Shown in pieces: positions 1-64,000 of a DNA stretch of 64,000 nt. Origin of the DNA: Halorubrum cibi. Its GTDB lineage: Archaea > Halobacteriota > Halobacteria > Halobacteriales > Haloferacaceae. The DNA is taken from contig NZ_FXTD01000001.1 in the NCBI RefSeq assembly GCF_900182635.1, positions 124,001 to 188,000 of the forward strand. The letters run 5' to 3'. The notes beneath the pieces were generated by a model. The model saw only the letters and a program-made list of their open reading frames with translations, did no database searches and was not told the origin of the DNA. Numbering within the stretch: the stretch's first letter is position 1; each line of letters begins with the position of its first letter. The position numbers were made by a program, and so were the translations under genes.

Positions 1-249
1 TCGACGTCGGACACGATGCCGTACATGGAGATCAACGAGTCGAAGGTCGACGTCGCCCACGAGGCGACCGTCGGGAAGATCGGCGACGAGGACATCTTCT
101 ACCTCCAGTCGCGCGGTCTCGACGACGACGACGCCAAACAGATGATCGTCTCGGGGTTCATCGAGCCGATCACGGAGGAGCTGCCGATCGAGTACGCCGT
201 CGAGCTGAACCGGCTCGTCGAGCTTGAGATGGAGGGTTCGCTCGGATAA
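1..249 (+). CDS. sufB: SufB, Fe-S cluster assembly scaffold (3' end only)
   Basis: The C-terminal 82 or so codons of SufB; the 5' part lies outside the window. SufB is the scaffold subunit of the cytoplasmic SufBCD complex that builds Fe-S clusters. The visible part carries the family's terminal block, EATVGKIGDEDIFYLQSRG followed by a MIVSGFIEPI segment, which is closely paralleled in the next gene (SATVGQVDAEDLFYLESR). The stop is directly followed by the sufD start with one base between them, so the two are surely co-transcribed. Identity is confident; nothing can be said about the missing N-terminus. Confidence 0.93.
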   Translation, partial: STSDTMPYMEINESKVDVAHEATVGKIGDEDIFYLQSRGLDDDDAKQMIVSGFIEPITEELPIEYAVELNRLVELEMEGSLG

Positions 250-250
250 C

Positions 251-1477
251 ATGAGCACGAAAGCAATCGAGAGCCTCTCGGAGGACACGGTACGACACAT
301 TGCGGAGGAACGCGACGAGCCCGAGTGGCTCCTGGAAACCCGTCTGAACGCGCTCGAGGCGCTGGAGACGGCCGAGCTGCCCGACGTCATCCAGACGCCC
401 GGCCGACGTTGGACGGATCTGGAGGCGCTGGACTTCGAGGCGCTCGTCGACCCACTGAACCAGTCGGACGCGACGGAGCGGACCGCCGGCGACGACGAGG
501 TCGTCGTCGCGCCGTTCACGGAGGCGTTCGCCGAGCACGGGGACGTCCTCGAGGAGCACTTCGGAAGCGTGCTCGACCCCGAGCACAACTACCTGACGGC
601 GCTGTCGGTTGCGCTTTTCACCACCGGCACGTTCGTCTACGTCCCCGAGGGAGTCGACGTCGAGGACGTGAAGATCCGCGCGGAGATGAACTCCCGCTCG
701 CTGTTCAGCCAGACGCTCGTCGTCGCCGAGGAGTCGTCGTCGGTGACGATCCTCGAGTCGATCGAGTCGGGGAGCGAGGCCGCCGCCTCGGACATCGAGG
801 GCGACCGGTACTTCTCGAACCTCGTCGAGGTCGTCGGCGGCGAGAACGCCGACGTCCAGTTCGGATCGCTCCAGAACCTCGACGACGACACCTACACCTA
901 CTCGCTGAAACGCGGGGTCACGGACACGTACGCCACGATCGACTGGATCGAGAGCAACTTCGGCTCGAAGCTCACCCGCTCCGACGTCGAGACCGAGCTG
1001 AACGGCGACGGCTCCGAGAGCCAGATCGTCGGGACGTTCTTCGGCAGCGAGGACCAGCACTTCGACGTTAACGCCCGCGTCTGGCACCAGGCCGAACACA
1101 CCACGGCCGACCTCGTCACGCGCGGCGTGCTCGACGACGTGGCGCGCTCGGTCTACGAGGGCGTCCAGGACGTCGGCCGTGACGCGTGGAACACCTCCAG
1201 TTACCAGCGCGAGAACACGCTCATGCTGTCGGACGACGCCGAGGCCGACGCGTCGCCGAAGCTGATCATCCACAACCACGACACGGAGGCGTCACACTCC
1301 GCGACCGTGGGACAGGTCGACGCCGAGGACCTCTTCTACCTGGAGAGTCGCTCCATCGACCCGAAGACGGCTCGGAACATGCTCGTCGAGGGCTTCTTCG
1401 TTCCCGTCTTAGAGGAGATCGCGGTCGACGAGTTCCGCGAGGACGTCGAGGAGCTCGTCATCGAGCGGCTCCAGTAG
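251..1477 (+). CDS. sufD: SufD, Fe-S cluster assembly protein
   Basis: A 408-residue SufB/SufD-family protein, partner of SufB in the SufBCD scaffold. The parallel beta-helix core is followed by the C-terminal helical block with EASHSATVGQVDAEDLFYLES and the NMLVEGFF segment. The histidine in EASHS is in the region that provides the SufD ligand at the SufB-SufD interface in bacterial complexes. The start chosen is the ATG one base after the sufB stop; an open frame extends upstream into sufB but would overlap it without reason. It ends convergently with the aminotransferase, about 63 bp away. Confidence 0.93.
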   Translation: MSTKAIESLSEDTVRHIAEERDEPEWLLETRLNALEALETAELPDVIQTPGRRWTDLEALDFEALVDPLNQSDATERTAGDDEVVVAPFTEAFAEHGDVLEEHFGSVLDPEHNYLTALSVALFTTGTFVYVPEGVDVEDVKIRAEMNSRSLFSQTLVVAEESSSVTILESIESGSEAAASDIEGDRYFSNLVEVVGGENADVQFGSLQNLDDDTYTYSLKRGVTDTYATIDWIESNFGSKLTRSDVETELNGDGSESQIVGTFFGSEDQHFDVNARVWHQAEHTTADLVTRGVLDDVARSVYEGVQDVGRDAWNTSSYQRENTLMLSDDAEADASPKLIIHNHDTEASHSATVGQVDAEDLFYLESRSIDPKTARNMLVEGFFVPVLEEIAVDEFREDVEELVIERLQ

Positions 1478-1540
1478 CGGGTCGCTCGCAGCAAAGACTC
1501 ACGGGGATTCGATTTTTCGCGACCGCCTCCGGGAACGCCG

Positions 1541-2872
1541 TTAGTATCCCTCCTCGTCGGCGACGCGGTTCACGGCCGAGACGACGGTCTCGCCGATCGT
1601 CTCGATGTCGCCGTCGCCGACCGTGAGCGGCGGCGCGAGCATGAGGTGGTCGCCGGCCTGCCCGTCGACGCTGCCGCCGCCGGGATACGTGTACACGCCG
1701 TTCGCGAGCGCGGCGTCGTAGATCCGGTCGGCGACGTCGGCGTCGGGGTCGAACGGGGCCTTCGTCTCCCGGTCGGCGACGAACTCGACGCCGACCTGGA
1801 GACCGACTCGTCGGATCTCGCCGACGATCGGGTGTTCGGCGAGCGGTTCCAGAGTCTCCTCGAGCCGCCGCCCGCGCCGCCGAACCGCCGCGAACAGGTC
1901 CTCGGTGTAACGGTCGAGGACGCGGTCTGCCACCGCCGCCGAGATCGGGTTGCCGCTGTAGGTGTGACCGTGCTGGAAGGGGTGGTCGTGCTCCTCGAGC
2001 GTCTCGACGACGCCGTCGGCGACCATCATCGCGCTTATCGGCGCGTAGCCGGCGGAGAGTCCTTTCCCGAGCACCATGAGGTCCGGCGTGACGCCGAGCC
2101 CCTCGCAGGCGAACGGCTCCCCGGTTCGACCGAACCCGACCATCACCTCGTCGGCGATGAAGAGGAGCCCGTACTCCGAACAGATGCGCCGTATCTCGCG
2201 GTAGTAGGCGGGATGTGGACGCGTCGCGGGGATGCTCGACCCGCCGACCGGCTCGGCGATGAACGCCGCGACCGTCTCGGGACCGCGCCGTCGGACGAGC
2301 CGTTCGAGCTCTCGAGCGGCCGCGATCGCCTGCTCCTCGGGTGACCCCTCGTGGTCCCAGCGGTACGGGTACGCGGGGCCGATCTTCGGCCAGTCCCGCA
2401 AGAGCGGGTCGTACGTCGTCCGGCGACCGGTGTTGCCCGAGGCGGCGAGCGCGCCGAGCGTCGAGCCGTGGTACGACGCCCACCGGCCGATCACCGCCTC
2501 CCGGGTCGGCTCGCCGCGGGCGACGTGGTAGTCGCGGGCGAGCTTGATCGCCGACTCGACCGCCTCGCTGCCGGAGTTGACGAAGAAGGCTGCGTTCAAC
2601 GGATCCGGCGTCATCGACGCGAGCTTCTCTCCGACCGATTCGACCGACGGGACCGAGAAGTGCGACGTCGAGACGTAGCCGACCCGCTCGGCCTGTTCGG
2701 CCATGGCGTCGGCGACGTCCGGCGGCGAGTGACCGAGGTTGGCGACCGCCGCGCCCGCGGCCGCGTCGAGTATCTCCTCACCTTCGGCGGTCACGAGCGT
2801 CGAGTCGTACGCGTCGACGATCTCGGGATGTCCGGGGTCCCGGCCCGCGCCCCACTTGTAGAACACGCTCAT
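1541..2872 (-). CDS. Class III PLP-dependent aminotransferase
   Basis: A 443-residue fold-type I aminotransferase of class III (the group with ornithine, 4-aminobutyrate, beta-alanine:pyruvate and DAPA aminotransferases). The glycine-rich cofactor region is near residue 110 (FFVNSGSEAVE). The PLP-pairing aspartate lies in ADEVMVGFGRTG, and the Schiff-base lysine in LGKGLSAGYAP. The amino donor cannot be told from sequence. The start MSVFYKWGAG was chosen because a TATA box lies 26 nt upstream of that ATG, giving a leaderless mRNA; the open frame continues 52 codons further but that part looks like intergenic DNA. It is a single-gene unit, divergent from the ferritin-like gene. Confidence 0.85.
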   Translation of the reverse strand: MSVFYKWGAGRDPGHPEIVDAYDSTLVTAEGEEILDAAAGAAVANLGHSPPDVADAMAEQAERVGYVSTSHFSVPSVESVGEKLASMTPDPLNAAFFVNSGSEAVESAIKLARDYHVARGEPTREAVIGRWASYHGSTLGALAASGNTGRRTTYDPLLRDWPKIGPAYPYRWDHEGSPEEQAIAAARELERLVRRRGPETVAAFIAEPVGGSSIPATRPHPAYYREIRRICSEYGLLFIADEVMVGFGRTGEPFACEGLGVTPDLMVLGKGLSAGYAPISAMMVADGVVETLEEHDHPFQHGHTYSGNPISAAVADRVLDRYTEDLFAAVRRRGRRLEETLEPLAEHPIVGEIRRVGLQVGVEFVADRETKAPFDPDADVADRIYDAALANGVYTYPGGGSVDGQAGDHLMLAPPLTVGDGDIETIGETVVSAVNRVADEEGY

Positions 2873-2893
2873 AGGGACCCTCTTCGGGTGGGG

Positions 2894-2902
2894 CGTATAA
2901 AT
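2894..2902 (-). promoter_or_regulatory. TATA box of the class III aminotransferase
   Basis: On the minus strand this reads ATTTATACG, centred about 26 nt upstream of the ATG at 2872. That is the spacing of a haloarchaeal TATA box to a transcription start, so the mRNA is probably leaderless. Confidence 0.6.
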
Positions 2903-2967
2903 CGATCCCCGAAGAGTCCGATCCCCGAGGGAACCGCTTAAGTCGGGCAGGCTCCGACGTGACACGT

Positions 2968-3009
2968 ATGCGAACGGGCGTATCGAACGGCGACGGGTGG
3001 TCGAGGTGA
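2968..3009 (+). other. Possible 13-codon leaderless leader ORF before the ferritin-like gene
   Basis: An ATG at 2968 lies 28 nt after a TATA-like CTTAAG (2937-2942). It opens a 13-codon frame (MRTGVSNGDGWSR) whose TGA stop at 3007-3009 overlaps an in-frame GTG (3006) of the ferritin-like gene as GTGA. This could be a translated leader coupled to the gene, or simply show that the true transcript starts at 2968. Nothing else supports translation. Confidence 0.25.
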
Positions 3010-3491
3010 GCGTCAGCCAGCGGATCACCTCCGACGACCAGCTCGCCCGACTGTTACAGATCGGAATCGTCTTGGAGGAGGTCGTCGAGGCGCGGGCTCA
3101 CCACCACTACGAGAGCCTCGACGCGGAGCTCGACGAGGAGGTCGAGACGCTGCTCGCCGACGCCGCCGAGGAGTCCGCCGAGCACCGCGCGCGATTGGAG
3201 GGGCTCATCGAGGGGCTCGGCGTCGACAGCGTCCCGTTCGACGAGATCGAGTCGCTCGTCGACGCGCGGTACGGGCGGACGCAGCCGGACGACTTCGACG
3301 GCGTGTTGTACGACCAGCTGTGTAACGAAGAGACCGCCTACAAGTTCTACGACGACCTCATCGAGGCGATAGAGGGGTCGGACGCCGAGTTCTCGCTGGA
3401 CCGCGCCGAACTGCTCGACACCCTGGAGTCGATCCGCGAGGAGGAAGCCGAGGGCGTGAGCGAGGTCACGGAGGTCATGGAGCGGCGATGA
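2997..3491 (+). CDS. Ferritin-like diiron-domain protein
   Basis: A 164-residue, almost wholly helical acidic protein. Its four-helix pattern carries spaced metal-ligand residues: LEEVVEARAHHHYE near residue 25, EESAEHRARL near 60, NEETAYKFYDD near 118 and a final Glu-rich helix. I read it as a ferritin/rubrerythrin-like fold, probably for iron handling or oxidative protection. It lies between the suf genes and a SirR-type regulator, which fits a role in iron or Fe-S homeostasis. The start is uncertain: GTG at 2997 or GTG at 3006, the latter overlapping the stop of a short upstream frame. No rubredoxin CxxC domain is present, so it is not a classical rubrerythrin. Confidence 0.7.
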   Translation: MVEVSVSQRITSDDQLARLLQIGIVLEEVVEARAHHHYESLDAELDEEVETLLADAAEESAEHRARLEGLIEGLGVDSVPFDEIESLVDARYGRTQPDDFDGVLYDQLCNEETAYKFYDDLIEAIEGSDAEFSLDRAELLDTLESIREEEAEGVSEVTEVMERR

Positions 3492-3573
3492 GTCGGAGCA
3501 CCGAACCGACGAACTGGGGAACCGAGCCGACGGGACGAGCGAGCGGGCCGACGATCACAGACGGAGGCGAACC

Positions 3574-4014
3574 GTGAACACCGCAGACCAGTACCTCAAG
3601 ACGATCTACGTCGTACAGAAACAGGAGGACGGCCCCGCCTCGACCGGGTCGATCGCCGACGCGCTCGGCGTCAGTCCGGCGAGCGCGAACGAGATGATCG
3701 GCAAGCTCGAGGAGCGCGGACTCGCCGAACACGAGAAGTACAAGGGCGTCCGGCTCACCGACGACGGGATCGTGAAGGCGCGCGACGCGCTCCAGACCTA
3801 CTGTATCATCGAGCGCTTCCTCGCGAACGTGCTCGCCGTCGAGGAGTTCCGCGAGGAGGCTCACGAGCTGGAGGCGGTCATCGACGACACCGTCGCCGAC
3901 CGGCTGGACACGATCATCGACCGGCAGCCCGAGTGTCCGGACTGTTTCGACCCCGAGACGGACGCCTGCGCGTGTCTGGAGGTCGCGGCGGTGCCGGCGG
4001 AGCCGGAGCAGTAG
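3574..4014 (+). CDS. sirR: SirR/DtxR-family metal-dependent transcription regulator
   Basis: A 146-residue protein. An N-terminal winged helix (about 1-65, with SIADALGVSPASANEMIGKLEERG) is followed by the DtxR dimerisation and metal-binding region (about 66-125). The segment that usually reads RHRLLERFL is here TYCIIERF, so the usual metal-binding His is replaced by Cys, and the EAC..EH block reads EEAHELEA. After it comes a short tail with CPDCF and CAC motifs, four cysteines that could bind Zn or an Fe-S cluster. It lacks the SH3-like third domain of long DtxR proteins. GTG start. It is the only DtxR-type protein in the window and so the obvious candidate to read the TTTAGG-N4-CCTAAA sites at 15-24.5 kb, but that link is inferred. 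Confidence 0.85.
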   Translation: MNTADQYLKTIYVVQKQEDGPASTGSIADALGVSPASANEMIGKLEERGLAEHEKYKGVRLTDDGIVKARDALQTYCIIERFLANVLAVEEFREEAHELEAVIDDTVADRLDTIIDRQPECPDCFDPETDACACLEVAAVPAEPEQ

Positions 4015-4042
4015 GACGGGAGAACGAGGACGTTTCGACGTT

Positions 4043-5293
4043 TTATACGCCGGTCGAGTACCGGAGAATGCCCGCGATGCCCCCGAAGGCGTCGAGCAGC
4101 TGTTCGCCCTTCTCGAAGTCCGTGGAGATGAACTTTGTGTCCGTGCCGCGCTGTTCAGCGATCGCCATCAGGTGTTCGATGACGTCTTCACGCTCCTCGA
4201 CGGCGGCCTCCTCCCCGCATTCGGAACACTCGTGGTCGGGCGTCGAGTGACGCGCGTCGACGACCTCGAACTCCTCGTGGCCGTTCGGACACTCGTAGAC
4301 GACCACGTCGGAGCGGAGGTCCTCGGAGATGAGCAGCCGGTCGACGGAGCCCATGATCAGGTTGCGCCGGGTCTGTTCGAAGCCGTAGGTGGCCTCCTCG
4401 CCGGTGTGGAGGTTCTCGAAGAACTCCTCCATGTGGCGTTTGTCCTCGACGATCTCCTGATCGGAGAGCGCCTCGCTGGCGGCGTCGACGAGGTCCTTCA
4501 GTCCGGACTCGTCGGTGTAGGCCACGTCGAACTTTCCGAGCACCTTGTCCTGTAGCTCGTGGTGGAGGTAGTCGCCGTCGAGGAACTCGTCTTTCGTCGG
4601 CGAGGGGCCGCCGACGAGGATGCCGTCGAGCTCGTGGCGCTTGTCGACGAACAGGTCGTTGGCCATCCCCGCGACCTCCTGATAGAAGTTGTCGATGGCC
4701 TCGAGCCGGAGGCGGGCGAACCGCTGGGCGGACTGGCCCCCTTTGCGCTGTTTGCCGGGAACGAGCGAGGAGGCGGACTTGACGGGCTCGACGCGTTTCC
4801 CCTTCAGCCAGCCGACGTTGGCCTCGCGGCGGTCGAGGACGATGAGCCCGAAGAGCCCGGAATCCGCCAGCATGTGCTCGAGCGGCTCCGTGAGGAACCC
4901 GGAGTCGCAGTGGTAGCGGAACGACTGGACGGGGTTCGGCGGCGACTCGAGCGTCCGGGTGACCATCTCGGTCCGGCCGCCGCCGGAGTCGACCGCGCCG
5001 GAGAAGATCACCATCCCGTTGTCGGGCGGGTAGGTGTCGTAGTAGCGGAGCCGGTCCTTGATGCTGGTCAGCGCGTCCTGGACGTTCGTCCGGGTCTGTT
5101 TGGACTTGATGTTGGACGCCTCGCTGTGTTCCTGGGTGACGTGGGCGACCACGTCCGAGATCTGCTTGTCTTCGGGGATGTAGATGGTGACGAGCTGCGT
5201 GCCGGAGCCCTCGAAGTCCTTGAGCTCCTCGATGACCTTGCGGAACTCGTACTTCCGCCGGTCCGCGCTCGTCTCCTGGGCGTCGCTACTCAT
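4043..5293 (-). CDS. prf1: Peptide chain release factor aRF1
   Basis: A 416-residue archaeal class-1 translation release factor, which reads all three stop codons and triggers peptidyl-tRNA hydrolysis. The stop-reading NIKS motif (SNIKSKQTR, near residue 63) and the YxCxxxF motif (RYHCDSGF, near 125) sit in domain 1. The catalytic GGQ (KQRKGGQSAQRF, near 180) is in domain 2. The C-terminal domain carries a Cys pair (ECSECG), as in other archaeal aRF1. MSSDAQE was taken as start; three codons upstream there is another in-frame ATG. It ends convergently with sirR. Confidence 0.95.
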   Translation of the reverse strand: MSSDAQETSADRRKYEFRKVIEELKDFEGSGTQLVTIYIPEDKQISDVVAHVTQEHSEASNIKSKQTRTNVQDALTSIKDRLRYYDTYPPDNGMVIFSGAVDSGGGRTEMVTRTLESPPNPVQSFRYHCDSGFLTEPLEHMLADSGLFGLIVLDRREANVGWLKGKRVEPVKSASSLVPGKQRKGGQSAQRFARLRLEAIDNFYQEVAGMANDLFVDKRHELDGILVGGPSPTKDEFLDGDYLHHELQDKVLGKFDVAYTDESGLKDLVDAASEALSDQEIVEDKRHMEEFFENLHTGEEATYGFEQTRRNLIMGSVDRLLISEDLRSDVVVYECPNGHEEFEVVDARHSTPDHECSECGEEAAVEEREDVIEHLMAIAEQRGTDTKFISTDFEKGEQLLDAFGGIAGILRYSTGV

Positions 5294-5351
5294 TGTCTTC
5301 AATACGGCTTCGTGCGTGTAAGTAACCTTTGACCTGCCCGTCGACCCGGTC

Positions 5352-7133
5352 CTACATCGACTCGGGCGCGGAGACGCCGAGCGCGTCGAGCGCGTTCGCC
5401 ATCGTGTAGCGCGCGGCCGCGACGAGCGCGAGCCGCGCGTCCCGCAGTTCGTCGCTCTCGGCGGTCAGGACGGGGCACTCCCGGTAGAAGGCGTTGTACG
5501 CGTCCGCGAACTCGCGGGTGAACGTCGCGATCGTGTGCGGCTCCAAGTCGTCGGCGGCCGACTCGATGACGGCCGGGAAGCGCGCGACCTCCCGCAGTAG
5601 GGCCTCGGCCTCCGCGGTCTCGAGGGCCGCGGCGTCGACGTCGGTCGGTTCGCCCGGTTTGGGAACGTCGAACCCCGCGTCGGCCGCCTCATCGAGGATC
5701 CCGCAGCAGCGCGCGTGGACGTACTGGACGAACGGGGCCGACTGCGCCTCGAAGTCGAGCGCCTCCTCCCACTCGAAGGTGATCGCCTTCGCGGGCTGTT
5801 TCGAGACGATGTCGTACCGCACCGCGCCGATCCCGACCTGGTGGGCGATGCGCTCGACGTCCTCGTCGGTCAGGTCGTCGTCGCGGATCCGGTCGTCCAT
5901 CCGGCTCTCGACCGCCTCGCGGGCGCGGTCGATCGCCTCGTCCAGCAGGTCGTCCAGCATGACGCCGGTCCCTCGCCGGGTCGACATCTTCCCGTCGGGC
6001 AGGTTGACGTACGAGTAGATGACGTGGCCGAGCGCGTCGGTGTCGTTGCCGAGCAGTTCGAGCGCGGCGTCGAGCTGGTCGGCCTGGAGCTTGTGATCCT
6101 CCCCGAGGACGGTGACGGCGCGGTCGTAGTTCGCGAACTTCCACTCGTGGTGGGCCAGGTCGCGGGTGGTGTAGAGGCTGGTGTCGTCGGAGCGTAAGAA
6201 GACGAGGTTCTTGTCGATCCCCCACTCGTCGAGTTCGAGCTGCCAGGCGTCCTCCTCGTAGACGGCGTGCTCCGTCTCCTTCAACCGCGTCGCGATCTCG
6301 TCGGTCGAGCCGTCGCGCATGAACCGCGTCTCCTTGACGAACTCGTCGAACTCCGCGGGGAGCCGGGCGAGACAGTCCTTCATCCCGCCGAGCACCGCGT
6401 CGACGACCTCGCCGACGCGCTCGTAGGTCTCCTCATCGCCCGCCTCCAACCCCTGGAGGATCGCCGAGATCTCGGCTTCCGCGGCCTCGACGTCGTCCGG
6501 ATCGGCCTCCTCGAGATAGGCGTTCCCGCGGCGGTAGTAGCGCACGAGGTCGTACTCGATCCGATCGTGGGCGGGCTCGCCTTCGAGGTCCGACTCGTCG
6601 AACGTCTCGTAGGCCCACGTGAACACCGCCATCTGGCGGCCCGCGTCGTTCACGTAGTAGTGGCGGTCCACGTCGTAGCCGGCGTACTCGAGGAGGTTCG
6701 CGACCGCGTCGCCGACGATCGGGTTGCGGGCGCGCCCCACGTGGACCGGCCCCGTGGGGTTCGCGCTGGTGTGTTCGACGACGACCGAGGTATCCCGGTC
6801 CGGGAGCGTCCCGTATTCGGCGTCTCCGGCCGCCGAATCGAGCGTGTCCGCGAGATAGCGCTCGCCGACGTGGAAGTTGACGTACGGTCCGGCGGTGTCG
6901 ACGGAGACGAGGTAGTCGTAGGGGTCGACGTCGACCGCCTCGGCCACGTCGCTCGCGACGTTCGGCGGCGCGTCGCCGACCTCGCCCGCGAGCCGGAAGG
7001 CGACGCTGGAGGCGAGCGTCGCGTCCATCTCGTCGGGCGGGCGTTCGATGCCGAGGTCGTCGGTCGGGAGGTCGAGGGTAGCGAGCGCGTCCGAGAGCGC
7101 CGCCTCGACCTCCGACCGGAACTGTCTGAACAT
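5352..7133 (-). CDS. argS: Arginyl-tRNA synthetase
   Basis: A 593-residue class I aminoacyl-tRNA synthetase that charges tRNA-Arg. Order of domains: an N-terminal Add-1 domain (1-100, binds the tRNA elbow), the Rossmann fold with the HIGH-type motif HVGR ([14 protein letters not shown], near 120), the KMSK-type KMSTR ([10 protein letters not shown], near 385), and a C-terminal DALR anticodon-binding domain ending in [12 protein letters not shown]. The length is normal. It sits upstream of aRF1 on the same strand, 58 bp away. The only tRNA gene in the window happens to be tRNA-Arg(GCG) at 60.4 kb. Confidence 0.96.
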
Positions 7134-7207
7134 ACCGTCCGTTCGTCGGGCCGGTTAAAAGGGCCTTCCGAAGCGACTCGGCAGAGTGAACGGACGTGAC
7201 TCCGCCG

Positions 7208-8710
7208 CTAACCTTCTCGGTCGGGATTTCGTGTCGACAGGTAGCCTGCCGTACCTCCAAGGGCCGCAAGGGCAGTTCCGATCCCGAATCCGGGAACCGT
7301 AAGAATACTATCATCAGTCGTCTCAGAACTTTCCTCTGGCGGAGCCGTCGCTTCGGGGTTTTCCTCTGGCGGAGCCGTCGTTTCGGATGTGTTTTCCTCT
7401 GGCGGAGCCGTCGTTTCGGATGTGTTTTCCTCTGGCGGAGCCGTCGCTTCGGATGTGTTTTCGGATGAACTCCCGGAACCGTTCGATACGATGTCTATGG
7501 CTTGTCCCTGTCCGCCGTGATGACCGAGCGTTCGTAGTCTCACCCTCGATCCTTCACTCGATCCCTCTACACCGGCATCAAGTGCGTAGAGAGAACCGCT
7601 CCTACTCCCGATGAATACGATTCCGTCCACGACGGTTGGTGAACAGTGAGTCCCCTGGATCGATTCCGTAAGTGACCACCGCTCTTTTCCGGTGGCCAAG
7701 TCGATCGCGTATACACCACCCGCCCAACTCCCGACGAAGACGGTTCCGTTCGCTATCGTCGGAGACGAAAACACCTGCCCCCTCGGTCGGTTATACACCC
7801 ACTCCTCCTCACCCGTCTCCGAACGTATCGCGTAAACGGCATCGGCAGATCCGATGCAAACAGTTCCGTCGGCGACCGTCGGAGAGGATCCTCCTACGAC
7901 ACGTTCGTCTGAGGCGGTGGTGTAAGACCATTTTTCGTTTCCCGTTCGTACGTTTATCGCATCAAGCGTCGCGCCAGTTCCGACATAAACCGTATCGTCC
8001 ACCACGGTAGGCGACGAATTGATCGAAGAGATCGCTTCGAACTCCCAAATCGGATCCCCGGTTGTCGCGTCTATCGCGTATAGCGTTCCCGGATGGTCCA
8101 TAGTGCCGATATACACGACGCCGTCGACGACTGTCGGAGAGGAATGAACGGGTCCCTCCGGGTCGGTGAACTCCCACTCTCGATCCCCTGTCTCTCCGTT
8201 TACGGCATACAGCGTGTCGTCGTTGGCACCGACGTAGACGGTTCCACCCACCACGTTCGGTGATGAATCGACGGCTTTCGATGGCTCGGTAAACCGCCAC
8301 TCCTCCTCCCCTGAAGACGCATCGAGAGCGTACAGCGTACCGTCTTTGGATCCGACGTAGACGATTCCTCCGGCCACGGTCGGAGACGAATGGATCTCCC
8401 CGTCAGTTTCGTAGCTCCACGCCTCTTCGGCAGTTGCCGCGTCGACCGCGTATAGTGTTCGATCGTTAGATCCAACGTAGACGGTCCCATCGCTCACCGT
8501 CGGGGACGACCGCACGTGAGCCCCCGTCTCGAATTCCCAGAGGACGTCTACATCGGGGGTAGATTGTGCCGCACTCGTTCCTGTGAGTCCGATCGCCCCG
8601 ATCGTTCCACCGCCAATCACGCGTAACAGGTCGCGTCTGTCGGTCGAAGGCGTGTTATTTGAATGTTCAGGCGTCGAGACGTCGTTTTCGATCCGTCGTG
8701 TACCTTTCAT
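7208..8710 (-). CDS. Tat-exported PQQ-type beta-propeller surface protein with PGF-CTERM anchor
   Basis: A 500-residue secreted protein. A Tat signal (DRRDLLRVIGGG, near residue 26) ends in an Ala-rich cleavage zone. Eight or so repeats of about 40 residues with the shape SSPTVxDGTVYVGSxDGTLYALDA and ETGEEEW follow; these are typical BamB/PQQ beta-propeller blades. Next is a Thr/Pro/Glu stalk with tandem TAPPEENTSE repeats. The tail has VPGFGIGTALAALGG and ends in basic residues, i.e. a PGF-CTERM signal processed by archaeosortase A in haloarchaea, with lipid anchoring. The ligand is unknown; no PQQ enzyme partner is nearby. Codons are clearly less GC-rich than in neighbouring housekeeping genes, suggesting transfer. 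Confidence 0.85.
   Translation of the reverse strand: MKGTRRIENDVSTPEHSNNTPSTDRRDLLRVIGGGTIGAIGLTGTSAAQSTPDVDVLWEFETGAHVRSSPTVSDGTVYVGSNDRTLYAVDAATAEEAWSYETDGEIHSSPTVAGGIVYVGSKDGTLYALDASSGEEEWRFTEPSKAVDSSPNVVGGTVYVGANDDTLYAVNGETGDREWEFTDPEGPVHSSPTVVDGVVYIGTMDHPGTLYAIDATTGDPIWEFEAISSINSSPTVVDDTVYVGTGATLDAINVRTGNEKWSYTTASDERVVGGSSPTVADGTVCIGSADAVYAIRSETGEEEWVYNRPRGQVFSSPTIANGTVFVGSWAGGVYAIDLATGKERWSLTESIQGTHCSPTVVDGIVFIGSRSGSLYALDAGVEGSSEGSRVRLRTLGHHGGQGQAIDIVSNGSGSSSENTSEATAPPEENTSETTAPPEENTSETTAPPEENPEATAPPEESSETTDDSILTVPGFGIGTALAALGGTAGYLSTRNPDREG
7331..7462 (-). repeat. Tandem 30-33 bp repeat inside the surface-protein stalk
   Basis: Four copies of CCTCTGGCGGAGCCGTCG (plus strand) start at 7333, 7363, 7396 and 7429, with unit lengths of 30, 33 and 33 bp. 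They encode the TAPPEENTSE stalk units. Near-perfect DNA identity implies recent expansion and likely copy-number variation. Confidence 0.9.
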
Positions 8711-9135
8711 ATTCGCAATATTTGATTACCAACAGATAATTGCTCGGAGCGGATCCGCCATGTTCCTCGACGGAAAAATCGCTGGAGTAGGATCGTCCGA
8801 ACGGAAGAACCACCCGTGCGGTGGTACACTCTCAGGCAGAGCGAGCCGGAAACTCCGGTCTGTGACCAGCCCGTAGTGTCGGCGATCGGATGGGACGGTG
8901 TGGTCCGCGGTGGGATTCAAGAGGGAACATCCTATGTACTCCAACGTCCGATATCGTCCGATCGGAGCACGTACTCGAGAAGACACAGCACCAACGAGAT
9001 CATGAATCCGCCCACGTCGCTGGTGACGATCTCGCTCGGGAATCTCTGTGGATGGGGTAAGTGACGGGAACTCCGAGAAACGGGTCGAAGTTTACCGATT
9101 CGGATCAGACGTTCGTCGCCGATCGACGTATCCGG
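8711..9135. other. 425-bp intergenic region, no convincing gene
   Basis: It lies downstream of the membrane-protein gene (9136) and upstream of the propeller gene, both on the minus strand. On the minus strand the frame of the membrane-protein gene stays open after its stop. It ends in a short stretch with a hydrophobic MISLVLCLLEYVL segment near 9000, too short and without a clear start to call a gene. The part next to 8710 must hold the propeller gene's promoter. I see no RNA gene or repeat here. Confidence 0.4.
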
Positions 9136-10266
9136 TCAAATATTGGCGATGAACATCTGAATCGCCTTGGGAAGCACGATGCTGAGCAACAGCTGTGACC
9201 AGATACTGAAGGTCGCTGGGTACTCTCTGGTTTCGCTCACGAGGCTCATTCGATGTTGAATGTCGTCGATGATATCCCGGTTGTCTCGTGGGACGGAATA
9301 CGTCGCGACGTCCCATGGATCCTCTGTGTGCTGTCGTCTGGCTTGCTCCAATCGGTGAAGCTCACGTCGCTTCTCTCGGTGCATGAAGCGATGGAGGATG
9401 AAGACACCAAACGCGATCGTTGCGATCGTTCCGACCCACGCTAGCGTGAAAAACAGGTTCGTCGCCGCAGTGATCTCGACCGTCGGATCCGAGAGGATCG
9501 GCTCATAGATCACGAGCGCGAGGGCGATCAGACCGGCGGCCAGGTAATAGTACGCGTGTTTGATCAGTTCACCGAGCGGTCGGAGTCCACCCAAGCGTTC
9601 GGGATCGAGAAAGTGTATTCCCACGTCTGAGCGCCAGAGACGCCATGGTGCGAGCAGGACCACAGAGACGTATACGGCGAGAAACTGAGCGGCGATACTC
9701 AACCAGATCGGGTTGGCGACCGTGAATCCGAGAAATCCCGAAAGACCGTAGTCTCGATACACGGCAACCGGTCCGCCGAGCGAGAGAACTCGAATGTACG
9801 TCACGGCGACCGTCACGAGAAACAACCCCCACGGGAGCCAGTTCGGAACGATCTGAATCAGTCGTTCGGGATCGCTCGCTCGCTCCGAGACGTCCATCTC
9901 CCACATCACCTGGTGATAGCGCTGGCGCAGTGCGTGTGAACCGTACACCGCGTACAGTAACCCGATCGGTTGGAGAAGGAAAAACGGGTTCTCGAGGACG
10001 TGTGCGGTTCCCGTAGTCAGGTACGTTCTTCCCTGTAACGAGACTTCGACGGTGAGAATCATCACGACGGCGTACAGATACGACGGTCGTATCTCTCCCG
10101 GGAGCCGTTCGGACAGCCAGCCGAACCCGATCTTCCGTGCTACTCCGTCTAACCATAAGTCGTCGGTGAACTCGACGGAGAGTTCGGCGTCATCGACGAC
10201 TCCGATCCCGGGATCACCCCCGCCGCCATCGAGTGCGTCGGGAGTTGAGCTTTCGCCGTCAATCAT
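9136..10266 (-). CDS. Six-TM membrane protein of unknown function
   Basis: About 376 residues. After an acidic, Gly-rich N-terminus (about 55 residues) there are roughly six hydrophobic spans: around SYLYAVVMILTVEVS, VLENPFFLLQPIGLLYAVYG, WGLFLVTVAVTYIRVLSL, LSIAAQFLAVYVSVVLL, YYYLAAGLIALALVIY and LFFTLAWVGTIATIAFGVFI. A basic cytoplasmic segment (HRFMHREKRRELHRLEQARR) and a last hydrophobic helix at the C-terminus follow. I do not recognise the family. The start could be the ATG at 10266 or one at 10290; a perfect palindrome overlaps the first. It stands alone in a lower-GC region. Confidence 0.6.
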   Translation of the reverse strand: MIDGESSTPDALDGGGGDPGIGVVDDAELSVEFTDDLWLDGVARKIGFGWLSERLPGEIRPSYLYAVVMILTVEVSLQGRTYLTTGTAHVLENPFFLLQPIGLLYAVYGSHALRQRYHQVMWEMDVSERASDPERLIQIVPNWLPWGLFLVTVAVTYIRVLSLGGPVAVYRDYGLSGFLGFTVANPIWLSIAAQFLAVYVSVVLLAPWRLWRSDVGIHFLDPERLGGLRPLGELIKHAYYYLAAGLIALALVIYEPILSDPTVEITAATNLFFTLAWVGTIATIAFGVFILHRFMHREKRRELHRLEQARRQHTEDPWDVATYSVPRDNRDIIDDIQHRMSLVSETREYPATFSIWSQLLLSIVLPKAIQMFIANI

Positions 10267-10278
10267 ACTGCCAGTATG
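10264..10278. promoter_or_regulatory. 15-bp perfect palindrome over the membrane-protein start codon
   Basis: CATACTG-C-CAGTATG: 7-bp perfect arms around one base. The minus-strand ATG at 10264-10266 is part of the palindrome, and another in-frame ATG lies 24 bp upstream. This looks like an operator or a translation-control site. I do not know the cognate factor. Confidence 0.45.
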
Positions 10279-10344
10279 AAAACGAAACATGAAAAATCCG
10301 GATCAACGCGGAATCGGATCGGCACACACCGACCGAACTCGCCC

Positions 10345-11280
10345 TCACTCCACGATCTCGTCGATCAGCTGTCGCGCCGCGCGGCGGACCGCCTCGTCGC
10401 TCTCGATGGAGGGCTCCCAGCCGAGTGCGGCGAGGCGCTCGATCGACAGCCGCATCTTCGGCACGTCGCCGGTCCAGCCGCGGTCGCCGCCGGTGTAAGC
10501 GTACTCCGGGTCCACGCCGAGTTCCTCGCTCACGATGTCGGCGATCTCGGTGACCGAGGTCGTCGTCCGCGTCCCGAGGTTGTACACGTTGAGATCGTCG
10601 TCTGCGTGCTCGACGACGTGGCGGATCGCGTCGACGCAGTCGGTGACGTACATGTACGACTTCTCCTGGCGGCCGTCCCCGAGGATCTCGAGCTCCGTCG
10701 GGTCCTCCTCGAGCTTCTCGATGAAGTCGGGGATCACGTTGCCACGCTGGTGGGGACCGACGATGTTCGCGAACCGGAACACCCACGACCTGACTCCGTA
10801 GGAGTGCGCGTACGTCGATATCAACGCCTCGTCCGCCAGCTTCGAGGAGCCGTAGATGGAGATCGGTTCCATCGGCGCGTGGTCTTCCGGGGTCGGACGG
10901 GGCGCCTCCCCGTAGACGGTCGAGGAGGAGGTGAACGCGAAACGGTCGACGCCGACCTCGCGCACGCGCTCTAAGACGTTGTACGTCATCTCGGTGTTCG
11001 CCTCGAACAGCTCGCGGTCGTCCTCGTAGTTCGTGTCCGTGTACGCGGCGAAGTGGAAGACCACGTCGAGGTCGGCGGTGACGATCCCGGCGACGTCGTC
11101 GGGATCGGTCACGTCCGCCTCGACGAACTCGGCCCCCTCGGGGACGCGGTCGCGCTCACCCTTCGAGAGGTCGTCGGCCACTCGAACGGTCGCGCCCGCC
11201 TCGAGGAGACGGGCCGCGAGGTGGCTCCCGACCAGCCCCGCTCCGCCCGTGACCAGCACGCGTGAATCGGCGAGATCCAT
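10345..11280 (-). CDS. NAD-dependent nucleotide-sugar epimerase/dehydratase (SDR family)
   Basis: A 311-residue extended short-chain dehydrogenase of the GalE/UDP-glucose 4-epimerase group. It has the N-terminal Rossmann motif VTGGAGLVGSHL and the acidic turn VADDLSKGE that recognises NAD. The catalytic triad lies in FTSSSTVYG and the YGSSK active-site motif, with FRFANIVGPHQRGNVIPDF in the substrate lobe. It probably interconverts UDP- or dTDP-sugars in the cytoplasm for surface glycan synthesis. The exact substrate is not readable. MDLADSRVLVTGG was taken as start since the Rossmann strand begins there; the longer open frame upstream is not protein-like. Confidence 0.85.
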   Translation of the reverse strand: MDLADSRVLVTGGAGLVGSHLAARLLEAGATVRVADDLSKGERDRVPEGAEFVEADVTDPDDVAGIVTADLDVVFHFAAYTDTNYEDDRELFEANTEMTYNVLERVREVGVDRFAFTSSSTVYGEAPRPTPEDHAPMEPISIYGSSKLADEALISTYAHSYGVRSWVFRFANIVGPHQRGNVIPDFIEKLEEDPTELEILGDGRQEKSYMYVTDCVDAIRHVVEHADDDLNVYNLGTRTTTSVTEIADIVSEELGVDPEYAYTGGDRGWTGDVPKMRLSIERLAALGWEPSIESDEAVRRAARQLIDEIVE

Positions 11281-11390
11281 ACGAATCCGTGGTGGGTGTG
11301 GGGTAAGTACGTGTGGGATTCGGACGGGCGGGCGGTTCGGAGCGTTCTCTGCGGGCACCCGGGGATCGGAACTCCGGCTGACTTCCGAAG

Positions 11391-11990
11391 TCAGAACCCC
11401 CAGCGGATACCGGACATCGTCCCGAGGATGGCGATCATCAAGAGGAGTTCGACCATGCTCAACATGCCGTACTTCTCGTTCAGTTCGGCGAGCCGCTCGT
11501 GGTCGGTGTCGTCGGCCGCGATCTCGTCGAACATCCCGGAGGTGAACGCGTGGAGGGGGCCGAACCCGAGCACGAGCAGCGCGGCCGCGAGCACGAGCGC
11601 CGCCCACAGCGACGGCGAGGGGGAGGAGAGAAGTCCCATCATCGAGGCGAGCCCGATCCCGGAGCCGACGACGCCGAGCGAGATCGGTTCCATGAGGAGG
11701 TTCATCCGCGGGACGAACCCCGACGCGAACTCGACGTTCGCCTCCTCCGAGAGCGACCCCATCACGGGGCCTAACACGACCGCGCCGAGCACCGCGGTGC
11801 CGAACCAGAACGCGCCCAAGAAGAGGTGGACGGTGAACATCGCCCGGACGTCGCCGGAGAGGTAGCCGACGACGGGCAAGAGGAGGGGAACCGCGATCGC
11901 GCCGACCGCGAACGGTCGGCTCGCGGCGTCGGCCATCAGGCGGTACCGTTCACGACGGGTCGAAGGTCTGTGTGCGTCGGCGAGTGACAT
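11391..11990 (-). CDS. Small integral membrane protein, unknown function
   Basis: A 199-residue protein with about five transmembrane helices: PFAVGAIAVPLLLPVVGYL, FTVHLFLGAFWFGTAVLGAVV, ISLGVVGSGIGLASMMGLL, LWAALVLAAALLVLGFGP and MLSMVELLLMIAILGTM. It has a short soluble N-terminus and a Glu/Asp-rich loop before the last helix. The overall pattern resembles small copper-resistance or cytochrome-like membrane proteins, but I see no heme or metal motif strong enough to claim this. The start MSLADAHR is preferred; an ATG further upstream near 12036 is possible. It lies upstream of the epimerase gene on the same strand, 110 bp away. Confidence 0.6.
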   Translation of the reverse strand: MSLADAHRPSTRRERYRLMADAASRPFAVGAIAVPLLLPVVGYLSGDVRAMFTVHLFLGAFWFGTAVLGAVVLGPVMGSLSEEANVEFASGFVPRMNLLMEPISLGVVGSGIGLASMMGLLSSPSPSLWAALVLAAALLVLGFGPLHAFTSGMFDEIAADDTDHERLAELNEKYGMLSMVELLLMIAILGTMSGIRWGF

Positions 11991-12181
11991 GTCGGATCGC
12001 TCAGTGACGGATCGACCGTGTGGTATCGGATCCATAAGTGGTTTGGTTGGCACAAATACATGTGTGTGGGTTCGTCGAGATCGGATCCTTCCGGCGGGCT
12101 TTCGCGTGAAACAGCCGTTATATTTCGAATGCGTATTGTTCACCGAAACTCTACGGTGGTCATCGGAACTACTGGCTCTTC

Positions 12182-12763
12182 TCAGGGGGCGTGATAATCG
12201 ACGGTGATCTCAGTCGGTCGGTCGGCACCGTTCAGATGCCAGAGAGTGAACGAATAGTCGTAATGATACTCAGGGGTGTCCGGGTCTGGCGGGAACGCTT
12301 GGTATGAGGTTACGTCGTATCGGAGTTGCCCGTTTCGGTAGACTGAGCGGTCGGTGAAGTCATCGACGACATCTTCGACGACATTCTCGGTTTCTTCGCT
12401 ATAGTCCACGAGGGCGTCACCAGTTGGAAGGACGCCGACAATGACCGACATAAACTGCGTGTCCGGCTCAAACGTGCGGAACTCCGCTCCGGGGCCGCTG
12501 TCACCCTCTGCTGGGGTGAGTTCTCCCCAGTCGATGAGTTTGCGCGCGGCATCCGGATGCCCGAGTATTATTCCCCAGGCCGCGGGGACACCCTCCTCGG
12601 GTGTTGGTTGGTCATCAATAACCGCATCATAGGCAGTCGTTCCAAGCGATGAATTAACCTGTGGCTGAGCGTCGAATCCCACGGCGCTACAACCAGCAAG
12701 GCCAGTGAGGGCTGCTACACTGGAGAGGTGGAGGGTCTTCCGTCGTGACCATTCAGGGGCCAT
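12182..12763 (-). CDS. Tat-exported lipoprotein, unknown function
   Basis: A 193-residue protein with a twin-arginine signal (WSRRKTLHLSS) followed by the lipobox LAGC near residue 24. It is thus exported folded and lipid-anchored on the outer face of the membrane. The mature part is acidic with no motif I know; it has a Tyr-rich C-terminal YHYDYSFTLWHL strand. The ATG at 12763 was chosen because a TTATAAC box lies about 27 nt upstream; a GTG two codons earlier is also in frame. It belongs to a lower-GC pair with the next lipoprotein. Confidence 0.7.
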   Translation of the reverse strand: MAPEWSRRKTLHLSSVAALTGLAGCSAVGFDAQPQVNSSLGTTAYDAVIDDQPTPEEGVPAAWGIILGHPDAARKLIDWGELTPAEGDSGPGAEFRTFEPDTQFMSVIVGVLPTGDALVDYSEETENVVEDVVDDFTDRSVYRNGQLRYDVTSYQAFPPDPDTPEYHYDYSFTLWHLNGADRPTEITVDYHAP

Positions 12764-12875
12764 ACGCACAGGTGACTATACCGGCTGTTATAACCGGCGC
12801 ATTAAACTCAAAATGCCGTATTGATGCTTCAAAGGCAGGAGAATTCACTAGATCCCTTGTCTGTACTGAACTGAT

Positions 12876-13298
12876 TCATGTCCCGCTTGTCGCAGTCCAG
12901 GTTGCGCTCGCTTCGACAGCAGTCTCGAAAGTGAGGTGAGCTACTTCTGGCGGATAATCCTCACCACCGCCTGCGGGGAGAAACTGGAAACTGATTTGTT
13001 CGCCAGTCTCTCCGAGCAGAGCTTCTAGAGTCACGATCTCACCCGATTCGGCGGTGACAAATTCACGACGGACAACCGTTTCACCGCCAGCGACTTCGGT
13101 GTCAACTTCGGCATCAAACTGCTCTAATTTAGTGTTTACCGAGACTCTCACAGGTCTGTCACCGGTATTTTCAATAACTAATGTCCCACCCGGATACTCA
13201 GGGGCCGTATTACCGCCTGGGAGCATTTTCGCACACCCTGCGAGTGATAGCATACCAGAGCAAGTTCCAATCCTCCGGAGAATTCGCCTTCGCTGCAT
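12876..13298 (-). CDS. Small Tat lipoprotein, unknown function
   Basis: A 140-residue protein with an RRRILRR twin-arginine start and lipobox LAGC at about residue 22. The mature part is an all-beta sequence (GGTLVIENTGDRPVRVSVNT, then a VAGGETVVRREF turn) that looks like an immunoglobulin-like or DUF-type fold seen in haloarchaeal lipoproteins. There are no catalytic residues. A TATA-like ATATTTTGC lies about 27 nt upstream of the ATG. It lies upstream of the other lipoprotein on the same strand with a 112-bp gap; the two may be separately transcribed. Confidence 0.7.
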   Translation of the reverse strand: MQRRRILRRIGTCSGMLSLAGCAKMLPGGNTAPEYPGGTLVIENTGDRPVRVSVNTKLEQFDAEVDTEVAGGETVVRREFVTAESGEIVTLEALLGETGEQISFQFLPAGGGEDYPPEVAHLTFETAVEASATWTATSGT

Positions 13299-13450
13299 AC
13301 CTACACACTCAACCCATCAGCAAAATATCTGGTCATAAGTCAAGAATTCCTCTCGGATTCTCTGTACTGAACAGTTCTTCGACTATGTTGACCGGTGAGG
13401 GTCGAGCGGGTCATCGACGGAGGGCGAGACCGCGGTAGAGGGCGGTGAGA

Positions 13451-13467
13451 CGCGAGTTCGACTCGCG
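13451..13467. repeat. Hairpin at the 3' end of the ABC permease gene
   Basis: CGCGAG-TTCGA-CTCGCG, a 6-bp perfect stem with 5-nt loop, just past the permease stop. It may mark the transcript end. At first sight it resembles a tRNA T-arm, but the loop is too short and no tRNA body is present. Confidence 0.35.
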
Positions 13468-13472
13468 CCGCC

Positions 13473-15080
13473 TCAGATCCCCTCTTCGCCCTCCTGTGCG
13501 AGGATGACCACCATCGAGAGCCCGGAGATGACGAGCAGGATGAGCGTCGGGACGACGGCGTACTGGTAGAGCGCGGTCTCCTGGGCGCGCCAGATCTGCG
13601 TGACGATCGTGTCGAACCCGGAGGGGCGGAGCACGAGGGTGACGGGCAGCTCCTTCATCGTCGTGAGGAACACGAGGGCCGCGCCGGCGACGATCCCCGA
13701 TCGCGTGAGCGGGAGCGTCACGCGCCTGAACGCGCCGGTCGGCGACTCCCCGAGCGTGCGACCCGCCTCGACGAGCCGCCGGTCGACCTGAAGGATCGAC
13801 GTCCGGGTCGACCCGACCGCCTGCGGGAGGAATCGAACGACATACGCGAACACGAGGAGGGGGAGCGTCTGGTAGAGCCACGGCACGTAGCCGGAGCCGA
13901 AGTAGACCAACGCGAGTGCCAACACGATCCCCGGAACCGCGAACCCGACGTACGTCGCCCGCTCGAAGACGGTCGCGAGCGGCGAGTCGTGGTTCGCGGC
14001 GAAGTACGCGACGGGGATCGCCGCGAGCGCGGCGACGACGGCCGCCGCCGCGGAGACCGACACCGAGTTGAGCACCTGTACCGGCTCGAACGCCATCGAG
14101 GGGCGCCGACCCGCCTCCGACCGGACCAGCCACAGCCCGAGGATCCACAGGGGCACGATCAGCGCGAACCCGGAGACGCCCGCCGGAAGCAGCGTCGCCG
14201 GCCAGCGCAGCCTGCCGAGCGACACGCGGTCGTTCGTCCGCCCCGCGTCGTCGCCGGTCGCGTTCCGGTCCGATCGGACGGCCCACTCCAGCGCGAGCAC
14301 GAGGAGCACGACGACGAGGAGCTGCAAGGAGAGCAGCGCGGCGTAGTCGCGGCCGAACGCGTTGTACTCGACGTAGATCTGGCGGGTGAACACTGGCAGC
14401 CGCATGATGGAGGGCGTTCCGAAGTCGGAGACGGCGTACAGCGCCGCGAGCAGCGATCCGGCGGCGATCGCCGGCCGGATCGTCGGGAGCGTCACCCGGC
14501 GGAACGCCGCGAGCCGGCCGTGGTTCAGCGTGCGCGCGGCCTCCAAGAGGGTCGTGTCGAACGACAGCAGCGCGGCCCGCGTCGTCAGGTAGACGTACGG
14601 GTACGTGTACAGCGCGATGACGAGGATCGAGCCGGAGAGCCCGGTGATCTCGGGCACGCGCGCGACACCCAGCGGCGCGAGCACCTCGTGGAACTCGCCT
14701 TGCGGGCCGAACGCGGAGACGAACGAGAAGGCGCCGACGTAGCTCGGCACGACGAGGGGGAGCGCGACGGCGACCGACCAGAACCGCCGGAACGGGAGGT
14801 CCGTCCGCGTGGTGAGGTACGCGAGCGGGACGCCGACCGCGATCGAGAGGGCGGTGACGCCGGCCATCAACAGCAGGCTGTTGACGAGCACCTCGGCGGT
14901 GGCCGCACTGAACAGCAAGTCGGTCGCGCGCTCCCGCTCGACCGCGGCCGCCTCGATGACGAGCCACGCCAGCGGGAACACGAGCGTCGCGGCGATCGCC
15001 GCACACAGCAGCGTCAGGCCGAGCGGGAGTCGGTCCTCCCCGTCGGTCAGGTGGTCGCGGATCCGGTGTCGCAGGGTCAT
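13473..15080 (-). CDS. Iron(III)-type ABC transporter permease (double domain)
   Basis: A 535-residue inner-membrane permease built of two tandem BPD_transp_1 domains (about residues 60-260 and 310-520), roughly 12 TM helices, as in FbpB/SfuB/FutB. Each half carries an EAA-type loop, e.g. LLEAARTLNHGRLAAFRRVTLPTIRPA and LVEAGRTLGESPTGAFRRVTLPL, where the ATPase docks. The probable partner is the ferric-binding lipoprotein at 20.9-22.1 kb. No ATPase gene is in the cluster. MTLRHRIRDH was taken as start; the frame stays open upstream to 15185 through the regulatory region. It is divergent from the gluconate-dehydrogenase-like genes, which start behind a DtxR-type operator. Confidence 0.88.
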   Translation of the reverse strand: MTLRHRIRDHLTDGEDRLPLGLTLLCAAIAATLVFPLAWLVIEAAAVERERATDLLFSAATAEVLVNSLLLMAGVTALSIAVGVPLAYLTTRTDLPFRRFWSVAVALPLVVPSYVGAFSFVSAFGPQGEFHEVLAPLGVARVPEITGLSGSILVIALYTYPYVYLTTRAALLSFDTTLLEAARTLNHGRLAAFRRVTLPTIRPAIAAGSLLAALYAVSDFGTPSIMRLPVFTRQIYVEYNAFGRDYAALLSLQLLVVVLLVLALEWAVRSDRNATGDDAGRTNDRVSLGRLRWPATLLPAGVSGFALIVPLWILGLWLVRSEAGRRPSMAFEPVQVLNSVSVSAAAAVVAALAAIPVAYFAANHDSPLATVFERATYVGFAVPGIVLALALVYFGSGYVPWLYQTLPLLVFAYVVRFLPQAVGSTRTSILQVDRRLVEAGRTLGESPTGAFRRVTLPLTRSGIVAGAALVFLTTMKELPVTLVLRPSGFDTIVTQIWRAQETALYQYAVVPTLILLVISGLSMVVILAQEGEEGI

Positions 15081-15164
15081 GGTGCGGGAAGCGGAGTCGT
15101 TGCCTCCAAGCGAGGGCGCGCCCGGCGTTAGGGGTTCCGATCGTCCGGCGGACGCGCTCCGACG

Positions 15165-15190
15165 GATATAAGGATTTAGGGCCACCTAAA
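15165..15190. promoter_or_regulatory. TATA box and DtxR-type operator 1
   Basis: The palindrome TTTAGG-GCCA-CCTAAA lies at 15175-15190, 7 bp before the ATG at 15198. A TATATAAGG-like box is at about 15166-15173, some 30 nt before that ATG, so a repressor bound here would cover the transcription start of a leaderless mRNA. The reverse strand also reads CCTTATATCC, so the site could serve the divergent permease too. It is one of five copies between 15 and 24.5 kb. Confidence 0.8.
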
Positions 15191-15197
15191 ATCTTCC

Positions 15198-15764
15198 ATG
15201 GAACTGACGCGACGCGACGCGGCGGCCGCGCTGGCCGCGGTAGGCGCGACGGGCGGCGTCGCGCTCGGCGTCCGTCGAGCGGGCGACGGGAGCGCGAGCG
15301 GCGCGGACGGGGCCGTCGGCGACGGAGAAAGCGGCGAGGAACTCCCCGACGACGGGGCGGTCCGCGAGGCGATGGCCGCGATCGCGACGACGGTCTACCC
15401 GGAGGCGGTCTCGGGCGTCGACGCGTTCGTCGACGGCTTCCTCGACGGTCGACTCGACGGCTCGGCACACGGCGAGGGGATCCGCGCGGCGGTCGCCGAG
15501 CTCGAGTCGACGGCGCGGTCGTGGTACGACGCCCCCGTCGCCGAGCTCTCGGTGGCGGACCGCGACGAACTGCTACGCGGACTCGGCGCGGACACCGCCG
15601 AGGAGAACCCGCACGGCACGACCGCGGAGCGGGTGCGGTACTACGTCGTCAACGAGCTCCTGCTCGCGCTGTACGCCTCGCCGACCGGCGGCGAGTTGGT
15701 CGGGATCGAGAACCCGCAGGGGTACGCCGGCGGGGCCGAAAGCTACGCGCGGGGGCCACCGTGA
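15198..15764 (+). CDS. Gluconate 2-dehydrogenase subunit 3-like protein, Tat signal
   Basis: A 188-residue protein that begins MELTRRDAAAALAAVGATGG, a Tat signal. After an acidic spacer comes a helical domain (about 55-180; REAMAAIATTVYPEAVSGVDAFVDGFL) typical of the small gamma subunit of membrane gluconate/sorbitol dehydrogenases. That subunit carries the signal and brings the FAD subunit across the membrane. It is translationally coupled to the next gene (GTGA overlap). No cytochrome c subunit is present, so the electron acceptor is unclear. It lies directly behind operator 1. Confidence 0.8.
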   Translation: MELTRRDAAAALAAVGATGGVALGVRRAGDGSASGADGAVGDGESGEELPDDGAVREAMAAIATTVYPEAVSGVDAFVDGFLDGRLDGSAHGEGIRAAVAELESTARSWYDAPVAELSVADRDELLRGLGADTAEENPHGTTAERVRYYVVNELLLALYASPTGGELVGIENPQGYAGGAESYARGPP

Positions 15765-17425
15765 GCGGCGCCGAAAGCGTTGGAGACGGTCGATCGGACG
15801 CCGGAGGTGGGTCGCGAGGCGACGGCGTCGACCGCACGCCGGTCCCGGACGCGGACGTCTGTGTCGTCGGCGCGGGGCCGGCGGGAGCGCTCGTCGCGGA
15901 TCGACTGGCGGGCGAGCACGAGGTCGTGGTGCTCGACGCCGGGCCGCGCTTCGACCCCGACGAACGACTCGCCAGACAGGAGCGGGCGATCCGTCCCTTC
16001 TACGACCGCCCGGACGTGTGGGGAGTCGGCGGCGACCGCGACGCTCACGAGAACGCGGGCGAGCGGGCGTACCCCCTGAACCACGCCCGCGTGAAGGGGG
16101 TCGGCGGGTCGACGCTCCACTGGCAGGGGATGGTGATGCGCCTCCACGAGGACGACTTCAACTCCGGGACGGTCCGTGGCGTCGGCCCGGACTGGCCCAT
16201 CGACTACGACGACCTGCGTCCCTACTACGCCGAGGCCGAGCGCGAGCTGGGCGTCGCGGGCGGGAGCGGCGTCGACAACCCCTACGCGCCGCCCCGTGAG
16301 GAGCCGCACCCGATGTCAGCCTTCGAGCCCTCCTACAGCGACTCGCTTTTCGCCGAGGCCTGCGAGTCGCTCGGGATCGACATACACTCGGTGCCGAACG
16401 CGCGCAACTCCGAGCCGTACGACGGCCGGTCGCCCTGCGTCGGCTACGGCACCTGCCAGCCCGTCTGTCCCTCGGGGGCCAAATACGACGCGACCGTCCA
16501 CGTCGAGCGCGCCGAAGAGCAGGGCGCGACCGTGATCGACCGCGCGAACGTCGGGACGCTCGAGCACGACGACGAGGACAGGGTGACGGCGGCCGTGTAC
16601 GCGACCCCGGACGGCGAGGAGCACCGACAGGAGGCCGACGCCTTCGTCGTCGCCGCCGGCGGCGTGGAGACGCCGCGGCTCTTCCTTTTATCCGCCTCCG
16701 AGCGCTACCCGGACGGCCTCGCGAACGGGAGCGGCCACGTCGGGGAGTTCTTCATGGACCACCTGTTCACGGGCGCGGGCGGCACGCTCGACGAGCCGAC
16801 CCGACAGAACCACGTCGGATTCTACACGAGCGCGTGCGACCAGTTCTACGACGAGGCCGACGAGAGCCGAGCCCCGTTCAAACTGGAGTTCTTCAACTAC
16901 GCCGGCCCCTCGCCGGTCGAGATGGCGCTGTCGGGTGAGGACTGGGGCGATCCGCTTTTAGAGCGCCTCTGCGACGGCTACGGGAATCACGTCGCGATGG
17001 GTGGACTGGTCGAACAGGCCCCGCAGGCGGACAGCAGGGTGACGCTCGCGGAGGACCACACCGACGACCACGGCAACCCGGTCCCCCGGATCGAGTGGTC
17101 CGTGGACGACCGCGCGCTCGACACGATCGAGCGCACGAACGAGATACAGGTCGAAATTCTGGAGGAGCTCGGCGCGGACGTGGAGTGGGTCGCCGGCCCG
17201 GACGCGACCGGCCCCGCCTACCACCACATGGGGACGACGCGGATGAGCGACGACCCCGATCGCGGCGTCGTCGACGCCGACTGCCGGGCACACGACCTGG
17301 AGAACTGCTGGATCGCCTCCAGTTCCGTCTTCCCCACGAGCGGGGCCATGAACCCCACGCTCACCATCGCCGCACTCGCGCTCCGGGTCGCCGACGACGT
17401 AGACGCGCGGCTCGCGGGAACGTGA
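15761..17425 (+). CDS. GMC-family FAD oxidoreductase (gluconate/polyol dehydrogenase large subunit type)
   Basis: A 554-residue flavoprotein of the glucose-methanol-choline family. The ADP-binding motif VVGAGPAGALVADRL is near residue 33. GVGGSTLHWQGMV, near 110, marks the FAD pyrophosphate region. A Cys-containing segment CVGYGTCQPVCPSGAKYDA (near 225) is typical of the gluconate-dehydrogenase branch. The C-terminal HHMGTTRM and SGAMNPTLTI blocks carry the catalytic base and close the FAD domain. It has no signal of its own and probably rides on the Tat subunit encoded just before. The GTG start overlaps the previous stop (GTGA). The sugar or sugar-acid substrate is not known. Confidence 0.87.
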   Translation: MSGAESVGDGRSDAGGGSRGDGVDRTPVPDADVCVVGAGPAGALVADRLAGEHEVVVLDAGPRFDPDERLARQERAIRPFYDRPDVWGVGGDRDAHENAGERAYPLNHARVKGVGGSTLHWQGMVMRLHEDDFNSGTVRGVGPDWPIDYDDLRPYYAEAERELGVAGGSGVDNPYAPPREEPHPMSAFEPSYSDSLFAEACESLGIDIHSVPNARNSEPYDGRSPCVGYGTCQPVCPSGAKYDATVHVERAEEQGATVIDRANVGTLEHDDEDRVTAAVYATPDGEEHRQEADAFVVAAGGVETPRLFLLSASERYPDGLANGSGHVGEFFMDHLFTGAGGTLDEPTRQNHVGFYTSACDQFYDEADESRAPFKLEFFNYAGPSPVEMALSGEDWGDPLLERLCDGYGNHVAMGGLVEQAPQADSRVTLAEDHTDDHGNPVPRIEWSVDDRALDTIERTNEIQVEILEELGADVEWVAGPDATGPAYHHMGTTRMSDDPDRGVVDADCRAHDLENCWIASSSVFPTSGAMNPTLTIAALALRVADDVDARLAGT

Positions 17426-17472
17426 AACCGAACGAACGCGCGTTTCACTGGCGTATGACCTGATTCACAGAT

Positions 17473-17492
17473 TTTTTAGGCAAACCTAAAAA
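17473..17492. promoter_or_regulatory. DtxR-type operator 2
   Basis: TTTTTAGG-CAAA-CCTAAAAA, an inverted repeat with 8-bp arms. It ends 9 bp before an in-frame GTG (17502) and 30 bp before the ATG (17523) of the glycosyltransferase. The T-rich left arm may double as the TATA element. Confidence 0.8.
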
Positions 17493-17522
17493 TTCAAGTG
17501 CGTGTGGATCGAGTTGCGGGTA

Positions 17523-18368
17523 ATGAGCGACTCAGTACACGCGACGAACGGGACCGCGGCTTCCGTCGAGACGGAGTCCGATGCGGCGATCGACGCGACG
17601 GACGCGACCGATGACGCCGCGAGCGCCGCCGCCGACGCGGCCATCACGTCCGACGACGACGCCGGCGACGCCGGCGACGCCGACGAGTACACCTTCGACG
17701 ACCTGAGCGTCGTGATGGGCACGTACAACGAGGAGGAGGCGATCGGGACCGTCCTCGACGACGTCGAGTCGGTCACCGACGGGAAGGCTGAGATCGTCTG
17801 CGTCGACGGCTCCGACGACCGGACGCCGGAGATCGCCCGCGAGCACGGCGCGCGCGTCGTCGAGCAGGAGCCACAGGGGTACGGCGTGGCGGTTCGCGAG
17901 GCGATCCTGACGCCCGACCGCCCTGTGGTCGTCACGACCGACTGCGACGACACCTACCCGATGGAGGCGCTGCCCGAGTTCCTCGCCGAGGTCAACGACG
18001 GGGCCGACGTGGTGAGCGGCGACCGGCTCTACCACGGCGCGGAGGCGATGCCGGCGTTCAACCGCCTCGGGAATCACGCGTTCGCGGCCGTCGCGAGCCT
18101 GCTGATGGGCGAGCGCGTCCACGACACCACCACCGGGATGCGCGCGTACCGCCGCGAGGTCGTCGAGGAGATCGGCTGGACGGAGAACACGGGGCTGTCC
18201 GCGGAGCTTCTGATCCGCCCGCTGATGCGCGGCTACGACGTGCGCGAGCGCCCGATCCACTACGCCGAGCGGCTCGGCGACACGAAGCTCGACCCGATCG
18301 GCGGCGGCGCGGCCATCGCGAAATCGATCGTCACCGTCTGTCTCGAGGAGCAGCTGCGGCGGTTCTGA
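17523..18368 (+). CDS. GT2 glycosyltransferase (dolichol-phosphate sugar synthase type)
   Basis: A 281-residue cytoplasmic GT-A glycosyltransferase of family 2. A low-complexity Ala/Asp-rich N-terminus of about 55 residues precedes the catalytic domain, VVMGTYNEEEAIGTVL. DGSDDRT and TTDCDDTYP follow as nucleotide-sugar/metal motifs, then the DTTTGMRAYRREV segment typical of dolichol-phosphate-mannose/glucose synthases. It lacks C-terminal TM helices. It probably loads a lipid phosphate with one sugar, matching the large membrane glycosyltransferase nearby that would use such a donor. The start is uncertain: the ATG used here, or the GTG at 17502, whose spacing to operator 2 suits a leaderless mRNA. 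Confidence 0.85.
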   Translation: MSDSVHATNGTAASVETESDAAIDATDATDDAASAAADAAITSDDDAGDAGDADEYTFDDLSVVMGTYNEEEAIGTVLDDVESVTDGKAEIVCVDGSDDRTPEIAREHGARVVEQEPQGYGVAVREAILTPDRPVVVTTDCDDTYPMEALPEFLAEVNDGADVVSGDRLYHGAEAMPAFNRLGNHAFAAVASLLMGERVHDTTTGMRAYRREVVEEIGWTENTGLSAELLIRPLMRGYDVRERPIHYAERLGDTKLDPIGGGAAIAKSIVTVCLEEQLRRF

Positions 18369-18436
18369 CGGGACCGCCTCGATTTCGAACCGGACGGCGG
18401 TCCACACACAGTGGGCATCCCGGACCGCCGCCGGTG

Positions 18437-18448
18437 ACGTTTTTAAAC
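18437..18448. terminator. Possible T-tract terminator between convergent genes
   Basis: GACGTTTTTAAAC lies between the GT2 stop and the 3' end of the opposing membrane-glycosyltransferase gene. Short T runs end archaeal transcripts. This is weak evidence by itself. Confidence 0.3.
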
Positions 18449-18491
18449 TCGTGAGCGGCGGCGACGACCAGTCGTCACCGAAACACTCGTC

Positions 18492-20831
18492 TCACTCCTC
18501 GGCCGCTTCCGCGTCCGTCTCGAAGACGACCCACTCGGGGTGGGTGTCGGGCTCGTCCGGGAGGTAGGTCCCCTCGTTCCCGCACTCGGTGACGAGCCGA
18601 CAGGTCGAGCGCTCGGGCGGCCAGACGGCCTCGACGCGCTCGCCGTCCTCACCCGCCTCGCCGCCCTCCGTCACCCGAACCGTGACCTCCTGCCGGTAGG
18701 TGTACGTCGCGCCCGCGGGGTCGACGAGCGTCACCGTCACGGCGACCACGTCGCCCTCGGGGTCGAACGGGACCGACTCGGCCGAGCCGTCGGCCGCGTC
18801 CGCCGCCGCGCCTCCCGCACCCGGCAGTCGCACGCCGTCCGGCGTCACCGTCCAACCGACAGCGAGCGAGTCGTCGGGGTCAGTCACCGTGTAGGAGACG
18901 TGGTCCGGGCCGCCCTCGCCGCCTCGACGCGGGTCCACGCGCACCTGCGCGCGAGCGACGCGGTCCGGGACGCCGACGGTCGTCTCGGCGGCGAGTTCGG
19001 AGCCGGACCGCCGGTCGAGCGATTCCAGTTTCGGCGTGACGTACACGTCGGGATTCGGGGTCCAGGTACCTCGGTAGCCGTAGCGGTACAGCGTCCGGTC
19101 GGGATACGCGTCGAGCACCGCGAAGTCCTCGACCGGGTCGCGGCCGAGCGCGTAGACGACGTCGCCGTCGAGCCCCGGCCCGTTCCGGAGGTACTGGAAC
19201 GGGTGGTTCTGCCACTCGCCGTACGGCGTCGGGAGGAAGACGAGCCCGTCCTCGAAGTCGGTCGCGTCGATCGGCGCGTACGCCGCCTCGTGTTTCGCGT
19301 CGACCGCGGCGTTCCGGTCGATCGGCTCGGAGGCCGCGTCCACGGCGGCGACGCCAGCGACGGCGACCGCGCTGACGACGACGACCGCGACCGCGACGCG
19401 GGCGACCGTGGGAGGGACGTCCCGACGCACGAGCCGCTCGCGCGCCGAGGCGAGCGCCCGCCACCCGGCGGCGACGGCGAGCCCGCCGAAGACCGACAGC
19501 GGCACGAGCAGGTCGAAGTGGTAGAAGGGACCGAACAGCGACGCGAGCCCGTCGGTCGGGTCCGCGAGGTCGGCGAGCGCGTTGTGCGTCCCCCAGAAGA
19601 ACAGGTTGCCGACGACGACCGCGACCGCGACGCCGACGAGGAGCAGGGCGGCCGTTCGGCGGAATCGGGGCGAGCCGGGAGCGGTCGAGGAACCCGCGGA
19701 TTCGCCACCGCCGTCGCCGTCGGCCGCCGCGAGATCGCTCGGGTCCCCGCTCGCGAACCAGCCGCGGAGCGCGACCGCGCCGCCGGCGAGCGCGAGGGCC
19801 GTCCCGAGCGAGCCGCCGGCGAGCCACCGGGTCGCGATCTCGGCGAGCGCGTAACCGTTGGACTCCAGCGCCAGTCCGAGCGTGTACTCGACTGAGTGCC
19901 CCAGGATCCGCCGCTCGCCGAAGCCGGGTCCGTCCATCGGCGCGAACGCCTGGTAGGGGAAGGTGAGCGGCGACCCCGTCATCCGGACGTTGTACGCGAG
20001 CGTGACTGCGACGAAGAGGGTGCCCAAAAGCGCCGTGAGCCCGTGCCGACGGACCGGGTCGGGAAGCCCGCGGACGCCGGCGACGACGAGCGCGCGTGGC
20101 GTCGCCCTCGTCGACTCGGCGCCGAACCGCCGGGTCGCCGAGATCACCCGCCACAGGGCGTGACAGATGAACGGGGCGGCGAACAGCACCGCGGTGTACG
20201 GGCGCGCGAAGAAGGCGATCCCGATCGTGACTCCCGCGAGTCCGGCGGCCGGGAGCGATCCGTCGCGGACGCTCCGGAGGTACGCGACCGCGAAGACCAG
20301 GTTGAAGAAGGTCGTCGGCGCGTACGGGAGGAAGGTGGAGGTGGTCGCGATCGCCATCGGCGACGCCGCGAAGAGGACGGCCGCGGCGAGACCCGCCCGC
20401 CGGCCGAACGAGAGCGACCCGAGCAGGTACACTAAGGCGGCGTTGCCGGCGGCGACCGCCGCGAGCGTCACGCGCGGCTCGCCGAACAGGAGCATCGAGA
20501 CCCCGAACGTCGCCGCCGGAACGGGGTTGTACTTCGGGTAGAGCCGGCCGCCGTCCTCGATGAAGAACCACGGGTGAAAGGCGTCCGCGAGCGGTCCCGC
20601 GTGGAACTCCAGCTGGCCGCCCAAGAGCAGCGCGGCCTGCGTGAGGTAGACGCCTTCGTCGTGGTTCGCGGAGTGGTGTGAGAAGACGGTCGCGGCGACC
20701 GCGAACGTCAGGACGCCAGCCGTGAGCGAGACGAGCGCCGCGGCCGCGGTGACTCGGTCAGCACGGGCGAGTCGCTGGCGGAGACGAGTCGCGAGTCGGC
20801 GCGGACGGACGGACGGGGGAAGAACTGACAC
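18492..20831 (-). CDS. Large membrane glycosyltransferase, PMT/ArnT (GT39/GT83)-like
   Basis: A 779-residue protein. It has about 11-12 TM helices in the first 520 residues, then a soluble extracytoplasmic domain of about 250 residues. The first outer loop holds SANHDEGVYLTQAALL, the Asp-Glu motif that marks catalytic loop 1 of GT-C enzymes using lipid-phosphate sugars. YPKYNPVPAATFG follows as in ArnT-like proteins. It probably transfers a sugar from a dolichol-phosphate donor to an acceptor outside the cell. The start is 30 bp after the stop of the ferric-binding protein gene on the same strand, so both are probably one operon under operator 3. The acceptor is unknown. Confidence 0.78.
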   Translation of the reverse strand: MSVLPPSVRPRRLATRLRQRLARADRVTAAAALVSLTAGVLTFAVAATVFSHHSANHDEGVYLTQAALLLGGQLEFHAGPLADAFHPWFFIEDGGRLYPKYNPVPAATFGVSMLLFGEPRVTLAAVAAGNAALVYLLGSLSFGRRAGLAAAVLFAASPMAIATTSTFLPYAPTTFFNLVFAVAYLRSVRDGSLPAAGLAGVTIGIAFFARPYTAVLFAAPFICHALWRVISATRRFGAESTRATPRALVVAGVRGLPDPVRRHGLTALLGTLFVAVTLAYNVRMTGSPLTFPYQAFAPMDGPGFGERRILGHSVEYTLGLALESNGYALAEIATRWLAGGSLGTALALAGGAVALRGWFASGDPSDLAAADGDGGGESAGSSTAPGSPRFRRTAALLLVGVAVAVVVGNLFFWGTHNALADLADPTDGLASLFGPFYHFDLLVPLSVFGGLAVAAGWRALASARERLVRRDVPPTVARVAVAVVVVSAVAVAGVAAVDAASEPIDRNAAVDAKHEAAYAPIDATDFEDGLVFLPTPYGEWQNHPFQYLRNGPGLDGDVVYALGRDPVEDFAVLDAYPDRTLYRYGYRGTWTPNPDVYVTPKLESLDRRSGSELAAETTVGVPDRVARAQVRVDPRRGGEGGPDHVSYTVTDPDDSLAVGWTVTPDGVRLPGAGGAAADAADGSAESVPFDPEGDVVAVTVTLVDPAGATYTYRQEVTVRVTEGGEAGEDGERVEAVWPPERSTCRLVTECGNEGTYLPDEPDTHPEWVVFETDAEAAEE

Positions 20832-20860
20832 GAACGGTGATCTGGCGGTGGAACGAGCGT

Positions 20861-22072
20861 TCAGATCTGGACGCCGGCCTCGCGCATGAGGTCGATCGTC
20901 GGTTCGAGGTTCGACAGCTCGGCCAGGTCGATGTCGGGGACGTCGAGCTCGTCGATCGTCGGGAGGTCGCCGATCGGCTCCACGTCGGGGATGAGCGGGT
21001 ACTCGAAGGTGGAGCGCGCGAAGTAGTCCTGCGCCTCCGCCGACAGCAGGTGGCGGACGAAGTTCGACGCGAGGTCGGCGTCGCTCGCGGTGTCGACGAC
21101 CGCCGCGCCGGCGACGTTGAACACCGCGCCCGCGTCGCCCTCGGTGAACGCCGTGGCGATCGGGGCGTTCGGGTTACCGTCGAGCACGCGCTGGATGTAG
21201 TAGTGATTCGTGAACGCCGCGTCGATCGCGCCGTCGGCGATCTCCTGACAGGTGCGGAACTCGTCCGGGTACGTCGTCGCGCCGCGCTCGACCATCGCCT
21301 CCAGCCACTCGAGCGTCGCGTCCTCGCCCTCGATGAGCCGCATCGCGGTGATGAACGCCTGTGCGGAACCGTACGACGGGGCCCACCCCAGGTCGCCGGG
21401 GAACTCCTCGGGGTACGCCATGACGTCGTCCGGCAGGTCGCTCTCGTCGAACTCGTCGGTGTTGTACGGGACCGTCCGAGCCCGCCCGGAGGTACCCACC
21501 CACTGCTCCGTGCGGAACTCGGAGCGGACCTTCTCGGCCACGTCGGCGGGTAGCGCCTGCGTGCGCCCCGCGTCGGCGAGCGCGCCGAGCGACCCCGCGT
21601 TCACCGAGTAGAACACGTCCGCCGGCGACCCCTGTCCCTCGTTGACGATCTGGTTCACGAGGTCCGTCGATCCGGCGTATCGGACGGTCAGATCGAAGTC
21701 GTCGTAGAGGTCGTCGATGTAGCTCACGAGCTCGCCGACGAGGAACTCGCCGCGTCCGGAGTAGACGGTGAGTTCGCCCGACAGATCGGGCATCTCGGCC
21801 ATCGGCGTCCCACCGGGAGCACCGCGACCCTCGCGACCCGAACCGATCTGGCCGACCGCCGATTCGGGATCGCCGCCACCGCCACCGCCACCGCCGTCAC
21901 CGGCCTCGCCGTCGCCGCTCGCGTCCTCGTCGCCGCTCCCGGAACAGCCCGCGATCCCGGCGACGCCGACCGAGCCGGCCGCGGCGAGGAACCGCCGTCG
22001 TCGCACGTTTCTCCCGTCGTCGCGTCCGCCGCCGTCGCGTTCGTCGCGTCCGTTGAATTCGTGTCCAGTCAT
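20861..22072 (-). CDS. FbpA-like ferric iron-binding lipoprotein (ABC substrate-binding)
   Basis: A 403-residue exported binding protein. The Tat motif RRRRFLAAAGS is followed by lipobox IAGCSG (near 43) and an Asp/Gly-rich linker. The mature lobe starts LTVYSGRGEFLVGEL, the classical start of ferric-binding proteins. ADVFYSVNAGSLGAL and TNHYYIQRVL follow; the adjacent Tyr-Tyr pair corresponds to the paired Fe-binding tyrosines of FbpA/FutA. It probably binds Fe3+ outside the membrane and hands it to the permease at 13.5-15.1 kb. The ATG lies 4 bp from operator 3. The downstream membrane glycosyltransferase follows after about 29 bp, an unusual operon partner. Confidence 0.88.
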   Translation of the reverse strand: MTGHEFNGRDERDGGGRDDGRNVRRRRFLAAAGSVGVAGIAGCSGSGDEDASGDGEAGDGGGGGGGGDPESAVGQIGSGREGRGAPGGTPMAEMPDLSGELTVYSGRGEFLVGELVSYIDDLYDDFDLTVRYAGSTDLVNQIVNEGQGSPADVFYSVNAGSLGALADAGRTQALPADVAEKVRSEFRTEQWVGTSGRARTVPYNTDEFDESDLPDDVMAYPEEFPGDLGWAPSYGSAQAFITAMRLIEGEDATLEWLEAMVERGATTYPDEFRTCQEIADGAIDAAFTNHYYIQRVLDGNPNAPIATAFTEGDAGAVFNVAGAAVVDTASDADLASNFVRHLLSAEAQDYFARSTFEYPLIPDVEPIGDLPTIDELDVPDIDLAELSNLEPTIDLMREAGVQI

Positions 22073-22076
22073 GTGT

Positions 22077-22092
22077 TTTAGGCTTGCCTAAA
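22077..22092. promoter_or_regulatory. DtxR-type operator 3
   Basis: TTTAGGC-TT-GCCTAAA, 7-bp perfect arms, 4 bp upstream of the ATG (22072, minus strand) of the ferric-binding protein. On the minus strand GTATTTAGG could form the TATA element, so binding would block initiation. Confidence 0.85.
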
Positions 22093-22111
22093 TACGTTTA
22101 ATCGTGTCGAT

Positions 22112-23293
22112 TCAATCGTCCGCGGGCGCCGGCGTCCGCCGGATCGCGTCCAGACAGTCGAGCCAGTCGCGCATGTACTCGCCGCAGTGGTTGAGGAACG
22201 CGCCGTTGTTCCACTCGGAGAAGTCTCCCTCCGCGAGCGCGTCGGCCGTCTCGGCGAAGACGGCCGCGAACGAGTCGGCGTCGTCCCCCTCCTCGTCGAC
22301 GACCTCCCAGACGTGCTCGTTCAGCTCCAGCCCCGCCACCTCGTTCGCGAGGTCGTCGAACGTCGAGCGCGCGGCCTTGTTGTGCTCACACAGCGGCCCG
22401 CCGTTGTAGATACGCTTGCCGAGCACGTCGCAGGCGCGCTTCAAGAAGAGGCCCGACCAGATGTCGTCGAAGCGCCCCACGTCCCACTCGTTGTCGTCCA
22501 TCGGCAGCTGGTAGAACGCCGGGATCACCTCGCGGCGGAACGCGAGGTTCATCGAGCAGACGGTGAGGTAGTTGCCGCGCGCGGCGACGAAGTCCTCGTC
22601 GAAGTCGTCGGCGGTCGTCCGCGTCTGCGCCTGCCCCTCCAGGTCGCCGTCCATCAGGATCCGGACCGCGTCGAGGTCGGGGACGTTCGTCCACAGCCCC
22701 TGCGAGGCGACGACCTCGCCGGGCTCGACCTCGGCGGTCCCCGTCTCGACCGTCTCGTCCATCGCCGAGTACGGGTAGCCGCGGGGGTAGAGACCGTGTT
22801 CGTCGGCGTTGTCGTAGAGGACGTTCACCCAGTTCTCGTCCGAACTGACGCGCTCGATCGAACCACCGAACGCGAGGTTCCCCATGTGACGACCGAAGTA
22901 GTCCGTATCGTCGTGCGGGAGCGTGTCGTCGTCGATGAAGACCCCGTACTCGAACTCGGGGTTCGCCCACATGTACAGCAGGCCGAAGCTCGTCTCCGCG
23001 TGGCTGGCGGCCGGGACGACGTGGCCGTACTCCGCGACCCCGTTGGCCTCGTACCACTCCTCGCGACCGGTTCCGTCGAAGACCTCGCCGGAGACGGCCA
23101 GATCGTCGAGCATCTCGCGCATCGATTCGACCTCACAGAAGTCCTCGGTGATCAACACGAAATGGAGCCGTGAGACGTCGAATCCGTGCGTGCGGGCGTT
23201 CTCGACGTACGCGCGGATACACTCGTACTCCCGGATCGTGGGAACGATCACGCAGACGTCCCGCGTGTCCCCTCGTGTGCTGCGTTCGTCCAT
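22112..23293 (-). CDS. RGP/UDP-arabinopyranose mutase-like protein (alpha-1,4-glucan-protein synthase family)
   Basis: A 393-residue soluble protein of the reversibly glycosylated polypeptide family, whose plant members interconvert UDP-arabinopyranose and UDP-arabinofuranose. VCVIVPTIREYECIRAYVENA opens a GT-A-like fold. VFIDDDTLPHDDT is the DDD nucleotide-sugar/metal motif. The last third has WNNGAFLNHCGEYMRDWLDCL, as seen in archaeal family members. No TM helix or signal. It would act on a UDP-sugar in the cytoplasm and feed the membrane glycosyltransferases around it. The exact sugar is unknown. It has its own operator (4) and so is a separate transcription unit from the upstream gene. 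Confidence 0.75.
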   Translation of the reverse strand: MDERSTRGDTRDVCVIVPTIREYECIRAYVENARTHGFDVSRLHFVLITEDFCEVESMREMLDDLAVSGEVFDGTGREEWYEANGVAEYGHVVPAASHAETSFGLLYMWANPEFEYGVFIDDDTLPHDDTDYFGRHMGNLAFGGSIERVSSDENWVNVLYDNADEHGLYPRGYPYSAMDETVETGTAEVEPGEVVASQGLWTNVPDLDAVRILMDGDLEGQAQTRTTADDFDEDFVAARGNYLTVCSMNLAFRREVIPAFYQLPMDDNEWDVGRFDDIWSGLFLKRACDVLGKRIYNGGPLCEHNKAARSTFDDLANEVAGLELNEHVWEVVDEEGDDADSFAAVFAETADALAEGDFSEWNNGAFLNHCGEYMRDWLDCLDAIRRTPAPADD

Positions 23294-23297
23294 GTCT

Positions 23298-23327
23298 CCA
23301 AGTTTTTAGGCCAGCCTAAAAACTTGG
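23298..23327. promoter_or_regulatory. DtxR-type operator 4, a 30-bp palindrome over the upstream stop codon
   Basis: The core TTTAGGC-CA-GCCTAAA (23305-23320) is extended on both sides to perfect 14-bp arms, CCAAGTTTTTAGGC and its complement. It starts 4 bp upstream of the ATG (23293, minus strand). The stop codon of the upstream UPF0104 gene (23316-23318) is inside it. As RNA it could also form a strong hairpin ending the upstream message. Confidence 0.88.
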
Positions 23328-24455
23328 CGGTCCGGTCGCAGACGGGTCGCCCTCGCCGGTCGCGGGCTCTCCCTCCTCGGCGCCGGCTGTCGGGAGGCGA
23401 TCGAACGCGAGCGCGGCCAGCCCGCCGCCGCCGAGCGTGACGACGTTCTTCAGCGCGTGGTCGAGGACCGCCGCGACGACCGCCGTCTCCACGGGGATCG
23501 CGGTGGTGCCGACGACGAGTCCGACGAACGCCGCCTCGTAGAGTCCGATGCCGCCCTGCGAGAGCGGCAGCACCTTCGCGAGGTTCCCGGCGCTGACCGC
23601 GAGCGTCCCGACCGTCACCAGCGTCACCGTCGGAACCGACCCGCCGCCGACACCCCCGACGAGCGCCGCGAGCACGAGCACCGCGGTGACGACGTCGAGC
23701 CCCCACACGAGGAGGCTCCCGGCGTAGACCCGAGCCAGCCCGCGCGGCGCGACGGCGACGACGCGAACCGCCGCGCCGAACCGGACCGCGGCGTCGACGA
23801 TCCCGGAGAGTCGTGAACTCTCGGAGAGCCGAGAATCCTCGACGCGGGCGCGGAGCGCGGAGCCGAACTCCCGGTCGCTCCGCGCGACCGCGACCGTCGA
23901 GACGGCGAGGAGAACCGCGACGACGGCGAGCGCGCCCGCAGCCGCGAGGGGCGTCGAGGCACCCGCCGTCCCGACCGAGCGGTCCCCGAGCAGGAGGGTC
24001 GCGAGGGCGGTCCCGCCGAGCGTGACGATCGCCACGAGGTCGAAGCCGCGTTCGACCGCCAGCGAGGCGACGCCGGTCGGGTAGGGGACCTCGTGCCGGC
24101 GCTTGAGGAGGTACGCCCGCACCCCGTCGCCGGCGCGCGCCGGGACGACGAGGTTCACCGTCTGGCTCGCGAACACGGCCGCGGTGAGGAAGCCGACGCC
24201 GTGTCGACGGTCCATCGGCGCGAGCACGTCGCCGTACCGCTGCCCGCGGAGCGGCCACGAGAGCAGGTACGCGAGGAGGGCGAACGCGAGGAGCCGCGGG
24301 TCCGCCTCGGCGACTGCCGCGAGAACCGTGTCCGCGTCGAGGGTCCGCGAGAGCACTGCGAGGCCGAGCACGAGGACGACGACGGTCCCGACGAGGGTGA
24401 GTCGGCCGCGTGTGAGTCGGCGGGAGAGCCGGTCGCGAAGCCGTTCCTCTGACAT
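23316..24455 (-). CDS. UPF0104/lysylphosphatidylglycerol synthase-type membrane protein
   Basis: A 379-residue protein with about eight or nine TM helices. It has the family signatures ASQTVNLVVPARAGDGVRAYLL (near 100), SLAVERGFDLVAIVTL (near 128) and AGNLAKVLPLSQGGIGLYEAAFVGL (near 285). The family includes AglD-associated proteins and MprF flippase domains and is often found with glycosyltransferases; a role in moving or modifying lipid-linked sugars is likely but inferred. The ATG is 7 bp from operator 5. The stop codon lies inside operator 4 of the next gene, so the two genes touch but are separately controlled. Confidence 0.8.
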   Translation of the reverse strand: MSEERLRDRLSRRLTRGRLTLVGTVVVLVLGLAVLSRTLDADTVLAAVAEADPRLLAFALLAYLLSWPLRGQRYGDVLAPMDRRHGVGFLTAAVFASQTVNLVVPARAGDGVRAYLLKRRHEVPYPTGVASLAVERGFDLVAIVTLGGTALATLLLGDRSVGTAGASTPLAAAGALAVVAVLLAVSTVAVARSDREFGSALRARVEDSRLSESSRLSGIVDAAVRFGAAVRVVAVAPRGLARVYAGSLLVWGLDVVTAVLVLAALVGGVGGGSVPTVTLVTVGTLAVSAGNLAKVLPLSQGGIGLYEAAFVGLVVGTTAIPVETAVVAAVLDHALKNVVTLGGGGLAALAFDRLPTAGAEEGEPATGEGDPSATGPPSF

Positions 24456-24462
24456 ACACTCG

Positions 24463-24487
24463 TTTAGGCATGCCTAAAACATATAAC
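24463..24487. promoter_or_regulatory. DtxR-type operator 5 with TATA box
   Basis: TTTAGGCATGCCTAAA (24463-24478), a perfect 16-bp palindrome, lies 7 bp upstream of the ATG at 24455 (minus strand). On the minus strand GTTATATG (about 24480-24488) precedes it at TATA distance, so the operator lies between TATA box and start. Confidence 0.88.
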
Positions 24488-24579
24488 GCTGGCGGTTCGA
24501 TCGGCGACTCCCGGTCCGCCGGCCGGCCCGAACGGTCCGGCGATCGAGTTTAATTCGACTCGGACCGAAGGGACGATCG

Positions 24580-25149
24580 ATGCGCGCCACGCTCGAGACG
24601 CTCGTGATCGTCTGCGTCGTCGGCCTCGCACAGGCCGCGTTGAGTCTCGTCGGTCTCGGGTCGTCGCTGGCGCTCTCGACCCCGTTGTCGGTCGCGCCGT
24701 GGACGGTTCTCACGAGCGTGTACGCACACGGCTCCGTGAGCCACCTGCTCGCGAACGCGCTCGGTCTACTCCTCGTCGGCCCGCTCGTCGAGCACCGGAC
24801 GACCCGGCTCCGGTTTCACGCCTTCGTCGTCGCCACCGGTGCGCTCGCCGGAACGACGCAGGTAGTCATCGGCGGGCTCGTCGGCCCGTCGACCGCGGTG
24901 CTCGGGATCAGCGGCGCGGTCTTCGCGCTCGGCGGGTATCTCCTCGCCAGCAACGTCGTGAGCGCGACGCTGTTCGACCGCCTGCGACTCTCCGTCCGAG
25001 CACAGTTCGTCCTCTTCGCCGGGCTCGCCGTCCTCCTCACGTTCGCGACGGCCGCACCCGGCGTCGCGCTGATCGCACACGCCGCCGGAGCGTTCGTCGG
25101 GCTTCTCGCCGGACGCGCGCGGCTGCTGGAGTACGACCACACGAGATAG
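24580..25149 (+). CDS. Rhomboid-family intramembrane serine protease
   Basis: A 189-residue membrane protein with six hydrophobic spans. It has the rhomboid motifs HGSVSHLLANALGL (HxxxN, helix 2), GISGAVFALGGY (GxSG with the catalytic Ser, helix 4) and HAAGAFVGLLAGR (catalytic His, helix 6). It would cleave membrane proteins within the bilayer; the substrate is unknown. Its start is divergent from the UPF0104 gene, 125 bp away. It ends convergently with rpsJ. All catalytic residues are present, so it is likely active. Confidence 0.88.
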   Translation: MRATLETLVIVCVVGLAQAALSLVGLGSSLALSTPLSVAPWTVLTSVYAHGSVSHLLANALGLLLVGPLVEHRTTRLRFHAFVVATGALAGTTQVVIGGLVGPSTAVLGISGAVFALGGYLLASNVVSATLFDRLRLSVRAQFVLFAGLAVLLTFATAAPGVALIAHAAGAFVGLLAGRARLLEYDHTR

Positions 25150-25240
25150 CGGCCGCTACCGCGGTGACGGACCGAGGACGGCGGCGCTGTCCGGGATGAA
25201 AAACGAAAACGGAGAGCGTGGCGCGAACGCGCCTTAGCGC

Positions 25241-25549
25241 TTAGTCCTCGAGAACGATCTCGATGCTGACGTCGTTGGGCACCTGGACGCGCATGAGCTG
25301 ACGGAGCGCGCGTTCGTCGGCGTCGATGTCGATCAGCCGCTTGTGGACGCGCATCTCCCAGTGCTCCCACGTCGCCGTCCCCTCACCGTCCGGGGACTTC
25401 CGCGACGGGATCTCCAGCGTCTTCGTCGGGAGCGGGATCGGGCCCGACAGGGCGACCCCCGTCGAGTCCGCGATCTCGCGGACGTCGTCGCAGATGGCGT
25501 CGAGGTCCTCGGGGCTGGTACCGGCGAGGCGGACGCGTGCCTGCTGCAT
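25241..25549 (-). CDS. rpsJ: Ribosomal protein S10 (uS10)
   Basis: A 102-residue small-subunit protein. It has the conserved hairpin [23 protein letters not shown] (split: SGPIPLPTK, then SRKSPDG) and the HKRLIDIDA block. It is directly downstream of tuf, with the ATG three bases after the tuf stop, the common archaeal tuf-rpsJ order. Confidence 0.97.
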
Positions 25550-25552
25550 CGA

Positions 25553-26818
25553 TTATCGCTCGTTGACTTCGAGCACTTTCCCGGCCGCGATGGTCTGACC
25601 CATGTCGCGGATGGCGAAGCTGCCGAGTTCCGGGATCTCGCCGGACGGCTCGATGCTCAGCGGCTTCTGCGGGCGAACGGTGACGACCGCGGCGTCGCCC
25701 GACTTGATGAAGTCCGGGTTCTCCTCGGCGACCTCGCCCGAGGAGGGGTCGATCTTCTGGTCGATCGACTCGATCGTACAGGCGACCTGCGCCGTGTGCG
25801 CGTGGAAGACCGGAGTGTAACCGGCCGTGATCACCGACGGGTGCTGCATGACGACGACCTGCGCCTTGAACGTCTCGGCGACGCTCGGCGGGTCGTCGGC
25901 GGGACCACACACGTCGCCGCGACGGATGTCGTCCTTGCCGAGACCGCGGACGTTGAACCCGACGTTGTCGCCGGGCTCGGCCTTGGGAACCTCCTCGTGG
26001 TGCATCTCGACCGTCTTCACCTCGCCGCCCACGTCGGACGGCTGGAAGGAGACGTTGTCCCCCGTCTGGAGGATCCCGGTCTCGACGCGTCCGACGGGGA
26101 CGGTCCCGATGCCGGAGATGGTGTAGACGTCCTGGATGGGGAGTCGGAGCGGTGCGTCCGTCGGCGGCTCGGACTCCGGCAGGTCGTTGAGCGACTCCAG
26201 CAGGGTGGGGCCGTCGTACCAGCCGGTGTTCTCGGACTCCTCGGCGATGTTGTCGCCCTCGAACGCCGAGATCGGCACGAACGTCGTGTCGTCGGTCGCG
26301 AAGCGAACCTGGTTGAGCAGGTTCTTGACCTCCTCGACGACCTCGTCGTAGGAGGACTCCTGGTAGTCGACCAGGTCCATCTTGTTGACGCCGATGATGA
26401 GCTCGTTGATGCCCAGCGTGCGGGCCAGGAACACGTGCTCTCGGGTCTGGGGCGCGACGCCGTCGTCTGCCGCGACGACGAGGACCGCGTTGTCGGCCTG
26501 CGAGGCACCCGTGATCATGTTCTTCACGAAGTCACGGTGGCCCGGGCAGTCGACGATGGTGAAGTAGTACTTGTCCGTGTCGAACTCCTGGTGGGCGATG
26601 TCGATCGTGACGCCACGCTCGCGCTCCTCGGCGAGGTTGTCCATCACGTAGGCGAACTCGAAGCCGCCCTTGCCCTTCTCTTCTGCTTCCTCGCGGTGCT
26701 GCTCGATTACGTGCTCGGGGACGCTCCCCGTCTCGAAGAGGAGTCGGCCCACGAGCGTACTCTTGCCGTGGTCGACGTGGCCGATAATGGCCAGATTCTG
26801 GTGCGGTTTGTCACTCAT
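25553..26818 (-). CDS. tuf: Translation elongation factor EF-1alpha
   Basis: A 421-residue GTPase that delivers aminoacyl-tRNA to the ribosome. GTP motifs: G1 GHVDHGKST (residues 13-21), G3 DCPGHRDF (near 91), G4 NKMD (near 146) and an SA-type G5 (ISAFEGDN). Domains 2 and 3 follow with RVETGIL and MHHEEVPKA. The length is normal. It forms a unit with rpsJ. The minus-strand region before it (26819-27020) is a roughly 200-bp leader/promoter area with TTT/AAA runs near 26850-26880. Confidence 0.97.
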
Positions 26819-27020
26819 GGGGTAATCACGCGCTAAGGCGCTCTGTGAGTACGTTTTCGGTTGATTCCACTAAAACGGTTTCGATACGGCTTACGGCCGA
26901 TCGCGACGCCGTCACCTGATTCCTGTGATCGGGGAACACGGCAGACCGACGCACGGTCGGGAACCGTTCACCGAAGGATCGCGAAGCGATCGCCTCGAGG
27001 CCGTTTCCCGCTCCTCGGCG

Positions 27021-27995
27021 TCAGCCCAGCCGACCCACGTCGCCGAGGATCGCGCTCGCCGTCTCGGGGCCGCCCGCGCCGCGTCCGGAGATGTTGAGCC
27101 GCCCCGCGTGCGTGGTCTCTATCTGAACGATGTTCTGCGTGCCCGAGACCGCGAGCGTCCCGTTCTCCTGGACGAGCCGCGGAGCGACGCGCACCGTCTC
27201 TCCCGTCGCCTCGCCGATCAGCCGGACCGTCCGGCCGTCCTCGGCGGCGAGTCGGAGGACCGACCCCGGCACGTCGCGGATCCCTTCGACCGACGCGTCC
27301 TCGAGCGAGAACTCCCGGGCGTCGGCCGGGTCGTCGGCCCCGCCGAAGGAGAGCACGTTCGCGAGGATGACGCACTTCAGGGCGGCGTCGGTCCCGTCGA
27401 CGTCGAAGGAGGGATCCGCCTCCGCGACGCCGAGGTCCTGCGCCTCCGAGAGCACGTGATCGTAATCGAGCCCCTCCGCGGCCATGCGCGTGAGGATGAA
27501 GTTCGCGGTCCCGTTGAGCACGCCCCGAACCGCGGTGACGTGGCTCGGCTCGATGTCCTCGACCGTCGACACCGCCGGGATCGCCCCGCCGACCGTCGCC
27601 TCGAAGCGCACGTCGCCGGCGCTGTCGGCGGCGAGCGCTTGGAGATCGCCGTACCGCTCGGCGACCGGCCCCTTGTTCGCCAACACGACGTGACGGTCCC
27701 GCTCGAGGGCGGTCCGGACGTGTGAAAAGCCCGGCTCGGCGTCGCCGAGCGTCGTCGGCGTCGCCTCCACGAGGACGTCGTAGTCGGCCGCGAGCGCGTC
27801 CGCGGGGTCGTCGTCGCCGACGATCCCGGTCTCCGCCTTACGCGTGACGACCGCCTCGGCGTCGACGCCGTCGGAAGAACCCGCGACGATCGCGCTCGAG
27901 GAGTCCGCGACGGCGACGACCTCGTGGCCGTGCTCGCCGGCCAGTTCGACGACGGACCGACCGACCGCGCCCGCGCCGATGACGGCGAGCCTCAC
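27021..27995 (-). CDS. hom: Homoserine dehydrogenase
   Basis: A 324-residue NAD(P)-dependent enzyme reducing aspartate semialdehyde to homoserine, for threonine and methionine synthesis. It has the N-terminal Rossmann motif AVIGAGAVGRSVVELA and VLANKGPVAERY. The catalytic domain carries RGVLNGTANFILTRM and LGVAEADPSFDVDGTDAALK, with the catalytic Asp/Lys of the family. It has no ACT domain of its own; one is encoded just upstream, overlapping by four bases (ATGA). That neighbour may supply feedback control. Confidence 0.93.
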   Translation of the reverse strand: MRLAVIGAGAVGRSVVELAGEHGHEVVAVADSSSAIVAGSSDGVDAEAVVTRKAETGIVGDDDPADALAADYDVLVEATPTTLGDAEPGFSHVRTALERDRHVVLANKGPVAERYGDLQALAADSAGDVRFEATVGGAIPAVSTVEDIEPSHVTAVRGVLNGTANFILTRMAAEGLDYDHVLSEAQDLGVAEADPSFDVDGTDAALKCVILANVLSFGGADDPADAREFSLEDASVEGIRDVPGSVLRLAAEDGRTVRLIGEATGETVRVAPRLVQENGTLAVSGTQNIVQIETTHAGRLNISGRGAGGPETASAILGDVGRLG

Positions 27996-28582
27996 GCTTC
28001 CACCCCCGCGAGCGGCGCGACGACGCGAAGCTCCTTCTCGTCGGCGATCTCACGGACCGCCGCGATCGCCTCCGCCGTCTCGCCCGAGCGCGCCTCCAGA
28101 CGAAGCCGGGCGCTCGAGACCTCCTCCGTCCCCTGCGGGGCCGCGAGCGACACGTCCGCGACCGACGCCGACGCGGACGCCTCGATCCGCGAGAGCGTAT
28201 CGGAGAGATCGGTGTCGATGAGGTGACCGAACAGGACCAGAGTGATCTCCTCGGCGTACCGCTCCGTGCCGGCCTGCATCACCGTGATCCCCTCCGCGCG
28301 AAGCGCCTCGACTATCCCCTCGAAGCGCTCCGGCGTCGCCTCGAAGTCGACCTCGACCGGGATCCGGCCGCGCGGGGTCTTGTTCCCGCGTTCGTGGTAG
28401 ATCGACAGCAGGTTGCCGCCGTTGTTCGCGATCGGCTGGAGCGCCGCGAGCAACTGTCCCGGCTCGTCGACGAGCTCCAGTCGAACCGTGTGCGTCGACG
28501 GCGAGGAGGGATCGTGCCCGCCGTCGGCCGCCGGGTCCGATCCGGCCGCCGCCTCGGGCGCGCCGTCTCGAGTGTCGCTCAC
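27992..28582 (-). CDS. ACT-domain regulatory protein linked to homoserine dehydrogenase
   Basis: About 196 residues. After a low-complexity Ala/Asp start, an ACT domain (HTVRLELVDEPGQLLAALQPIANNGGNLLSIYHE, split here by motif: DEPGQLL and NGGNL) is followed by a second regulatory-like half. ACT domains bind amino acids. The overlap with hom (ATGA) and tight coupling suggest that it senses threonine or a related end product. The start is unsure: GTG at 28582 or GTG at 28618. It lacks any kinase or dehydrogenase domain. Confidence 0.82.
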   Translation of the reverse strand: MSDTRDGAPEAAAGSDPAADGGHDPSSPSTHTVRLELVDEPGQLLAALQPIANNGGNLLSIYHERGNKTPRGRIPVEVDFEATPERFEGIVEALRAEGITVMQAGTERYAEEITLVLFGHLIDTDLSDTLSRIEASASASVADVSLAAPQGTEEVSSARLRLEARSGETAEAIAAVREIADEKELRVVAPLAGVEA

Positions 28583-29004
28583 GCGACCACCTCCGGTGAC
28601 CCCGCCGCCGTCAGGCACGTTCCTGTCGGCGCGGAGCGGCCGCTCGCTTGCTCCGTACCGATGCGTCGATCGGGGATCGTGCCCGTCTGCATACCCGAAA
28701 GGAGTCGGTGGGATCGGTATAAGCCTTCGGCGATGGCAGTCGTTGCCTTCGAGTCATGTGAACACGTTTGACGTGCTCGATATCGAGTGGAGACTGAGCG
28801 ATTCTGCGGTGGCGTCGCCGGCGACGAGGCTGGGGAAGCATGAGGTGCGGGCTGTGCTGGGCGGGTAGGACTCAACGGGGCAGCCGCGATCCCCGATCCG
28901 CTTACGCTCGCGGAAATCACGGCCGGGGTTTGGCGGTGTTCACCTCGGTCGGAAAGCGGAGAGAACGAGGAGAGAAGAACCGCGATCGAACTCGACGCGT
29001 TAGT
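28583..29004. other. Intergenic region with dispersed repeat modules
   Basis: This 420-bp gap upstream of the ACT gene and downstream of fusA holds no gene. It contains two repeated pieces. GCGGTGGCGTCGCCGGCG at 28806-28823 recurs at 63826-63843. A 26-bp segment at 28825-28850 (starts CGAGGCTGGGGAAGCATGAG) recurs inverted at 32544-32569 with two mismatches. A TATA-like GTATAAG occurs near 28717. Confidence 0.6.
28806..28850. repeat. Composite dispersed repeat (copy A)
   Basis: Two modules side by side: 28806-28823, identical to 63826-63843, and 28825-28850, which matches the reverse complement of 32544-32569 at 24 of 26 positions. It is a mosaic of intergenic repeat units, as seen in several Halorubrum-like genomes. 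Confidence 0.7.
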
Positions 29005-31194
29005 TCAGATGTAGTCGATCGAACTGGGCAGTTCGAGCTTCATCCCCTTGCGCTCGCGGATCTCCATGATCTTCTCGCGCTGGAGGTTGTCGACGAGCAC
29101 GCGGAAGCCCGCGTTCTCCGTGTTCCAGGAGGCGCGGCCCTCGGTGGCGGAGCGGATGTCGGAGGAGAATCCGATCATCTCCTCGACGGGCGCGATGCCC
29201 TCGACGACCATGAGGTCGCCCTCCTGGTACATGTCGTCGACGCGGCCGCGACGACCCTGGATCTCGCCGGACGCCGCGCCCATGTGCTCGCTGGGCACGT
29301 CGATTCGGACGTCCTGGATCGGCTCGAGCAGGCGAACCTCGCCGTCGATCAGCGAGCGGTGGACCGCGTCGCGGACGGCCGGAATGACCTGCGCGGGACC
29401 CCGGTGGATGGTGTCCTCGTGGAGCTTCGCGTCGTGGAGCCGGAACAGCGACCCCTGGACCGGCTCGGCGGCCAGCGGGCCGTCGTCGAGCGCCTCCTGG
29501 AGGCCCTCTAAGACGAGCTCCATCGTCTCGTTGAGGTGCTGGATACCCTTCGTGTCGTCGATGAGGATGTTCGTCCGGTGGATGTCCTCGACGTTCTGGG
29601 AGGTGTCCTTGTCCATGCCGGCCTCCTGAAGCGCCTCGCGGCGCTCCAGTTCGGGCATGTCCATGGAGACCTCGCCGAGCTGGATGGCGTCGACGATGTC
29701 CTGGGCCATCGGCTCGACCGTGAGGTAGAACTTGTTGTGGCGGTTCGGCGAGACGCCCTCGACCTCGCGGGACGCCTCCTGGGGCTGCTCGCGATAGACG
29801 ACGATCGGCTCGCCGGTGATGACCGGGATGCCCTGGTTGTCGCGGATCCGCTGGGTGATCACTTCGAGGTGGAGCTCGCCCTGCCCGCTGATGAGGTGCT
29901 CGCCCGTGTCCTCGTTGATCTCGATCTGGATCGTCGGGTCCTCCTTGGCGACCTGCTGGAGCGTCTCGATGAGCTTCGGCAGGTCGTCCATGTTCTGGGC
30001 CTCGACGGACTTCGTGATGACCGGCTCGGAGATGTGCTCGATCGACTCGAACGGCGTCATCTCCACGGAGGAGACCGTGGAACCGGCGATGGCGTCACGC
30101 AGACCGGTGACGGAAGCGATGTTCCCCGCCGGGACGTGTTCCACCTCCTCGCGTTCCGATCCCATGAAGAGGCCGACGCTCTGGATGCGGTTCTTGCCCG
30201 CGGTGCCGGAGACGTACAGCTCCTGGCCCTTCTCCAGCGTGCCGGAGAAGACGCGGCCCGTCGCGATCTCGCCCGCGTGCGGGTCCATCGAGATGTCGGT
30301 GACCATGAAGACGACCTCGCCGTCCTCGTCGACGAGCTGCATCCCCTCGGCGAGCGAGGAGTCCGGGTCGCCGCGCCAGATGCGCGGGACGCGGCGAGGC
30401 TGGGCGTCGACCGGGTTCGGGAAGTGCTCACAGACCATGTCGAGCACGACGTCCGAGAGCGGCGTGCGTTCGTGGAGCTCGTCGCGCTTGTCGTTCTGCT
30501 CGAGCTCCATGATGTCGCCGAAGTCCATGCCGGTCCGCTGCATCGACGGCATCGAGACGCCCCACTTGTACAGCGCGGAGCCGAACCCGACCGTCCCCTC
30601 CTCGACGGAGACGGTCCAGTCGGTGGGGATGTCGTCCATGTTCTCGGCCATCCCGCGGATGAGCTCGTTGACGTCGGCGATGACGGACATGAGCCGCTCT
30701 TGCATCTCCTGGGGACCCTCCTGGAGCTCCGAGATGAGGCGGTCGACCTTGTTGATGAACAGCGTCGGCTTCACGCCCTCTCGGAGCGCCTGCCGGAGCA
30801 CCGTCTCCGTCTGGGGCATCGCGCCCTCGACGGCGTCGACGACCACCAGCGCGCCGTCGACCGCGCGCATCGCACGGGTGACGTCGCCGCCGAAGTCGAC
30901 GTGGCCCGGCGTGTCGATGAGGTTGATGAGGTGGTTGGTGTCCTCGTACTCGTGGGTCATCGAGACGTTCGCCGCGTCGATGGTGATCCCACGCTCCTGT
31001 TCGTCTTCCTTCGTGTCCATCGCGAGCTGCTCGCCCGCGGTGTCCTGGGAGATCATGCCCGCGCCCGCCAGCAGGTTGTCGGAGAGCGTCGTCTTCCCGT
31101 GGTCGACGTGGGCGGCGATGGCGATGTTCCGGATGTGCTCCGGGTTGTCCATCAGCCGCTCACACTCTTGGACGATCTTCTTGCGTCGGCCCAT
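29005..31194 (-). CDS. fusA: Translation elongation factor EF-2
   Basis: A 729-residue ribosomal translocase GTPase. It has G1 [12 protein letters not shown] (near residue 27), G3 [10 protein letters not shown] (near 93) and G4 NKVDR (near 147). Domain IV carries the diphthamide loop [12 protein letters not shown] (near 600), so the His is present for modification. The ATG at 31194 ([15 protein letters not shown]) was chosen as in other archaeal EF-2. The frame is open for another 430 codons upstream, but that is antisense to the aldolase and monooxygenase genes and not protein-like. It is upstream of the ACT/hom/tuf/rpsJ series on the same strand. Confidence 0.97.
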
Positions 31195-31374
31195 TATACC
31201 GCGTGTTACCGACAGCAGGGTCAAAAGGGTAGTGTTTCTCCGCGGCCGTTTCGTGGAGGATCGGGGCCGATCCACGCCGATTTCGTGTCGATCGCTCGCA
31301 CGGTTCACGGCCCTCACGCCGCGGTTCCGAACCGCCTCGGACGGATTTAAGTAACCGGTCGGAAAGGAGGAGAC

Positions 31375-32022
31375 ATGAACGAGACGCTCACGGGGATCGT
31401 CGACAGCGGCGTCGTCGCGGTGTTGCGCGGGGTCCCGGCCGACGAACTCATCGCGATCGCCGAGGCGCTCCGAGAGGGCGGGGTCACCGCGGTCGAGATC
31501 ACCGCCGACACGCCGGACGTCGCCGATCTCCTGCGGGACGTGACCGGATCGTTCGGCGACGACGAACTGGTGATCGGCACCGGGACCGTCCTCGACAGCG
31601 AGACCGCGAGAACGACCCTGATGGCCGGCGCGGAGTTCGTCGTCTCGCCGAGCCTCCACGAGGACGTCATCGAGACGTGTAACCGGTACGGCGCCGTGAG
31701 CGCGCCAGGCGTCATGACGCCGACGGAGGCGGTCCGCGGCTACGAGGCCGGCGCGGACTTCGTGAAGGTGTTCCCCGCGAAGACCGTCGGTCCGGATCAC
31801 GTCGGTGCGATGAAGGGGCCGCTCGGCCAGATCCCGATGATGCCGACCGGCGGCGTCGGCCCCGACAACGCCGCCGACTTCATCGACGCCGGCGCGTTCG
31901 CCGTCGGTGCCGGCGGTGCCCTCGTCGACTACGACGCGGCCGCGCGCGGAGACTACGAGGCGATCACGGAAACCGCCCGCGAGTTCACGCGGATCGTCGA
32001 GGACGCGCGAGCGGACGGGTAG
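31375..32022 (+). CDS. eda: Eda-type KDPG/KHG aldolase
   Basis: A 215-residue class I aldolase (2-keto-3-deoxy-6-phosphogluconate / 4-hydroxy-2-oxoglutarate). The Schiff-base lysine lies in [13 protein letters not shown] (near residue 128). The Glu base is in [12 protein letters not shown] (near 44) and the phosphate-binding glycines in [10 protein letters not shown]. It would split KDPG to pyruvate and glyceraldehyde-3-phosphate in the semi-phosphorylative Entner-Doudoroff route of haloarchaea. The start is divergent from fusA, 180 bp away. Confidence 0.9.
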
Positions 32023-32152
32023 AAAGCGGGAGAGCGGAACGGAAAGGGGTCGGGCGAGAGCGGAACGAGGAGGGAAAGCGAGTGCTGCTCGTGTGACGGA
32101 CCACCGCGACCGGAACGTTTTCGGAGCCGTCGCCGGACACCTCCATCCGTCG

Positions 32153-32458
32153 ATGATCGTACTCCACGCGGTCTTCCCGATCGAGGCGGACCGACTCGAC
32201 GAGGCGCTCGACCACGCGGAGACGCTCGTCGAGGGGTCGAACGAGGAGGACGGCACCATCGAGTACTGTGCGGCCACGGACGTCGAGGACGGGACGACCC
32301 TCCGGTTCTTCGAGCAGTACGAGGACGCGGCGGCGTTCGAGGCGCACACGGAGACCGACCACTTCAAAGCGTTCGAGGCCGCGCTCCCGAACCTGCTCGC
32401 CGGGGAACCGCGGGTGACGCGGTTCGAGGTCGACTCGGCGACGGAACTCGACCTATGA
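32153..32458 (+). CDS. Antibiotic-biosynthesis-monooxygenase-fold (ABM) small protein
   Basis: A 101-residue ferredoxin-like fold protein. [19 protein letters not shown], then [28 protein letters not shown] and [13 protein letters not shown] match the YgiN/ABM dimeric alpha-beta barrel family, often quinone- or heme-related oxygenases, also of unknown use. The ATG at 32153 fits the first strand; the frame is open upstream but not conserved-looking. It lies 130 bp after the aldolase on the same strand. Confidence 0.75.
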
Positions 32459-32543
32459 GCCGGAGCGCGAGGTGATCGGTTCACCGGACGGATCGTTTAT
32501 AATCGCTGACCGTGCGGCGCACAGCGTCAAAGCCCCAGCCGAA

Positions 32544-32569
32544 CCGCACCTCGTGCCTCCCCAGCCTCG
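32544..32569. repeat. Dispersed repeat (copy B, inverted)
   Basis: The 26-bp segment CCGCACCTCGTGCCTCCCCA continuing to 32569 is the reverse complement of 28825-28850 with two mismatches. It sits in the 224-bp gap between the ABM gene and polC, next to a further palindromic stretch (CTCGCGCTTTTCAAGCGCTC region, 32573-32594). No gene is seen in the gap. A 15-bp direct repeat, TCACAGGATCACATG, occurs at 32650 and 32671 just beyond the polC stop. Confidence 0.65.
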
Positions 32570-32682
32570 TTGCTCGCGCTTTTCAAGCGCTCGCAACTCC
32601 TTCGCGCGCGACTCGCGGCTCCGCCGCTCGTTCCGCGCGCGCCGACCGTCTCACAGGATCACATGAAGTCGGCGTCACAGGA

Positions 32683-35600
32683 TCACATGAAATCCGCGAT
32701 GCCCGACTGCTTGTTGGTGTCGTCCTCGAAGATCGACTCCAGCGAGTCGTCCAACACCTTCAGCCGCTGTTTGGTGTAGGGCCGGCAGCCGAACCGCTCC
32801 GCGACCTCGATGGCGGTGTCGACGTACTTGCTCACGGAACCCTCGTGGACGGTGAGGTTCACCCGGCCGCCGCACTCCCGGCAGTCGCCGGAAAGCGGCA
32901 TCCGGCGGTACTTCTCCCCGCAGTCGAGACACCGCGTCTCCTGGCGGGAGAAGGCCCGCAGGTTCCCGATGATGTCGGGCAGGAAGTGGTACTCGATGAC
33001 GCGCTCGGCGACGTCCGTCTCGTCGACCGCGCGGACCTTCCGGGCGAGCTCCAGTTGCGCGTCCATCTTCTCCATCATGTCGCCAAGCGTCTTGTACGCC
33101 GAGAGGTCCGGCCCCATCGCGATGTCGGTCGTGTCGTGGGTGTGGTCGAACCCGCGGTACTCGTCGTCGGTCCCGAGCGTGTCCTCGCCGAGTTTGATCC
33201 GGTCCTCGACGACCTCCGGGTCGGCCATCTCTCGGGTCGCCTCGTAGAACTCCAGCGGGTACCGCCGCACGACGTCCATGTTGTGCGCCTCGTCGTCGAT
33301 CTCCGAGGGGTCGATCCGCGAGGACATCACGAGCGGCGCGTCCATCTTCCCGCCGCGCTGGTTCGGGAGAAAAGTTTTCGAAAAGTTGAGAAGACCGTCC
33401 ATGAGAAGCATCACACAATCTTCGTCACCATCGCAGTTTCGACGCTTCGCGGCGTGAAAGTACGGGTGTGCGTACCCGACCGCGGCCGACGTGAACCCGA
33501 TCACCCTCCCGACCGTCGCGGCGCTCGTGTGCGGGGCCATCCCGAAGACGAGCTCGCCGACGAGGTCGTCGCGCTCGTTCACCTCGTAGAAGCGGGGGAG
33601 GTCGTAGAACTGCGCGAGGAGGTCGTCGACGAAGTCGGCGGTCTTCAGCATGTGTTCGGCCGCCCCGTCCGAGAGCACCACGTCCTGTACCTTCAGCTCG
33701 ACCAGCTGGTCGTCGTGCCGGAGCGGGTCGCCGTCGATGTCGGTCTCGTACCCCAGCTCCCGGAAGTGGTCGGCGGTGACGTCGAGTTCCTCCGGGCGGA
33801 CCGACGTGACCGGGAGGTCGGTCATGTCGTACCGGACCGTCCCGTCCTTGAACGAGGTGACGCCGTTCTTCGCGCGGAGGATCCCCTTCTCGATGGCTTC
33901 GGGCGTCTTGTTCGTCGACGTGAGCCCCTGAACCCCCTTCAGGATCTCGAAGGCGGACTCGCGTTCGCCGACCACCTCCATCGCCGAGCGGTAGGCGTCG
34001 TTGAGGTCGACCTCCTGATAGGTGGCCGCGGTCACCTCCCACTCACAGCGCGGGCACTCGACGCGGCCGGCCTCGTCGGGCTCACAGACGGTCCCGCAGT
34101 CGCCGCACTCGTAGTGGGGCTCGGTGTGGGCGCCGCAGTCCGGACACGCCGACCGGTAGGTGTGGGTGCCGCAGTCGGGGCACGCGCGCTCCGCGACCTC
34201 GAGTTCGTGGCGGCCGCGTCGCCCGCGGTCGTCCATCGTCGACGCGGCCTTCGCCACGTCGCGCTGGGGCCCCCCGGCCTCGTTGATCGGGAACAGCGTG
34301 TGGACCGCCGGCGAGAGGTCGCGGCTCTCCGACTTCTCCGGGCGGCCCATCCGGTTGCCGATCCGGACCGGCGCGCGTTCGCGGACCGCGAAGGGGGCGA
34401 CCGCGTTGACGGCCTTCACGGCGTTGTCGCCGCCGTCCCACTCGCGGACCTGCCGTGGGAGGTCCGCCGGATTCCATTCCTTCCGGAGCCCGTCGTCGAT
34501 CCCGAGCGAGCGCGCGAGCGGCCGCCACGTCGGGATCCGGAGCGAGTCGGGCGTGGCGGCGTGCTCGACGAGCAGGCTCTCGAGCGCGCTCGCCACCCGG
34601 TCGGTGCGTTCGATCGCCAGCACGCCCTCGACGACCTCGCCGCCCGCGACCGCGTCCGCGAGCGCCTCGAACTCGGCGACCGACACGTCGTGCCAGAGGT
34701 AGGTGTACTCCGGGTGGAGCGGACAGTCGTACGACTCCGCCCACTCGAGCGCCTCGCCGGGCTCCGGGTGTTCGAGGTCGACGTGGGGGTCGTCGTCGAG
34801 CGCTTGGACGTCGGCACCCGCCGCCTCGAACTCCTGGACCCACCACTCGTAGACGTACGACGCGGGCGCGAGCGGGTGGTTGTTCTCGACGAACTCCCCG
34901 TAGTTGACGAGGTACTCGCCCAGATCGAGGATCGCCTCCACGCCGTTGCGGACCGCGAGCGCCTCCTTCGGGTCGTCGATCCGCCGGACCTCGCCGTTCG
35001 CGAGCTTCACCGTCGGCCCCTCGATGGAGTCGACGGGGACGACGCCCGCGGCCTTCCCCGGACGCTCGGTCTTGATCTGCGTCCCGGTCGCGAGGAAGTC
35101 GTCCACGAGGTGCATCGTCGCCGGGTGAACGCCCGCGGTCGCGAAGCCGTGGTTCCGCGCGCGACCGTATCGGAGCCGGAACCCGCCGTCCTCCGAGGGG
35201 TGTGTGAACACCGGCCGCCCGGCGATCAGGTCCCGCAGGAACTTCTGTGAGGGCTTCGGACGGAGCGGGCCGGTGGGGCCGGTGGAGTCGTCGTCGCCCT
35301 CGTCGTCGTTCGCGTCCCCGGCCTGCTCGTCCTCACCGTTCGCGTCGTCGGTCTCCCCGTCCCCGTCGTCTCCGTCGTTGCTCCCCCCTTCCTCGCCGTC
35401 GGCTCCGTCCTTCCCGATCGTCCCGTCGATGAGGTCCTGAAGCCACGGCCAGTCGACCTCGTCGAGGTCGCGGGTGTACCGCTGGATCTTCGGGGCCTTC
35501 AGGGCGATCCCCTCCGCGGCGACGAGGCACATCCCGCCCCGCGCGGAGTTGGTGTCGACGCGCTCGAGGTCACGGAAGCCCGAGACCTCCTCGTCGCCGG

Positions 35601-36252
35601 TCGCCTCCCCGTCGAGCATGATTGGGAGGTTCTCCGCGATGAACTTCGACTCCTTATCCTTCGGCGTGTACTGGAGCCCGGTCTCGCGGTCGTAGAGGGC
35701 GATCTCCTCGGCGTACCGCTCGACCTCCTCGGTCCGCGCGTGGTACTCGTCGATCCCCAGGAGCGCCCGCGCGTAGTCGGCCACGAGCACCGAGAGCGCC
35801 TGTGCGGTCCCGCCCGCGGACCGGATCGGTCCCGCGTAGTAGACGTTGATGAACTCGGTGCCGTCGTCGTTCTGTAACAGCTCGACGCGGTCGATCCCCT
35901 CGATCGGCGCGGCGACGACGCCCTCGGTGAGCAGCGCCACGGCGGTCCGAACCGCGCCCTCGATCTTGCCGGCGCGGGAGTCGTAGTCGCCGACGGTCCC
36001 CTCGACGAAGTCCGTGACGAGCTCGAGGGCGGCCTCCTCGCGGGACATCTCGCCCTCCAGATCGCGGACGCGCTCGGCGACGCCGTCGATCCCGAGGATG
36101 TTCTCGACGCGGTCGGCCATGTCGCGCGCGACCGGGATCTCGATCTCCGGTTCGGGATCCTTTCCCTGTGCCTTCGCCGTCTCCGCGACCTCGAAGGCCT
36201 CGTCGAGCCGCTCCTCGAGCCGCGCGAAGTAGCGCTCGTCGTCCGGTCTCAT
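32683..36252 (-). CDS. polC: DNA polymerase D large subunit DP2
   Basis: An 1189-residue catalytic subunit of the archaeal replicative family-D polymerase; its partner, the DP1 exonuclease subunit, is not in the window. Features: the YYAGPIRSAGGTAQALSV block near residue 140; an Asp/Glu/Gly-rich insertion (about 280-325); zinc motifs CPDCGTHTYRSACPDCG and CGDCGTVCEP near 700; the catalytic NCDGDED block near 940; and a C-terminal zinc cluster CLDCGEKY...CRECGG near 1110. Many haloarchaeal homologues carry inteins; this one has none. Yet codons around NCDGDED (33370-33435) are unusually AT-ending. The PPC gene is 34 bp upstream on the same strand. Confidence 0.96.
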   Translation of the reverse strand: MRPDDERYFARLEERLDEAFEVAETAKAQGKDPEPEIEIPVARDMADRVENILGIDGVAERVRDLEGEMSREEAALELVTDFVEGTVGDYDSRAGKIEGAVRTAVALLTEGVVAAPIEGIDRVELLQNDDGTEFINVYYAGPIRSAGGTAQALSVLVADYARALLGIDEYHARTEEVERYAEEIALYDRETGLQYTPKDKESKFIAENLPIMLDGEATGDEEVSGFRDLERVDTNSARGGMCLVAAEGIALKAPKIQRYTRDLDEVDWPWLQDLIDGTIGKDGADGEEGGSNDGDDGDGETDDANGEDEQAGDANDDEGDDDSTGPTGPLRPKPSQKFLRDLIAGRPVFTHPSEDGGFRLRYGRARNHGFATAGVHPATMHLVDDFLATGTQIKTERPGKAAGVVPVDSIEGPTVKLANGEVRRIDDPKEALAVRNGVEAILDLGEYLVNYGEFVENNHPLAPASYVYEWWVQEFEAAGADVQALDDDPHVDLEHPEPGEALEWAESYDCPLHPEYTYLWHDVSVAEFEALADAVAGGEVVEGVLAIERTDRVASALESLLVEHAATPDSLRIPTWRPLARSLGIDDGLRKEWNPADLPRQVREWDGGDNAVKAVNAVAPFAVRERAPVRIGNRMGRPEKSESRDLSPAVHTLFPINEAGGPQRDVAKAASTMDDRGRRGRHELEVAERACPDCGTHTYRSACPDCGAHTEPHYECGDCGTVCEPDEAGRVECPRCEWEVTAATYQEVDLNDAYRSAMEVVGERESAFEILKGVQGLTSTNKTPEAIEKGILRAKNGVTSFKDGTVRYDMTDLPVTSVRPEELDVTADHFRELGYETDIDGDPLRHDDQLVELKVQDVVLSDGAAEHMLKTADFVDDLLAQFYDLPRFYEVNERDDLVGELVFGMAPHTSAATVGRVIGFTSAAVGYAHPYFHAAKRRNCDGDEDCVMLLMDGLLNFSKTFLPNQRGGKMDAPLVMSSRIDPSEIDDEAHNMDVVRRYPLEFYEATREMADPEVVEDRIKLGEDTLGTDDEYRGFDHTHDTTDIAMGPDLSAYKTLGDMMEKMDAQLELARKVRAVDETDVAERVIEYHFLPDIIGNLRAFSRQETRCLDCGEKYRRMPLSGDCRECGGRVNLTVHEGSVSKYVDTAIEVAERFGCRPYTKQRLKVLDDSLESIFEDDTNKQSGIADFM

Positions 36253-36286
36253 CGCAGCCGCCTACGCGGAGCCCTCGGTCCCGACA

Positions 36287-36706
36287 TCAGAGCCATAGGT
36301 CCAGGTCGGTGACCGGGTCGTGTTCGCGCTCGAGCGGTTCGGCGAACGCCCGGAGGTGACACTCGCCGGCCCAGACGGTCGCCGAGTCGAGGTGGCCGGC
36401 GAGCGCCTGTCCGCTCGGTCGCGACAGCACGGCGTGGGTGTGCGCGAACACGTCTCCCTCCAGGAGCGAGACGTTGCCGACGCAGGCTGCGACCTCGAGC
36501 GGCTCGTCGAACGTCACCGACCGGTACTCCGTCTCCTCTTGGTCGTAGAACCACACCTCCGCGTCCTGAACCGCGCCGAGCGCCGAGAACCACCCGGCGT
36601 CGACGTCCTCCTCGCGGGCGAGGTCCTCGATCTCCTCACGCCAGTCGGCCCCCGTCTCGAACCGCGCGACGTACTCCGCCGTCGGTTCGACTTCGCGGTA
36701 CTGCAT
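36287..36706 (-). CDS. PPC (DUF296) domain protein
   Basis: A 139-residue PPC/DUF296-fold protein. MQYREVEPTAEYVARFETG leads to ADWREEIEDLARE and GWFSALGAVQDAEVWFYD, then the metal-site block FAHTHAVLSRPSGQALAGHL and TVWAGECHLRAF. In plants the fold is joined to AT-hooks; the stand-alone archaeal and bacterial forms are trimeric proteins of unclear function. No AT-hook here. It lies just upstream of polC, possibly in one transcript. MQYREV was taken as start; the open frame extends 24 codons upstream. Confidence 0.85.
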   Translation of the reverse strand: MQYREVEPTAEYVARFETGADWREEIEDLAREEDVDAGWFSALGAVQDAEVWFYDQEETEYRSVTFDEPLEVAACVGNVSLLEGDVFAHTHAVLSRPSGQALAGHLDSATVWAGECHLRAFAEPLEREHDPVTDLDLWL

Positions 36707-36908
36707 AGGAACCGGTGACGGGCCACGGGACAAAAAGCCTTCAGTCGTCCGAGTCGACCGAGCGGATGCTGTTTTCATATCGCGATATACAATTTATGAC
36801 TTCACACGAGAGCGAATTCGGGACGGATAGGGAGATCGAACGAACGCGGTCGCTATCGGCTCTCGAACAGGAAAACGGGAGAAGAACCGACCGAGAACGC
36901 TCTCGCAG

Positions 36909-37283
36909 TTAGAAGGGGGCCTGCGGCCCCTCGTCGTCGCCGTCGGTCGTCTCGCCGGGGAAGGAGGGAGACATGCCGCTCCCGCCGCCGGTGCCGCCGA
37001 GGTCGCCGTCGGCGCCCGCGCCCATGCCGGTGTCGGCGTGGACCGTCTCGATCTCGGGGATCTCCTTGACCATCCGGGACTTGATCGCCTGGATCGTCAT
37101 CGGAGAGATGCCACAGCCCGAACACGCCCCGCCGAGCTGGATCTGGACCTCGCCGCTCTCGCGGTCGAGGTGGCTGATCGCGGCGTTCCCGCCGTGCATC
37201 TGGATCTGCGGGAAGTTGCGCCGCAGGAAGTTCGTGATCCGCTCGCGGAGATCGTTGTCCGCGTCGCTCGTATCCGTGCTCAT
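36909..37283 (-). CDS. NifU C-terminal-domain Fe-S protein
   Basis: A 124-residue protein with a NifU-like/Nfu domain (residues about 10-80; LRERITNFLRRNFPQIQMHGG) containing GGACSGCGISPMTIQ, the CxxC that holds a labile 4Fe-4S cluster between two subunits. The Gly/Met-rich tail after 85 looks disordered. It probably carries Fe-S clusters to target proteins. A TATA box 28 nt upstream of the ATG points to a leaderless mRNA. Confidence 0.9.
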   Translation of the reverse strand: MSTDTSDADNDLRERITNFLRRNFPQIQMHGGNAAISHLDRESGEVQIQLGGACSGCGISPMTIQAIKSRMVKEIPEIETVHADTGMGAGADGDLGGTGGGSGMSPSFPGETTDGDDEGPQAPF

Positions 37284-37306
37284 ACCTCCGAGTTGGCGGT
37301 CGGTCG

Positions 37307-37316
37307 GCTTATGCCT
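37307..37316 (-). promoter_or_regulatory. TATA box of the NifU-like gene
   Basis: The minus strand reads GGCATAAGCC, centred 28 nt before the ATG at 37283, which implies a leaderless transcript. Confidence 0.55.
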
Positions 37317-37338
37317 TTGGTTCGGGTATATCTCCCGG

Positions 37339-37665
37339 CTATTCGGGTGCCTCGACGCCGAGCGTGCGGTAGAGTTCCGTCTCGATCCGGTCGACGTACT
37401 CCTCGAGGGTGGCCTCGAACTTCTCGTCGTCGACGAGGACACCCTGGAGCCGCTCGCGGGGATTCTCGGGCAGTTGGACGCGGAACTCGCCGTCCTCGTA
37501 CATCGGCTCGGACTCGTTGAGCACCATCTGGTCGATCCCGTGGATCAGCTCGGAGTCGTAGCGCTCGTTCATCTGGTTGAACGCGTTCTTGTACGCCCGC
37601 TGGAGCTCGGGAAAGTAGTGGACGTACTTGTCCTCGAACTTCTCGGGGTCGAACTCGTCGGCCAT
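37339..37665 (-). CDS. Conserved haloarchaeal protein (DUF5783-like), unknown function
   Basis: A 108-residue acidic helical protein starting MADEFDPEKFEDKYVHYFPE, with YDSELIHGIDQMVLNESEPMYE in the middle and a C-terminal helix (EEYVDRIETELYRTLG). I recall it as a small protein conserved in haloarchaea and named DUF5783, but no function is known to me. No signal or TM. It lies upstream of the NifU-like gene on the same strand, with a 55-bp gap that includes that gene's own promoter. Confidence 0.75.
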   Translation of the reverse strand: MADEFDPEKFEDKYVHYFPELQRAYKNAFNQMNERYDSELIHGIDQMVLNESEPMYEDGEFRVQLPENPRERLQGVLVDDEKFEATLEEYVDRIETELYRTLGVEAPE

Positions 37666-37912
37666 GGCGGGAGCGAGGGACCACTGGGGAAAAAGCCGGT
37701 CGATCCACGAGAATCGGACCCGAACGGCGACGTGATCGGCGGATGCGCCGGCGTATCCTCGTTCCGGAGATCCGGATGTGACCCTTGAATAAACCTCATA
37801 GCGCAATATAAAATCATCTCTCGGCGGCTCACACCGACACGACTCATCGCGAAGGTGGCCGACGACGCTCACGGCGTCGGTCGGGCGGAAACGGAGATAC
37901 GAGAAAAATTTC

Positions 37913-39340
37913 CTAGCGGTTCAGCGTATGGATCGCCTGTCCGCGGGCGTTCTCGGCGGCCTCCATCACGGCCTCCGAGAGCGTCGGGTGGGTGTGGACC
38001 GTCGCGGCGACGTCCTCGAGGGTCGCTCCGAGTTCGATCGCGAGTCCGACCTCCGCGATCAGTTCGGAGGCCTCCGGGCCGACGATCTGTGCGCCGAGGA
38101 CGAATCCCTCGTCCGCGTCGGCGACGATCCGGACGAAGCCGTCGGTGTGGCCGGTCGTCAGCGCGCGGCCGGAGGCGCGGAAGGGCATCTCGCCGACCGC
38201 GACGTCGAAGCCGGCCTCCTCGGCGTCGGCCTCGGTCATCCCGACGGTCCCGATCTCGGGATCCGTGAAGACGGCGGCGGGGATCGCCTGCTGGTCGAGC
38301 GCCGCCGGCTCGCCGGCGATCGTCTCGGCGGCGACGATCCCCTCCTTCGAGGCGGCGTGTGCGAGCATCGGTTCGCCGGCGACGTCGCCCACGGCGTGGA
38401 CGTGCTCGACGGCGCTCCGGGTCCGGTCGTCCGTCTCGATGAATCCTCGATCGTCGGTCTCGATCCCCACCTTTTCGAGGCCAACCCCGCCGGTGACGGG
38501 TTCGCGACCGACCGCGACGAGAACCCTGTCGGCGGGGTACGTCGACTCCTCACCCGCCTCGGTCTCGGTGTGGATCAGGTAGCCGCCGTCGCCCGCCTCC
38601 GACCAGCCCGAGGCACCCTCTCCGAAGTGGAACTCGATCCCGAGGTCTCCGGCGCGCTTCCGGACGACGCGTTTCACGTCGTCCTCGTAGGGATCGAGGA
38701 CGTCCTCGAGCATCTCGACGACCGTGACGTCCGCGCCGAGCTTCGCGTAGACCGTCGCGAGCTCCATCCCGATGTAGCCGCCGCCCACGACGACGAGCCG
38801 GTCGGGGACGCTCTCGGCCGCGAGCGCGGCCGCGGAGTCCCAGACGTGCTCGTCGGCGAAGGAGAAGCCGGGGATCTCCACCGGCCGGGAACCGGTGGCG
38901 ACGATCGCGTGCTCGAACTCGATCGACTCGGAGCCCTGGCCGTCGCCGCCGTGAGCGACGCGGACCGTGTGGTCGTCGACGAAGCTCGCGGTCCCCTCGA
39001 TCAGGTTCACGCCGTTGGCCTTACACAGCTTCTCGACCCCGCCCGTGAGCCGGTCGACGACCCCCTGCTTCCACTCGATCATGCGCGAGAGGTCGACGGC
39101 CGGGTCGGCGTGGATCCCCATCTCCTCGGCGGTACCCGCCTCGTGAGCGAGTCCGCTCGCCGTGATGAGCGCCTTCGAGGGGATACAACCGCGGTTGAGA
39201 CACGCCCCGCCGTAGGCGTCCTTCTCGACCAGCGTCGTGTCCAACCCCTTCTGTGCGGCGCGGATGGCGGCGACGTAGCCGCCCGGCCCCGCGCCGATCA
39301 CCAGTACCTCCGTTCCCGTCGAGATGTCTCCGACCACCAT
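37913..39340 (-). CDS. lpdA: Dihydrolipoyl dehydrogenase (E3)
   Basis: A 475-residue FAD/NAD disulfide oxidoreductase, E3 of a 2-oxoacid dehydrogenase complex. FAD motif VIGAGPGGYVAAIRAAQ (near residue 14). Redox-active disulfide in GGACLNRGCIPSKALI (near 45). NAD motif VVGGGYIGMELATVYAKLG (near 180). C-terminal HTHPTLSEAVMEAA with the catalytic His-Glu pair. It is the last gene of the four-gene operon and overlaps the E2 gene by four bases if the GTG/ATG at 39343 is used. Confidence 0.95.
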   Translation of the reverse strand: MVVGDISTGTEVLVIGAGPGGYVAAIRAAQKGLDTTLVEKDAYGGACLNRGCIPSKALITASGLAHEAGTAEEMGIHADPAVDLSRMIEWKQGVVDRLTGGVEKLCKANGVNLIEGTASFVDDHTVRVAHGGDGQGSESIEFEHAIVATGSRPVEIPGFSFADEHVWDSAAALAAESVPDRLVVVGGGYIGMELATVYAKLGADVTVVEMLEDVLDPYEDDVKRVVRKRAGDLGIEFHFGEGASGWSEAGDGGYLIHTETEAGEESTYPADRVLVAVGREPVTGGVGLEKVGIETDDRGFIETDDRTRSAVEHVHAVGDVAGEPMLAHAASKEGIVAAETIAGEPAALDQQAIPAAVFTDPEIGTVGMTEADAEEAGFDVAVGEMPFRASGRALTTGHTDGFVRIVADADEGFVLGAQIVGPEASELIAEVGLAIELGATLEDVAATVHTHPTLSEAVMEAAENARGQAIHTLNR

Positions 39341-40950
39341 CACTCGTTCAACAGCAGCAGCGGCTCTTCAAGGTGATCCATCACGGTGTTCGCGAACCGG
39401 GCGGCGACTGCCCCGTCGACGACCCGGTGGTCGATCGACAGCGACAGCGGCAGCGTCGAGGCCGGAACGACCTCGTCTTCGGCTCCACCTTCGGATCGGT
39501 CCCGCACGACGGGCCGCCGCTCGATCGCGCCGAGCCCCAGAATGGCCGTCTCGGGGTAGTTGATTATCGGCGTCGCGTACTCGCCGCCGATCGCGCCGAA
39601 GTTGGTGAGTGTAAACGTGCTGCCGCGCAGTTCCTCCGGCGAGAGCGATCGATCGCGCGCACGCGACGCGAGGTCCCTCACCTCGGCGGCCAGCTCGAAG
39701 AGTCTCTTCTCGTCGACGTCCTCGACCACCGGAACCATCAGTCCCGCATCGGTCGCGACCGCGACGCCGAAGTGGTACTCCTCTTTCAAGACGATCTCCT
39801 CGTCCTCCTCGCGCAGTTCGCTGTTGAGGATCGGATACTCCCGCAGTCCGGCGAGGACCGCCTTCATCACGAACGGCAGGTAGGTGAGCGTCACCCCCTC
39901 CTCGGCTGCCCTCGGTTTCAGTCGCTCGCGGGCCGCGACGAGGTCGTCGACCTCGGCGGTGTCGTGGTGCGTGACGTGCGGGGCCGTGAACTTCGACTGC
40001 GCCATGCGCTTCCCGATCGTCCGACGGACGCCCCGATACGGGATCGTCTCGCGAGTCGTTTCGGCGTCGTCCACGGGCGGCTCGGACTCGGCGTCGTCCG
40101 CGGGTGGCTCGGCCTCGGCGTCCGACCGCGGAGTCGCTTCGGCGTACGCTCGGACGCGATCCGCGTCGACGAACGCCTCGCCCTCGCGCGTCTCGTCGGT
40201 GGGTACGGCGTCGAGATCGACGCCCAGTTCGCGCGCGAGCTTCCGGGTCGACGGCGTCGCGAGCGTCCGATCTCGGTCGGCGGCTTCGGGGCTCGAACCC
40301 GACTCCGTCGCGGTCGCTGCGTCCGTCTCCTCCGCGGAGCCGCGCTTGCTCACCGCCGACTTCCGGTCGCCGGACCCGACGTCGACCGGTTTCGGACCGG
40401 GGGCGTCGTCGTCGCCCTCGTCGTTCGCGGATCCCTTGCCCTCGGCGTGCTCTCGAACGTCGCGCTCGGAGATCCGGCCGCCGGGGCCGCTCCCGTCGAC
40501 GGCCACGAGGTCGACACCCAATTCGCGCGCCAGCCGACGGACCGACGGCGGCGCGAAGGTGCGATCCGACGACGACCCGGCTTCGTCGCTCTCGACGGGA
40601 GTCGGCTCCGGTTCGGTCGGCTCCGGTTCGGTCGGCTCCGGTTCGGTGGGATCCGAGTCGGTCGGCTCCGAGTCGGCGGGATCCGCGTCGACCGCTCCCT
40701 CGTCCGCCTCGTCGACGCGGAACGAGATGATGACGTCGCCGACGGGGACGATATCGCCCTCCTCGACGAACAGCTCCTCGACGACGCCGTCGTAGCTGGA
40801 GGGCACCTCGACGAGCGCCTTGTCCGTCTCGACCTCGGCGACGGGCTGGTCCTCCTCGACCCGGTCGCCGGGCGCGACCAGCCACGAGACCAGTTCTCCC
40901 TCCGCGATCCCCTCGCCGACGTCCGGCAGTCTGAATTCCTTTATCGTCAT
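39340..40950 (-). CDS. pdhC: Dihydrolipoamide acyltransferase (E2)
   Basis: A 536-residue E2 core protein. A lipoyl domain (1-80; ETDKALVEVPSSYDG with the lipoyl Lys) is followed by an acidic repeat linker (PTEPEPTEPEPTEPEPT). Two peripheral-subunit-binding domains come next, APPSVRRLARELGVDLVAV (near 150) and ATPSTRKLARELGVDLDAV (near 240), then the catalytic domain ending DHRVVDGAVAARFANTVM with the HxxxDG active site. Two such binding domains instead of one are noteworthy. ATGA overlaps join it to the genes on both sides. The complex's acyl substrate is not certain. Confidence 0.93.
   Translation of the reverse strand: MTIKEFRLPDVGEGIAEGELVSWLVAPGDRVEEDQPVAEVETDKALVEVPSSYDGVVEELFVEEGDIVPVGDVIISFRVDEADEGAVDADPADSEPTDSDPTEPEPTEPEPTEPEPTPVESDEAGSSSDRTFAPPSVRRLARELGVDLVAVDGSGPGGRISERDVREHAEGKGSANDEGDDDAPGPKPVDVGSGDRKSAVSKRGSAEETDAATATESGSSPEAADRDRTLATPSTRKLARELGVDLDAVPTDETREGEAFVDADRVRAYAEATPRSDAEAEPPADDAESEPPVDDAETTRETIPYRGVRRTIGKRMAQSKFTAPHVTHHDTAEVDDLVAARERLKPRAAEEGVTLTYLPFVMKAVLAGLREYPILNSELREEDEEIVLKEEYHFGVAVATDAGLMVPVVEDVDEKRLFELAAEVRDLASRARDRSLSPEELRGSTFTLTNFGAIGGEYATPIINYPETAILGLGAIERRPVVRDRSEGGAEDEVVPASTLPLSLSIDHRVVDGAVAARFANTVMDHLEEPLLLLNE
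40605..40690 (-). repeat. Tandem 15-bp repeats in the E2 linker
   Basis: Repeated GTCGGCTCCGGTTCG-type units (plus strand), with GAGTCGG variants, encode the PTEPE/PTDSD linker between the lipoyl and binding domains. They are likely length-variable between strains. Confidence 0.8.
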
Positions 40951-41939
40951 GGCTCGAACTCCGCGGCCTCCCTGATACCCTCCTCGATGCGCTTTGCGCT
41001 CGGGAGGTAGTAGTCCTCGAGCGCGTACAGCGGGTACGGCACGTCGAACCCGGTGATCCGCTCGATCGGGGCCTCCTGGTACAACAGCGCCTCCTCCTGG
41101 AGGATCGCCGTTATCTCGGCGGCGAGCCCGGCCGTCTTCGGAGCCTCGTGAACGACGGCCGCGCGGCCGGTGTGCTCGAAGGCGTCGACGATCGCCTCCC
41201 GGTCGAGCGGCGATATCGTCCGTAGGTCGAGCACCTCACAGTCGATACCGTCCTCGGCGAGCGTCTCGGCCGCCTCGAGGGTCGGGCGGGTCATCGCGCC
41301 GTAGGTGAAGACGGCGACGTCGTCGCCCTCGCGTCTGGTCGCCGCCTCGCCGATCGGGACGGTGTACGGCTCCTCGGGGACCTCCTCGCGGAACGCGCGG
41401 TAGATCAGCTTCGGCTCGAGGAAGATCACGGGGTCGGGGTCGCGGATCGACGCCGCGAGGAGGCCCTTCGTGTCGTACGGCGTGGAGGGGATCACGACCT
41501 TCAGCCCCGCCTCGTGGGCGTAGAACGCCTCCTTCGACTCCGAGTGGTGTTCGGGCGCGCGGATCCCGCCGCCGTAGGGCGCGCGCAGGGTCATCGGCAG
41601 CGTGAACCGCCCCCGCGAGCGGGCCCGGAACCGGGCCATGTGCGAGACGATCTGGTCGTAGCCGGGGTACATGAATCCCGAGAACTGGATCTCGGGGACC
41701 GGCCGCATCCCCATGGCGGCCATCCCGACCGCGCAGCCGACGATGGCCGATTCCGCGAGCGGGGTGTCGACGACGCGGTCGCCACCGAACTCGTCGTACA
41801 GCCCCTCGGTCGCGCGGAAGACGCCGCCGTTCCTCCCGACGTCCTGGCCCATCACGACGACGTCGTCGTCCTCGCGGAGTTCGGTGTGGAGCCCATCCCG
41901 GACCGCCTGTACCAGCGTGAGGTTTCGTGTGTCGCTCAT
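40947..41939 (-). CDS. pdhB: 2-oxoacid dehydrogenase E1 component, beta subunit
   Basis: A 330-residue transketolase-like pyrimidine-binding subunit. LTLVQAVRDGLHTELREDDDVVVMGQDVGRNGGVF opens the fold (key parts GQDVG and GGVF). FGGDRVVDTPLAESAIVG carries the Glu that activates TPP. It forms the alpha2-beta2 E1 with the preceding gene. The C-terminal YEAPIERITGFDVPYPLYALED is normal for the family. Its start directly follows the stop of the alpha gene. Confidence 0.94.
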   Translation of the reverse strand: MSDTRNLTLVQAVRDGLHTELREDDDVVVMGQDVGRNGGVFRATEGLYDEFGGDRVVDTPLAESAIVGCAVGMAAMGMRPVPEIQFSGFMYPGYDQIVSHMARFRARSRGRFTLPMTLRAPYGGGIRAPEHHSESKEAFYAHEAGLKVVIPSTPYDTKGLLAASIRDPDPVIFLEPKLIYRAFREEVPEEPYTVPIGEAATRREGDDVAVFTYGAMTRPTLEAAETLAEDGIDCEVLDLRTISPLDREAIVDAFEHTGRAAVVHEAPKTAGLAAEITAILQEEALLYQEAPIERITGFDVPYPLYALEDYYLPSAKRIEEGIREAAEFEP

Positions 41940-43055
41940 TTATTCACCAAGGAAGGCCGCGTCGCCGCGTTTCTCTCGGAGCGTCTCGACCGCCGCGTAC
42001 TGCGTCTCCAGTTCGGGCGGTAACCCGTCGTAGGCGTGCTCGAACAGCGCCCGGGGTTCCGGTCTGGGAGCAGACTCCGCCGCCTCGATGGCGTCGGCGA
42101 CCCGCCTCTCGACCTCCGATTCGATCGTCTCGATCCGGTCGTCGTCGAGGATCCCCTCGTCGCGGAGGTACCGCTCCAGCCGGGGGATCGGGTCCTTGCG
42201 CCGCCACGTCTCGACCTCGTCGTCGTCGCGGTAGACGGTCGGATCGTCGGCGGTGGTGTGCGCGCCGAAGCGGTACTGTATCGCCTCGATCAGCGTCGGT
42301 CGGAGCCGGCCGTCCGGCGGGTCGCGCGCCTTCTCGACGGCCGCCTCCGTGACCTGATACACCGCGAGCGGGTCCATCCCGTCGACCTGGACGCCGGCGA
42401 AGCCGTACGCCTCGGCCTTCTGTGCCAGCGTCGCGCTCCGCGTCTGCCGCTCGCGCGGCACGGAGATCGCCCACTGGTTGTTGTTACAGAAGAAGACGGT
42501 GGGTGTGTCGAAGACGCCCGCGAAGTTACAGGCCTCGTGGAAATCGCCCTCGCTCGTCGCGCCGTCGCCGAAGTAACAGACGAAGACGTCGCCGTCGCCC
42601 CGAAGCTTCGACGCCCACGCGCCGCCGACGGCGTGTGGAACCTGCGAGGCTATCGGCACCGCGATCGGGAAGACGTTGACGTCGTCGGGCGCGCGAGCGC
42701 CGTCGCCGTGGCCCATCCAGTAGAGCAGCGTCTTCTCCGGAGGGAGCCCGCGGACGAACGCGGCACCGTGCTCGCGGTAGGAGGGGACGATCCAGTCGGT
42801 CTCGCCGAGCGCGGTCGCCGACCCGACCTGTGCGCCCTCCTGTCCGGACAGCGGCGGGTACGTCCCCATCCGCCCCTGTCTCTGGAGACTCACCGCCCGC
42901 TCGTCGAAGTGCCGGGCCAGCCGCATGTCGCGATAGATCCCGACCAGTTCGGCCTCGTCGAGGTCGGGCACGTCGCCGACGACCGTGCCGTCCTCGTCGA
43001 GGACGCGAACCGGATCGTCGTACGCCCTGTCGAACACGCTCACGGTCGGAGCCAC
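41940..43055 (-). CDS. pdhA: 2-oxoacid dehydrogenase E1 component, alpha subunit
   Basis: A 371-residue TPP-binding subunit. The TPP motif spans FGDGATSEGDFHEACNFAGV to CNNNQWAISVP (near residues 165-200). RYREHG-type substrate loop is seen as PSYREHGAAFVRGLP. The later phosphorylation-loop region (RFGAHTTADDPTVYR) is as in branched-chain or pyruvate E1 alpha. It is the first gene of the E1alpha-E1beta-E2-E3 operon. A minus-strand TTATAAAC about 55-60 nt upstream suggests a short leader. The substrate is not clear from sequence: haloarchaea use ferredoxin enzymes for pyruvate, so branched-chain or other 2-oxoacids are possible. Confidence 0.94.
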   Translation of the reverse strand: MAPTVSVFDRAYDDPVRVLDEDGTVVGDVPDLDEAELVGIYRDMRLARHFDERAVSLQRQGRMGTYPPLSGQEGAQVGSATALGETDWIVPSYREHGAAFVRGLPPEKTLLYWMGHGDGARAPDDVNVFPIAVPIASQVPHAVGGAWASKLRGDGDVFVCYFGDGATSEGDFHEACNFAGVFDTPTVFFCNNNQWAISVPRERQTRSATLAQKAEAYGFAGVQVDGMDPLAVYQVTEAAVEKARDPPDGRLRPTLIEAIQYRFGAHTTADDPTVYRDDDEVETWRRKDPIPRLERYLRDEGILDDDRIETIESEVERRVADAIEAAESAPRPEPRALFEHAYDGLPPELETQYAAVETLREKRGDAAFLGE

Positions 43056-43317
43056 CCCTTCATGTCAGTACAGTCCGACGCCCGGGTAATATCCTTTTCG
43101 TCGGTCGGTTTATAATGGACAAAAATCAGCAGGTAGTACGAATATATATCTATTATACTGCTCTATAACCAATGATTCGTAAACCATACGCCGCGAGAGC
43201 GGCAATCCTTTCGTCGAATCCCCGAGTTCGGCGAACATACTGAACAAACGTGATGATTGGGGAGATCCGTCCGCGTAGCGACTGGAGACGGGGGAGAAGG
43301 TTCGGTCGGAGGGATCG

Positions 43318-43722
43318 CTACCCGAGCCGGAAGGAGGGCTCGTCGGGCTCGCCGTCGAGGTCCTCCAGTTGGATCACGTCCTCGTCTTCGTCCTCGAGCT
43401 GCTCGCGGAGGTAGTTGACGTAGCGTTTGTGCTCCTCGAGCTGCTCGCGGAGGTGGTCGGCCTCGAGCTCCAGGCGCTCGTGCTCCCGGACGAAGCTCTT
43501 GGGGACCTCGATCTTCGGGGGGAACGACTCGCCGCTGTCGCCCATGCTCTCGAGCTCCGCCTCGGGAATGACGCGGACCTGTCCGTCGTGGGCAACGAGC
43601 GTATCCACGTAGTCCCGGAAGACGGCCGAAAGCGAGATGTCCCGCTCCTCGGCGATGTCCCGGAGGGTCTCGAAGGCGTCCTCGTTGACGCGGAACGAGA
43701 TCGTCTTGTTCTTGTTGCCCAT
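43318..43722 (-). CDS. Ribbon-helix-helix regulator with coiled coil
   Basis: A 134-residue protein. The N-terminal ribbon-helix-helix DNA-binding domain (1-50; NKTISFRVNEDAFETLRDIAEERDISLSAVFRDYV) is followed by a central linker and a coiled coil (about 80-118; HERLELEADHLREQLEEHKRYVNYLREQL), then an acidic tail. The layout is like the longer haloarchaeal cell-division RHH regulator CdrL, but I cannot confirm this without comparison. MGNKNK was taken as start. A TATA box at 43745-43756 gives a leaderless mRNA. It is a single gene. Confidence 0.8.
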   Translation of the reverse strand: MGNKNKTISFRVNEDAFETLRDIAEERDISLSAVFRDYVDTLVAHDGQVRVIPEAELESMGDSGESFPPKIEVPKSFVREHERLELEADHLREQLEEHKRYVNYLREQLEDEDEDVIQLEDLDGEPDEPSFRLG

Positions 43723-43744
43723 CACGACCCGATCGTCGCGCGGA

Positions 43745-43756
43745 CTACTTAAACAT
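43745..43756 (-). promoter_or_regulatory. TATA box of the RHH regulator gene
   Basis: The minus strand reads ATGTTTAAGTAG, centred 29 nt upstream of the ATG at 43722. Confidence 0.55.
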
Positions 43757-43842
43757 TTGTCAGACGGTGGCAGACGTCCGCTCGCGTCATTTCCGGAAAT
43801 AGAAACGTCGAGGCGGCGTCGGATTCCGGTCGCGTCGGGCGA

Positions 43843-44514
43843 TCAAATCCCGGTCGCGTCGGGCGCTTCCGCATCCTCGACCGCGTCTTCTTCGGGGGTC
43901 GACCCGTCCGTGACCCCGCCGTCTCTGCCGTCCGCGAGCTCGTCGGTGTCGTCGAGGTCCTCGAGCGCCGACAGCGCCGCGGCCTTGTACGTCTCGGGGT
44001 CGAGGTCGTACTCCTCGCGGGCCATCCGCGCGTACTCGTTCCCCTCGTCGTCGAAAGCGGCCACGCGCTCGATCGTCCGCTCGGCCGTCTCGGCGACCCA
44101 GCGGTCGCGGACGGTCGCGTCGACCTCCGTGATCGACTCGGGACGGACTGAGACGCGCACCGTCCCGTCGTCGGTCTCGTACGTCCGGGGCTTGCCGACG
44201 ACCGCGACGTACGCGGGCGGCTCGAGGTCCCGGAGCTTCGAGGCGGCCTCGGGCTGGTACTGCCCGGCGTAGACGAAGAACGTCCCGGTGGGGTCGACGA
44301 CCCGACCCCGCCAGTACTCCGAGTCCTCGCCCACGTCCTCCTTCTCGGTGAGGGTGCCGACGAAGAAGACGCGGTTGGCGGACTCACCCGTCGGCAACAG
44401 CAGGTAGACGGGCGCGCGCTCGTCGTCGGACTCCTTGAACGTGTAGCCGGCGTCGTTGAACTCGCTCGCGAACACGCGCCGGGCGACCTCTCGGGTGGGG
44501 GTTGACTGGCTCAT
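43843..44514 (-). CDS. rpap3: RPA-associated protein
   Basis: A 223-residue haloarchaeal RPA-associated protein. The OB-like half (about 1-125; REVARRVFASEFNDAGYTF, then ANRVFFVGTLTEKEDVG and WRGRVVDPTGTFFVYAGQY) is followed by an acidic helical half. Haloarchaea encode such proteins next to single-strand-binding RPA genes and the two form a complex. It starts two bases after the rpa stop, so co-expressed. The number 3 follows the short (about 300-residue) RPA partner and is an inference. Confidence 0.88.
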   Translation of the reverse strand: MSQSTPTREVARRVFASEFNDAGYTFKESDDERAPVYLLLPTGESANRVFFVGTLTEKEDVGEDSEYWRGRVVDPTGTFFVYAGQYQPEAASKLRDLEPPAYVAVVGKPRTYETDDGTVRVSVRPESITEVDATVRDRWVAETAERTIERVAAFDDEGNEYARMAREEYDLDPETYKAAALSALEDLDDTDELADGRDGGVTDGSTPEEDAVEDAEAPDATGI

Positions 44515-44515
44515 T

Positions 44516-45442
44516 TCAGATCGACCTCGCTTCGATCAGCGCGCTCTCGACGTCGACGGCGCCGGGTTCCTCCAGCTCGTCGACCAGGACGTACCGGCCG
44601 AACGTCGGCCCGGTGACGCGGTAGTAGCGGCCGAGGACGTCCTCGCCCATCTCCTCGGCGACGACGGTCGTGTCGAGCGCGTCCATCGCCATGTCCTTGG
44701 CCTCCTCGAGACCCATGCCGGTGAGCTCCTCGGTGGCCTCGCGGTCGAAGATCACCTCGGTGACGGTCTCGCCGTCGTCGAGGACGCCCTTGATCCGGAG
44801 GTCGAACTCGCCCTCGACCTGGCCGTGCTCGGAGCACCGCCCGTTCTGGAGGACGCGCGTGCAGTCGTCCTCGGGACAGCGCTTGATCAGCCCGGAGCCG
44901 GACTGGATGTCGACCAGCGCGCCCTCGACCGTCTCGGCATTGTCGCCGACCTCGATCTCCTCGTCTATCTCCGTGATCCCTGTCGTGCGGTTGAGCTTCA
45001 CCGAGTAGCTCCCCTCGTACTCGTCGGTGACGACGTTCGAGAGCTCGTAGGACGCTCCCTCCTCCAGTTCGGGGAGATCGGAGGTCTCGAAAGCGACGAA
45101 CTTGATCGTGCCCGACTCGTCGCCGACGAGTCCGACCTGCGAGATGGAGTCGCTTCGCGGCTCCCACAGGTCGACCAGCTTCACGCGCAGGTCGACCCAC
45201 TGTTCGTCCTCGTCGATGTCGTTCACTTGGACCCGTTCCGTCCCGCCGCGACCGAGCTCGTCGCGCTCCATCCCGGCGTCGTCGAGGTAGCTGTTGGTGA
45301 CGCTCCGACGCGCCTCCTCGAGCGGCACGCGGTACTCGTTGACGAGGTTCTCCAGCCGCTCTTCGATCTCGTCGGGACCCACCTCGAGGTGGTCCGAGAA
45401 CTGTTCCGCTATCGCTTCCGCTTCCTGTCGCAGTTCGCTCAT
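44516..45442 (-). CDS. rpa3: Replication factor A (single-strand DNA-binding protein)
   Basis: A 308-residue RPA. A helical N-terminal part (1-60; EEIERLENLVNEY-like) precedes two OB folds (about 70-165 and 170-300) and a zinc knuckle CPEDDCTRVLQNGRCSEHG near 190. It binds ssDNA in replication and repair. It is the first gene of a two-gene operon with rpap3. The size agrees with haloarchaeal RPA3 rather than the longer RPA1. Confidence 0.88.
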   Translation of the reverse strand: MSELRQEAEAIAEQFSDHLEVGPDEIEERLENLVNEYRVPLEEARRSVTNSYLDDAGMERDELGRGGTERVQVNDIDEDEQWVDLRVKLVDLWEPRSDSISQVGLVGDESGTIKFVAFETSDLPELEEGASYELSNVVTDEYEGSYSVKLNRTTGITEIDEEIEVGDNAETVEGALVDIQSGSGLIKRCPEDDCTRVLQNGRCSEHGQVEGEFDLRIKGVLDDGETVTEVIFDREATEELTGMGLEEAKDMAMDALDTTVVAEEMGEDVLGRYYRVTGPTFGRYVLVDELEEPGAVDVESALIEARSI

Positions 45443-45736
45443 GGGTGTCTCGCCTCCGGTCGTGTTTCAATGGGAGGCGTACGACGGTTGGTTCCTCATG
45501 ATATTAAAACGACGGTGACCGCGGTGAAAGTGACCGCACGACCGGAATCGATCGGCCGTCATCGGTCGGTTTTCGACCGGGCGTCGGACGAGAGTCTGAC
45601 GAACGTCAGCCGCGCGCGGGCTCCGTTTCGAGTGGAACGGTCACACGGGTCGCGTTCACGGACGACGGTCGGGCCGTGGACAGCGATGTGTTGCGGGCGG
45701 CAACGGACCTATACTCCGGGCGGCCGAAGCCGAGGT

Positions 45737-46036
45737 ATGGACGACCGGCTCGAACGGGTGATACGCCAGCAGCTCCGGAAGGCCGGACGGCAGTTCGAGG
45801 AGGCCAAGAAGGCGTACACGGAGGGTCGGGGGGACCGGGAGGGATCGAACGTCGGCGCGGAGCTGTACGACCTGCCGACCGACGACGGCCGAGCGCGGAT
45901 CGTCTGTCGACGACACGCCGAGCGGCGGGCGGTCACCGTCGACGCCGAGGGCCGCCCGGACTGCTTCGAGTCGGGCCACGCCGACTGCGAGGGGTGTGCC
46001 GAGGACGTCCGGGACGGCTACGTCGAGACGTGGTGA
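45737..46036 (+). CDS. Small conserved haloarchaeal protein with Cys motifs
   Basis: A 99-residue protein. The basic/acidic helix MDDRLERVIRQQLRKAGRQFEEAKKAYTEG (first two thirds a helix) is followed by a compact beta part with IVCRRHAERRAV, DCFESGHADCEGCAEDV, i.e. several Cys/His that could bind zinc. I believe it is conserved in haloarchaea as a DUF without known function. The start is the ATG where the helix begins; the frame is open further upstream through a 294-bp gap that shows no other gene. A membrane-protein gene follows 43 bp downstream. Confidence 0.65.
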   Translation: MDDRLERVIRQQLRKAGRQFEEAKKAYTEGRGDREGSNVGAELYDLPTDDGRARIVCRRHAERRAVTVDAEGRPDCFESGHADCEGCAEDVRDGYVETW

Positions 46037-46079
46037 CCGGCGGGGGAGCTTTTATTCCTCCGTCGCGTGCGGGAGTGAC

Positions 46080-47324
46080 ATGCAACGGAAGCGGGTCGTC
46101 GTCGCCCTGCTCGTGGTCGGGGCGGGACTCGTTCTCTCGGGGGCACTCGGCGGGACCGCCGAACACCCGGACCCCGGCGAGGTCCCCGCGGAGTCGCTGA
46201 TCGCGGTCGAGGGCGACCACGAGCTGTGGCCGTACACGAGCCGACGCCGGTCGGTGTACGGACAGACGCTCGCGATCAACGTCGTGTTCCTGAACGACGC
46301 CGAGACGGTCGAGCGGGCGCTCACCGCGGATCCGGAGACGGACTGGCAGGAGACGAACGCCTCGGAGGAGACGGACGAGTTCGGGGAGGGATACGGCGAC
46401 GCCGGGGCGGACCGGATCTCGGAGACCCGCGACGGCAACGGGTCCGACCCCGTACGGGACATCGTCGAGGGCAACTGGGAGACTGCCACCGGGTCCGACC
46501 GGTACTCCTATTTCAGGGGGCCCGACGGCGGCGTGTGGAAGGGCGTCACGTTCGAGCTCCACGACGGGACGTACCTCGGGACGCGCGACCACGTTCGGGC
46601 GTACGAGTCCCCCGACGGCGAGTACACCGCGGTACAGGTCCACGAGGAGTACTACGACTGGTTCCGCCTGCGTCACACCGTCCCGAGCATCGACGAGCCG
46701 GCCACCCGGCTGGAGGACGAGTTCATCGACAACCCCACCGCCGCGGAGGTGAGCCGGGAGTACCGCGGGATCGACGGCGGCTGGAGCGACGGGTGGCTGT
46801 CGGTGATCGAACTCGCGCTCCTGCTCCCGACGGTCGGGGCGCTCCTCAGCCGACGAACCCGCGAGGCGGTCGCGGAGACGTCGATGCGGCTACGTCGGGA
46901 GGCTGACCGCCACGCGCTCGACGTGGTCCTCGCCGTCGCACTCGCGGGGGTGTTCGTCTCGATCCGGCACGTGGCGGTCGCCCTGGAGGTCGCGTATCTC
47001 TCCCTCCCGCCGAAGGCGATCGCCGCGCCGCTGTATCTCGTCATCGCCGTCGGGCTGCCCGCGCTCGTCGTCTCCGGGACCGAACGGTCGGACCCGACCG
47101 CCGCGTTCCTCGGCGTCGTGCTGGGGCTCGGCGCCGGATTCGTCCTCGACTTCGCCGCGCTCGGCGTGGCGGTGCCGCCCGGACTGATCGTTCACCGCGT
47201 GGCGATCCTCGCCGCGCTCGGACTGGTCGCCGTGGGTCGAGCCACGAGCGACCGCCCGGTTCTCGTCGCCGGCGCGCTCGCGTGGGTCGTCGGACTGGCG
47301 CTCCCGCTCGCGGACGTGATCTGA
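46080..47324 (+). CDS. Membrane protein with extracytoplasmic domain, unknown function
   Basis: A 414-residue protein. N-terminal TM/signal anchor (RVVVALLVVGAGLVLSGAL). An extracytoplasmic acidic domain of about 200 residues holds the motif WPYTSRRRSVYGQTLAINVVF. About five TM helices follow in the last third, from LSVIELALLLPTVGALL onward. The soluble part and the SRR..YGQT stretch recall haloarchaeal surface-processing proteins, but I do not recognise a family. The ATG is preceded by a GGAG-poor region; spacing to the previous gene is 43 bp. Confidence 0.65.
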   Translation: MQRKRVVVALLVVGAGLVLSGALGGTAEHPDPGEVPAESLIAVEGDHELWPYTSRRRSVYGQTLAINVVFLNDAETVERALTADPETDWQETNASEETDEFGEGYGDAGADRISETRDGNGSDPVRDIVEGNWETATGSDRYSYFRGPDGGVWKGVTFELHDGTYLGTRDHVRAYESPDGEYTAVQVHEEYYDWFRLRHTVPSIDEPATRLEDEFIDNPTAAEVSREYRGIDGGWSDGWLSVIELALLLPTVGALLSRRTREAVAETSMRLRREADRHALDVVLAVALAGVFVSIRHVAVALEVAYLSLPPKAIAAPLYLVIAVGLPALVVSGTERSDPTAAFLGVVLGLGAGFVLDFAALGVAVPPGLIVHRVAILAALGLVAVGRATSDRPVLVAGALAWVVGLALPLADVI

Positions 47325-47423
47325 GGCGGCTCGAACCGGCGCGGGAACCGAAAGCCGGCCGACGGATCGCGCGCGGCAGCACCATAGAACTGATATGGTT
47401 CCGGAGACGATTCCGGCTGGAGA

Positions 47424-49307
47424 ATGACGCGACGGATCAGTCGGCGCGGCGCGCTCGCAGGGATCGGTCTCGCGGTCGGGAGCGCCGGCTGCGCCGGACG
47501 GGCCCGGAACATCGCCGGCCGCGAGGGCTCCTCACAGCTCGTGTTGAAGATCCGGACCACGCCGGCCGACGAGGACCCGAACGGGATCCGGATCGCGCGG
47601 TCGCTCGCGGAGAACCTGGCCGCCGTCGGGATCGACGCGCGGGTCGAGACGATGAACGGGACCGACCTCCACCGGACGGTGCTCCTCAACCACGACTTCG
47701 ACGTGTACGTCGGCCAGTACACCGAGGTGCTCCCGTTCGATCCCGACGTGCTCTACGGGCTCACTCACTCGCGGTTCACCGCCGAGGCGGGGTGGCAGAA
47801 CCCGTTCGGATTCACCGACCTCGACGTCGACGACCTCCTCGAGAAGCAGCGGGCCGCGGGCGGCCCGGATCGGCCCGAGGTCGTCTCGGAGCTCCAGCGG
47901 TCGGTGTGTGAAAAACAGCCGTTCACCGTCGTCGCGTTCCCGGACGCGCTCGCGGCGGCGCGAACGGACCGGTTCGTCGGCTGGGAGATGGGGCCGCCGA
48001 TCTCCGCGAGCGGGCTGCTCGGCATGGACTACGTCGACGAGGGGACGGAGGACGACGGCGAGCCGGTCACCCTCCGTCTCGCGACCACCGACGGACGGAT
48101 CTCCGTGAACCGGAACCCGATCGCTGCGGAGTATCGCCGGTACGGGACGTTCATGTCGATGCTGTACGACCGGCTCGCGATCGCCGACGACGGAACCTCC
48201 GTCCCGTGGCTCGCCCGCGGGTGGGAGTGGCTCGGGCCGGAAACGCTCGAACTCGAGCTGCGGGAGTCGACGTGGCACGACGGCGAGCCCTTGACCGCGG
48301 CGGACGTCGCGTTCACGTACGCCTTCCTCCGGGACACCTCGATGGGGAACGCGGAGTCGCCGGTTCCGGCCCCGCAGTTCCGTGGGCGCGGGTCGATCGT
48401 GAAGTCGGCGCTTCCCGTCGACGACTCGACCGTCCGACTGGTCGTCGACGAGACCGACGAGACCGTGGCCGAACGGGCGCTTCAAGTCCCGATACTGCCG
48501 AAACACGTCTGGAGCGAGCGGGCCGAACCGGCGACCGTCGGCGGGTTCGAGTTCGACATCGAGACCACGGAGGCGCTCGTCACGGCCAACGAGAACCCCG
48601 TCGGGAGCGGTCCAGTACGGTTCGTCGAATCGACCCCCGGAGAGCGGGTCGTCTTCGAGCGGAACCCCGACCACTTCCTCGTTCGCGACGGATCGGCCGA
48701 CGCCGGGAGCGTCGATGACGATGAGAGCACCGAGGACGCCGGAAGCGACGGGAACCGGACCGACTCGGCGACCGAGGACGGGGGCGGGGGATCGGTCCCG
48801 GAACGCTTCCTGGGGAAGCCGGCGTTCGACCGGCTCGAGGTCGCGATCGTCGGATCGGACGTCGAGGCGGTACAGTGGGTCGCGGACGGGTACGCCGACG
48901 GGACGGCCTCGAACCTCGGACCCGATTCCGTTCCGCGGATCGGTCGCGAGAGCGACACCCGCCTCGTGAGCACGCGGTCGGCCGCGTTCTACTACGTGGG
49001 ATACAACGCGCGACGCGCGCCGCTCTCGAACCCGCGGTTCCGCGGGATCGTCGCGTCGCTTCTGGACAAGGCGACGGTCGTCGACGACGCGTTTGCCGGG
49101 TACGCCCGGCCGGCGAGCACCCCGCTCGCCGCCTCGACCGAGTGGGTTCCCGATGACCTCGAATGGGACGCCGACCGCGACGCGGACCCCGTACACCCGT
49201 TCCGCGGGGAGGACGGGTCGGTCGACGTGGCGGAAGCGCGCGAGGCCTTCCGGGAGATCGGGTATCGGTTCGACGAGTCCGACAGGCTGCTCGCGCGGGA
49301 TCAATGA
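47424..49307 (+). CDS. Oligopeptide/dipeptide-type ABC substrate-binding lipoprotein (SBP family 5)
   Basis: A 627-residue exported binding protein. A Tat signal (TRRISRRGALAGIG) and lipobox SAGCAG (near 23) are followed by a family-5 fold. YGLTHSRFTAEAGWQNPFG and PWLARGWEWLGPETLELELRE, with TWHDGEPLTAADVAFTYAFL, are the classical OppA/DppA region. A Ser/Asp/Gly-rich insert lies near 430-460. It has no permease or ATPase nearby; instead it overlaps a PAP2 gene by four bases (ATGA). The ligand is unknown: peptides, nickel-type or sugars are possible. Confidence 0.87.
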   Translation: MTRRISRRGALAGIGLAVGSAGCAGRARNIAGREGSSQLVLKIRTTPADEDPNGIRIARSLAENLAAVGIDARVETMNGTDLHRTVLLNHDFDVYVGQYTEVLPFDPDVLYGLTHSRFTAEAGWQNPFGFTDLDVDDLLEKQRAAGGPDRPEVVSELQRSVCEKQPFTVVAFPDALAAARTDRFVGWEMGPPISASGLLGMDYVDEGTEDDGEPVTLRLATTDGRISVNRNPIAAEYRRYGTFMSMLYDRLAIADDGTSVPWLARGWEWLGPETLELELRESTWHDGEPLTAADVAFTYAFLRDTSMGNAESPVPAPQFRGRGSIVKSALPVDDSTVRLVVDETDETVAERALQVPILPKHVWSERAEPATVGGFEFDIETTEALVTANENPVGSGPVRFVESTPGERVVFERNPDHFLVRDGSADAGSVDDDESTEDAGSDGNRTDSATEDGGGGSVPERFLGKPAFDRLEVAIVGSDVEAVQWVADGYADGTASNLGPDSVPRIGRESDTRLVSTRSAAFYYVGYNARRAPLSNPRFRGIVASLLDKATVVDDAFAGYARPASTPLAASTEWVPDDLEWDADRDADPVHPFRGEDGSVDVAEAREAFREIGYRFDESDRLLARDQ

Positions 49308-50197
49308 ATCCGCTCCTGCCGGTCGTCACGAACGTCCTGTTCTGGGTGGCCGCGATGTGTCTCGTCGCGGGTGTGGCGATCATCGGGCCGCGGCGGCTGT
49401 ACGGGGTGGGCGGAAACCTCGTCCCGTATCTCCGCGAATCGCGTCGGGAGGTCGCCGTCCTGCTCGCCGTGCTCGTCGTGAGCGGGGTCGGTCGGCCCGC
49501 GCTCCAGTCGGTCTCGGAGGTGTTCGGCCTGCGGCTGACCGGTGCCATCCTCGCGCTCGAGGGCGACTTCGTCGCGTGGCTTCAGGGGACCTTCCAGAGC
49601 CCGCGGCTGACGCTGTACTTCTCGTCGGTCTACGTGTTCGGGTACGCGTTCCTGCTCGTGTTCCCGTTCATCGCGTACGCGGCGCTCCCGAACTCGACGA
49701 CCCTGAAGCGGCTGATCGTGGCGTACACGCTCAACTACGCGATCGGGCTCGTGTTGTACACCGTCGTGTTGGCGTACGGTCCGCGAAACGTAATGCCCGA
49801 CGCCGTGACCTCGCTTCTGTACACGTTCAACCCGAACTTCCAGACGCTCACCGGGGAGGTGAACGTCGAGACGAACGTGTTCCCCTCGCTTCACACCTCG
49901 CTGTCCGTGACGGTCGCGACCTTCGCCGCGCTCACCCGCGAGGAGTATCCCGCGTGGACGCCGATCGCCTGGTGGATCGCCGGCTCCGTGGTCGTCTCGA
50001 CGATGTACCTGGGGATCCACTGGCTCACGGACGTGGTCTTCGGGACCGCGCTCGCGCTCGGTTGCGTGTACGCCGCCTACTGGTACGTGGATCCGAACGA
50101 GGGGGGCGGAGTTGACGACTCGGAATCCGACGACTCGGAATCCGACGACTCGGAATCCGACGACTCGGAACCCGAAAGCGGGGAGACGAACGCCTGA
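49304..50197 (+). CDS. PAP2-superfamily membrane phosphatase/transferase
   Basis: A 297-residue protein with about six TM helices and the PAP2 active-site motifs NVFPSLHTSLSVTVA (SxxxH) and GIHWLTDVVFG (HxxxD). The N-terminal phosphate motif YGPRNVMPD is degenerate. It resembles Aur1/inositol-phosphotransferase-type PAP2 proteins more than soluble phosphatases, so it may act on a lipid phosphate such as a polyprenyl or inositol lipid. It ends in a DSESD repeat tail. The start overlaps the stop of the binding-protein gene, so translation is coupled. Confidence 0.85.
   Translation: MNPLLPVVTNVLFWVAAMCLVAGVAIIGPRRLYGVGGNLVPYLRESRREVAVLLAVLVVSGVGRPALQSVSEVFGLRLTGAILALEGDFVAWLQGTFQSPRLTLYFSSVYVFGYAFLLVFPFIAYAALPNSTTLKRLIVAYTLNYAIGLVLYTVVLAYGPRNVMPDAVTSLLYTFNPNFQTLTGEVNVETNVFPSLHTSLSVTVATFAALTREEYPAWTPIAWWIAGSVVVSTMYLGIHWLTDVVFGTALALGCVYAAYWYVDPNEGGGVDDSESDDSESDDSESDDSEPESGETNA
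50115..50172 (+). repeat. 15-bp tandem repeat at the PAP2 3' end
   Basis: GACTCGGAATCCGAC units, nearly four copies, encode the DSESD tail. Each unit is itself palindromic in part (TCGGAATCCGA), so it is prone to copy-number change. Confidence 0.85.
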
Positions 50198-50213
50198 ACG
50201 TGGCGGGACGGAG

Positions 50214-50855
50214 CTACGCGCCCTCGACGAGCCGCCGGAGGTGTTCGGGCGGGACCGCGCCGCGGGCGGCGTGGCCGTCGTACGCGAACGTCGGGACTCC
50301 CGTGACGCCCCGACGTTTCGCCTCCTCGAACCGGCCCGTGACCTCCTCGCGAAGCGCGTCGTCGTCCAGCGCGGAGTGGGCTTCGGCGGGGTCGACGCCG
50401 GCGTCGTCGGCGAGCGAGACGAGGAGGTCGCGGTCGCCGATGTCCTCGCCCTCGCGCCACAACGCGGCGAAGACGGACTCGTCGAACGCCAGCCACGTCT
50501 CGTAGGGGTGGTGTTGTTTCACGTAGTAGGAGAGGACCTGCGCGTCGAGCGAGTCCACGTCGGTCGCGATCTCGAGGTCCATCTCGACGTCGTACTCCTC
50601 TTGAAGCCGCCGGACGTTCTCCTTGGCCTGTGCGTAGTAGTCCTCGTCCTTGCCGTCGTCGACGTCGGTGTCGATGGTCCCGTCGGGTCGCCGCTTCCCG
50701 CTCCGGAGGTCGAAGGGGTGCCAGTCGATCTCTAACTCGCCCGTCTCCTCGTCGCGCGACTCACGGTACCCCTCGAGCGAGTGACGGCCCAGATAACAGA
50801 ACGGGCAGACGTAGTCCGAGAAGACCGTGACGGTGACGGGGTCGGTGTCGGTCAT
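50214..50855 (-). CDS. DsbA-family (FrnE-like) thiol oxidoreductase
   Basis: A 213-residue thioredoxin-fold protein with a DsbA helical insertion. Active site [17 protein letters not shown] (CPFC, near residue 17). Helical region [20 protein letters not shown] and [15 protein letters not shown]. The cis-Pro loop is [10 protein letters not shown] (near 187). No signal peptide, so cytoplasmic like FrnE/2-hydroxychromene-isomerase relatives. Start [17 protein letters not shown]; the open frame upstream is antisense to the thiD promoter and 5' end. Confidence 0.88.
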
Positions 50856-50940
50856 ACCCGTTCTCCGGCCTCGAGGCGGAAAGCCCGTTCGACGGCGGCG
50901 ATCGCCAGCCACTAGTACAACTAATGAATACCACCGGAGC

Positions 50941-51807
50941 ATGACGCCTCCCTTCGATCCCGTCTCACCTCCCGTCGCCCTGACGATCGCCGGCAGCGAC
51001 AGCGGCGGCGGGGCGGGGATACAGGCCGACTTGAAGGCGATGACGGCCCACGACGTCTTCGGCACGTCGGTCGTGACGGCGACGACCGCCCAGAACACCC
51101 GCGGGGTCCACGACGTGGTCCCGCTGTCGGCCGAGCACGTGACCGCCCAGTACGACGCGGTCGTCGAGGACTTCGCGCCCGCCGCGGTCAAGACCGGGAT
51201 GTTGGCGACGCGCGAGGTCGTCGAGGCGACCACGCGGGCCCTCGAGACGTTCGACGGCCCCGTCGTCGTCGACCCCGTGATGGTGGCCGCGACCGGCGAC
51301 CGACTGCTGTCGGCCGGGGCCGAGGCCGCCTACGACGACCTGATCGCGTCGGCGACGCTCGTCACGCCGAACGCCGACGAGGCGGCGATCCTCGTCGACA
51401 GCGCGGTCGAGACGCCGACCGACGCCGAGCGCGCGGGTCGCGAACTCGTCGACCGCGGTGCCGACGCGGCGCTCGTGAAGGGCGGACACCTCGCGGTCGA
51501 AGGCGACGCCGACCGCGACGACGCCGACCGCAACGCCGGCGACGTCGTCGACACACTCGTGATCGTGGACGGGAGCGACGACGAGGACCCGCGCGTACGC
51601 CGGATCGAGAACCCCCGGATCGACACGGACGCGACCCACGGCTCCGGCTGTACCCTGTCGAGCGCGATCGCCGCGCGGCTGGCCCGCGGCGAGCCGCTCG
51701 AGGCGGCCGTCGCCGACGCCGTCGACGGGATGGGCGAGACGATCCGGCGCGGCTACGACGTGGGCGAGGGGCCGGGGGCGGTGAACCCGACCGCGATGGA
51801 CCCGTAG
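50941..51807 (+). CDS. thiD: Hydroxymethylpyrimidine/phosphomethylpyrimidine kinase
   Basis: A 288-residue ribokinase-fold kinase that phosphorylates HMP and HMP-P for thiamine synthesis. Motifs: [19 protein letters not shown] (substrate loop), [26 protein letters not shown] and [16 protein letters not shown] (anion hole and catalytic Asp region). There is no fused ThiN domain, which many archaeal ThiD have. An acidic insert with repeated [11 protein letters not shown] lies near 200. Upstream, TAGTACAACTA (about 50914-50924) is an inverted repeat that could be a regulatory site; no thi-box-type riboswitch was seen. mutS follows on the same strand, 31 bp away. Confidence 0.93.
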
Positions 51808-51838
51808 GGTTTTAGCCGCCGACGGCGGGAGTACGGGT

Positions 51839-54688
51839 ATGCCAACGGGGATCGTCGGGGAGTTCCTCGAACTCAAGGAGGGGACGGACGCGGACGTCCT
51901 CGCGATGCAGTGCGGCGACTTCTACGAGTTCTTCGCCGACGACGCCGAGCTGGTCGCCGACGAGCTCGACCTGACGGTCTCACAGAAGTCCTCGCACGGG
52001 TCGTCGTACCCGATGGCGGGCGTCCCGCTCTCGGAGCTGACGCCGTACCTGAAGGCGCTCGTCGAGCGCGGTTACCGGGTCGCCGTCGCGGACCAGTACG
52101 AGACGGACGACGGTCACGCGAGGGAGATAACCCGAGTCGTCACGCCCGGTACCCTGCTCGAGACGAGCGACGACGACGCGCGATACCTCGCGACCGTGGT
52201 GCGCGGCGGCGATGGCGCGGGGCGCGGCACCGGCGGGAGCGGAAGCGGCGTGAACGGCGAGGGGCGCCGGAAAGACGGCGGAGACGCCGACGACGGCCCC
52301 TACGGCGTCGCGTTCGCGGACGTCACCACCGGCCGCTTCCTCGCGGCCGAGCTCGCCGACCGGGGCGACCTCCGCGCGGAGCTGTACCGCTTCGATCCCG
52401 CGGAGGTGTTGCCCGGTCCCGACCTCCGGAACGACGACGCCTTCCTCGGCGCGGTCCGCGAGGACCTCTCGGGGTCCGTCTCCGTCTTCGACGCGGAGGC
52501 GTTCGCGTCGGGGCGGGCGGCCCACGCGGTCCGCGAGCAGTTCGGGGCGGAGACCGCGGACAGCGTCGGGCTCGACTCCGACCCCGCGACGCGGGCGGCC
52601 GGCGCGGCGCTGTCGTACGTGGCCGAGACGGGCGCGGGCGTGCTCGCGTCGATGACCCGGCTGACGACGTACGCCGCGGCGGACCACGTCGAGCTCGACG
52701 CGACGACTCAGCGCAACCTCGAACTGACGGAGACGATGCGCGGCGACGCCGACGGGACGCTCTTCGACGCCGTCGACCACACGGTCACCGCCGCGGGCGG
52801 GCGACTGCTCCGCGAGTGGCTCACGCGCCCGAAGCGCGACCGCGACGGGCTGGACCGCCGACTCGATTCGGTGGAGGCGCTCGCGTCCGCGGCGCTCGCT
52901 CGCGATCGACTCCGCGAGACGCTCGGCGACGCCTACGACCTCGAGCGGCTGGCCGCCCGAACGACGAGCGGGAGCGCAGGCGCGCGGGAGCTGTCGTCGG
53001 TCCGGGACACCCTCGCGCTGTTGCCGGCGCTCGCGGAGGCGGTGGCGGGGACGCCGCTCGCCGACTCGCCGGTCGCCGAGGTCCTCCGGCGGCCGGACCG
53101 CGCCCGCGCCCGCGACCTCCACGACGAGCTGGACGGGGCGCTCGCGGAGGACCCGCCGAAGACGAAGACCGAGGGCGGGCTGTTCCGGAAGGGATACGAC
53201 CCGGAACTCGACGACCTCATCGAGCGCCACGAGGAGGCGCTCGAGTGGCTCGACACCCTCGCCGAGCGCGAGAAGCGGCGACACGGGCTCTCACACGTCA
53301 CCGTCGACCGCAACAAGACGGACGGCTACTACATCCAGGTGGGGAAATCGGTCGCCGACGGGGTGCCGGAACACTACCGGGAGATCAAGACGCTGAAGAA
53401 CTCGAAGCGGTTCGTCACCGACGAGCTGGAGGAGCGCGAACGCGAGGTGCTTCGGCTGGAGGGGGCGCGCGGCGACCTGGAGTACGAGCTGTTCGAGGAG
53501 CTGCGCGAGCGGGTCGCCGGGGCGGCGACGCTGTTACAGGACGTCGGCCGGACGTTCGCGGAGCTGGACGCGCTCGCGTCGCTCGCGACCCACGCCGCGG
53601 GCAACGACTGGACCCGTCCGACGCTGACCGAGTCGCGAACGCTCTCGATCGAGGCGGGCCGCCATCCGGTGGTCGAGCGGACGACCGACTTCGTCCCGAA
53701 CGACCTCGAACTCGACGGAGAGCGCGGCTTCCTGATCGTCACGGGGCCGAACATGAGCGGGAAATCGACGTACATGCGGCAGGCGGCACTTATCCAACTG
53801 CTCGCGCAGGCGGGATCGTTCGTCCCGGCGCGCTCGGCCGAGATCGGACTCGTCGACGGGATCTATACTCGCGTGGGCGCGCTCGACGAACTGGCACAGG
53901 GTCGGTCGACGTTCATGGTCGAGATGCAGGAGCTGTCGAACATCCTCCACTCCGCGACCGAGGAGTCGCTCGTCATTCTCGACGAGGTCGGCCGCGGCAC
54001 CGCGACATACGACGGGATCTCGATCGCCTGGGCGGCCACGGAGTACCTCCACAACGAGGTGCGCGCCCGGACCCTGTTTGCGACCCACTACCACGAGCTG
54101 ACGACGCTCGCGGACCACCTCCCGCGCGTCGCGAACGTCCACGTCGCGGTCGACGAGCGCGACGGGGACGTGACGTTCCTCCGGACGGTGCGGGACGGAC
54201 CGACGAACCGCTCGTACGGCGTCCACGTCGCCGACCTCGCGGGCGTTCCCGAGCCGGTGGTCGACCGCGCCGACCGGGTGCTCGACCGACTCCGCGAGGA
54301 GAAGGCGATCGAGGCGAAAGGGTCCGCGGACGGCCCGCGGGACGGGGTCGACGGATCGGCGACGAAACAGGCCGTCTTCGACCTCTCGACCGGGTCGTTC
54401 GCGGGGAGCGAGGACGAAGCGAGCGGCGCGCGAAACGGGGACGAAGCGAGCGGCGAACGGAACGCGGACGGACCCGACCGTGACGACGGAAGAAACCGCG
54501 GGGACGGATCGGTCGGCACGACGACCGCGCCCGTCGAGGAAGCACGGCCGAACGATCGGCCGCAACTCGACCCGGAGACGCGCGCGGTGATCGAGGAGCT
54601 GGCCGACGTCGACGTCGCGTCGACCGCGCCGGTGGAGTTGCTCTCGCGGGTCAAGGAGTGGCAGGATCGACTCGACGAGGGGGAGTGA
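51839..54688 (+). CDS. mutS: DNA mismatch repair protein MutS1
   Basis: A 949-residue MutS. The mismatch-recognition FxE (CGDFYEFFADDAEL, near residue 27) is preceded by a shorter-than-usual N-terminus. Connector and lever domains follow, with a Gly/Ser-rich insert (about 125-150) after VVRGGDG. The ATPase domain has Walker A TGPNMSGKSTYMRQ (near 638), Walker B LVILDEVGRGT (near 713) and the ATHYHELT signature. An acidic low-complexity insert precedes the C-terminal helices. Its partner mutL is not in the window. Confidence 0.95.
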   Translation: MPTGIVGEFLELKEGTDADVLAMQCGDFYEFFADDAELVADELDLTVSQKSSHGSSYPMAGVPLSELTPYLKALVERGYRVAVADQYETDDGHAREITRVVTPGTLLETSDDDARYLATVVRGGDGAGRGTGGSGSGVNGEGRRKDGGDADDGPYGVAFADVTTGRFLAAELADRGDLRAELYRFDPAEVLPGPDLRNDDAFLGAVREDLSGSVSVFDAEAFASGRAAHAVREQFGAETADSVGLDSDPATRAAGAALSYVAETGAGVLASMTRLTTYAAADHVELDATTQRNLELTETMRGDADGTLFDAVDHTVTAAGGRLLREWLTRPKRDRDGLDRRLDSVEALASAALARDRLRETLGDAYDLERLAARTTSGSAGARELSSVRDTLALLPALAEAVAGTPLADSPVAEVLRRPDRARARDLHDELDGALAEDPPKTKTEGGLFRKGYDPELDDLIERHEEALEWLDTLAEREKRRHGLSHVTVDRNKTDGYYIQVGKSVADGVPEHYREIKTLKNSKRFVTDELEEREREVLRLEGARGDLEYELFEELRERVAGAATLLQDVGRTFAELDALASLATHAAGNDWTRPTLTESRTLSIEAGRHPVVERTTDFVPNDLELDGERGFLIVTGPNMSGKSTYMRQAALIQLLAQAGSFVPARSAEIGLVDGIYTRVGALDELAQGRSTFMVEMQELSNILHSATEESLVILDEVGRGTATYDGISIAWAATEYLHNEVRARTLFATHYHELTTLADHLPRVANVHVAVDERDGDVTFLRTVRDGPTNRSYGVHVADLAGVPEPVVDRADRVLDRLREEKAIEAKGSADGPRDGVDGSATKQAVFDLSTGSFAGSEDEASGARNGDEASGERNADGPDRDDGRNRGDGSVGTTTAPVEEARPNDRPQLDPETRAVIEELADVDVASTAPVELLSRVKEWQDRLDEGE

Positions 54689-54795
54689 CTCCCCCGACCT
54701 CGCGCTCGAGGGACGGATTCGATGACCGTCGACGGGAGGAGCCGACGACCGCGTCTGACGTAAGAACTAATGTGTGACCTCGTCGTAACACGGGT

Positions 54796-55149
54796 ATGGG
54801 TATTATGAGCAAGATCCTCGGCGGGGGCGGACAGCGCTCCGTCGACGACTACGTCGAACTCGATATAGACGACTTCGCCGAGGCGAGCGCGGAGACGGGT
54901 ATGCAGGTACACATCGCCGAGATCGGCGACCAGAGCGACGTGATCCCGATCAAGGACGCGGTGTACGACGGCGACTTCGTCATCGCCGACATCACCCGCC
55001 ACTCCACGTCGGACCGGACCGTCGAACACATCATCGACGAGCTCCGCCAGGTTGCCGAGGAGGTCGACGGCGACATCGTCCAGAAGGGCGACGATCAGCT
55101 CGTGATCGCGCCGACCGGCGTCGCCGTCTCCCGTCGCAAGCTCTCCTGA
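54796..55149 (+). CDS. sepF: SepF cell-division protein
   Basis: A 117-residue SepF, the membrane anchor for FtsZ in archaea lacking FtsA. A short amphipathic N-terminus (MGIMSKILGGGG) targets the membrane; the SepF globular domain (about 35-115) follows, with VIPIKDAVYDGDFVIADIT and QVAEEVDGDIVQKGDDQLVIAP. ATG start (an internal ATG at codon 4 is possible). It sits 107 bp after mutS with its own promoter area; TAAGAACTAATG near 54761-54772 could include a TATA element. Confidence 0.93.
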   Translation: MGIMSKILGGGGQRSVDDYVELDIDDFAEASAETGMQVHIAEIGDQSDVIPIKDAVYDGDFVIADITRHSTSDRTVEHIIDELRQVAEEVDGDIVQKGDDQLVIAPTGVAVSRRKLS

Positions 55150-55289
55150 TCTCCCGTCGGACGTTCTCCTGAGCGCGGGCCGCTCGCGCGCGGGTGGGAA
55201 ACCGCCCAGCGAGCGCGCGGGTCGGCGATCGACGCTCTCGGCAGTCGAACCGTGTCATATATGCCGTCCTCGCGCCCATGGTAGGCTGA

Positions 55290-56096
55290 ATGGACGATCC
55301 GGTCCTACTCACAGGCGCGGGCGGGCGGGTCGGCCAGGCCATCCTCGATGGCATCGGCGAGGAGTACGATTGGCGCCTCCTCGACCGCGAGCCGCTCCCG
55401 GCCGCGAAGGTACCCGATCGGGTGACCGACGCCGACCAGTACGTCGCGGACATCACCGACGAGCGCGCCGTCCGCGAGGCCGTGCGGGGCGTGAACGCCG
55501 TGATCCACCTCGCGGGCGACCCGCGGAAGACCGCGCCGTGGGACTCCGTCCTCCGGAACAACATCGACGGGACGCAGGTCGTGATGCGCGCCGCTGCCGA
55601 GGCGGGCGTCGAGAAGTTCGCGTTCGCCTCCTCGAACCACGCCGTCGGCGGCTACGAGACCGACGACCGGACGCCCGACCTCTACCGCCCCGACGACGAC
55701 TACCGGCTCGACGGCGACGAACTCCCCCGACCGGGCAACCTCTACGGCGTCTCCAAGGCGACCGGCGAGTTCCTGGGCCGGTACTACCACGACGAGACCG
55801 GGATGTCCGTCGTCTGCGTCCGCATCGGCAACCTCACCAAGGACCACCCGCCGCGGGAGTACGAGCGCGGACAGGCGATGTGGCTCTCACACGGCGACTG
55901 CGCGCACCTCTTCGACCGCTGTCTCCGGGCCGACTACGGCTTCGAGATCGTCTACGGCATCTCCGATAACGACCGGAAGTACTACTCGATCGACCGCGCC
56001 CGCGAGGTCCTCGGATACGACCCGCAGGACAACTCCGCGAACTACACCTTCGAGGGCGAACCGATCGCCGAGGACCCGCCGACCGACGAGCCCTGA
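55290..56096 (+). CDS. azf: NAD-dependent glucose-6-phosphate dehydrogenase (Azf type)
   Basis: A 268-residue extended SDR very close in pattern to the Haloferax volcanii Azf enzyme, which starts the oxidative pentose phosphate route in haloarchaea. Rossmann motif LLTGAGGRVGQAIL (residues 5-18). Active-site YxxxK in NLYGVSKATGEFLGRYYHD (near 150). Substrate block RIGNLTKDHPPREYERG and YGISDNDRKYYSIDRAREVLGYDPQDN, strongly conserved in Azf. It is related to uronate dehydrogenases, so a different sugar is possible, but the match in the last block is convincing. Monocistronic. Confidence 0.9.
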   Translation: MDDPVLLTGAGGRVGQAILDGIGEEYDWRLLDREPLPAAKVPDRVTDADQYVADITDERAVREAVRGVNAVIHLAGDPRKTAPWDSVLRNNIDGTQVVMRAAAEAGVEKFAFASSNHAVGGYETDDRTPDLYRPDDDYRLDGDELPRPGNLYGVSKATGEFLGRYYHDETGMSVVCVRIGNLTKDHPPREYERGQAMWLSHGDCAHLFDRCLRADYGFEIVYGISDNDRKYYSIDRAREVLGYDPQDNSANYTFEGEPIAEDPPTDEP

Positions 56097-56191
56097 CGTC
56101 CCGTCCGTTCGATCGCTCTGCCCGTTCGACTGCTCTGCCCGTTCGATCGCTCCCGATGCGGCCGCTCGCTCGACGGATTCCTCCCTCCCGT

Positions 56192-56983
56192 TCACTCGAA
56201 GAGTCCCGACACGTCCCGTTGCTCGCGACGGTCGAGGTCGACGTGGTCGGCGATCCGCGCCGCGATCTGCGGGCGCGCTTCGGGTCGCCGGAGGAACGCG
56301 AACACGAGCTCCGTGACCTGCGTCCGGCCCGTCCCGCGTTCCTCACGCGCGAGCCTCGCCGCCGCCGACAGCGTCCCCTCGTCCCCGGCGTCGACCGCGG
56401 TCGCCAGCGCGGGTGCGGCGGAGAGCGTCGCCGCCAGATCGAGGTCCTCGAACCCGACCGCGACGCCGTGGACCCGGATCGGCGGCGGCTCGGTGGCGGC
56501 CGTCTCGGACGTTATATCGGCCGCCCCGGGATCGGCGACGAGCCGGCGACATCGCTCTCGCATCGGCTCGACCGCGATGCCGCGATACCCTTCATCGATC
56601 CCCTCGAGGAGGCTCACGGCGCGGCCGCCGTGGTCCGCGGCCTCGGATCGGTCCCCGTCTCGCGCGTGATCGGTCGCGGTCGCGACCGCGGCCAGCCCCC
56701 GAAGGAGCCGGTCGTCCCCGTGCTTGGTGTCGTCACCGTCGGCGTCGGTGTTGGGTTCGCGCCGGTCGAGACCCGGCCCGTCCCGATCGGTGAGTGCGCC
56801 CCGCGTCGACTCCCACAGACCGCGGGCCGCGAGGACGTGCCCGGCGTTGTACAGGGCGGCTCCCGCCTCGATCGCGGCGACGACCGGCCCCTCACGGTCG
56901 TCGTCACTGGCCTCGTGATCGTCACGGACGTCATCGCCACGGTCGCCACGGTTGCCACGGTCGCCACGGTCGTCGCGCGTCAC
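56192..56983 (-). CDS. DUF309-like acidic protein
   Basis: A 263-residue soluble protein. The N-terminus (1-35) is made of RGDRGN/RGD repeats encoded by 9-bp units. The helical DUF309-like domain follows (about 40-130; AIEAGAALYNAGHVLAARGLWES, then LLRGLAAVATATDHARDGD), where the usual HxxHExWE is reduced to GHVLAARGLWE. A second half has no known motif. Function unknown. The GTG start at 56983 was chosen because a TATA box (57007-57015) lies 28 nt upstream; the frame remains open further, but this would run across the promoter. Divergent from the antiporter gene. Confidence 0.7.
   Translation of the reverse strand: MTRDDRGDRGNRGDRGDDVRDDHEASDDDREGPVVAAIEAGAALYNAGHVLAARGLWESTRGALTDRDGPGLDRREPNTDADGDDTKHGDDRLLRGLAAVATATDHARDGDRSEAADHGGRAVSLLEGIDEGYRGIAVEPMRERCRRLVADPGAADITSETAATEPPPIRVHGVAVGFEDLDLAATLSAAPALATAVDAGDEGTLSAAARLAREERGTGRTQVTELVFAFLRRPEARPQIAARIADHVDLDRREQRDVSGLFE
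56931..56975 (-). repeat. 9-bp tandem repeats at the start of the DUF309-like gene
   Basis: Repeated GTCGCCACG / GTTGCCACG units (plus strand) encode the RGD-rich N-terminus. They are close to the start codon and likely variable in number. Confidence 0.7.
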
Positions 56984-57006
56984 GCCCGTCTCTCGGGCCG
57001 GGAGAC

Positions 57007-57015
57007 GAATAAATC
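57007..57015 (-). promoter_or_regulatory. TATA box of the DUF309-like gene
   Basis: The minus strand reads GATTTATTC, centred about 28 nt upstream of the GTG at 56983. It decides between several possible starts. Confidence 0.55.
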
Positions 57016-57047
57016 CCGAGTTCGGCCGCCGCCGAACCAACACGGTA

Positions 57048-58934
57048 ATGTGCGGTGGGTACAATAATCGGATAGACGTGTCAAGTAGCCTCCTGCCGAT
57101 CGTCGCGATCATCCTCGTTTCGGGGCTCGGCGTACAGCTGCTCGCACACCGGCTGAAGGTCCCGAGCGTGGTGTTCTATCTCCTGATCGGTGTCGTTCTG
57201 GGTCCGGAAGTGCTCGGACTCGTGACGCTGGATACGTTCGGAGACGGCCTCGAGATCATCGTCGGCCTCAGCGTCGCGATCATCGTCTTCGAGGGGGCGT
57301 TCGCGCTGCGGATCGACCGGATCCGACGTGCCTCGACGGTGTCGCTCCGGCTGGTCACGGTCAGCGCGGCCGTGATGTTCCTCGGAACCGCGGTCGCGGT
57401 CCGCACCCTCGAGGGGGCCACTTGGGAGATCGCGCTGCTCATCGGGGCGCTGCTCGTCGCGACCGGCCCGACGGTGATCACGCCGATACTCGAGGTCGTC
57501 CGGGTTAGAGACCACGTCGCGACCGCCTTGGAGACCGAGGGGATCGTCAACGACGTGACCGCGGCGATCGTCGCGGTGGTCGTCTTCGAGACGCTGCTGC
57601 TCGACGACCTCGGCGTACCGGCGACGCTCGTGTCGTTCGTCCAGCGGTTCGGCACCGGCGTCGCCGCGGGGGTGCTCGCGACGGTCGTCATCTACCTCCT
57701 CCTGGACAGCGAGTTGGTTCCCGAACGCGACGTTCAGGCGTCGCAGTTCCTCGTGTTGGCCGCGGCGGTCGGGTCGTTCGCGGCCGCCGAGGCCGTCGCG
57801 GCCGAGGCGGGGATCGCCGCGGCGGCGACGAGCGGGATGCTGCTCGGGAACGCCGACATCGACAACAGGGAGGAGATCGAGCGGTTCGCACAGAACACGA
57901 CGCTCATCGTGCTCTCGTTCGTGTTCATCTCGCTCGCCGCGCTGATCGACGTGGAGGCGATACTCGGGCTCGGCGTCGGCGCGATCGGGCTAGTCCTCGT
58001 GATCATGCTCGTGTTGCGTCCGCTGGGGGCGTTCATCGCCACCTTCGGCGTCGAGCGGTTCACGCGGGCGGAGCGGCTGTTCGTCGCGGCCGTCGGCCCG
58101 CGCGGGATCATCCCGGCGAGCGTGGCGACGCTCTTCGCCATCGAGCTGGAGCTGGCGGGGAACGTCGCGGCCGGGCAGCTGCTCGTCGGGACGGTCTTCG
58201 CCGTCATCTTCGCGACGGTCGCGATCGAGGCGGGACTGGCGCGGCAGATCGGCGAGTACCTCGGAGTGTCACCAATGCGTACGATAATCATCGGCGGGGG
58301 TCGGATCGGCCAGGCGCTCGCCACACGACTGGAGAACAGGGGCGAATTCGTCGTCATCGTCGAGTCCGACGAGGACGTGGTCGAGCAAGCGCGCGCGGAG
58401 GGATATACCGTTCACGAGGGCGACGGCAGCGAGGCGGAGGCGTTGCGAAAGGCCGGCATCGAGGACGCGAAGCGGTTCGTCACGACGACGGGCGACGACG
58501 ACATCAACCTCCTCGCGTGCCAGCTCGCCATCACCAAGTTCGGCGTCGCGTCGGTGTACTCCCGCGTGAACGAGCCGGAGAACGTCGACGCGTTCGAGAG
58601 CATCGGCGTCGAGGCCATCGACGCCTCGACGGCGACGGCAGTGGCCATCGACGACGAGATCGAGCGCCCGGCGCTCACCCACTGGATGAACGAACTCGGC
58701 GACAGCCACGACGTCCAGGAGGTCGAGGTGACCTCCGAGGCGTTCGCCGGCAAGAGCATTCGGGACCTCAACTCGGACATCCCCGACGGGGTGTTCGTCG
58801 CCGTCGTCAGCCGGGACGGCGAGAACCACGTGCCGTCGGCGGACAGCGTGCTCGAGTACGGGGACCACGTCACGTTCATCGGCAACGCCGACGGCGTCAA
58901 GCGGGCGATGAACCGGTTCCATCCACACGACTAG
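57048..58934 (+). CDS. CPA-type cation/proton antiporter with TrkA (RCK) domains
   Basis: A 628-residue protein. Antiporter part (about 1-400, 11-13 TM helices) with VPSVVFYLLIGVVLGPEVLGL, the TGPTVITPI unwound-helix motif and ETEGIVNDVTAAIVAVVVFE, where Glu/Asp residues take part in cation exchange. A cytoplasmic TrkA-N domain with NAD motif IIIGGGRIGQALATRL (near 415) follows, then a TrkA-C domain ending in DHVTFIGNADGVKRAM. It exchanges Na+ or K+ for H+, gated by a nucleotide. Start: ATG at 57048 or the GTG at 57078 (VSSSLLPIV). It ends 51 bp before the convergent lipoprotein gene. Confidence 0.9.
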   Translation: MCGGYNNRIDVSSSLLPIVAIILVSGLGVQLLAHRLKVPSVVFYLLIGVVLGPEVLGLVTLDTFGDGLEIIVGLSVAIIVFEGAFALRIDRIRRASTVSLRLVTVSAAVMFLGTAVAVRTLEGATWEIALLIGALLVATGPTVITPILEVVRVRDHVATALETEGIVNDVTAAIVAVVVFETLLLDDLGVPATLVSFVQRFGTGVAAGVLATVVIYLLLDSELVPERDVQASQFLVLAAAVGSFAAAEAVAAEAGIAAAATSGMLLGNADIDNREEIERFAQNTTLIVLSFVFISLAALIDVEAILGLGVGAIGLVLVIMLVLRPLGAFIATFGVERFTRAERLFVAAVGPRGIIPASVATLFAIELELAGNVAAGQLLVGTVFAVIFATVAIEAGLARQIGEYLGVSPMRTIIIGGGRIGQALATRLENRGEFVVIVESDEDVVEQARAEGYTVHEGDGSEAEALRKAGIEDAKRFVTTTGDDDINLLACQLAITKFGVASVYSRVNEPENVDAFESIGVEAIDASTATAVAIDDEIERPALTHWMNELGDSHDVQEVEVTSEAFAGKSIRDLNSDIPDGVFVAVVSRDGENHVPSADSVLEYGDHVTFIGNADGVKRAMNRFHPHD

Positions 58935-58985
58935 GCCGTCGGGAGTCGGCGTTCCAAGGCGAAAGCTCCTCAGGGCGGGAGGACG

Positions 58986-59576
58986 TCAACCGCCGGTTTC
59001 AGCGTCGGTAGGGATCTCGAATTCGAGTCGGCCGTCGAGGACGTGTGTTCGGTCGGTCAGCCCCGATTCGACGAGTTCGACGGTGTTTTCGACGACACAG
59101 CGATGGGCTGACTCCGGCCATCGGGTGACCGGAAGATCGATGAATACGGTCTCGTCGGCGACTTCGCCGAACCGATGGACTTCGACGACCGCGGCCGTCC
59201 CCTCTCGGAACAGCGACACGGACGGATGTGGTTCGTGGTCACCCATGAACGGGCCTTGAAGCGAGACCCGTGGCGGGGTGCCGTCGCCGCCGAGTGCCAC
59301 GAACCGCTGTGTGAGCGACTGGAGTTCGGTCTCTTCAGGATGCGAGATCGACGTGTGGAAGTGTTTCGGCAGTGGGGCAAACCTCGGGTCAACGCCCACC
59401 GTGGCGAGATCGTCGCCGTCTCCGCGAAACTCGAGATACTTCCCGTCATCCCGGGGACCGTCGTCGGTCTGTACCGTCGGATCCGCGTGTTCGATCCGGG
59501 ATTCGACGGCACTACACCCCGCAGCGGTGGTGGAGGCGGCGGTCAGTGCGGACGCGAGGAATGCGCGACGGCGCAT
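58986..59576 (-). CDS. Tat-exported lipoprotein, unknown function
   Basis: A 196-residue protein starting MRRRAFLASALTAASTTAAGC, i.e. a Tat-type signal with a lipobox-like TAAGC (Cys near residue 21). The mature part has no motif I know; it includes FAPLPKHFHTSISHPEET and EVHRFGEVADETVFIDL. The frame is open for 53 codons upstream, but MRRRAF is the obvious signal start. It stands alone in a lower-GC segment between the antiporter and tRNA-Arg genes that may be a remnant of integrated DNA. Confidence 0.7.
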   Translation of the reverse strand: MRRRAFLASALTAASTTAAGCSAVESRIEHADPTVQTDDGPRDDGKYLEFRGDGDDLATVGVDPRFAPLPKHFHTSISHPEETELQSLTQRFVALGGDGTPPRVSLQGPFMGDHEPHPSVSLFREGTAAVVEVHRFGEVADETVFIDLPVTRWPESAHRCVVENTVELVESGLTDRTHVLDGRLEFEIPTDAETGG

Positions 59577-59750
59577 AGCCGGCGGTTTCGATCGTAGCAG
59601 TAATGGCTTTGTTGAAATCCGATCCTTCGGATGTAACGCGAATTGAAACGGTCGGTATACCTCGAGTGCGAACGTGTTGATCCGGCAACGTTCCGATTTC
59701 CTGATAGACCCCCAATAACAGTTATCCCGGATCACGGTGTACTATTGGGT

Positions 59751-60029
59751 ATGGGAGAACTCGAAACGGAGGAGGAGAAAACACGAGCGGAGATCGCTAC
59801 CTATCTCCGGGACTTGGCTGACCAACTTGACAGTGGCGGGAACGTGACTCTCGATCTCGGGGGAACGGGAGTACAGTTAGACCCGACAGAGCCTGTAACC
59901 TTCAAACTCGAGGGCGAATCAGACTGGTCTGAAGGGGATACAGAGGCCAAACAGAGTATCGAGTTTGAACTGGTATGGTGGCGGGAAGCCGCCACTGCTG
60001 AGGAGGGGGAGTTAGACATTCAAGAGTAA
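59751..60029 (+). CDS. Amphi-Trp domain protein
   Basis: A 92-residue protein with the layout of the haloarchaeal amphi-Trp domain. A charged helix (MGELETEEEKTRAEIATYLRD) is followed by DQLDSGGNVTLDLGG and a beta strand with VTFKLEGESDW; the terminal strand is KQSIEFELVWWREA with a Trp pair. It probably acts in the cytoplasm; function unknown. Codons are less GC-rich than in housekeeping neighbours. The ATG at 59751 fits the domain; the frame extends upstream another 36 codons without protein-like character. Confidence 0.7.
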   Translation: MGELETEEEKTRAEIATYLRDLADQLDSGGNVTLDLGGTGVQLDPTEPVTFKLEGESDWSEGDTEAKQSIEFELVWWREAATAEEGELDIQE

Positions 60030-60146
60030 CTTTACGCTCATTTTTCGAGTCATGCTGATAGACCGATACGGGAATTCAATGGTCCGTCCCTGATCTGTAC
60101 TGACCGATCTGGTCCCACGGAGAACGTACACGAGTTGTTCTATAGC

Positions 60147-60158
60147 GTCCTGACGGAG
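60147..60158. repeat. Copy 1 of the tRNA-Arg 3' end
   Basis: GTCCTGACGGAG, identical to the last 12 nt of tRNA-Arg as read on the plus strand (60361-60372). It shares AGCGTCCTGACGGAG with copy 2. It may be a relic attachment site or a target duplication. Confidence 0.7.
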
Positions 60159-60295
60159 TCCCACGCGAGCGGAGCGAGGGCGATCGAAGGGAGCCCTCGA
60201 AAGTGAGCGGCGAAGCCGCGAACGAGCGAGCGTGGGGCACGTTAGGACGCGAACGCGGCGGCTGTCGAACGAAGTGAGACAGCCGCAAAGTGAGC

Positions 60296-60307
60296 GTCCT
60301 GACGGAG
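60296..60307. repeat. Copy 2 of the tRNA-Arg 3' end
   Basis: GTCCTGACGGAG again, 149 bp from copy 1 and 65 bp from the true tRNA end. Direct orientation relative to both. Confidence 0.7.
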
Positions 60308-60360
60308 TTTTCGGACACACGCACGGCTCGCGATGCTCGCCGTTTGGTGTGTCCGAAAAC
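60307..60360. repeat. Perfect 14-bp stem hairpin abutting tRNA-Arg
   Basis: GTTTTCGGACACAC (60307-60320) pairs perfectly with GTGTGTCCGAAAAC (60347-60360). The 26-nt loop holds a further 5-bp stem. It starts where the tRNA ends (minus strand), so in the precursor RNA it would be a 3' trailer hairpin. Confidence 0.8.
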
Positions 60361-60432
60361 GTCCTGACGGAGATTTGAACTCCGGTCCCTGGCTCCGCAA
60401 GCCAAGAGGATAGTCCACTACCCTACCAGGAC
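60360..60432 (-). tRNA. tRNA-Arg, anticodon GCG
   Basis: A 73-nt cloverleaf on the minus strand. The acceptor stem GTCCTGG pairs with TCAGGAC (one G-U). The D arm has A14 and the GG pair. The anticodon stem TTGGC/GCCAG holds the loop TTGCGGA, i.e. anticodon GCG reading CGC/CGU. A 4-nt variable loop follows; the T arm is CGGAG-TTCAAAT-CTCCG. Discriminator G; CCA is not encoded. No intron. Confidence 0.93.
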
Positions 60433-60453
60433 TCGATTACACGTATCGCCGAG

Positions 60454-60462
60454 ATACTTAAG
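60454..60462 (-). promoter_or_regulatory. TATA box of tRNA-Arg
   Basis: The minus strand reads CTTAAGTAT, centred about 26 nt upstream of the tRNA 5' end. Confidence 0.6.
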
Positions 60463-60705
60463 ACGGTTACGGTCCGTCGTGCGCCGTGCCCGACGGTCGC
60501 ACGGATCGATCGAGACGCGGCCGGGGCCGACGCCGACCGGCCGGTGGCGACGACTGAACGTTTTTGTACCGAACCGGGACGAGTGCGGGGTATGCCGAGC
60601 GAAAACGCGACCCGAAAGCGGGCGGAGGACGCGACCGGCGAGGGCACGGAAACGACGCAAGGACAACGCTTATCCGCGGAGTCGACGACCCTATCAGGTA
60701 CGCGT

Positions 60706-62187
60706 ATGGGAGCCATAGAGGACGTCTACGAGGACCTCGAGACGGACGTCGAGTTCGAGGAGTTCGCGGCCGCCGTCGAGGACAAAGTCGAGCAGATGGG
60801 CGGGCTCGCGGACGAGGAGACCGCCGCGATGCTCATCGCCCACGAGCTCCGCGACGAGGAGGCCGACACCATCGCCGACATCGAGCCCGGCATGAACGAC
60901 GTGAAGTTCCTCGGGAAGGTCACGTCCATCGGCGACGTCCGCACGTTCGAGCGCGACGACGAGGACGAGGAGGGACGAGTCTGTAACGTCGACGTCGCGG
61001 ACGCCTCCGGCTCCGTTCGGGTCGCCCTCTGGGACGAGATGGCGACTGCGGCCGAGGAGGAATTGGAGGTCGGCCAGGTGTTGCGGGTCATGGGCCGGCC
61101 GAAGGAGGGGTACAGCGGCCTCGAGGTCAGCGCCGACAAGGTCGAACCCGACGAGGACGCCGAGGTCGACGTCCAGGTGCTCGACACCTACCGCGTCGAG
61201 GACCTCACGCTCGGGGCCTCCGACGTCGACCTCGTCGGGAAGGTGCTCGACACCGACACGGTCCGGACGTTCGACCGCGACGACGGGAGCGAGGGTCGAG
61301 TGGCGAACCTCACCGTCGGCGACGAGACCGGCCGGGTCCGCGTCACGCTGTGGGACGACAAGGCCGACCTCGTCGCGGAGTTCGAATCGGGCGAGGTCGT
61401 CGAGGTGGGCGACGGCTACGTCCGCGAGCGCGAGGGCGACCTCGAGTTACACGTCGGCGACCGCGGCACCGTCGACCGTGTCGACGAGGACGTCGAGTAC
61501 GTCCCGGAGACGACGGACATCGCCGAGTTGGAGATCGGCGAGACCGTCGACGTCGCCGGCGGCGTCATCGAAACGGACCCGAAACGGACGTTCGACCGCG
61601 ACGACGGCTCCGAGGGTCAGGTCCGAAACGTCCGGATCAAAGACGACACCGGGGAGATCCGCGTCGCGCTGTGGGGCGAGAAGGCCGACCGCGAGATCGA
61701 GTTGGCGGATCGGGTCGTCTTCACCGATGTGGAGATCCAGGACGGTTGGCAGGACGACCTGGAGGCGTCCGCGAACTGGCGGTCGACCGTCTCCGTGCTC
61801 GACGCCGACGGTGACGGAGCGGGAGCCGGCCGGTCGAACGACGGACCGGATGCCGGCGCGGCGGACGCGACGAACGGAACGGCGGCCGACGCGGGTCTGG
61901 GTGCCTTCGCCGATTCGCCGGGAGCGGACGACGAGGTCGAGGCGGCCACCGGCGGGGACGGGGCCGTCACCGACGGCGACGGCACCGCGGCGGCGACCGC
62001 CGACCCCGCGACCTCGGACGAAGTGGAGTTCACGGGAACGGTCGTCCAGACGGGGGACCCGGTCGTGTTGGACGACGGGGAGCGGACGAAAAGCGTCGAG
62101 ACCGGTGCGAGCCTGCGCCTCGGCGAGGAGATCACGGTTCGCGGCCCGGAGCGCGACGGAACGATCCACGCCGAGGACGTGTTCTGA
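60706..62187 (+). CDS. rpa2: Replication protein A-like multi-OB protein RPA2
   Basis: A 493-residue single-strand DNA-binding protein. After a helical start (MGAIEDVYEDLETDVEFEEF) come three to four OB folds repeating the same pattern, FLGKVTSIGDVRTFERDD, LVGKVLDTDTVRTFDRDDGSEGRVANL and VAGGVIETDPKRTFDRDDGSEGQVRNV, each followed by VRVALWD/VRVTLWDDKAD. An acidic Gly/Ala linker and a last small OB end the protein. It matches the Haloferax RPA2 type, which also sits next to the histone gene. MGAIED was taken as start; a TTAT box lies about 35 nt upstream. The frame is open for 54 more codons towards the tRNA. Confidence 0.92.
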   Translation: MGAIEDVYEDLETDVEFEEFAAAVEDKVEQMGGLADEETAAMLIAHELRDEEADTIADIEPGMNDVKFLGKVTSIGDVRTFERDDEDEEGRVCNVDVADASGSVRVALWDEMATAAEEELEVGQVLRVMGRPKEGYSGLEVSADKVEPDEDAEVDVQVLDTYRVEDLTLGASDVDLVGKVLDTDTVRTFDRDDGSEGRVANLTVGDETGRVRVTLWDDKADLVAEFESGEVVEVGDGYVREREGDLELHVGDRGTVDRVDEDVEYVPETTDIAELEIGETVDVAGGVIETDPKRTFDRDDGSEGQVRNVRIKDDTGEIRVALWGEKADREIELADRVVFTDVEIQDGWQDDLEASANWRSTVSVLDADGDGAGAGRSNDGPDAGAADATNGTAADAGLGAFADSPGADDEVEAATGGDGAVTDGDGTAAATADPATSDEVEFTGTVVQTGDPVVLDDGERTKSVETGASLRLGEEITVRGPERDGTIHAEDVF

Positions 62188-62311
62188 GACACGGTGACGG
62201 GAACTCAGTCGTCGGAGGGACGCCGGAAGGCCACGACGGATCCGAGACGAAACGACCCGCAGAGTGGCTTGGAGGCCGTCGTTCGGGCGCGTAAACGCCG
62301 GTAACGGAAAG

Positions 62312-62319
62312 CGTTATAC
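62312..62319 (+). promoter_or_regulatory. TATA box of the histone gene
   Basis: CGTTATAC, centred 27 nt before the ATG at 62343, giving a leaderless histone-deacetylase message. Confidence 0.6.
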
Positions 62320-62342
62320 GGTGGACGAACCCGACTGTGTGT

Positions 62343-62774
62343 ATGAGTGTCGAGTTGCCGTTCGCGCCGGTCGATACCATCATCCGGCGGAACGCCGGCG
62401 AACTCCGGGTCAGCGCCGACGCCGCGGAGGAACTGGCTCGGCGGATCCAGTCGCACGGCGCGGAACTGGCGATCGACGCGGCCGAGCGCGCGACGGCCGA
62501 CGGACGAAAGACGTTGATGGCGTCCGATTTCGGCGTCGAGCAGGTCATCCCCCGCGAAGAACTCTCCCTTCCCGTCGCGCCCATCGATCGCATCGCGCGG
62601 CTCCGTATCGACGACCGGTATCGGGTCGGCGTCGACGCGCGGATCGCGCTGGCCGACATTCTCGAGGACTATGCCGACAACGTGGCGAGCGCCGCCGCGA
62701 CGCTGGCCCGTCACGCGGACCGCCGGACCGTACAGGCAGAGGACATCGAGACGTACTTCGCGCTGTTCGAATAG
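62343..62774 (+). CDS. hstA: Haloarchaeal doublet histone
   Basis: A 143-residue protein made of two fused histone folds. First: LPFAPVDTIIRRNAGELRVSADAAEELARRI with GRKTLMASDFGVEQV. Second: LPVAPIDRIARLRIDDRYRVGVDARIALADIL with ADRRTVQAEDIETYFALF. Such head-to-tail histones are the only histone in haloarchaea and bind DNA or act in gene regulation. No lysine-rich tail is visible and the protein is acidic. It is directly followed by a histone-deacetylase gene with no gap. Confidence 0.95.
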   Translation: MSVELPFAPVDTIIRRNAGELRVSADAAEELARRIQSHGAELAIDAAERATADGRKTLMASDFGVEQVIPREELSLPVAPIDRIARLRIDDRYRVGVDARIALADILEDYADNVASAAATLARHADRRTVQAEDIETYFALFE

Positions 62775-63779
62775 ATGCGCTTCGGCTACAGCGAGCGGTG
62801 TCTCGACCACGACCCGGGCGATCGGCATCCGGAGAACCCGGACCGGTTGCGCGCGATACGGCGAGGCCTCGCGAAGCGACACGGCGTCGAGTACACCGAG
62901 GCGTCACCGGCGAACCGCGAGGCGGTGACCGCCGTCCACGACGACGACTACGTCGCCGAACTCGAGGCGTTCTGTGCGGACGGCGGCGGCAACTGGGATC
63001 CGGACACCGTCGCAGGTGAGGGGACGTGGGAGGCCGCGCTCTCGGCGGCCGGACTGGCACAGTGGGCGGCGGACGCGGCGTTGGACGGAGAAAACGGTCG
63101 AAAGACGCCCTTCGCGATCGGTCGTCCGCCGGGCCACCACGCGGTCACCGCCGACGCGATGGGCTTCTGTTTCTTCAACAACGCCGCGGTCGCGGCCGAG
63201 AGCGTCCTCGAGGCCGGCCGCGCGGACCGAGTGGCGATCCTCGACTGGGACGTCCACCACGGCAACGGAACGCAGGACATCTTCTACGACCGAGGAGACG
63301 TGCTGTACGCGTCGATCCACGAGGACGGACTCTATCCGGCGACGGGCGAGCTGACCGAGACGGGCGAGGGCGACGGAGAGGGTACCACGGTGAACCTCCC
63401 GCTCGCAGCCGGCGCGGGCGATGCCGACTACCTCTACGCGATCGACGAGGCGATCGAGCCGGCGCTCGACGGGTTCGCTCCCGATCTGGTCATCGTCTCG
63501 GCGGGGTTCGACGCACACCGCCACGACCCCATCTCGCGGATGCGGGTCTCCTCGGAGGGGTACGCGCTGTTGACCGATCGGATCCGATCGGTGGCGGAGG
63601 GAATCGACGCGGCCGTGGCGTACGTCCTGGAGGGCGGATACGGCCTCGACACGCTCGCCGAGGGCGTCTCGATGGTCCACGAGACGTACGACGGCCGCAC
63701 GCCGGTTGATCCCGACGACGACCCCAGCGAGAAGACTGAGAGCCGGGTCGCCGACCTCCAGTCGGCGCTGGGATTGTAG
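62775..63779 (+). CDS. hdaI: Class II histone-deacetylase-family protein
   Basis: A 334-residue zinc hydrolase of the histone deacetylase/acetoin-utilisation family. Active site: IGRPPGHHAVTADAMGFCFFNNAAVAAE with the paired His, DWDVHHGNGTQDIFY (zinc Asp/His), IVSAGFDAHRHDP (zinc Asp) and YVLEGGYGLDTL (catalytic Tyr). All residues are present. It would remove acetyl groups from lysine or polyamines. The ATG follows the histone stop at once, so both are in one message. Haloferax has a similar HdaI near its histone gene. Confidence 0.94.
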   Translation: MRFGYSERCLDHDPGDRHPENPDRLRAIRRGLAKRHGVEYTEASPANREAVTAVHDDDYVAELEAFCADGGGNWDPDTVAGEGTWEAALSAAGLAQWAADAALDGENGRKTPFAIGRPPGHHAVTADAMGFCFFNNAAVAAESVLEAGRADRVAILDWDVHHGNGTQDIFYDRGDVLYASIHEDGLYPATGELTETGEGDGEGTTVNLPLAAGAGDADYLYAIDEAIEPALDGFAPDLVIVSAGFDAHRHDPISRMRVSSEGYALLTDRIRSVAEGIDAAVAYVLEGGYGLDTLAEGVSMVHETYDGRTPVDPDDDPSEKTESRVADLQSALGL

Positions 63780-63820
63780 CCGGGATCGTTCGCCCGTCGA
63801 GGCACCGACGACGTCCCTCG

Positions 63821-63940
63821 CACTGGCGGTGGCGTCGCCGGCGCTTTGCGCCGGCTGCCAGAGGCGCGTAGCGCCTCGCTGTCGCCGGCGGCTCTGCCGC
63901 CGGCGTCAAGCGAGAGCTTCGCTCTCGCCCTGCGCCAGTG
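63821..63940. repeat. Cloverleaf-like multi-hairpin intergenic element
   Basis: An outer 8-bp stem CACTGGCG (63821-63828) / CGCCAGTG (63933-63940) encloses four tight hairpins with 3-nt loops. Stems: GCCGGCGC (63837-63855), GAGGCGC (63861-63877), GCCGGCGGC (63884-63904) and GCGAGAGC (63910-63928). It shares GCGGTGGCGTCGCCGGCG with 28806-28823. It lies downstream of the deacetylase gene. No promoter or tRNA features. The last 60 bp of the window show no gene. Confidence 0.85.
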
Positions 63941-64000
63941 AGCGGGTGCGTCAGCACTCGCGAACCCGACCGCGAGACCCCACTCGTTCCGCTCGCTACG

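Follow-up and report, generated by a model that had tools for sequence, protein, structure and literature searches.

Introduction

Genomic elements that end at tRNA genes can persist after losing the means of their own integration. CIMEs have lost their integration genes, retain attL and attR, and stack with incoming ICEs and IMEs at tRNA 3' ends (PMC5704250). SNJ2-type integrases are confined to Halobacteria according to a review of tyrosine recombinases in archaea, which lists 13 bp for an integrated virus of SNJ2 type (PMC8371274); the 13-bp att of Humcor2 is identical to the 3' end of tRNA-Pro (PMC7911831). No description of ORF-free arrays of att arms behind haloarchaeal tRNAs was found in the open-access literature, subscription papers being outside this coverage. 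A probable array of this kind is described here from Halorubrum cibi, at tRNA-Arg(GCG) of the window, which is the whole stretch of 64,000 nt that was analysed.

The tRNA-Arg(GCG) locus

The sequence GTCCTGACGGAG occurred in direct orientation at 60147, 60296 and 60361 of the window. Repeat search and ARAGORN bore out the statement of an initial annotation, made from the letters alone, that these are three direct copies of the tRNA-Arg 3' end. The exact repeat is 13 nt long, reading CGTCCTGACGGAG on the forward strand and CTCCGTCAGGACG in the sense of the tRNA, where it forms the last 13 nt of tRNA-Arg(GCG) and comprises the 3' strands of T-stem and acceptor stem together with the discriminator base (Table 1). 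The window held no further exact copy, and a scan of the whole genome returned three exact copies of the 13-mer, all at this locus. Both intervals between the copies consist of hairpins only, as had been noted: the one nearest the tRNA is a 52-nt hairpin, and the next, of 136 nt, is palindromic too. The 14-bp perfect stem of the former (60307-60320 with 60347-60360) takes in the last base of the tRNA. The region folds much more stably than its shuffles (z -6.6). A search of the array region against Rfam matched the tRNA (RF00005) alone and returned no family for the units.

Table 1. Features of the array behind tRNA-Arg(GCG) and of its surroundings, in positions of the window.
Feature	Position	Strand	Basis
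tRNA-Arg(GCG); its 3' 13 nt (60360-60372) are the presumed attB/attL core	60360..60432	-	ARAGORN; Rfam RF00005
Second 13-nt copy of the tRNA-Arg(GCG) 3' end (T-stem 3', acceptor 3', discriminator)	60295..60307	-	repeat search
Third 13-nt copy of the tRNA-Arg(GCG) 3' end, outermost	60146..60158	-	repeat search
Unit 1: type A, truncated to 52 nt, with hairpin 1 but without inverted T-loop and hairpin 2	60308..60359	-	comparison with congener G003 (L033)
Perfect inverted repeat of unit 1, 14 bp	60307..60360	.	inverted-repeat search
CTCCG junction of the unit 1 deletion	60303..60307	-	window versus L033
Unit 2: type B, 136 nt, hairpins only	60159..60294	-	comparison with congeners
Inverted acceptor-strand sequence within unit 2, CGTTAGGACG on the forward strand	60240..60249	-	inverted-repeat search
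Amphi-Trp domain protein, outside the array, without bounding repeats	59758..60029	+	ORF, domain and repeat search

The lower-GC genes at 59.0-60.0 kb had been put forward as possible leftovers of a mobile element. This was rejected: no copy of the repeat bounds them, even with up to three mismatches allowed, and one of them encodes an ordinary Amphi-Trp protein. Together with a putative lipoprotein gene on the reverse strand, the gene of this protein occupies 58986-60029, between the array and an antiporter gene. The antiporter end lies within approximately 100 nt after the array in several congeners (e.g. L033 and L052), so this segment looks lineage-specific.

Unit types and turnover among congeners

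Units were of two types. A complete type A unit starts with hairpin 1 and continues with the T-loop region in inverted orientation (GGAGATTTGAGC), after which come hairpin 2 and TTCAAATCTCCGTCAGGACG, the direct copy of the tRNA 3' end. Type B is made up of hairpins and the 13-nt copy, and in many congeners adjoins tRNA-Arg(GCG) directly. Behind this tRNA the congeners carried varying mixes of the two (e.g. none, B, AB and BBB), with every unit ending in the 13-nt copy or a longer one. The initial annotation would have been contradicted had all relatives shown the same three copies and no element bounded by them; the relatives held 0, 1, 2 or 3 units in differing order, and an 11.1-kb element bounded by a repeat was present at the tRNA-Arg(GCG) of one haloarchaeon (G240, below). 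On a tree of a neighbouring gene from 22 congener genomes, of moderate support, at least five changes were counted for type A and at least nine for the whole array; arrays at tRNA-Arg(GCG) therefore turn over.

Hairpin 1 of unit 1 in the window is identical in every letter to that of congener G003 (L033), in which the right half is present. Unit 1 passes from AAAACTCCG directly to TCAGGACG with a CTCCG microrepeat at the junction, and apparently lost its right half through deletion between such microrepeats.

Many hairpin loops, at 60320-60347 and in other units, read GCGAGCGNAGCGAGC. On only one of the two strands could these loops adopt a GNA triloop with tandem G.A pairs, and that strand is seemingly opposite in type A and type B.

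Occurrence behind other tRNAs

Genomes were scanned for 13-nt copies of each tRNA's own 3' end, with at most one mismatch, within 600 nt downstream. Such copies followed 13 of the 42 tRNAs in the genome of the window, one of them due to a tandem tRNA-Asp pair, and 17 of 28 in G033, a haloarchaeon of another family; in a control genome of the same phylum from outside the order (G065) none of the 23 tRNAs had one. The same scan upstream of the 42 tRNAs found no copy apart from the tandem tRNA-Asp. The presence of like copies behind many tRNAs here, with almost none upstream and none in the control genome, excludes a chance origin. Looking for the modules at other tRNA ends, as had been proposed, was thus productive, and extended them to 30 tRNA species overall. 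Over all loci examined, arrays stood at 132 of 288 tRNAs and comprised 208 units; the proportion is no estimate of frequency, because the loci were partly retrieved via the motif. Array strings included A, B, AB, ABAB and AAAAA, and the median unit length was 138 nt for type A and 97 nt for type B. There was no complete ATG ORF of at least 30 amino acids in 202 distinct units.

An inverted T-loop was found in 116 of the 134 type A units, as against one in the reversed control, at a median offset of 62. The inverted T-stem fitted its own tRNA better than other tRNAs (3.68 versus 2.43 of 5), the acceptor part hardly better. The layout signature was present in 33 of about 53 genomes sampled from the order and in one of about 242 others belonging to the phylum, both totals being our own count from the genome list, and the reversed control gave none in the order. 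A motif of one hairpin-2 family (AGTCGCAG/CGTCT) was retrieved in 57 stretches. Nearly all were haloarchaeal, and in nearly all the motif directly followed a tRNA, mainly Arg-GCG and otherwise Gly, Tyr, Phe, Ser, Glu, Pro, Thr or Ile. Hairpin-2 families are common to several tRNA types and genera and conserved in sequence; at one tRNA-Asp they vary between Halorubrum species. Mismatches were somewhat more numerous in outer than in inner copies (9 versus 3 in 55 arrays). The right ends of units folded not much above mononucleotide shuffles.

Folding and conservation led at first to a reading of the units as functional trailer RNA, in which a read-through trailer of hairpins with inverted and direct T-arm copies controls tRNA maturation or termination or yields a small RNA. 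The strong folding of the window region, the order-wide conservation of the layout of hairpin and inverted copy, the placement of units behind many tRNAs and the conserved AGTCGCAG/CGTCT motif all agree with a trailer. That reading was demoted by the turnover of hairpin families at a single tRNA and by the same layout at the ends of integrase elements (below). Units also serve only 13 of the 42 tRNAs of one genome, their presence, order and hairpin family change between congeners, and Rfam holds no matching family. The inverted copy is dictated by the tRNA sequence, so compensatory folding would not prove an RNA structure. A trailer function appears unlikely.

Local tandem duplication with replication slippage at the hairpins would copy a tRNA end with no recombinase at all. 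Near-identical neighbouring units in some arrays (L103 and L298) and the loss of sequence between microrepeats in unit 1 are what slippage could produce. It leaves unexplained why copies end at the last tRNA base in 30 tRNA species, why units of unrelated sequence have one layout, why they are distributed in haloarchaea only, and why they are homologous to the arms of integrase elements; as the source of the arrays it is highly improbable.

Phage records searched with type A and B units gave no match, and plasmids gave matches to common palindromes only. Among viral contigs, 60 matched the pattern of T-loop and anti-T-loop; the few inspected seemed unrelated, bar one contig with a tRNA-Gly array that the other pattern had retrieved. 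On the 73-kb IMG/VR viral contig L194 a type A unit accompanies tRNA-Gly(GCC), possibly in host DNA that flanks a provirus. At L188:1354-3978 two tRNA-Gly(GCC) genes lie approximately 2.5 kb apart, each with its own array of different units, which suggests that the tRNA was duplicated together with an array; a 2.1-kb interval of L188, considered as an element between copies, was rejected on finding this second tRNA-Gly and its array. On a contig labelled Nitriliruptoria bacterium (L147, a MAG) the type A motif accompanies a tRNA-Arg(GCG) of haloarchaeal type; the contig is probably a binning contaminant.

Integrase elements at haloarchaeal tRNAs

Between tRNA-Phe and its array, Halorubrum sp. 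GN11 carries a 7.2-kb element encoding a tyrosine integrase with PF00589 and a SAM-like N-terminal domain, relatives of which were found in 70 of 79 genomes of the family. Most of 30 integrase starts had the 3' end of some tRNA copied close by, often with a hairpin before the copy. The integrase query was 43% identical over 99% to the integrase of pleolipovirus SNJ2 and also matched HHPV4, HRPV9, Halfgib1 and Humcor2. A 13-bp attP is annotated in the records of Humcor2 and Halfgib1, and hairpin-like sequence was seen by eye right after the core in the attP of SNJ2, HRPV9 and Halfgib1. Thirteen elements of about 1.8-15 kb were traced to a tRNA end, with a core of 13 or at least 20 nt. Most had a hairpin before the right core, a clear one being absent in L379, L387 and L389. 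Of the full-length left arms, 13 in number, 6 had an inverted T-loop at +74/75 from the tRNA end, against 1.05 expected, and 7 were without it.

The right arms of the tRNA-Phe elements L275 and L380 matched ORF-free units of tRNA-Phe (E 1e-24) and tRNA-Tyr (2e-9), and the left arm of L380 matched Gly units in another family (2e-5). A BLAST control with reversed arms gave two weak matches, so only the strong Phe and Tyr matches carry weight. One Phe unit in the genome of the window itself starts and finishes like an integrase element at tRNA-Phe, and judged by sequence the homology of unit and element arms is clear for this tRNA. No arm homology to integrase elements was found for type B, to which the 13-nt core is the sole link, and no autonomous partner element was found for the Arg-GCG units of the window. 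At L275, L379, L383 and L386-L389 an integrase element lies between the tRNA and older units, with L397 a degenerate case; this arrangement is the signature expected of accretion proximal to the tRNA. At the tRNA-Phe of Halorubrum laminariae (L276:403-3701) there comes first a left arm like that of L275, then two ORFs judged by eye to be TnpB-like, and lastly the right half of a type A unit on its own, with no hairpin 1.

A search of 69 genomes with the exact 13-mer brought up the interval of 11.1 kb at tRNA-Arg(GCG) in G240, a haloarchaeon of another family. It has a 44-nt repeat at both ends and a GC content of 0.52 against 0.62 in its flanks, and its genes include those for a tyrosine integrase and a DnaG/Toprim primase. 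An apparent remnant of hairpin 1 lies beyond its outer copy. The SNJ2-type query did not match this integrase, and several integrase families may therefore use the tRNA-Arg(GCG) site.

The succession of inverted copy, hairpin and direct copy also invites comparison with integron attC and the attP of CTX phage. The units might be mobile cassettes recombined as folded single strands, in which the inverted and direct T-loop copies form a double-stranded core within one strand. Units of this size are too small to form double-strand circles easily, and tandem arrays of shuffled order, with hairpin families common to different tRNAs, would fit. The attC core GTTRRRY is not matched, however (GTTCRAAT in the units), type B lacks the T-loop pair, and the inverted copy is also present in the left arm of ordinary integrase elements, all of which makes such cassettes rather improbable.

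Origin of the arrays

The explanation that we favour, with a probability of roughly 0.72, is that the locus represents tandem accretion at tRNA-Arg(GCG) of integrase-less, cargo-less derivatives of tRNA-targeting integrative elements. Comparison between genomes supplies its basis in the repeats and their layout, the common core length and arm features, the arm homology at tRNA-Phe, the nesting of elements and the turnover between species. Each unit would consist of the bare left and right ends of an integrative element, closed by an att core that is copied from the tRNA 3' end. Tyrosine-integrase elements, pleolipovirus- or plasmid-like and many with SNJ2-type integrases, would recombine their attP with the tRNA 3' end. 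We infer that a recombinase made the arrays and that internal deletion made the units, so that nothing but the two arms stayed between attL and attR. The intact tRNA end would then receive a later element, which displaces the older remnant outward and leaves units in tandem, and in unit 1 of the window the right half would subsequently have been deleted at CTCCG. The core-adjacent hairpins and the inverted T-loop copy approximately 60-75 nt away would be putative sites of the integrase or accessory proteins in the attP arms.

The initial suggestion that duplicated tRNA ends mark integration gains support, as in structure the units resemble both ends of larger integrase elements. It had left a choice between tiny elements and larger ones that had departed. 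The units are indeed tiny and their arms are like those of integrase elements, so each alternative is partly upheld; simple departure is disfavoured, as it would leave one copy and not several.

Conservation of hairpin-2 families across tRNA types and genera is not readily produced by passive, independent deletions, and suggests mobilisation in trans or a selected function rather than plain remnants. A bolder proposal, advanced tentatively and rated as possible but doubtful, is that the gene-less units of approximately 100-140 nt, each made of two att arms and nothing else, constitute a MITE-like family of tyrosine-recombinase systems, present in arrays behind tRNA genes throughout Halobacteria. 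SNJ2-type integrases would mobilise them in trans, with folded single strands as a possible substrate, and the units could pass from one tRNA gene to another, the inverted T-loop copy being adjusted to the new tRNA each time.

If accretion is the correct explanation, past integrations at haloarchaeal tRNAs can be read from their 3' flanks. Tyrosine-integrase elements would then be able to contract until only att arms are left, and might spread in that form, as MITEs do in relation to transposons. Core-flanking hairpins and an inverted T-loop copy are predicted features of the little-studied SNJ2-type attP sites. Repeats at haloarchaeal tRNA ends do not by themselves imply a gene-bearing island.

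Comparison with known systems

Integron attC arrays resemble those described here in being composed of short units with imperfect palindromes that close on a common core site. The units, by contrast, hold no gene cassettes, form many separate arrays, one per tRNA, and read GTTCRAAT/ATTYGAAC where attC reads GTTRRRY/RYYYAAC. With the haloarchaeal MITEs, PATEs and SMRs (PMC3119063) they have in common that they are short, non-coding, palindromic, abundant and dependent on enzymes from elsewhere. Those elements, however, rely on transposases or on an agent of unknown nature, and for them no targeting of tRNAs is described (PMC3119063); their target duplications are short or absent, whereas the units always duplicate the tRNA 3' end. 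This duplication differs with every tRNA, unlike the combination of terminal inverted repeats and a transposon target duplication by which MITEs are defined. SNJ2-type elements and pleolipovirus proviruses have a 13-14 bp core at the tRNA 3' end (PMC8371274, PMC7911831), 13 nt in the window, and several full-length relatives have core-flanking hairpins and the inverted T-loop at +74/75; the units differ in encoding nothing, neither an IntSNJ2-family integrase nor replication or capsid genes.

CIMEs are the nearest named kind. Reviewed CIMEs derive from conjugative or mobilizable bacterial elements (PMC5704250), whereas the units are about 100-140 nt long, ORF-free and reduced to att arms, and in two genomes follow a third or more of the sampled tRNAs. 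Decay in the manner of CIMEs from an element at the same site is indicated at tRNA-Phe by the right-arm match (E 1e-24) and the left-end resemblance in the window's own genome, and is unsupported for the Arg-GCG units of the window. The likeness lies in the absence of integrase and transfer genes (no ORF of at least 30 amino acids in 202 units), in boundaries formed by tRNA 3'-end copies of the kind that serve integrase elements as att cores, and in the tandem stacks that result when later elements enter the att site holding the end of the target gene.
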